Positions 1 to 20,060 of a stretch of DNA of 20,060 nt are shown here, piece after piece. This DNA is from a virus. The notes under the pieces were generated by a model. The model was not told the origin of the DNA. It was given only the letters and a program-made list of their open reading frames with translations, and searched no databases. Location: positions 1 to 20,060 of the IMG/VR virus record IMGVR_UViG_3300031629_000110; one strand, written 5' to 3'. The position numbers and the translations under genes are program-made. The first letter of the stretch is position 1; every line of letters starts with the position of its first letter.

Positions 1-33
1 CAAGGTCAACCACCACAAGGCCCACCACAGTAA
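1..33 (+). CDS. 3' end of an upstream gene, probably portal protein (partial)
   Basis: Frame 1 is open from the window edge and encodes ten residues rich in Gln, Pro and Gly (QGQPPQGPPQ) before a TAA at 31-33. The stop overlaps the ATG of the next gene as TAATG, which indicates translational coupling and supports this being a real gene end. In podovirus late regions the gene before the scaffold block is usually the portal, and low-complexity Pro/Gln C-termini are common there. The portal identity is inferred from gene order only. Confidence 0.5.
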   Translation, partial: QGQPPQGPPQ

Positions 34-248
34 TGGAAAAAGTTTTAGCTAAATCAATACTACCCTTAGTTAACGACGTAGAAAAGTATCCTCTCTTACA
101 GAGGTATGTAGAGAATCGTATCGACTCGATGCGGGCATTTTTAGAAAATACAAAAGATCATACCAAGCTAATGGAACTACAAGGCGCTATTGCAGAATTG
201 CGTCGGTTCCAGACATTGCGTGATCAAGCTCTGGAGGGAGCAAAATAA
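33..248 (+). CDS. small helical phage protein of unknown function
   Basis: This 71-residue protein has no signal peptide, no membrane segment and no cysteine. It looks almost entirely helical, with charged and leucine-rich stretches at about residues 20-65 (for example LMELQGAIAELRRF). The ATG overlaps the preceding stop, and its own TAA overlaps the next ATG in the same TAATG arrangement. It is therefore the middle of a tightly coupled trio. Small helical proteins between portal and scaffold are common in podoviruses and often stay uncharacterised. An assembly role is a guess from position. The gene itself is well supported by the overlaps and codon structure. Confidence 0.8.
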   Translation: MEKVLAKSILPLVNDVEKYPLLQRYVENRIDSMRAFLENTKDHTKLMELQGAIAELRRFQTLRDQALEGAK

Positions 249-1096
249 TGGAAGATACTTACACAACTAAAGGTCGCAAGGTTTTTGAAGACCCCGAGAC
301 AGGGGATAACTTCTCTGAGCGCACAATTACTTTTGAAACAAAGTATGGTTGGGTAACCATCCCTACCGTTAATGCAGAAGGTGAGCAGTTCTCTCAAGAA
401 GAGTTAGAAGCATTCATCGAAGAGAATGGCCCGGTAGATCCACTTACAGGTGAAGAATTGCCTGTATTTGATAGTGAACCTGAAGCCAGTGAGTATGCTC
501 AAACCCGTAGCGACGGCCTACTGCCTGAAGTAGCGGAGGACATCCCCCTCCCCCCAGACGCAGGGGTACCCATCGAAGCACCGATGGAGGAAGTCCCTAT
601 CCCGGAGGAGTCTGCCCCTATTGAAATGTTCCATGGTGGTATGATGATGCCAGAGATGATGGTAGGCATGGACGAAGAGTCCGGCAACCCAGTACCTCCC
701 GGCTCTAGTGAAATGAACGTCCGTGACGATATCCCAGCCGCTCTAAGTGATGGTGAATACGTCGTTCCAGCAGATGTAGTGCGATGGCATGGTTTGAAGC
801 ATCTAATGGAAATGCGTGACGAGGCCAAGATGGGCCTTATGGCGATGCAGATGGAAGGTCAGATCGAGACTCTTGAAGAAGAGTACGAAGAAGATGAAGA
901 GTATATGGAGGATGAAGACGAAGCCTACGAAGCAGACGAGGAGGAGTATGAGACTCCCGAAGGTAACTCTGTAGACGTTGCAATTACCACCATAGAAGAA
1001 GAAACCCTTGAAGACGAGGAAGAAGACCCCTACAAGTCCACAGATGGCAAGAATACTTATCGTCCAGCAGTCAAGTTTGCTATGATGAAACGCTAG
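248..1096 (+). CDS. acidic head-assembly or structural protein with a VPADVV motif
   Basis: The protein has 282 residues. The first part, to about residue 100, is mixed and Glu-rich. A Pro/Glu/Met-rich linker follows at about 100-150. A conserved-looking block at about 166-200 reads LSDGEYVVPADVVRWHGLK followed by a helix. I recognise this block from proteins encoded between portal and scaffold in several marine phages. Residues about 203-240 are extremely acidic, with runs of Glu, Asp and Tyr, and the C-terminus is short and basic. Such acidic tails are often seen in scaffold-like or DNA-mimic proteins, but the function is not established here. The start is fixed by the TAATG overlap with the upstream gene. 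After its TAG the frame stays open for 18 more codons to a TAA at 1151-1153. Confidence 0.75.
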   Translation: MEDTYTTKGRKVFEDPETGDNFSERTITFETKYGWVTIPTVNAEGEQFSQEELEAFIEENGPVDPLTGEELPVFDSEPEASEYAQTRSDGLLPEVAEDIPLPPDAGVPIEAPMEEVPIPEESAPIEMFHGGMMMPEMMVGMDEESGNPVPPGSSEMNVRDDIPAALSDGEYVVPADVVRWHGLKHLMEMRDEAKMGLMAMQMEGQIETLEEEYEEDEEYMEDEDEAYEADEEEYETPEGNSVDVAITTIEEETLEDEEEDPYKSTDGKNTYRPAVKFAMMKR

Positions 1097-1125
1097 TTTG
1101 CAGGCCTCGGGCTACCCGCAGAACC

Positions 1126-1144
1126 ACTAATCATTCCGATTAGT
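1126..1144 (+). repeat. perfect inverted repeat between two head genes
   Basis: ACTAATC at 1126-1132 and GATTAGT at 1138-1144 are perfect complements around a 5-nt loop. A smaller CGGG/CCCG hairpin lies just upstream at 1108-1118. The stem is not followed by a clear T-run, so this is not a convincing intrinsic terminator. It may set the relative level of the scaffold mRNA. Confidence 0.45.
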
Positions 1145-1175
1145 CTACTTTAACGGCCCCCCCCACGGAGAACAC

Positions 1176-1946
1176 ATGGCTAAATACCGAAACGCATATC
1201 GGGACGAACCCGAAGATGTAAAGGAACTAGTACGAGAGGTACCTGACGAGGGTACTCCTACAGGATCAGATGAAGAGTCGTTTAAAAAGCGATATGGTGA
1301 CCTACGCCGCCACATGCAACAGCAAATGGTACAACGTGACCAAGAACTCTCGCAAGTAAAGGCACAACTTACCGATGCAACCAAGGGACAGATCAAATTC
1401 CCTAAAACTGCCGAAGAAGTTGACGCATGGTCAACAAAATACCCTGACGTTGCTAAGATAATCGATACTATTGCCCAAAAGCGGGTACAAGAAGCGGTAT
1501 CAGATGCCAACGTAGAGTTTGCTGAGATTAAGAAGCAGCAAGCAGGTATTAAGTCCGAAAAAGCAATGATAGAACTACGGAAACTACATCCTGACTTCGA
1601 TAAGATCAGAGCACAGAAAGATTTCCATAACTGGGTAGTAGAACAGCCTACTTCTGTTCAAGATGCCCTATATAAGAACAATACAGATGCCAGAGCGGCG
1701 GCTAGAGCGTTAGACCTCTACAAATCCGACAAAGGTATCCGTAAGGTACGTCCTAAAAGCGCCAGTGATGCCGCACAGGCCGTAGGTAGAAGTGGAGTTG
1801 CTGCCCCGTCGGGTGGTAGGTCTATGTTTACAGAAAGTCAGGTCGAACGCATGACAGCGGCTGAATACGATAAAAATGAAGCTAAAATCATGGAATCAAT
1901 CAGTAAAGGGCTGTTTGAGTACGACGTTACTGGCGGAGCGCGTTAA
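1176..1946 (+). CDS. capsid scaffolding protein
   Basis: This 256-residue, strongly charged, helix-rich protein lies directly before the major capsid gene, the usual place for a scaffold. Residues about 35-70 (RYGDLRRHMQQQMVQRDQEL onward) form a coiled-coil-like segment. Residues about 85-190 carry a pattern I associate with phage scaffold proteins: a PKTAEEVDAW...YPDVAKIIDTIA segment, then LHPDFDKIR, then a WVVEQPTSVQDALY...DARAAARALDLYK segment. Scaffolds direct shell assembly inside the procapsid and then leave or are degraded. The ATG has a good GGAG ribosome site at 1166-1169. A run of eight Cs lies just upstream at 1157-1164. There are no membrane segments. The name rests on position plus motif pattern. 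Confidence 0.8.
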   Translation: MAKYRNAYRDEPEDVKELVREVPDEGTPTGSDEESFKKRYGDLRRHMQQQMVQRDQELSQVKAQLTDATKGQIKFPKTAEEVDAWSTKYPDVAKIIDTIAQKRVQEAVSDANVEFAEIKKQQAGIKSEKAMIELRKLHPDFDKIRAQKDFHNWVVEQPTSVQDALYKNNTDARAAARALDLYKSDKGIRKVRPKSASDAAQAVGRSGVAAPSGGRSMFTESQVERMTAAEYDKNEAKIMESISKGLFEYDVTGGAR

Positions 1947-2255
1947 ACCACTTGCTAATTAACTAGTAAATGTGGTATAACAACCTTGATACCATCCCCC
2001 CGAGCCGAGGCTTATGCAATACTGGAGTTGTTTTCCTTATATGCATAGCCTTCTACCTCACCCCCCTTTTCAGAAGAAAACTCTAAAGACACCTAAGTAA
2101 GTTTGGCCCTTTTCCACAAAGATACCCAATACAACTTAGCCCTTAATGAAGTATTCCATTCTGTTTCGTTTCGCCGCTGGTGGCGTATTACGGCATGTGT
2201 CGGATACCCCCAAATTTTAGTGGCACTTTAACTTAACATCTATAGGAGATGCAAC
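1947..2255 (+). other. gene-free structured leader of the capsid gene
   Basis: About 310 bases lie between scaffold and capsid without a convincing gene. I see three successive hairpins. The first, 1947-1976, has 11 pairs with a 2-nt bulge. The second, 1973-1994, is a perfect TGGTAT/ATACCA stem and cannot form together with the first because they share bases. The third, 2008-2051, has ten pairs with one bulge and a 23-nt loop. There is also a motif of the form ACCTTGATAnnnnCCCCCC at 1983-2001 that recurs at 18486-18504, and ACCCCCCTTTT at 2060-2070 that recurs at 18498-18508. The capsid ribosome site AGGAG is at about 2245. No consensus -35/-10 pair with normal spacing was found. Confidence 0.6.
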
Positions 2256-3332
2256 ATGGCTTTCGCAAAAGCTAGTGGCTATGCCAACTTACCAAACGGT
2301 AACTTTAGTCCAATCATTTATTCACAAAAAGTCCAAAAGACTTTCCGCAACACATCTGTAATTGAAGATATTACCAATACCGATTATATGGGCGAAATTG
2401 CTTCATATGGCGATAGTGTTAAGATCATCAAAGAACCAGAAATTACTGTCTCAGATTATGCGCGTGGCACAGCAGTGGCCGCACAGAACCTAAGTGACGG
2501 AGATTTCTCACTTACCATCGACCAAGCGAACTACTTTATGTTCAAGATCGATGACATTGAAGCTGCTCACAGCCATGTTAACTTCATGGACTTAGCGACT
2601 GACCGTGCCGCGTTTAAACTTCGTGACACCTATGACGCTGAAGTACTAGGTTACTTATCTGGTTTCGAGCGTAATGCTGGTAACACAGCTTGGATTGCTC
2701 GTACTGCCGCTAACGGCACTAAGGCTGATTCTGCTGCTGGTGCTGACGAATTGTTGCTTGCTAACAAGTTAGACATTACCGATTTCGGTGGTTCTGACAT
2801 TGGTGGTACTGAAGCAGCAGCCTTACACGCATTGACTTCTATTCCTCTTGCCGCTGGCGGTGGTTCTGGTGCTATCACTAGTCCTCTTGCAGTTCTTAAC
2901 CGAATGGCTCGTAAGATGGATGAAGCTAACGTGGACACAGCAGATCGTTGGTTCGTTGCTGATCCAGTGTTCTACGAATTGCTAATGGATGAAGATTCTA
3001 AATTCATCAATAGTGATTTCGGCGGTGGCGATGAACTTCGCAACGGTCGTGTAGGCAGCGGTCTTATCCGTGGCTTCAAAGTGTATAAGTCTAACAACCT
3101 ACCTTACATGGGTACTGGTGCGGGCACTTCTGCCTCAATCGGTTCCGAAGTGAACTTTGGTACTGTTGTAGCAGGACATAAGTCTTGCGTAGCTACTGCC
3201 CAGCAGTTGGCTAAGACTGAAAGCTACCGTGATACAGCATCTTTTGCTGATATCGTGCGCGGAATGCAGTTATACGGTCGTAAGATCCTCCGTCCAGAGG
3301 CTCTAATTACTGCTAACTACAACTTAGCGTAA
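2256..3332 (+). CDS. major capsid protein (HK97 fold expected)
   Basis: The 358-residue protein forms the head shell. The N-terminal part (FSPIIYSQKVQKTFRNTSVI, then EDITNTDYMGEIASYGDSVK, then a PEITVSDYARG segment, residues about 17-70) and the following SLTIDQANYFMFKIDDIEAA segment are the pattern I know from major capsid proteins of many podo- and myoviruses. The C-terminal part after about residue 230 (WFVADPVFYELL, then GLIRGFKVYKSNNLP) matches the P-domain/A-domain style of HK97-fold proteins. The middle (about 150-215) is rich in Gly, Ala and Ser and may be a loop or small insertion. It has its own leader, a strong AGGAG site, the codon bias expected of a highly expressed gene, and a strong terminator after it. 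Confidence 0.92.
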   Translation: MAFAKASGYANLPNGNFSPIIYSQKVQKTFRNTSVIEDITNTDYMGEIASYGDSVKIIKEPEITVSDYARGTAVAAQNLSDGDFSLTIDQANYFMFKIDDIEAAHSHVNFMDLATDRAAFKLRDTYDAEVLGYLSGFERNAGNTAWIARTAANGTKADSAAGADELLLANKLDITDFGGSDIGGTEAAALHALTSIPLAAGGGSGAITSPLAVLNRMARKMDEANVDTADRWFVADPVFYELLMDEDSKFINSDFGGGDELRNGRVGSGLIRGFKVYKSNNLPYMGTGAGTSASIGSEVNFGTVVAGHKSCVATAQQLAKTESYRDTASFADIVRGMQLYGRKILRPEALITANYNLA

Positions 3333-3340
3333 ACCACTAG

Positions 3341-3374
3341 GGGGTATCCTTCTTCGGAGGGGTGCCCCTTTTTT
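3341..3374 (+). terminator. strong intrinsic terminator with UUCG loop after the capsid gene
   Basis: A 12-pair stem runs from 3341-3352 to 3357-3368, with GGGG/CCCC at its base and several G-T wobbles. It is closed by a C(TTCG)G tetraloop at 3352-3357 and followed directly by six Ts at 3369-3374. This is a textbook Rho-independent terminator. It begins 9 bases after the capsid stop, so it probably caps the capsid mRNA while partial readthrough feeds the tail genes. Confidence 0.9.
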
Positions 3375-3399
3375 ATCTATAGAAAGAGTAATTTGACCC

Positions 3400-4122
3400 A
3401 TGGCATCCACTTACCTCAGTCTCACCAATCGATTGCTTCGTAAACTAAACGAAGTTGAAATTGCTGAAGCCGACTTTAGTAATACACGGGGAATCCAAAC
3501 CCTAGCTAAAGACGCTATCACTGATGCTATCGGTCAAATTAATCAAGCAGAATATGAGTGGCCATTCAACGCTGCTCAACACACACAAGTTTTAGCCGTG
3601 GGTCAGGAAGAGTATTCTTGGCCTGAGTACTTTAAGGTCGTAGATTGGAATACCTTCCAGCTACAAAAGAATGCATCATTAAATGTTAACCACAAGATGC
3701 TTGAATTCATAGACCGTGATATTTACTACAAGAAATATAAAAGTACTGATGATGACAGTAGCACCGCAGGCGTATCCATACCTGCTGTTATTGCACCCTC
3801 CCACGGCAATGGCTATGTGGTAAGCCCCTCCCCAGACCAAGCCTACACAATCCAGTTCAAGTATTATATGAACAATGTGGGCCTATCTCTGCACGGGGAT
3901 ACAACTCGAATTCCTAACTCATACGACAATGTGATTATTGACGGTGCTTTGTACTATATGTATATGTTCCGAGATAATCCTGAGTCAGCTACGCTTACTG
4001 CTCAAGTATTCCAACAGGGCGTTAAAAACATGCAAGGTATCTTTATCAATAAATACGAACGTGTGTATGACACCCGGGTGCCTCGTAAGTCAAGATCAAG
4101 CCAAGATTATGTAGGTATCTGA
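3400..4122 (+). CDS. tail adaptor / head-tail connector protein (T7 gp11-like)
   Basis: The protein has 240 residues. It begins with a helical segment, TYLSLTNRLLRKLNEVEIAE, followed by a second long helix containing AITDAIGQINQAEYEWPF. This start is typical of podovirus adaptor proteins that dock below the portal. The C-terminal half returns to helices (PNSYDNVIIDGALYYMYMF, residues about 168-190), after a beta-rich middle. It directly precedes the nozzle gene, as gp11 precedes gp12 in T7. The next ATG starts two bases after its stop. The ribosome site is weak (AAAGAG at 3383-3388, about 11 bases before the ATG). The identity is inferred from motif pattern and gene order. Confidence 0.8.
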   Translation: MASTYLSLTNRLLRKLNEVEIAEADFSNTRGIQTLAKDAITDAIGQINQAEYEWPFNAAQHTQVLAVGQEEYSWPEYFKVVDWNTFQLQKNASLNVNHKMLEFIDRDIYYKKYKSTDDDSSTAGVSIPAVIAPSHGNGYVVSPSPDQAYTIQFKYYMNNVGLSLHGDTTRIPNSYDNVIIDGALYYMYMFRDNPESATLTAQVFQQGVKNMQGIFINKYERVYDTRVPRKSRSSQDYVGI

Positions 4123-4123
4123 T

Positions 4124-5980
4124 ATGGCTGATCGCGTACAGTCCTACAAGGTAATATGCGGCGGCGGGCTTAACAGTAACGAGAATCATCTAGATCTAAG
4201 TGAAAATGCCCCCGGCTCCGCTACCCGATTAGTTAACTACGAAGTTAGCCTATTTGGGGGATACCGCAGAATTGAAGGTTTCTCTCCTTACAATGCTAAT
4301 GCCAACCATCAAGAAATAGACCCCGTTAATACCGAGGGTAAAGTCTTGTCTGTCGCAATCTTCAAAGACGACAACCTAGACACTACAGTCATAATTGCTA
4401 CCCGTAAGGTTAAGACCTTTACCTACACAGCCACGGCATCCCAGACAGCATTTACTGGCGCAGATTCAAACTCAAGAACGCTAGACATTAACAACGCAGC
4501 TAATACGGTTGTTACAAAGACTACGGGTTCTACCACAACAACCCTAACGGTTAGCACTCACTATAGTATCAGCGGTAACACAGTTACGCTGGGTACGGGT
4601 GCAACAGTAGGGGACACCATCACAGTAGATACAAACGAGTATAAATACTATCGTTATGTAGCCTACTCAGCATGGGCACCCTATACCACGGGCATAGTAC
4701 ACAATTTCAAAGATGGTGTTAGAACAGTCTCTAAACTTCGCCACGTTAGCTTTAACTTCGGCGGTGGTAACAGGATATGTTTCGTAGACGGTGTGAATAA
4801 CGCTGTTCTCTATGATGGTACCAACTGGAAAGCTATCAGCCCAAGTGGCTCTGGTGGCAGTTCAAGCCCGGGAGGCCCAAGTGCCTTAGCCCGACCTGAA
4901 TTGGTTGATGCATTTGAGAACCATCTATTCCTAGGTGGAGATCGAGTCGCACAGGCGACAATAGCCTACTCTGCCCCATTAGATCCTCTTACATTCACAT
5001 CAGCCGCTGGTGCAGGTCAGTTAGCCATAGGCTTTGACGTAGTGCAGTTTAAACCGTTCCGTGGTGACCTATTTGTATTTGGTGATAACGGAATTAAGAA
5101 AGTATCCCCTGACGTGACTGCTGGATTCGTGTTAGATCAGATTACTACCAACGTAGGTTGCATTGCCCGAGATTCCGTATTGGAGATTGGTGGTGACCTA
5201 GTGTTCTTAGCACCCGATGGACTACGCCCCGTAGCGGGAACAAGTCGAATCGGTGACGTTGAGTTAGAGACTATCTCTAAGAGCATACAACAACTACTTA
5301 CTGCGCTTCCACAAGACTACGATTTATCTACCCTCAATGGTGTGGTAATTCGCAGCAAGTCCCAGTTACGTTACTTCATAGGTGACGATACTACCTTTAC
5401 CACCGATAGCTTCGGCATCATTGGTGGTCTTCGGTCGGCTGACCAAAGGTTAGGTTGGGAGTTTGGAGAGCTAGTGGGCATTCGTGCCAGTTGCTGTGCT
5501 TCGGCATATGTTAACTCAAAAGAGCTAGTCCTACACGGTGACTACGACGGCAAGGTCTATCAGCAAGAGACTACCAACCAGTTTAATGGGGCAGACATCC
5601 TATCCGTATACACCACGCCCTTCTTTGACTTTGGAGATACCGAAGTTAAGAAGACCATGCGTAAGGCCAACACATTTATACGGGCTGAAGGCCCTCTGAC
5701 TTTGAACATGGCGGTATCGTATGATTGGGAAGATCCCAACACAGCCAGCCCTAGTTCCTATTCGCAAGAGTCTAAAGGCGCACCAGTACGCTATAAAGGG
5801 AAGAACATTAATTATGCAGGTACCAACATTAACTATGGTGGAACAGAGAAACCCATCATTACAACCAGCCTACAGGGCACTGGCTATTCTTGCCAGCTTA
5901 CCTTTGTTACTTTGGGGAATTTTGACCCTTACAGCATACAAGGAATCGTTTTTGAATTTAGCATCGCGGGGAGACGTTGA
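4124..5980 (+). CDS. tail nozzle protein (T7 gp12 / tail tubular protein B-like) with an inserted domain
   Basis: The protein has 618 residues. The N-terminus (GGGLNSNENHL, then PGSATRLVNYEVSLFGGYRR, residues about 13-50) is the signature I associate with nozzle proteins of marine podoviruses. Later segments (LARPELVDAFENHLFLGG, FKPFRGDLFVFGDNGIKKV, LVFLAPDGLRPVAGTSRIGD) are repeated beta strands that fit the propeller-like nozzle. Residues about 99-168 look like an insertion rich in Thr, with a TATASQTAF...YSISGNTVTLGTGATVGD pattern. This pattern resembles domains usually found in tail fibres, and a related block occurs in the next gene. The nozzle closes the tail tube and fibres attach to it. 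The stop TGA at 5978-5980 overlaps the next ATG as TGATG. Confidence 0.82.
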   Translation: MADRVQSYKVICGGGLNSNENHLDLSENAPGSATRLVNYEVSLFGGYRRIEGFSPYNANANHQEIDPVNTEGKVLSVAIFKDDNLDTTVIIATRKVKTFTYTATASQTAFTGADSNSRTLDINNAANTVVTKTTGSTTTTLTVSTHYSISGNTVTLGTGATVGDTITVDTNEYKYYRYVAYSAWAPYTTGIVHNFKDGVRTVSKLRHVSFNFGGGNRICFVDGVNNAVLYDGTNWKAISPSGSGGSSSPGGPSALARPELVDAFENHLFLGGDRVAQATIAYSAPLDPLTFTSAAGAGQLAIGFDVVQFKPFRGDLFVFGDNGIKKVSPDVTAGFVLDQITTNVGCIARDSVLEIGGDLVFLAPDGLRPVAGTSRIGDVELETISKSIQQLLTALPQDYDLSTLNGVVIRSKSQLRYFIGDDTTFTTDSFGIIGGLRSADQRLGWEFGELVGIRASCCASAYVNSKELVLHGDYDGKVYQQETTNQFNGADILSVYTTPFFDFGDTEVKKTMRKANTFIRAEGPLTLNMAVSYDWEDPNTASPSSYSQESKGAPVRYKGKNINYAGTNINYGGTEKPIITTSLQGTGYSCQLTFVTLGNFDPYSIQGIVFEFSIAGRR

Positions 5981-8900
5981 TGGCGGGATATACTAGACAG
6001 TCAGTAGCGGACATTATTAACGGTGCGAACATTACTGCACCACCACTTAATGCTGAATTTAACCAGTTATTAGCCGCTTTCAACGCCTCAACAGGACACA
6101 CCCACGACGGGTCTACGGGCAGCGCACCTAAGCTACCTTTAACTACGTCTGTGTCTGGTTACTTACCCGCTATTCACGGTGGTTTCGGTGGTCGTAACAA
6201 TAACACAGCGACTGCTGATCCTGCTGCTACAGATGATAACACCGCAGGTTATGCACCCGGTTCGATCTGGATCAACACTTCCACGGGTTATACCCACCTG
6301 TGCTTATACAATACAACTAACAATGCTAACTGGGTAACCGTAGCGGCAATCAGCAACACTAACATCATTGCCCCTAAAGTTAATAATACAGTTACATTAG
6401 GTACGTCTACTCTACAGTTTAAAGACATCCATATCGACGGAGTTGGTTACATTGACGATATCAACGCAGTCACTATGTCCTCTACGGGTAATGTCGATGT
6501 AGGTGGTGTTCTTACTGTTTCATCCAACACCGCTATAGGTGGAACCCTTGCCGTTACAGGTGCAAGTACTCTTACGGGTAATACCGTAGTATTAGGTAGC
6601 CTAGGCGTCACGGGCGGAGCTATATTCTCCAACACTGTAAATGTATTAGGCGATACAACATTAGGTAATGCTACTTCAGATACCGTCACCTTCACTGGCC
6701 GGGTAGACTCGGATGTACTCCCTGCTACAGACGGTACACATGACTTAGGTTCTACCACACAAGAGTGGCAGGATCTTTGGGTTGATGGTACAGCTAACAT
6801 CGATGCCCTAGTGGCAGATACCGCAGATATTAACGCGGGTACTATCGATGATGCTACTATCGGCGCTTCTACTCCTACTACTATCGTTGGTACTACCATT
6901 ACAGGTACGGCCTTCGTAGGCCCTATCTCGGGTGCTGTCACAGGTAACGTGTCGGGTAATGTAACGGGTAACCTACAAGGTAATTCAAACGGTGCTCACA
7001 CGGGTACAGTTGCAGGTAACGTAACAGGAAACTTAGCAGGTAATGTAACCAGTACAGGTACTAACGTCCTAGCTACGGTAGACATTGGTGCAGGTTCTAT
7101 TGATGGTACTGCAATCGGTGCTGCTTCTGCTAGTACTGTAGTCGGTACCACTATCACTGCTACTAACTTCGTAGGCCCAATTGCGGGTGCAGTTACTGGA
7201 GATGTAACGGGTGATGTTGATGGTGATCTAACAGGTAATGTAACGGGTAACGTCTCGGGTAACATAACCAGTACAGGTGCAAGTTCATTCACGGACTTGA
7301 CCATCAACGGTTCACTAAACATGAACTCAGGTACCGCAGCCACAGTAACGGGCCTAAGTGCTCCTGTGCAAGGTTCCGACGCAACTACCAAAACCTATGT
7401 TGATAGTGCAGACGCCCTAAAGCTAAATCTAGCTGGTGGTACTATGTCTGGTGCCATCGCCATGGGTACAAGCAAAATCACAGGTCTGGGTACTCCAACA
7501 GCCACTGCCGATGCTGCTACCAAAGGTTATGTAGATCAGGAAGTGTCTGACTTGGTTGCTGCGGCTCCCGGGGCATTGGATACTTTAAATGAACTGGCTG
7601 CTGCATTGAACGATGATGCATCTTTCCATACTACTATAACAAACAGCATTGCAACTAAACTACCTAAAGCGGGTGGCACCATGACGGGTGCTATTGCTAT
7701 GGGTACAAGCAAAATCACAGGTCTAGGTACTCCTACGGCTGCTGCCGATGCAGTGACTAAGGCTTACACGGATTCAGCCGATGCATTAAAGCTAAACCTA
7801 ACAGGTGGAACCCTTAGTGGTGCCCTTGCTATGGGTACAAGCAAGATTACTGGCTTAGGTGCTCCTACAGCGGGTGCAGATGCTACTACTAAGACTTATG
7901 TAGATGCAGGCGAAGCCTTGAAGGTATCTAAGGCGGGAGACACCATGTCAGGTGTTCTTGCAATGGGTGCTAACAAGATCACAGGTGTAGCTAACCCTAC
8001 CCTAGCGCAAGACGTAGTGACTAAAAACTATTCAGATACATTGTTTGGTTCTACTACTGCGGCTGCTACCAGTGCTTCTAACGCTGCTACCTCAGAGTCT
8101 AACGCTAGTACGAGTGAAACTAACTCATTAAACAGTGCGAATAGCTCGGCTGCTTCTTTAGCTACATTCGTAGGTCAGTATGTATCTCAGTCAGGTACAC
8201 CTTCTTCACCGGGTACTGGTGACTTATGGTTTGATACTGGCGCTGCTATTATGAAGGTTTATAATGGCTCTGGTTGGGTATCTGCGGGTTCTGCTGTTAG
8301 TGGTACAAACAATAGTGTTCAATACACGGCTACTGCAAACCAAACTACTTACGCTGCTGTTTATGATGCAGGGTACTTACAGGTATACCTTAATGGTATC
8401 CGCTTAGATGCAGAAGACTACACAGCTACTAACGGCTCTAGTGTTATCTTGGATACGGGTGCTGCTGTTGATGATGTAGTGTTTATACACTCATTTGGTA
8501 CGTTCTTATTAGCGGATCATTATAGTAAGACTGCTTCTGATGCTAGGTTTGAGCCTATTGATAGTGCTTATACTAAGTCAGAAGCTGATACTAAGTATGC
8601 AGAGACTGCCTCTGCAAACACCTTTGCATCTTCACAGACCTTTTCTGCGGGCGTAGATGTAACAGGTACCGTAACCACAAATGGTTTGACAGCTACTAGC
8701 TCAACTAACGGTGTTAGAGCTACCATAGGAAAAACGGGTGGGGCTAACCTAAACGTATATGCGGATACAAACACAGTGTACTTGGCAGGGGATGCAACCC
8801 TAGCTAACGCATACATCATAGACCAAGCCAACAACAACCTACAGTTTAAGGCTAATGCCGCTGAACGTATGAGGGTGGATGCAAGTGGCATAGACGTAAC

Positions 8901-9696
8901 TGGCACTGTAACGGCTGATGCTATATCCACAGGCACGTTCACCTCCACAGGTATTGATGATAATGCTTCAAGTACCAAGCTAACTATACAGAGTAATGGT
9001 ATAGGGATAGGCACTGCAAGTGTAGGCAGTGGCTTAGGTGTTTATTTAAACAGAGGTGTAATGACAAACTTCTTTGAAGCCAGTGATGGCACTAAGAAGA
9101 TGATTGTAGGCACTGACCCAAACAACGCCTTTGTTAAGTTAGGCGCATTGAACAACTATCCTGCAAGTTTAATTTCAAATAATGCTCAAGTCTTAACCGC
9201 TGAAACCAACGGGGATGCTACAGTCAACACAGGCAACCTAGTCATAGGCACATCAGGCAAAGGCATAGACTTCTCTGCTAATGGTAACGCAGGAGGTATG
9301 ACTTCTGAGGTGCTAGATGATTATGAAGAGGGTACTTGGCAACCTGCCGCTAGCCTTGGCACAATCGCTGCTGTAAATGCGAAGTACACTAAAGTAGGTA
9401 ATAAAGTTACTGTTTGGTTTGTAGCGTCTTCTTTTAGTGAGCGTTCCAGTTCTAACTACGTTTCTATAACAGGCTTACCCTTTGTATCTAATGGGTATAT
9501 GGGGCATGGAACGGTTGGGTCTGTAATGTATCAGAGCATTAGTACAGCAACACCAAATGTTTATCTAAATGGTGGCGCTAGCTACCTAAATTTCTATGGT
9601 AATAGCTCTGGTGGGTGGTCAATTATGTCATATAGCCATCTAAGTAACCCCAGCTCGTCTATCTATGGACATGCAATATATTACACAGACTCTTAA
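5980..9696 (+). CDS. large repetitive tail fibre protein
   Basis: This protein of 1238 residues probably trimerises into a fibre that contacts the host. Residues about 1-130 resemble the virion-attaching start of marine phage fibres (SVADIINGANITAPPLNAEF, then TGHTHDGSTG). Residues 287-430 hold two 85-residue modules of TGNVSGNVTGN-type beta repeats. Residues about 480-690 hold four GGTMSGAIAMGTSKITGLG units. An Ala/Ser/Asn stretch follows at about 692-728. A QYTATANQTTY...LNGIRL block lies at about 781-845, an ERMRVDASGIDVTGTV strand follows, and a LDDYEEGTWQPA C-terminal domain covers about 1112-1238. The ATG at 5980 is preferred over a TTG at 5977 because GGGGAG at 5968-5973 is then six bases away. 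Confidence 0.88.
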   Translation: MAGYTRQSVADIINGANITAPPLNAEFNQLLAAFNASTGHTHDGSTGSAPKLPLTTSVSGYLPAIHGGFGGRNNNTATADPAATDDNTAGYAPGSIWINTSTGYTHLCLYNTTNNANWVTVAAISNTNIIAPKVNNTVTLGTSTLQFKDIHIDGVGYIDDINAVTMSSTGNVDVGGVLTVSSNTAIGGTLAVTGASTLTGNTVVLGSLGVTGGAIFSNTVNVLGDTTLGNATSDTVTFTGRVDSDVLPATDGTHDLGSTTQEWQDLWVDGTANIDALVADTADINAGTIDDATIGASTPTTIVGTTITGTAFVGPISGAVTGNVSGNVTGNLQGNSNGAHTGTVAGNVTGNLAGNVTSTGTNVLATVDIGAGSIDGTAIGAASASTVVGTTITATNFVGPIAGAVTGDVTGDVDGDLTGNVTGNVSGNITSTGASSFTDLTINGSLNMNSGTAATVTGLSAPVQGSDATTKTYVDSADALKLNLAGGTMSGAIAMGTSKITGLGTPTATADAATKGYVDQEVSDLVAAAPGALDTLNELAAALNDDASFHTTITNSIATKLPKAGGTMTGAIAMGTSKITGLGTPTAAADAVTKAYTDSADALKLNLTGGTLSGALAMGTSKITGLGAPTAGADATTKTYVDAGEALKVSKAGDTMSGVLAMGANKITGVANPTLAQDVVTKNYSDTLFGSTTAAATSASNAATSESNASTSETNSLNSANSSAASLATFVGQYVSQSGTPSSPGTGDLWFDTGAAIMKVYNGSGWVSAGSAVSGTNNSVQYTATANQTTYAAVYDAGYLQVYLNGIRLDAEDYTATNGSSVILDTGAAVDDVVFIHSFGTFLLADHYSKTASDARFEPIDSAYTKSEADTKYAETASANTFASSQTFSAGVDVTGTVTTNGLTATSSTNGVRATIGKTGGANLNVYADTNTVYLAGDATLANAYIIDQANNNLQFKANAAERMRVDASGIDVTGTVTADAISTGTFTSTGIDDNASSTKLTIQSNGIGIGTASVGSGLGVYLNRGVMTNFFEASDGTKKMIVGTDPNNAFVKLGALNNYPASLISNNAQVLTAETNGDATVNTGNLVIGTSGKGIDFSANGNAGGMTSEVLDDYEEGTWQPAASLGTIAAVNAKYTKVGNKVTVWFVASSFSERSSSNYVSITGLPFVSNGYMGHGTVGSVMYQSISTATPNVYLNGGASYLNFYGNSSGGWSIMSYSHLSNPSSSIYGHAIYYTDS
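6838..7283 (+). repeat. two 255-bp tandem modules inside the fibre gene
   Basis: The segments starting near 6838 (GTIDDATIGASTPTTIVGTT) and near 7093 (GSIDGTAIGAASASTVVGTT) are diverged copies 255 bases (85 codons) apart. Each continues into VGPISGAVTGN / VGPIAGAVTGD and then into short Gly-Asn-Val repeats. The second copy is shorter at its end. They are coding repeats that lengthen the fibre shaft. Confidence 0.75.
7419..8046 (+). repeat. tail-fibre repeats of 132 bp, four copies, one enlarged
   Basis: The core ATGGGTACAAGCAA or its variant occurs at 7462, 7699, 7831 and 7963. The spacings are 237, 132 and 132 bases, so the period is 44 codons. The first interval carries 35 extra residues (AAPGALDTLNELAAALNDD and following), which is itself a common fibre segment. 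The fourth copy is the most diverged (MGANKITGVANPT). Confidence 0.8.
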
Positions 9697-9700
9697 CTAC

Positions 9701-9718
9701 TGCTAGTGGACTCTAGCA
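9701..9718 (+). repeat. perfect inverted repeat after the fibre gene
   Basis: TGCTAG at 9701-9706 and CTAGCA at 9713-9718 form a 6-bp stem with a 6-nt loop, five bases after the fibre stop. No T-run follows. It could be a weak processing or stability hairpin. Confidence 0.4.
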
Positions 9719-9749
9719 ACAGACCTTAACAAACACAGGAATAAATAAC

Positions 9750-10010
9750 ATGGCACTAACTAAAGAAACAATCGTAGATAAAATTGAGGTTCTAGAAAAC
9801 GGCTCAGTACAAGTACGCACAGCAACCAGAATCTTAGAAGACGGTGTAGCACTATCCTCATCATTCCATCGTCATGTCTGTATGCCAGATCATGTATGTA
9901 CCGATGAAGACCCAAAGGTCACAGCGATATGCTCAGTGATACACACACCAGAAGTTAAAGCAGCTTACCTAGCAGCACAGGCGGCTTCACTAGCAGCTAT
10001 GGGAGAATAG
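9750..10010 (+). CDS. small fibre-linked phage protein (SSSFHRHV family)
   Basis: The protein has 86 residues and starts MALTKETIVDKIEVLENGSV, with a central EDGVALSSSFHRHVCMPDHV and an Ala-rich helical end (PEVKAAYLAAQAASLAAMGE). I know this pattern as a frequent small protein next to tail-fibre genes in marine and other phages. Its function is not established, and a fibre chaperone or structural accessory role is possible. It has a good AGGA site at about 9735 and ends one base before the next ATG. Three cysteines lie in the middle (two in CMPDHVC, one soon after), which is unusual for such a small cytoplasmic protein. Metal binding is conceivable but not shown. Confidence 0.8.
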   Translation: MALTKETIVDKIEVLENGSVQVRTATRILEDGVALSSSFHRHVCMPDHVCTDEDPKVTAICSVIHTPEVKAAYLAAQAASLAAMGE

Positions 10011-10011
10011 T

Positions 10012-12555
10012 ATGTCTAAAGCAAGATTATTAGCAGACCTACTAACCTCCTCAGGTGAAGTCAAGGCAGACAGAGTAGATGCATACTCCCTCCCCTTAAC
10101 AGGTGGAGCAATGACAGGTGCTGTCACAACTAACTCTACCTTCGATGGTCGTAACGTATCTGTAGATGGCTCTAAGCTAGATGCTGTTGAAGCAAGTGCA
10201 GATGTAACTGATACAGCTAATGTGACCACCTCAGGTGCTCTCATGGACAGTGAGCTTACTAGTATTGCTGCTGTTAAAGCTTTGAACCAAGGTGTTGCTA
10301 CAACAGACGCAGTAGACTTCACAGGCATTGATCTTACAGCTATCTCTGACACGATAGCAGTCACAGCAGTAGACGTATTCATCTACGACACTAGCAAAGA
10401 CTCAGACGGTGGAGCATGGCGTAAGCGTACACAAGGCACATCTTGGTATAACGAAGCATTGAACACTAGCACTCGTGGTTCAACGAAAGAGTTCCCAGCG
10501 GTTGCAGTGATTGTTGCAACTACAGGCGCAGTAACCATCTATGATGGTGATGACCCTAGTATGCCTATGTGGATGGTGTTTAATGTATCTAGCAGCTCTA
10601 ACATGGTGGGTGAGGTAGCTATAACTTGTGTAGATGCTTTGAATGGTGTACTAGCCACTGGGTCTGGCGGTGCTGGTTATGACCTTAATGTGGTTAGGTT
10701 CCTACAAGATAGGGGCGAGCAATGGGGTTCCCCCAGTCTTTCTCAGATATACAACGGAAACATAAGCAAAAGAAATTCTAATAAGAACTGGCACGGGGCA
10801 GGCGTATTAGGTTCCCTTGTCAGCCGCAAAATCAACGACATAGCAATGACAGTCCTACCCAACGCTCCTATAGACTCCGCAACTGGCCTACCGATTCCAA
10901 CGATTGCAGTGGCTACCGATGGTGGAGTGTCTGTGATTAAGGATGATGGGAGTGTGGTTAGTGGTGGAGAGGCTAACGCTGGATGGGCTGTTCGCAATAT
11001 AACTATAGATTCTAACGGAACTATATGGGGGTCAGAAGGCACTTCCTATAGCGCATTCCAGCTTATGGCCCAAGTCCCTTATACTTCAGTTAGTAGTATA
11101 GGGACTGGCTCGCTAGGCTACCCTCACACTAATAGTGTGAATAACAACGGTTATGGAGCAAATTCATCGTGGCCTACTCTACTTGGTAATATAGAAGTTG
11201 CGAACAACAACTTTGTGGCCTCAAGCGATCGAATATACACAGGCTTCGGAGGTGGCGTTTCACACTTAGTAGACAATGTAGCTGACCGAACTAAGTCAAT
11301 GGTTGCTTATACTGCCTCAGACTACAACACAGGCTACATGGTCGGTGACATCAAACTCGCAGCATTGAGTGATACTGATACGACTGATGTGGTGGGTAGT
11401 GGTACTAACATCATATCGGGCTGGACTAATCACTCTACCTACCCATTTGAGACATACACTGGTAGTGGGCTAGACATCACTTCTGCTATTAACACTACCT
11501 CATATGGAACTCTAAATACGACATATACCCCTGTTATCGGTAGAACGTATACAGTTAAATTCAACTTAACCTTAAATAGTGGCACAGCCCCTACATTCTT
11601 TGGGCAGTCGTCTTCTTCAGTTGGTTCTGGGCCTCATGGCTTCGTATCAGTTGCAGGTGCAAATAGTTTTACATGGACGGGAACAACTGCCGCTTCATCA
11701 TATGTTAACTTAATGGTTGGTAATGGGGTTGCATCTAATTTTTCTATATCAGGCTTTACTATGTATGTGGGGGGTGAAGAAGACCGCTCAGTGAACGCCA
11801 ACGGCCTAGCAGTACACGGAACAATCACCAAGACAGCCGTGGCAACTGGCGCTGATCTAGTGGGTTACTCAGGGTTTAGTTCAAGTAACTATCTTGAGCA
11901 GCCTTATAACAGTGACTTGGACTTTGGTACGGGTGACTTCTCGATTATGGGGTGGGTTAAGATTGTTACTGGAGCGACTGAATATATATTCTTCCGTAAT
12001 ACACAAGGGTCGGTTGCAGGAGCAACTAGGCTATACGTCAATGTTCAATCGACTGGGGCTTTTTACACAAAGATAAACAACACAGCAGCTACTTCATCAG
12101 CAACTTTTACAGGGTGGACTCATTTTACTGTTTTACGTGTAAGTGGAGTAGTGCATATATACGGCAATGGTGTACTCGTAGCCTCTGTGGCGAACACTAA
12201 TACAGCTACAAATACCGCAGCAGTGACCACCATCGGGTCATCACCGAATGGATCTAATCCAATGGCTAACAGTTCTTTAGCTACTATCCGCATCTCAGCA
12301 ACAGCCCCATCAGCACAGCAGATCAAAGACATCTACGAAGCAGAGAAGCCTTTATTCCAAGAGAATGCACAAGCAACTCTCTACGGCTCCTCCGATGCTG
12401 TCACCGCTCTGGCTCACGATGATACAACTAACTTACTCCACGTAGGCACATCATCTGGTCGCTCAGTATTCCAAGGACTACGCAGAGTAGACAACACCAC
12501 ATCAGCCGTTGGTTCAGCTATCTCAGCTTCCAATAACCTAGTAGTCGAGGAATAA
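10012..12555 (+). CDS. tail fibre / adhesin with carbohydrate-binding-like and LamG-like domains
   Basis: The protein has 847 residues. The start (SKARLLADLLTSSGEVKADR, then TGGAMTGAVTTNSTFDGRNV) is typical of phage fibre N-termini. Residues about 290-450 contain propeller-like strands (PIPTIAVATDGGVSVIKDDG, then ITIDSNGTIWG). At about 462-586 an ISGWTNHS...GRTYTVKFNLTLNSG...FTMYVGG block looks like a CBM4/9-type jelly roll. At about 615-770 a LamG/concanavalin-like domain follows (YLEQPYNSDLDFGTGDFSIM, then WTHFTVLRVSGVVHIYGNG). The end (TALAHDDTTNLLHVGTSSGR) returns to the propeller style, so the two lectin-like domains appear inserted into a propeller. This suggests a glycan-binding receptor protein. 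The ATG has GGGAGA at 10001-10006. Confidence 0.83.
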   Translation: MSKARLLADLLTSSGEVKADRVDAYSLPLTGGAMTGAVTTNSTFDGRNVSVDGSKLDAVEASADVTDTANVTTSGALMDSELTSIAAVKALNQGVATTDAVDFTGIDLTAISDTIAVTAVDVFIYDTSKDSDGGAWRKRTQGTSWYNEALNTSTRGSTKEFPAVAVIVATTGAVTIYDGDDPSMPMWMVFNVSSSSNMVGEVAITCVDALNGVLATGSGGAGYDLNVVRFLQDRGEQWGSPSLSQIYNGNISKRNSNKNWHGAGVLGSLVSRKINDIAMTVLPNAPIDSATGLPIPTIAVATDGGVSVIKDDGSVVSGGEANAGWAVRNITIDSNGTIWGSEGTSYSAFQLMAQVPYTSVSSIGTGSLGYPHTNSVNNNGYGANSSWPTLLGNIEVANNNFVASSDRIYTGFGGGVSHLVDNVADRTKSMVAYTASDYNTGYMVGDIKLAALSDTDTTDVVGSGTNIISGWTNHSTYPFETYTGSGLDITSAINTTSYGTLNTTYTPVIGRTYTVKFNLTLNSGTAPTFFGQSSSSVGSGPHGFVSVAGANSFTWTGTTAASSYVNLMVGNGVASNFSISGFTMYVGGEEDRSVNANGLAVHGTITKTAVATGADLVGYSGFSSSNYLEQPYNSDLDFGTGDFSIMGWVKIVTGATEYIFFRNTQGSVAGATRLYVNVQSTGAFYTKINNTAATSSATFTGWTHFTVLRVSGVVHIYGNGVLVASVANTNTATNTAAVTTIGSSPNGSNPMANSSLATIRISATAPSAQQIKDIYEAEKPLFQENAQATLYGSSDAVTALAHDDTTNLLHVGTSSGRSVFQGLRRVDNTTSAVGSAISASNNLVVEE

Positions 12556-12557
12556 CC

Positions 12558-13637
12558 ATGACAGTAAACATAAGCAAACCCTCGATCAACATCAGGGAGA
12601 AACTATCAGAACTAGACAAGCCTAGCGGTATAGCTGGTGAAGCTGTACTAAGGGCTGACAGTGTTCAGGAGATTCGTAATAGTATTGGAGCAGGTCGTAA
12701 GAACCTTATTATTAATGGTGGGTTTGATGTATGGCAGCGTGGTACTTATACGACTGCTACTAATGTATCGTCAGGGTTTCAGTCAGATAGGTGGAAAATA
12801 GCTCAATCTGCAACAACAGGCACTATTCAGGATTTAGGGGGTTCAGTTCGTCTTGAAGTCACAGGTGCAGGTACAGGCACTCTCCGTATGTACCAGCCAA
12901 TAGAAGATAAAGGTTTATACAAAAGAATCTCAGGCAAAACACTTACCTTCTCGGCATGGGTTAAGTCAAACACAGCTAATGCTCGTATAGAGTGCTTTAA
13001 AGGTAATGGTGTAGGTTGGGATGGTTGGGATAGCGCCCATACAGGTGGAGGCGCTTGGGAGAAGCTCTCAGCCACTTACGTACTTGCTGACATATCTAGC
13101 CTGACAGACGGGGCTTTCAGCGTACAGGTGGGCTTAGATGGCTACAACAGTGCTGACGTAGCACTAGCTGTAGGCGACTATTGTGAAATTAAAGATGTCC
13201 AACTAGAACTAGGCTCCGTAGCCACTGACTTTGAACACCGCAGTTTCGGAGAAGAGTTGCAGCTTTGCAAACGCTATTACGAGAAGTCGTTTGCATATAG
13301 TGCTGTCCCTGCAAATGGCTCGTCTGCTACAACTTTTGCTACATCACCTAATGTTAGTCTTGGCGTTTTACTGTGGTCAGGCCCAAATGCAAGGAACATT
13401 GCTTATGAAGTTGAAAAAAGAGTAACCCCTACTGTTGTCAGGTACGGAAACAGTTCGGGTTACTGGGGGTACATAAATGCAGGTGGGTCACCCTCGGGTT
13501 CAGACAATACGCCTATATTTCATGCAAACATCTTTTGTCAGACAAATACCCCCAAAGTATTAGTTGTAACTAATCAGGCTTCGGGTAATCCCTTATGGAG
13601 TATTTCAGGACATTGGACGGCGGAGGCGGAGCTATAA
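12558..13637 (+). CDS. carbohydrate-binding-module-like tail fibre protein
   Basis: The protein has 359 residues. The N-terminus (NISKPSINIREKLSELDKPS) is a short attachment-like segment. From about residue 47, KNLIINGGFDVWQRGT starts a jelly-roll domain that runs to about 221, with strands such as GKTLTFSAWVKSN and CEIKDVQLELGSVATDFEHR. This is the CBM-like pattern found in many phage fibre proteins. The LQLCKRYYEKSF segment and the C-terminus ending SGHWTAEAEL are also familiar from phage receptor-binding proteins. It directly follows another lectin-like fibre, with two bases between stop and start and a GAGGA site inside the upstream gene. The two are likely parts of the same adhesion apparatus. 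The glycan target cannot be told from the sequence. Confidence 0.83.
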   Translation: MTVNISKPSINIREKLSELDKPSGIAGEAVLRADSVQEIRNSIGAGRKNLIINGGFDVWQRGTYTTATNVSSGFQSDRWKIAQSATTGTIQDLGGSVRLEVTGAGTGTLRMYQPIEDKGLYKRISGKTLTFSAWVKSNTANARIECFKGNGVGWDGWDSAHTGGGAWEKLSATYVLADISSLTDGAFSVQVGLDGYNSADVALAVGDYCEIKDVQLELGSVATDFEHRSFGEELQLCKRYYEKSFAYSAVPANGSSATTFATSPNVSLGVLLWSGPNARNIAYEVEKRVTPTVVRYGNSSGYWGYINAGGSPSGSDNTPIFHANIFCQTNTPKVLVVTNQASGNPLWSISGHWTAEAEL

Positions 13638-13638
13638 C

Positions 13639-14319
13639 ATGACTATTGAAACAGTAAAAATACAATCCCAAGGCTGCCTAATCAACGGCAACATGAGCGT
13701 ACCTAACGACCCAGCTAACCGCCACTACCAGATGATCCTAGACTGGATCAACGAAGGCAACACACCTACTGGTGCTGACGTTATAGCTCCTGACTATGTA
13801 GCCCTACGCACTGGCCCTGACGGGTACGCTTCCACAGGCGACCAACTAGGCATGATTGCTGATGGCACTCAAGCTGCCCACGTAGCCGCTGTTAAGGCTG
13901 CATTCCCTAAGAGTATCACTGGAGGCACTACATTAGCTGCCGTACCAGCAGAGATCCTTACAGCAGCAGCATACAAGCTATTCGCCTCACAACTTGCGGA
14001 CTATACGCAGGCTATTCTCCGCTTGGGGAAATACGTGGTATCTGTTGGTCGTGTTGAACTAACCGAGATGCAAGCTACAGGTGAGCAATTGTGGAATGAA
14101 GAGACTATGGAGCTTGAGGACATTCTTGAGTCTGTAGTAACTCAGACAGCCATTGAAGCCGTTGAGCCTACAGTTGAAGTGACTACTTATAGTGACGACA
14201 TTGATGCAGAGCCTACAGTATCCACAATCACTAACCCTTTAATCACCGCTGATGTAGCAGAGAGAGCAGCAGCACAAGCTGTTGTTGATGCTACTCCACA
14301 GCCTGTTAAAGATGCGTAG
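13639..14319 (+). CDS. possible tail fibre assembly or tail accessory protein
   Basis: The protein has 226 residues. Its N-terminal part (CLINGNMSVPNDPANRHYQM, then ILDWINEGNTP) and GYASTGDQLGMIADGTQAAH followed by an AAVKAAFPK segment resemble phage tail-assembly or tail-accessory proteins encoded after fibre genes. The middle (about 105-165) is helical and acidic, and the C-terminal part is low-complexity Thr/Val/Ala. There is no signal peptide or membrane segment. The start is one base after the upstream stop, with GGAG at about 13628. Its last bases overlap the start of the first exported protein by eight bases, which ties the adhesion block to the exported block. Whether it is a chaperone or a virion part is open. 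Confidence 0.68.
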   Translation: MTIETVKIQSQGCLINGNMSVPNDPANRHYQMILDWINEGNTPTGADVIAPDYVALRTGPDGYASTGDQLGMIADGTQAAHVAAVKAAFPKSITGGTTLAAVPAEILTAAAYKLFASQLADYTQAILRLGKYVVSVGRVELTEMQATGEQLWNEETMELEDILESVVTQTAIEAVEPTVEVTTYSDDIDAEPTVSTITNPLITADVAERAAAQAVVDATPQPVKDA

Positions 14320-14839
14320 ACTCTTATGGCTGGCCTTGCTATTGCCTGCACTGGCTATAGCTGACCCTATCGTTACAGACTCTACTACAAACAGTACTGT
14401 CCACACCACGGGTAGTGTCACAACGACATTAAAGTCACCACCACCATCGGCTATATCCCCATCCCTATCCGGGGGTAACTCTGACTCATGTACCGTCGGA
14501 GTAGCAGGTGCAGTGCAGACACAGATCTTAGGTATCTCAGCAGGTACTACAGCCAGAGACCTTAACTGTGAAAGGCTAAAGAATGCTAAGACATTGTACG
14601 ACATGGGTATGAAAGTAGCCGCCGTATCAGTGTTATGCCAAGACCTACGAGTCTTTGATGCAATGATAATGGCTGGAACACCTTGCCCATACAACGGCAT
14701 CATTGGTGCCGATGCTAAGATTGCATGGGAGAATGATGAAGAGAAGGTGCCTAAGCCCGAGGAGAAATCCAAGTTCGACTCTCAGAAGTTCTTATTAAGT
14801 ATGGGCGGCGCAGTACTGGGCTTGCTACTGATCCTATGA
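14312..14839 (+). CDS. exported protein 1: signal peptide, four cysteines, C-terminal membrane anchor
   Basis: From the ATG at 14312 the protein has 175 residues and begins with a classic Sec signal (MRRLLWLALLLPALAIA, cleavage before DP). Longer in-frame starts at 14282 and 14288 would put extra residues before the signal, so 14312 is preferred. A Thr/Ser/Pro-rich stretch follows (about 19-58), then a compact domain with cysteines at 60, 86, 109 and 125 (the SDSCTVGVAGAVQTQ and YDMGMKVAAVSVLCQD segments). After a charged Lys/Glu linker a hydrophobic tail at 158-175 should anchor it in the inner membrane with the domain in the periplasm. Four cysteines fit two disulfides. I recall similar sequences in other marine phages but know no function. 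Confidence 0.78.
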   Translation: MRRLLWLALLLPALAIADPIVTDSTTNSTVHTTGSVTTTLKSPPPSAISPSLSGGNSDSCTVGVAGAVQTQILGISAGTTARDLNCERLKNAKTLYDMGMKVAAVSVLCQDLRVFDAMIMAGTPCPYNGIIGADAKIAWENDEEKVPKPEEKSKFDSQKFLLSMGGAVLGLLLIL

Positions 14840-15705
14840 AGAAGTTAGCTGTTGTGGCTTTGTTAGCAATCTATGCTACAAGCGCACACAGTGAGTATTT
14901 ATACGGCATCACAGGGAATATGGCAGCCACTGGACATACTTGGGGAATGAATAGCGTAGGCCCTAGCAATCAAAGGGGTATGAGAATTAATGGTGTGTAC
15001 TATCAGTATACGCCTATCAAGAACACAGAAGACGACATGTTAGTCCATGTCAGGAACAAGAGAGTAGGTGGTGATGGTTACATCTTCTCAAGTACCGACG
15101 ATTGGAGCGGCCTACCGGGTGGTATAGCTATCACCAAAGGCTTCGTTATAGATAACCTACCCATTGAACTATGGGGTGAGGGTTCTATCGATATAGAAGG
15201 TACAGGTTCAGTAGTAGATGCTAATGTTGTCTACAGCTACAAGTATAACGAGGGATGCACAACCCCGATGGCAGATCCATCCTGTCCCGGTTATGCAGAT
15301 GCAGTGTTAGCTATGATGCGTGATAGCACAGTTGAATACTACGATCCCATGGGTGACAGCAATATCTCTGACGTACTAGACGAGAAAGTAGATCTAGACG
15401 AAGAGGATAAGAAAGAAAACGAAGAAGATGAAGACAGGGGTAGGCTAGAGCGTATTCTAAGCGGGGTAGATGAATCAGTCCTCTCCACTAATATCCTCGC
15501 ACAAAACCTATTAATGTTCGCTATGACGAATAACCCATCAATGAATCCTTATTACGATAAGAAGTTGGTGGGTGGGGTATATAAGGAAACGGTTGTTCTT
15601 CATGGGGGAGAGTTGCCAGACAACAAGAAAGGGGCCAGAGCGGGTCTAGCCCAGCAAATATTGCATACCCAAATGATAAGTATGCAGTATGACAAAACGG
15701 AGTAG
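14836..15705 (+). CDS. exported protein 2: secreted, two cysteines, acidic segment
   Basis: The protein has 289 residues with a clear Sec signal (MKKLAVVALLAIYATSAHS). Residues about 20-140 look beta-rich, with aromatic motifs (GGDGYIFSSTDDWSGLPGG and IELWGEGSIDIEGTGSV). A GCTTPMADPSCPGY segment carries the only two cysteines (141 and 150), nine residues apart, which probably form a disulfide. Residues about 181-200 are strongly acidic, and the C-terminal 80 residues look helical and soluble. There is no membrane anchor besides the signal. The ATG overlaps the upstream TGA as ATGA, so it is translationally coupled. The family is unknown to me by function. Possible roles include a periplasmic or outer-surface factor and interference with host surface structures. 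Confidence 0.78.
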   Translation: MKKLAVVALLAIYATSAHSEYLYGITGNMAATGHTWGMNSVGPSNQRGMRINGVYYQYTPIKNTEDDMLVHVRNKRVGGDGYIFSSTDDWSGLPGGIAITKGFVIDNLPIELWGEGSIDIEGTGSVVDANVVYSYKYNEGCTTPMADPSCPGYADAVLAMMRDSTVEYYDPMGDSNISDVLDEKVDLDEEDKKENEEDEDRGRLERILSGVDESVLSTNILAQNLLMFAMTNNPSMNPYYDKKLVGGVYKETVVLHGGELPDNKKGARAGLAQQILHTQMISMQYDKTE

Positions 15706-15708
15706 AAC

Positions 15709-16206
15709 ATGAAAAAGTTACTATTGGTGAGCTTAATACTTGCCTCAAACGCACCAGCATTCGCTGAAGAGACCCCCATTACGGGTAATGTTCAAACTAG
15801 ATGCCTAATCACAACTGATACTAATGGTGTGTTCGGTAACCCTTCGCCTACTAAGTTAAGCACAGCCTCTACCGATGGTGGTGTTGTTCCTGTTGTACGC
15901 TACGACGTAACACTTGCCGATGCTTATCTAGCTAAGGTAACTACGCCTACTGCATTTAGCTCAAGCCCTGCATTAAGTGACTCTGTGTCATGGACAGGAT
16001 CTACCGCCGTTACTAAGACGACTGACGCAGGTATGTCTATCTATGAAACTAACAAGGTTACCTACGGCCAGACTACACAGTTTGATTTAACGATTGCAGG
16101 CTCTACTTGGTTCTCTTCTGAATCAGCAGCATTGTACGGGGTTAACAAGTCGTTCCCCGGTGGCAGCTACACCGCCGTCATACTAGCTGAATGCATTGCT
16201 AAATAA
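15709..16206 (+). CDS. exported protein 3: pilin-like beta-sandwich candidate
   Basis: The protein has 165 residues and starts with a Sec signal (MKKLLLVSLILASNAPAFA). The mature part is rich in Thr, Ser and Val and alternates hydrophobic and polar residues, as beta-sandwich proteins do. It has one cysteine near the mature N-terminus (32) and one four residues from the end (162). A GSYTAVILAECIAK C-terminal strand recalls the final strand of fimbrial or spore-coat-U-like subunits. The resemblance is in general form only, and no family motif is firm. GGAG at about 15699 serves the ATG, three bases after the upstream stop. It could be a secreted structural subunit, but its role is unknown. Confidence 0.72.
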   Translation: MKKLLLVSLILASNAPAFAEETPITGNVQTRCLITTDTNGVFGNPSPTKLSTASTDGGVVPVVRYDVTLADAYLAKVTTPTAFSSSPALSDSVSWTGSTAVTKTTDAGMSIYETNKVTYGQTTQFDLTIAGSTWFSSESAALYGVNKSFPGGSYTAVILAECIAK

Positions 16207-16570
16207 CCTTAGAGCACTACTGTCTCTATTAGTGATTACACTTAGTGCCCCTGTGTATTCACATGAGATGACACCGACATATCCCATATTCACGGATTCG
16301 TTTATGGCAGGTATATCGGTTACTACGATGAATCTATTCAATAAGAGAACCGATGTCTCTTACTATGAGATAGGGGTATTTACCAAGGAGTGGGAACCAA
16401 TCCCCTTTGTATCACAGTACACGGTAATCCCCATGGAGTATTTGGACACCGTAGCCTTTGATGTCTATGTAAGCAACCTCTCGCTTGGTTCTGTGGAGTA
16501 CATATGTTCTGTATCACAATTAGCAGTCGGGTCTACCGTGTCATCCAAGATCTGTTCGAGAGTTAAGTAA
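16196..16570 (+). CDS. exported protein 4: small periplasmic or surface protein, TTG start
   Basis: The protein has 124 residues. The frame has no ATG before the hydrophobic signal. The TTG at 16196 gives MLNNLRALLSLLVITLSAPVYS, a good signal peptide, and a GTG at 16232 would cut into it. The start overlaps the upstream gene by 11 bases with no strong ribosome site, so it likely depends on coupling. The mature protein (FNKRTDVSYYEIGVFTKEW, then VAFDVYVSNLSLGSVEYICS) looks beta-rich and Ig-like, and ends in SSKICSRVK. Its two cysteines (104 and 120) could pair. It superficially resembles half of a pilus chaperone, but at about 100 mature residues it is too short for a full two-domain PapD-type chaperone. 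Confidence 0.7.
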   Translation: MLNNLRALLSLLVITLSAPVYSHEMTPTYPIFTDSFMAGISVTTMNLFNKRTDVSYYEIGVFTKEWEPIPFVSQYTVIPMEYLDTVAFDVYVSNLSLGSVEYICSVSQLAVGSTVSSKICSRVK

Positions 16571-16995
16571 TGGGTAAGCTCGTACTTGCAGCTTATACGC
16601 TTTTTCTGTTACTACTGATGCTAAGTACCACTGTACTTGCAGGTAATTCGCTTTCTCTGCAACTACCCAGTAGCAGCGGCAGCTATCAGTCAGACAAGTT
16701 TAAGACGGGTGACCTTGATTGCTCTAATGCTATAGGTGGCACCATTAACCTAGAGTTTGGTATGACAGGCATTATCAATAACGCCACCAGCCTATGGGAC
16801 GCTTCTGATTCAGGTGCATTCCCTAAGTCTAAAGATATAGGCATATTCGCACGGATCATCATGCCCCTTAATGCACCGAAAGAACGGATTAACTGCAACA
16901 CCCTGTACTTACTAGAATTGAATAAGAAGCGCCTCGAGATAATGAAATTAGAGACTGAGCTAAACGAACTTAGACGGCTACAGTTAGGCGGATAA
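16570..16995 (+). CDS. exported protein 5: signal peptide plus C-terminal coiled coil
   Basis: The protein has 141 residues. Its Sec signal (residues 1-24, ending TTVLA) is followed by a domain with an LDCSNAIGGTINLEFGMTG segment and IGIFARIIMPLNAPKERINC, holding cysteines at 51 and 109. A helical end (LYLLELNKKRLEIMKLETEL and beyond, about 112-138) looks like a coiled coil. There is no cysteine right after the signal, so it is not a lipoprotein and not a typical o-spanin. The ATG overlaps the upstream stop as TAATG. The coiled-coil end invites pairing with itself or with the adjacent membrane coiled-coil protein. I recall similar sequences in other marine phages without a known role. Confidence 0.75.
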   Translation: MGKLVLAAYTLFLLLLMLSTTVLAGNSLSLQLPSSSGSYQSDKFKTGDLDCSNAIGGTINLEFGMTGIINNATSLWDASDSGAFPKSKDIGIFARIIMPLNAPKERINCNTLYLLELNKKRLEIMKLETELNELRRLQLGG

Positions 16996-16996
16996 C

Positions 16997-17560
16997 ATGG
17001 CAGAAATAGAATACGGTGGCATCAAATTAGGTGGCAGTAAACTACTTTTAATAGTACCCCTACTTGGCACCCTCTTAGGCGGCCTCTATGGGGGTTTTGA
17101 GGCGTATCAGCGTTATCTTGATATGGAGGCTAGGATCAATGAGTTCGTCTCCCCAGACCTCTCAGAATACGATACACGCATAGCCGTCATGGAAGGGAAG
17201 TTTGCCATAATAAGCAAAGAGCTTGGCCTACTAAAAGATGAAATATCCTTGATTAAAGAAGACACCGAGGAACAGTACATTACTATCAAGGATCTTAAAC
17301 AGTCTATACGGGACGATATTAACCGCCAAGAGAAGATCATTGATAAGGTTGAAGATGACATTGCAGGTGTTGAGACCGACGTTAGAGCTACCATAGAGAG
17401 TGCAGAAGGTAGATTCGAGAGTAAGCGTGACCAACTACAGAGTGATTACGAACAAAAGTCTGACACAATCAGAGTAGACGTAGAAAGAAAACTAACTGAC
17501 CTTGAGACAAGGTTAAATAACAAATTACAACGGGCTTTAGATAACCCGTTAGCTAACTAG
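16997..17560 (+). CDS. membrane-anchored coiled-coil protein, candidate i-spanin (Rz-like)
   Basis: The protein has 187 residues. A short cytoplasmic start (MAEIEYGGIKLGGSK) leads to one membrane segment at about 15-32 (LLLIVPLLGTLLGGLYGG). A long charged coiled coil follows from about residue 42 to 180 with heptad-like hydrophobics. This is the topology of inner-membrane spanins, which span the periplasm and fuse it with the outer membrane at lysis. Its place directly before the endolysin supports this. It is longer than a typical Rz (about 150 residues), and no lipoprotein partner with a lipobox was found nearby or embedded in it. A scaffold or membrane-tether role for the exported block is an alternative. 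There are no cysteines. The ribosome site AGGCGGA lies nine bases or fewer upstream. Confidence 0.7.
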   Translation: MAEIEYGGIKLGGSKLLLIVPLLGTLLGGLYGGFEAYQRYLDMEARINEFVSPDLSEYDTRIAVMEGKFAIISKELGLLKDEISLIKEDTEEQYITIKDLKQSIRDDINRQEKIIDKVEDDIAGVETDVRATIESAEGRFESKRDQLQSDYEQKSDTIRVDVERKLTDLETRLNNKLQRALDNPLAN

Positions 17561-17565
17561 GAATT

Positions 17566-17961
17566 ATGATCATGGCTTATAAATTAGGTAATAGCAGTTT
17601 AAATAACCGAGCAGGTGTAGACCCCCGACTTATAGAGATCAGTGACCTTGCAATTAGCTTATCCAACATTGACTTTGGTATTCCTTCTACTGGTGGGCTG
17701 CGTACCACTGAAGATCAAGCCGAGTTGTTCACCTCCGGGGTCTCTAAAGCAGACGGACGTACCAACAAATCCTACCATCAGTCGGGAAAAGCCCTTGACG
17801 TGTACGCTTACGTTGACGGCAAAGCAAGCTGGGACAAACTTCATCTTGCCTTAATCGCTACCGCCATGCTACAGGCATCTGCCCAGCTTGGTTATAAGTT
17901 AAAGTGGGGCGGTCTATGGAAGTCGTGGCAGGATATGCCTCACTTTGAACTGGAGGACTAA
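17566..17961 (+). CDS. endolysin, peptidase M15 type (L-Ala-D-Glu / D-Ala-D-Ala peptidase)
   Basis: The protein has 131 residues and cuts cell-wall peptides at lysis. The M15 zinc site is clear: SYHQSGKALDVYAY gives His71 and Asp78 in an SxHxxGxAxD motif, and DMPHFEL gives His126, with Asp123 as probable catalytic base. The D-x-x-H spacing matches that of the T5 endolysin. GLRTTEDQAELF (about 44-55) is the usual early motif with the conserved Arg46. The length is normal for this family. It has no signal peptide, so it needs the holin encoded next. An ATG at 17572, giving MAYKLGNSSL, is nine bases from the AGGA at 17559-17562. The ATG at 17566 is only three bases from it, so 17572 may be the true start. 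Confidence 0.92.
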   Translation: MIMAYKLGNSSLNNRAGVDPRLIEISDLAISLSNIDFGIPSTGGLRTTEDQAELFTSGVSKADGRTNKSYHQSGKALDVYAYVDGKASWDKLHLALIATAMLQASAQLGYKLKWGGLWKSWQDMPHFELED

Positions 17962-17962
17962 C

Positions 17963-18406
17963 ATGGGTATGTTTTCAGCACTAATCAGCCCGATAGCCGA
18001 CCTAGGTAAGACCTATCTAAGCGGTAAGAATGATATAGCTAAAGCTAAACAGGCAGCAGCTATTATAGGCTTGAAAGCAGAAGCCGACGTTAAAGTAGCT
18101 GGAGTAAGGGCTGCTAACAAACTCGCGGACAATGGACAGACTCAAGAGTTTAACCTAGACCTAGTGGCTATGCAGCAGATGGAGAAATCCTTCTTAGACG
18201 AGATTATGATAGCCCTACTGTTGGTTCCTATCGCTGCATCGTTCCTTGGTTACCAGACAGAAATAACAGAAGCATTTGAATCATTTGCTGCGATGCCTGA
18301 GTGGTATCAGTATTTAGTTATAGGCGTGTATGTTGTTAAATTCGGAATGCGTGGAATGCTTACCAAGCTAATGTCAGGTAAGTTTAGTGGGGTTAAGTTA
18401 AAATAG
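17963..18406 (+). CDS. holin (GTA-holin-like membrane protein)
   Basis: From the ATG at 17963 the protein has 147 residues. A TTG at 17945 would add residues in front, but GGAGG at 17952-17956 fits 17963. An amphipathic start (MFSALISPIADLGKTYL) and an Ala/Lys-rich helical stretch (about 25-75) precede two membrane segments at about 79-97 (DEIMIALLLVPIAASFLGY) and 114-130. Between them lies MPEWYQYLV. This layout is the pattern of 3TM/GTA-type holins, with the N-terminal helix possibly acting as the third segment. The end is basic. Its place directly after the endolysin supports the holin role: it permeabilises the inner membrane and releases the endolysin. The gene overlaps nothing and starts one base after the endolysin stop. 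Confidence 0.8.
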   Translation: MGMFSALISPIADLGKTYLSGKNDIAKAKQAAAIIGLKAEADVKVAGVRAANKLADNGQTQEFNLDLVAMQQMEKSFLDEIMIALLLVPIAASFLGYQTEITEAFESFAAMPEWYQYLVIGVYVVKFGMRGMLTKLMSGKFSGVKLK

Positions 18407-18422
18407 GGTACAGTACATAATA

Positions 18423-18437
18423 TAGCGCGTATAAGTG
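18423..18437 (+). repeat. direct repeat copy 1, TAGCGCGTATAAGTG
   Basis: This copy differs at one base from the copy at 18456-18470. The two starts are 33 bp apart, about three helix turns, so proteins bound to both would face the same side. It lies 50-60 bp upstream of the -35 element. Confidence 0.75.
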
Positions 18438-18455
18438 TTGTTATTTGACACTAAT

Positions 18456-18470
18456 TAGCGCATATAAGTG
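18456..18470 (+). repeat. direct repeat copy 2, TAGCGCATATAAGTG
   Basis: This is the second copy of the 15-bp repeat. With the next bases it contains a CGCA-TATAAG-TGCG inverted repeat, which copy 1 lacks. A TTGACA lies just before it (18445-18450), but the TATAAG inside the repeat is only 12 bases away, too close for a normal promoter. Confidence 0.75.
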
Positions 18471-18488
18471 CGTACAGAGGGATTTACC

Positions 18489-18518
18489 TTGATAAATACC
18501 CCCCTTTTAGGGTATAAT
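18489..18518 (+). promoter_or_regulatory. sigma70-type promoter for acetyltransferase and core genes
   Basis: TTGATA at 18489-18494 and a consensus TATAAT at 18513-18518 are separated by 18 bases. Transcription would start near 18525, about 60 bases before the TTG start codon. The 18-base spacer contains six Cs and four Ts and is half of an inverted repeat with the start of the -10 element. Confidence 0.75.
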
Positions 18519-18574
18519 ACCTCTAGGTAAAACATATTACATATGTCCCCTCTTACCTATCGCCAGACCCCCAC

Positions 18575-18578
18575 AGGA
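18575..18578 (+). promoter_or_regulatory. ribosome binding site that supports a TTG start
   Basis: AGGA lies six bases before TTG at 18585. An in-frame TAA directly precedes that TTG (ATT TAA TTG), and no ATG follows early enough to replace the conserved first strand of the acetyltransferase, so the TTG is the likely start. Confidence 0.7.
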
Positions 18579-18584
18579 ATTTAA

Positions 18585-19049
18585 TTGAAATACATAGTCC
18601 GTACCCCAACTCTCGAAGATTACGACCAGATAAATCACTTAGGTCAGTGGTTCCAAGAGAATAGTTATTATGCTAAATGCGGCTGGTCTACGGAGAAATC
18701 CCTTCACTGGGTATCTACAGGTGCCGACCCAGACTCAACTACGTTTATGCGTGTTGTTGAGTTAGATGGAAAGGTCATTGGATTTTTCTTAGGTTATGTA
18801 ACTGAATACTTCTTCTCTTCTAAACTAATCGCTCAAGATATGGTGATGGTGTTCTACCCCGAACACAGAGATGGGATAGGTAAAGCATTAATCAAATTGC
18901 TTAGGCAGTTTTACAAGTGGGCCGAAGAAAAGGGTGCTCATGAAATTTGTATTGGAGTCACGTCAGGAATTGCCGGGACAGGATACGAGAAATTAATACT
19001 CAAGCACGGCTTCAAGAAAGTCGGCTTAATAATGAAACGAGAGGTGTAA
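18585..19049 (+). CDS. GNAT-family N-acetyltransferase
   Basis: The protein has 154 residues, the usual length of a single GNAT domain. It would move an acetyl group from acetyl-CoA to an amine, and the substrate is unknown. Strand beta4 and motif A are visible as AQDMVMVFYPEHRDGIGKAL (about 83-102). The acetyl-CoA loop is HRDGIG, with His94 where Gln or Arg is most common. The IKLLRQFYKWAEEKGAHEIC helix-strand follows, and the YEKLILKHGFKKVGLIMKRE end is the typical motif B and last strand. The TTG start is preceded by a good AGGA. The gene has its own strong promoter and precedes the internal virion gene by three bases. Phage GNATs may modify virion or host proteins, but nothing here shows which. 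Confidence 0.88.
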   Translation: MKYIVRTPTLEDYDQINHLGQWFQENSYYAKCGWSTEKSLHWVSTGADPDSTTFMRVVELDGKVIGFFLGYVTEYFFSSKLIAQDMVMVFYPEHRDGIGKALIKLLRQFYKWAEEKGAHEICIGVTSGIAGTGYEKLILKHGFKKVGLIMKREV

Positions 19050-19052
19050 AGT

Positions 19053-20060
19053 ATGTGCGGAGGCGGTGGTGGTGATACAACCAATGTTACAGAGACGGGT
19101 CTGGGCGATGAGCAGACTAAAGAGATCATGGCAGGTCAGGGCACCATTCGAGCAGATATCGATGGCTTCCAAGATAGTGCTGAGATTAACTACGACAAGA
19201 TCGTGGGTAAGTTTGATGATCAGAACACAACTCTAGATACTCGCTTTGACTCTGTTGACTCAGGCTTGACAGGTATAAGTGGTGACGTTACTGATGGTTT
19301 CGCTGGTGTAACTAGTGAGATAAGTGGATTAAACACTTCGGTAGACAATCGCCTAGATCAAACAGACGAGAACATATCTACAGGCTTCACTAACACAGCT
19401 AACGCTATCGAAACAGGTGTTACTACCCTAGGTAATACCGTAGATACCCGTGCAGGTGAAATCAATAGCAATGTTAAAACTGGCTTTGATACAACCAACA
19501 CCAATCTAGCCACAGGATTCACAGGTCTTTCTGACCAGATGGATATTAATGACGCCACCCTATTAGCTAACCAAACAGAAGGCTTCTCCGATGTAGGTAC
19601 GAAAGTAACCGAGTCAGAAAAGAACCTTAGTGGTCAGCTTACTGATACGTCTAAGAATGTATTGGCAGATACTAAGATTATCCAAGACTTGGTTAACAAG
19701 TACGGCGGCGACGCTGCTACTTACTACGCTGCTTTAAACGCAGGTCAAGACGTTATCCGTGAGAATCAGGGAGGTCTTCAGACAGCCTTTGATGGATTCA
19801 GTACAGACTTTAATGACTACAGCACCCTAGCCAACCAGACCCGTTCTGACCTTGGCCAAACTGTTATCGGTGGTTTTGATACCATGGGACAGATTATGGG
19901 TAACCAAGCTGATGCTACGGCTGATGGCTTTGCAAGTGTCGGTAAGGATGTTGCGGGTGTTAGTAAGGGCATTGCCGATGTTACTTCTGACGTTGCCTCT
20001 GGTGCTTCTACATCTGAACAGAACTTTGGTGATATTGCCAAGTCTATCTCGGGTGTTAGT
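19053..20060 (+). CDS. internal virion protein, T7 gp14-like position (partial, runs off the window)
   Basis: The frame is open from the ATG at 19053 for 336 codons to the window edge. The protein begins MCGGGGGDTTNVTETGLGD, a start I associate with the first internal virion (core/ejection) protein of marine podoviruses. The visible part is a long, soluble, coiled-coil-like protein built from repeats of the form GF-D-x-x-x-T-x-V-x-x-L (for example GFTNTANAIETGVTTLGNTV and GFDTTNTNLATGFTGLSDQM), with many Gly, Thr and Asn. The GAGG at 19042-19045 gives a good ribosome site. Such proteins are ejected into the cell and help form the DNA-transfer channel. A tail-fibre or tape-like protein is an alternative until the rest is seen. 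Confidence 0.75.
   Translation, partial: MCGGGGGDTTNVTETGLGDEQTKEIMAGQGTIRADIDGFQDSAEINYDKIVGKFDDQNTTLDTRFDSVDSGLTGISGDVTDGFAGVTSEISGLNTSVDNRLDQTDENISTGFTNTANAIETGVTTLGNTVDTRAGEINSNVKTGFDTTNTNLATGFTGLSDQMDINDATLLANQTEGFSDVGTKVTESEKNLSGQLTDTSKNVLADTKIIQDLVNKYGGDAATYYAALNAGQDVIRENQGGLQTAFDGFSTDFNDYSTLANQTRSDLGQTVIGGFDTMGQIMGNQADATADGFASVGKDVAGVSKGIADVTSDVASGASTSEQNFGDIAKSISGVS

Follow-up and report, generated by a model that had tools for sequence, protein, structure and literature searches.

The stretch of DNA analysed here, referred to as the window, is a viral contig of 20,060 bases and an incomplete fragment from an HMO-2011-type podovirus, an assignment based on the major capsid protein (2256..3332, + strand), which is 72% identical to that of roseophages CRP-212/CRP-3 and 59% identical to that of HMO-2011. 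Downstream of a tail fibre gene (12558..13637, + strand; phrog_4492 tail fiber, E=1e-46), the window carries a cassette of six + strand genes, A to F (14312-17560), coding for five proteins with predicted Sec export and a putative inner-membrane coiled-coil protein. These are gene A (14312..14839; 175 aa), gene B (14836..15705; 289 aa), gene C (15709..16206; 165 aa), gene D (16196..16570; 124 aa, with a TTG start), gene E (16570..16995; 141 aa) and gene F (16997..17560), the product of which combines a transmembrane (TM) segment with a coiled coil. A and B overlap by 4 bases, C and D by 11 and D and E by 1; B and C are separated by 3 bases, and E and F by a single base. Directly downstream of F lies the gene for an M15-family endolysin (17566..17961, + strand; Pfam Peptidase_M15_4, E=2e-9; phrog_465 endolysin, E=4e-43), followed by that of a holin-like membrane protein (17945..18406, + strand), which matches the functionally unannotated phrog_2524 (E=1e-17) and is considered a holin by topology only. 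A first-pass annotation, made from the letters of the window alone, had reported A to E as a block of exported proteins; its five open reading frames (ORFs) are present with the positions, lengths and overlaps it gave, and its cysteine counts of 4, 2, 2, 2 and 2 proved correct on recounting.

The cassette is found in hundreds of uncultured marine bacterial viruses and resembles no known family, which gives it the appearance of an undescribed viral machine. An IMG/VR search with B matched 39 viral contigs, and separate IMG/VR searches yielded at least 553 confirmed relatives of D, at least 594 of C and at least 578 of E. In all 249 loci examined, which overlap in part and among which 128 distinct D proteins remain, the genes follow the order ABCDEF on a single strand, with each missing gene coinciding with a contig end; their junctions measure mostly -4, -1, +1 or +3 bases, along with some longer overlaps. 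The proposed five-gene block is, hence, real and co-conserved, its members occurring together in every intact locus; however, since F likewise co-occurs in every locus that is not cut by a contig end, the natural unit comprises six genes rather than five. The mean pairwise identity of B, C, D and E is 0.43-0.56, C and E being as conserved as A.

The carriers of the cassette are HMO-2011-like, T4-like and SU10-like phages. Among 23 large cassette contigs, a T4-type Gp23 capsid protein was detected in five and an SU10-type capsid protein in one, so that the cassette crosses phage families; the P22-coat Pfam model found no match in cassette contigs. In CRP-212 and HMO-2011, no cassette gene is present within the stretches examined, and B, C, D and E returned zero matches among 50,697 phage records. 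A cellular origin was rejected: gene C was detected in just 2 of 84,980 genomes, in each case on a viral-looking contig in a bacterial bin, and one of these contigs has an SU10-like capsid gene. Scans of all six proteins identified no convincing Pfam, NCBIfam or PADLOC family, and the PHROGs scan returned only families of unknown function, namely phrog_20531 for A (E=1e-12) and phrog_37374 for E (E=1e-4). No usable annotation came from a sequence-profile search of A to E against the PDB either, and no literature on the cassette was found. The earlier view that the block matches neither known lysis nor known tail families holds.

Export signals were assessed by a rule-based test (positively charged n-region, hydrophobic core, AXA-like site) in place of SignalP; the test scored E. 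coli exported proteins as positive in 10/10 cases, and conservation was counted in non-redundant families of 83-92 sequences each. Signal-peptide-like N-termini were present in 94% of A, 93% of B, 94% of C, 98% of D and 100% of E members, compared with 17% of the neighbouring genes on the downstream side and 13% of those on the upstream side, in line with the Sec export previously suggested for the five proteins. F scored half-positive, presumably due to its N-terminal TM segment. At the predicted cleavage sites of A to E, a lipobox cysteine is absent. Twelve cysteines are nearly invariant across the families of A to E: columns 60/86/109/125 of A, 32/162 of C, 104/120 of D and 51/109 of E are conserved at 100%, and columns 141/150 of B at 96-98%. 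On these grounds, A to E are predicted to be exported and braced by conserved disulfide pairs. The position of the block after the tail fibre genes of the window would also suit virion-associated proteins with N-termini that are hydrophobic by chance. Such an origin is very improbable in view of five separate signal-peptide-like N-termini with invariant cysteine pairs, the negative outcome of the same test for the capsid, tail and fibre genes of the window, and the occurrence of the cassette in phages with unrelated capsids.

The individual proteins have distinct architectures. In A, the signal peptide is followed by a Ser/Thr-rich stretch, a four-cysteine core with the motif CERxKxxKxLxxxGMKVAAVxxLCQDxRVxxAMxxAGTPCP, and a hydrophobic C-terminal tail anchor, which is retained in 77/83 members and agrees with the C-terminal membrane anchoring noted before for one of the proteins. 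B consists of a signal peptide, an N-terminal beta-sandwich, the cysteine pair C141-C150, a strongly acidic linker and a helical C-terminus ending in Q[YWF] in 86/87 members. C and D each have a signal peptide and a single domain—a beta-sandwich in C, with C32 and C162 invariant, and an Ig/PapD-N-like domain in D, with C104 and C120 invariant. E has a signal peptide, amphipathic beta-hairpin strands between the invariant C51 and C109, and a C-terminal helix. F, for which no cleavable signal is expected, comprises an N-terminal TM segment, a long coiled coil and a conserved C-terminal NPLAN motif, with NPL being located within the last eight residues in 72/73 members.

For structure prediction, B, C and D were modelled by AF2 as one readthrough chain (a single frame in locus L013) from 89 aligned sequences. 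The pLDDT exceeds 90 over the N-terminal beta-sandwich of B and over most of C and D; the relative placement of domains in the fused models is uninterpretable at a pTM of 0.32-0.35 (0.35 for B-C-D). E was modelled with moderate confidence as a few amphipathic strands and a helix, and F with high confidence (pLDDT ~95) as a long coil; the E-F model had no significant PDB match in Foldseek. The structural impressions of the first-pass annotation hold in part: the C-terminal hydrophobic anchor is present in A, C and D are predicted with confidence to be beta-sandwiches, and E has a helix at its end.

Relatives of A in annotated phages reveal a wider arrangement. They are present in the Pelagibacter phages HTVC023P, HTVC202P, HTVC115P and Mosig, in Votkovvirus S28C10 and in the roseophages CRP-207 and CRP-810, in operons in which A is followed by an unrelated exported protein and then by a small protein that has a TM segment and a coil and terminates in NPL. 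In hhalign comparisons of the cassette with these pelagiphage and roseophage operons, A was linked with a probability of 100 and F with 98.9. Scans led by the pelagiphage and the roseophage A provided 48 and 67 testable loci, respectively, in which a TM-containing, NPL-ending ORF lies within 4.5 kb downstream of A in 47/48 pelagiphage-type and 66/67 roseophage-type cases (113/115), against a background of 0/1,507 other ORFs; many of these loci are closely related, so that the counts are not independent events, and the pattern extends over three phage groups. The interior ORF is signal-peptide-positive in 44/46 pelagiphage-type and 79/80 roseophage-type cases, and the interior proteins are acidic, with median net charges of -67 and -32, respectively. 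A and F, thus, form a frame that is conserved, and the exported interior which they enclose is exchangeable.

The operons of these phages share with the cassette a homologous A, an NPL-ending F-type protein, an exported interior and the gene order, and differ from it in that one non-homologous interior protein—either large and acidic or of ~275 aa—takes the place of B-C-D-E (in HTVC115P, one large protein and small genes). B to E are absent from the pelagiphage-type and roseophage-type loci. Despite a similar architecture, a homology of B, or of the coil of E, to the large acidic proteins in the pelagiphage interiors is unsupported by hhalign, which found no link of B or E to interior proteins of phages with A and F. 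Genes in these operons are annotated as hypothetical, 'lysozyme', 'OmpA' or 'DUF2730', the 'lysozyme' label on the framing genes being apparently wrong. In roseophages CRP-207 and CRP-810, A-like lipoproteins precede A. Both the membership of F in the cassette and the framing of unrelated exported proteins by A and F had been overlooked in the first-pass annotation.

The reported location between fibre and lysis genes applies to the window, with the phrog_4492 fibre gene upstream and the M15 endolysin gene downstream; elsewhere, the cassette occurs in quite different neighbourhoods. Across 39 non-redundant loci with both flanks, a cell-wall hydrolase is encoded among the next three downstream genes in 11, a class-3 lipase in 4 and an Rz-like spanin in 2, the hydrolases falling into five or more mutually unrelated types, including M15, lysozyme, GH108, GH19-like and SleB. 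No peptidoglycan hydrolase is included among the top 25 families of the upstream genes. At least two of the downstream hydrolases are encoded on the opposite strand, and lysis genes are not always adjacent, several T4-like loci lying among nucleotide or sugar genes. Cultured relatives also adjoin M15 or holin-like genes.

These data are best explained by a late-made, Sec-dependent complex in the host envelope, into which A to F would very probably assemble. A, with a periplasmic four-cysteine domain and a C-terminal inner-membrane anchor, and F, anchored in the inner membrane with its coiled coil in the periplasm and its NPL end as a docking motif, would together form a conserved inner-membrane base, whereas the disulfide-braced interior (here B, C, D and E) would be exchangeable and span the periplasm, in the case of B via its acidic linker. 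Given the location of the cassette in the late region, in many cases with endolysin and holin genes immediately following it, the complex may exert its effect on the envelope as infection ends. The hydrolases, lipases and spanins encoded near it favour an egress or lysis-accessory role, for instance as a lysis-timing device. As a whole, this explanation, including its lysis-phase part, is tentative and held with somewhat less than even confidence; taken alone, the lysis-phase role is a guess that we regard as rather doubtful.

Alternatively, the cassette might specify a periplasmic or outer-surface complex that keeps superinfecting phages out or masks receptors; B to E would then face outwards from the A/F base. 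The predicted export of every interior protein fits such a function, as do the swapping of interiors from one phage group to another with A and F retained, which an arms race would predict, the beta-sandwich domain of B and the annotation of an interior protein of one relative as 'carbohydrate binding'. However, B to E are only moderately variable, whereas surface shields evolve fast. As a rule, genes for exclusion are early ones in mono- or bicistronic units. The PADLOC scan of A to F produced no match to a known anti-phage defence family apart from borderline hits to F through its coiled coil (E about 0.005). We consider this alternative unlikely and weakly favour the lysis or egress role over superinfection exclusion.

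Tailed phages devote few genes to the outside of the cytoplasm, and a block coding for four to five proteins that are exported and disulfide-braced is out of the ordinary. Marine phages of unrelated lineages retain this one in intact form, but only A and F are visible in the annotated phage collection. The cassette may represent a new phage-encoded trans-envelope machine, consisting of an A/F inner-membrane base and an exchangeable exported payload, which marine HMO-2011-like, T4-like and SU10-like phages would share with pelagiphages and whose function, be it the control of egress, exclusion or a surface fibre, would differ from that of the holin-endolysin-spanin system, curli or known exclusion proteins; as a joint claim, this is possible rather than probable. 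Should the A...F frame prove to be a real apparatus, it would open a view on how abundant ocean phages deal with the host envelope, and the cultured pelagiphages and roseophages with this frame make the apparatus testable now.

Among known systems, chaperone-usher pili may resemble the cassette by fold. When the B-C-D model was compared with the PDB by Foldseek, the clear matches to single domains were the PapD-family pilus chaperones DraB, SfaE, FimC and Caf1M (probability 1.00, E 4e-4 to 3e-3); as query ranges are absent from the output and Ig folds are common, the assignment of these matches to D is a reading based on their length of ~110 columns and the sequence pattern of D. A BFVD search with the same model was dominated by beta proteins with several domains. 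In size, C corresponds to a pilus subunit, being a small beta-sandwich protein with a predicted terminal disulfide. It is, thus, conceivable that D acts as a mini-chaperone and C as a polymerising subunit of a secreted pilus-like fibre or adhesin which holds cells or progeny together, akin to the 'sibling capture' by curli proposed for other marine phages (PMC7029224). In a profile test by hhalign against eight K-12 chaperones and 18 fimbrial subunits, with signal peptides removed and column-shuffled controls, neither D versus chaperones nor C versus fimbrial subunits scored above the controls, and a hhalign probability of 69% for C versus fimbrial subunits was an artefact of the signal peptide that vanished upon its removal. 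Moreover, PapD_N (PF00345) had no match, D lacks a second chaperone domain, and the cassette is without an usher, no usher-sized exported ORF being contained in the 20-kb window, although the contig is incomplete and an usher may lie outside. A fibre is, hence, improbable. Of the earlier structural suggestions, the Ig-like protein is upheld by the best single-domain matches and lacks a sequence-profile relation, and the pilin-type subunit, C, is confidently a beta-sandwich whose match to fimbrial subunits is not above that of shuffled profiles. D is to be regarded as having only a putative chaperone-like fold; since its profile scores do not exceed the shuffled controls, membership in a chaperone-usher system was rejected.

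Curli, or type VIII secretion, modules are known in pelagiphages and in the methylophage Melnitz (PMC7029224, PMC9004378, PMC9599517). Like the cassette, they are multi-gene, exported, directed to the outer envelope, of unknown purpose, found in marine phages and moved between phage families; in contrast to it, they are defined by CsgG/CsgF. CsgG was detected in 0/23 cassette contigs and 0/42 A/F records, with positive controls, and domain scans of A to F found no curli domain. Due to the lack of CsgG in these 65 cassette or A/F records, an identity with phage curli was rejected.

Two-component spanins (Rz/Rz1) are comparable in that F has the layout of an i-spanin, with an N-terminal TM segment and a coiled coil presumed to lie on the periplasmic side, and in that the cassette likewise often adjoins endolysin and holin genes; it differs in having no outer-membrane lipoprotein and four to five further exported proteins. 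If F were an i-spanin and the exported proteins its outer-membrane partner, the cassette would replace Rz/Rz1, which would be compatible with the A-like lipoproteins of CRP-207 and CRP-810 and with the coding (+) strand of the window, where no lipobox ORF was detected, although a spanin gene may lie outside this incomplete contig. This is the least probable of the explanations considered and was rejected as a general role: there is no lipoprotein among A to E, and four phages (G004, G007, G012 and G016) have, in addition to the cassette, an Rz-like protein whose gene overlaps or adjoins that of a lipoprotein, in G016 at a distance of ~1 kb from the cassette. A could not serve as a unimolecular spanin either, having the C-terminal TM segment without a lipobox. 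A spanin-substitute role could survive solely for phages without Rz/Rz1. As outer-membrane disruption is already provided for by classic spanin pairs in no fewer than four phages with the cassette, a lysis role of the preferred late envelope complex would be an additional one, exerted beside holin, endolysin and spanin and not instead of them.

The coiled-coil proteins with an NPL end of the roseophages CRP-207 (gp73, L044:3292-3873) and CRP-810 (gp51, L046:6174-6596) are of the same type as F, the predicted inner-membrane coiled-coil protein of the cassette; both are annotated as lysozyme, a label which looks like a misannotation. In a few loci (L113, L124, L079, L088, and L105), extra genes, spanning up to ~2 kb, are inserted between F and the exported protein E; thus, direct E-F adjacency is not obligatory.

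Near F, ~22 of the 128 loci with distinct D proteins encode a ~110-aa protein (cluster 8; e.g., L261:6752-7084, L241:6857-7162, and CRP-207 gp72) that has two transmembrane segments and an EF-hand-like motif, DxNGNGxID, and is possibly a calcium-linked holin or regulator. Class-3 lipase genes adjoining the cassette (L071:8010-8738, L086:8152-8856, L091:8614-9318, and L110:7870-8577) occur in one phage group; in the loci inspected for it, the lipase gene is followed by that of a holin-like transmembrane protein.

Within the window, a GNAT-family acetyltransferase gene (18585-19049; phrog_1249) comes after the lysis genes. The 618-aa protein encoded at 4124-5980 matches phrog_5107, which is named amidase/lysis; despite this name, its gene position suggests a tail protein.

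A clear homolog of A, the anchored four-cysteine exported protein, is absent from the deposited annotation of MW202481.1 (L048, 5848-6351), where minus-strand ORFs are called instead; the next protein carries the label “transport protein tonB”. Immediately 5′ of A, both CRP-207 (L044:1710-1937) and CRP-810 (L046:4567-4827) encode an unannotated short lipoprotein that carries a lipobox and whose cysteine core resembles that of A. Given that these match the A profile (E 2e-5 and 2e-6, respectively), some members of the A family may be lipoproteins of the outer membrane.
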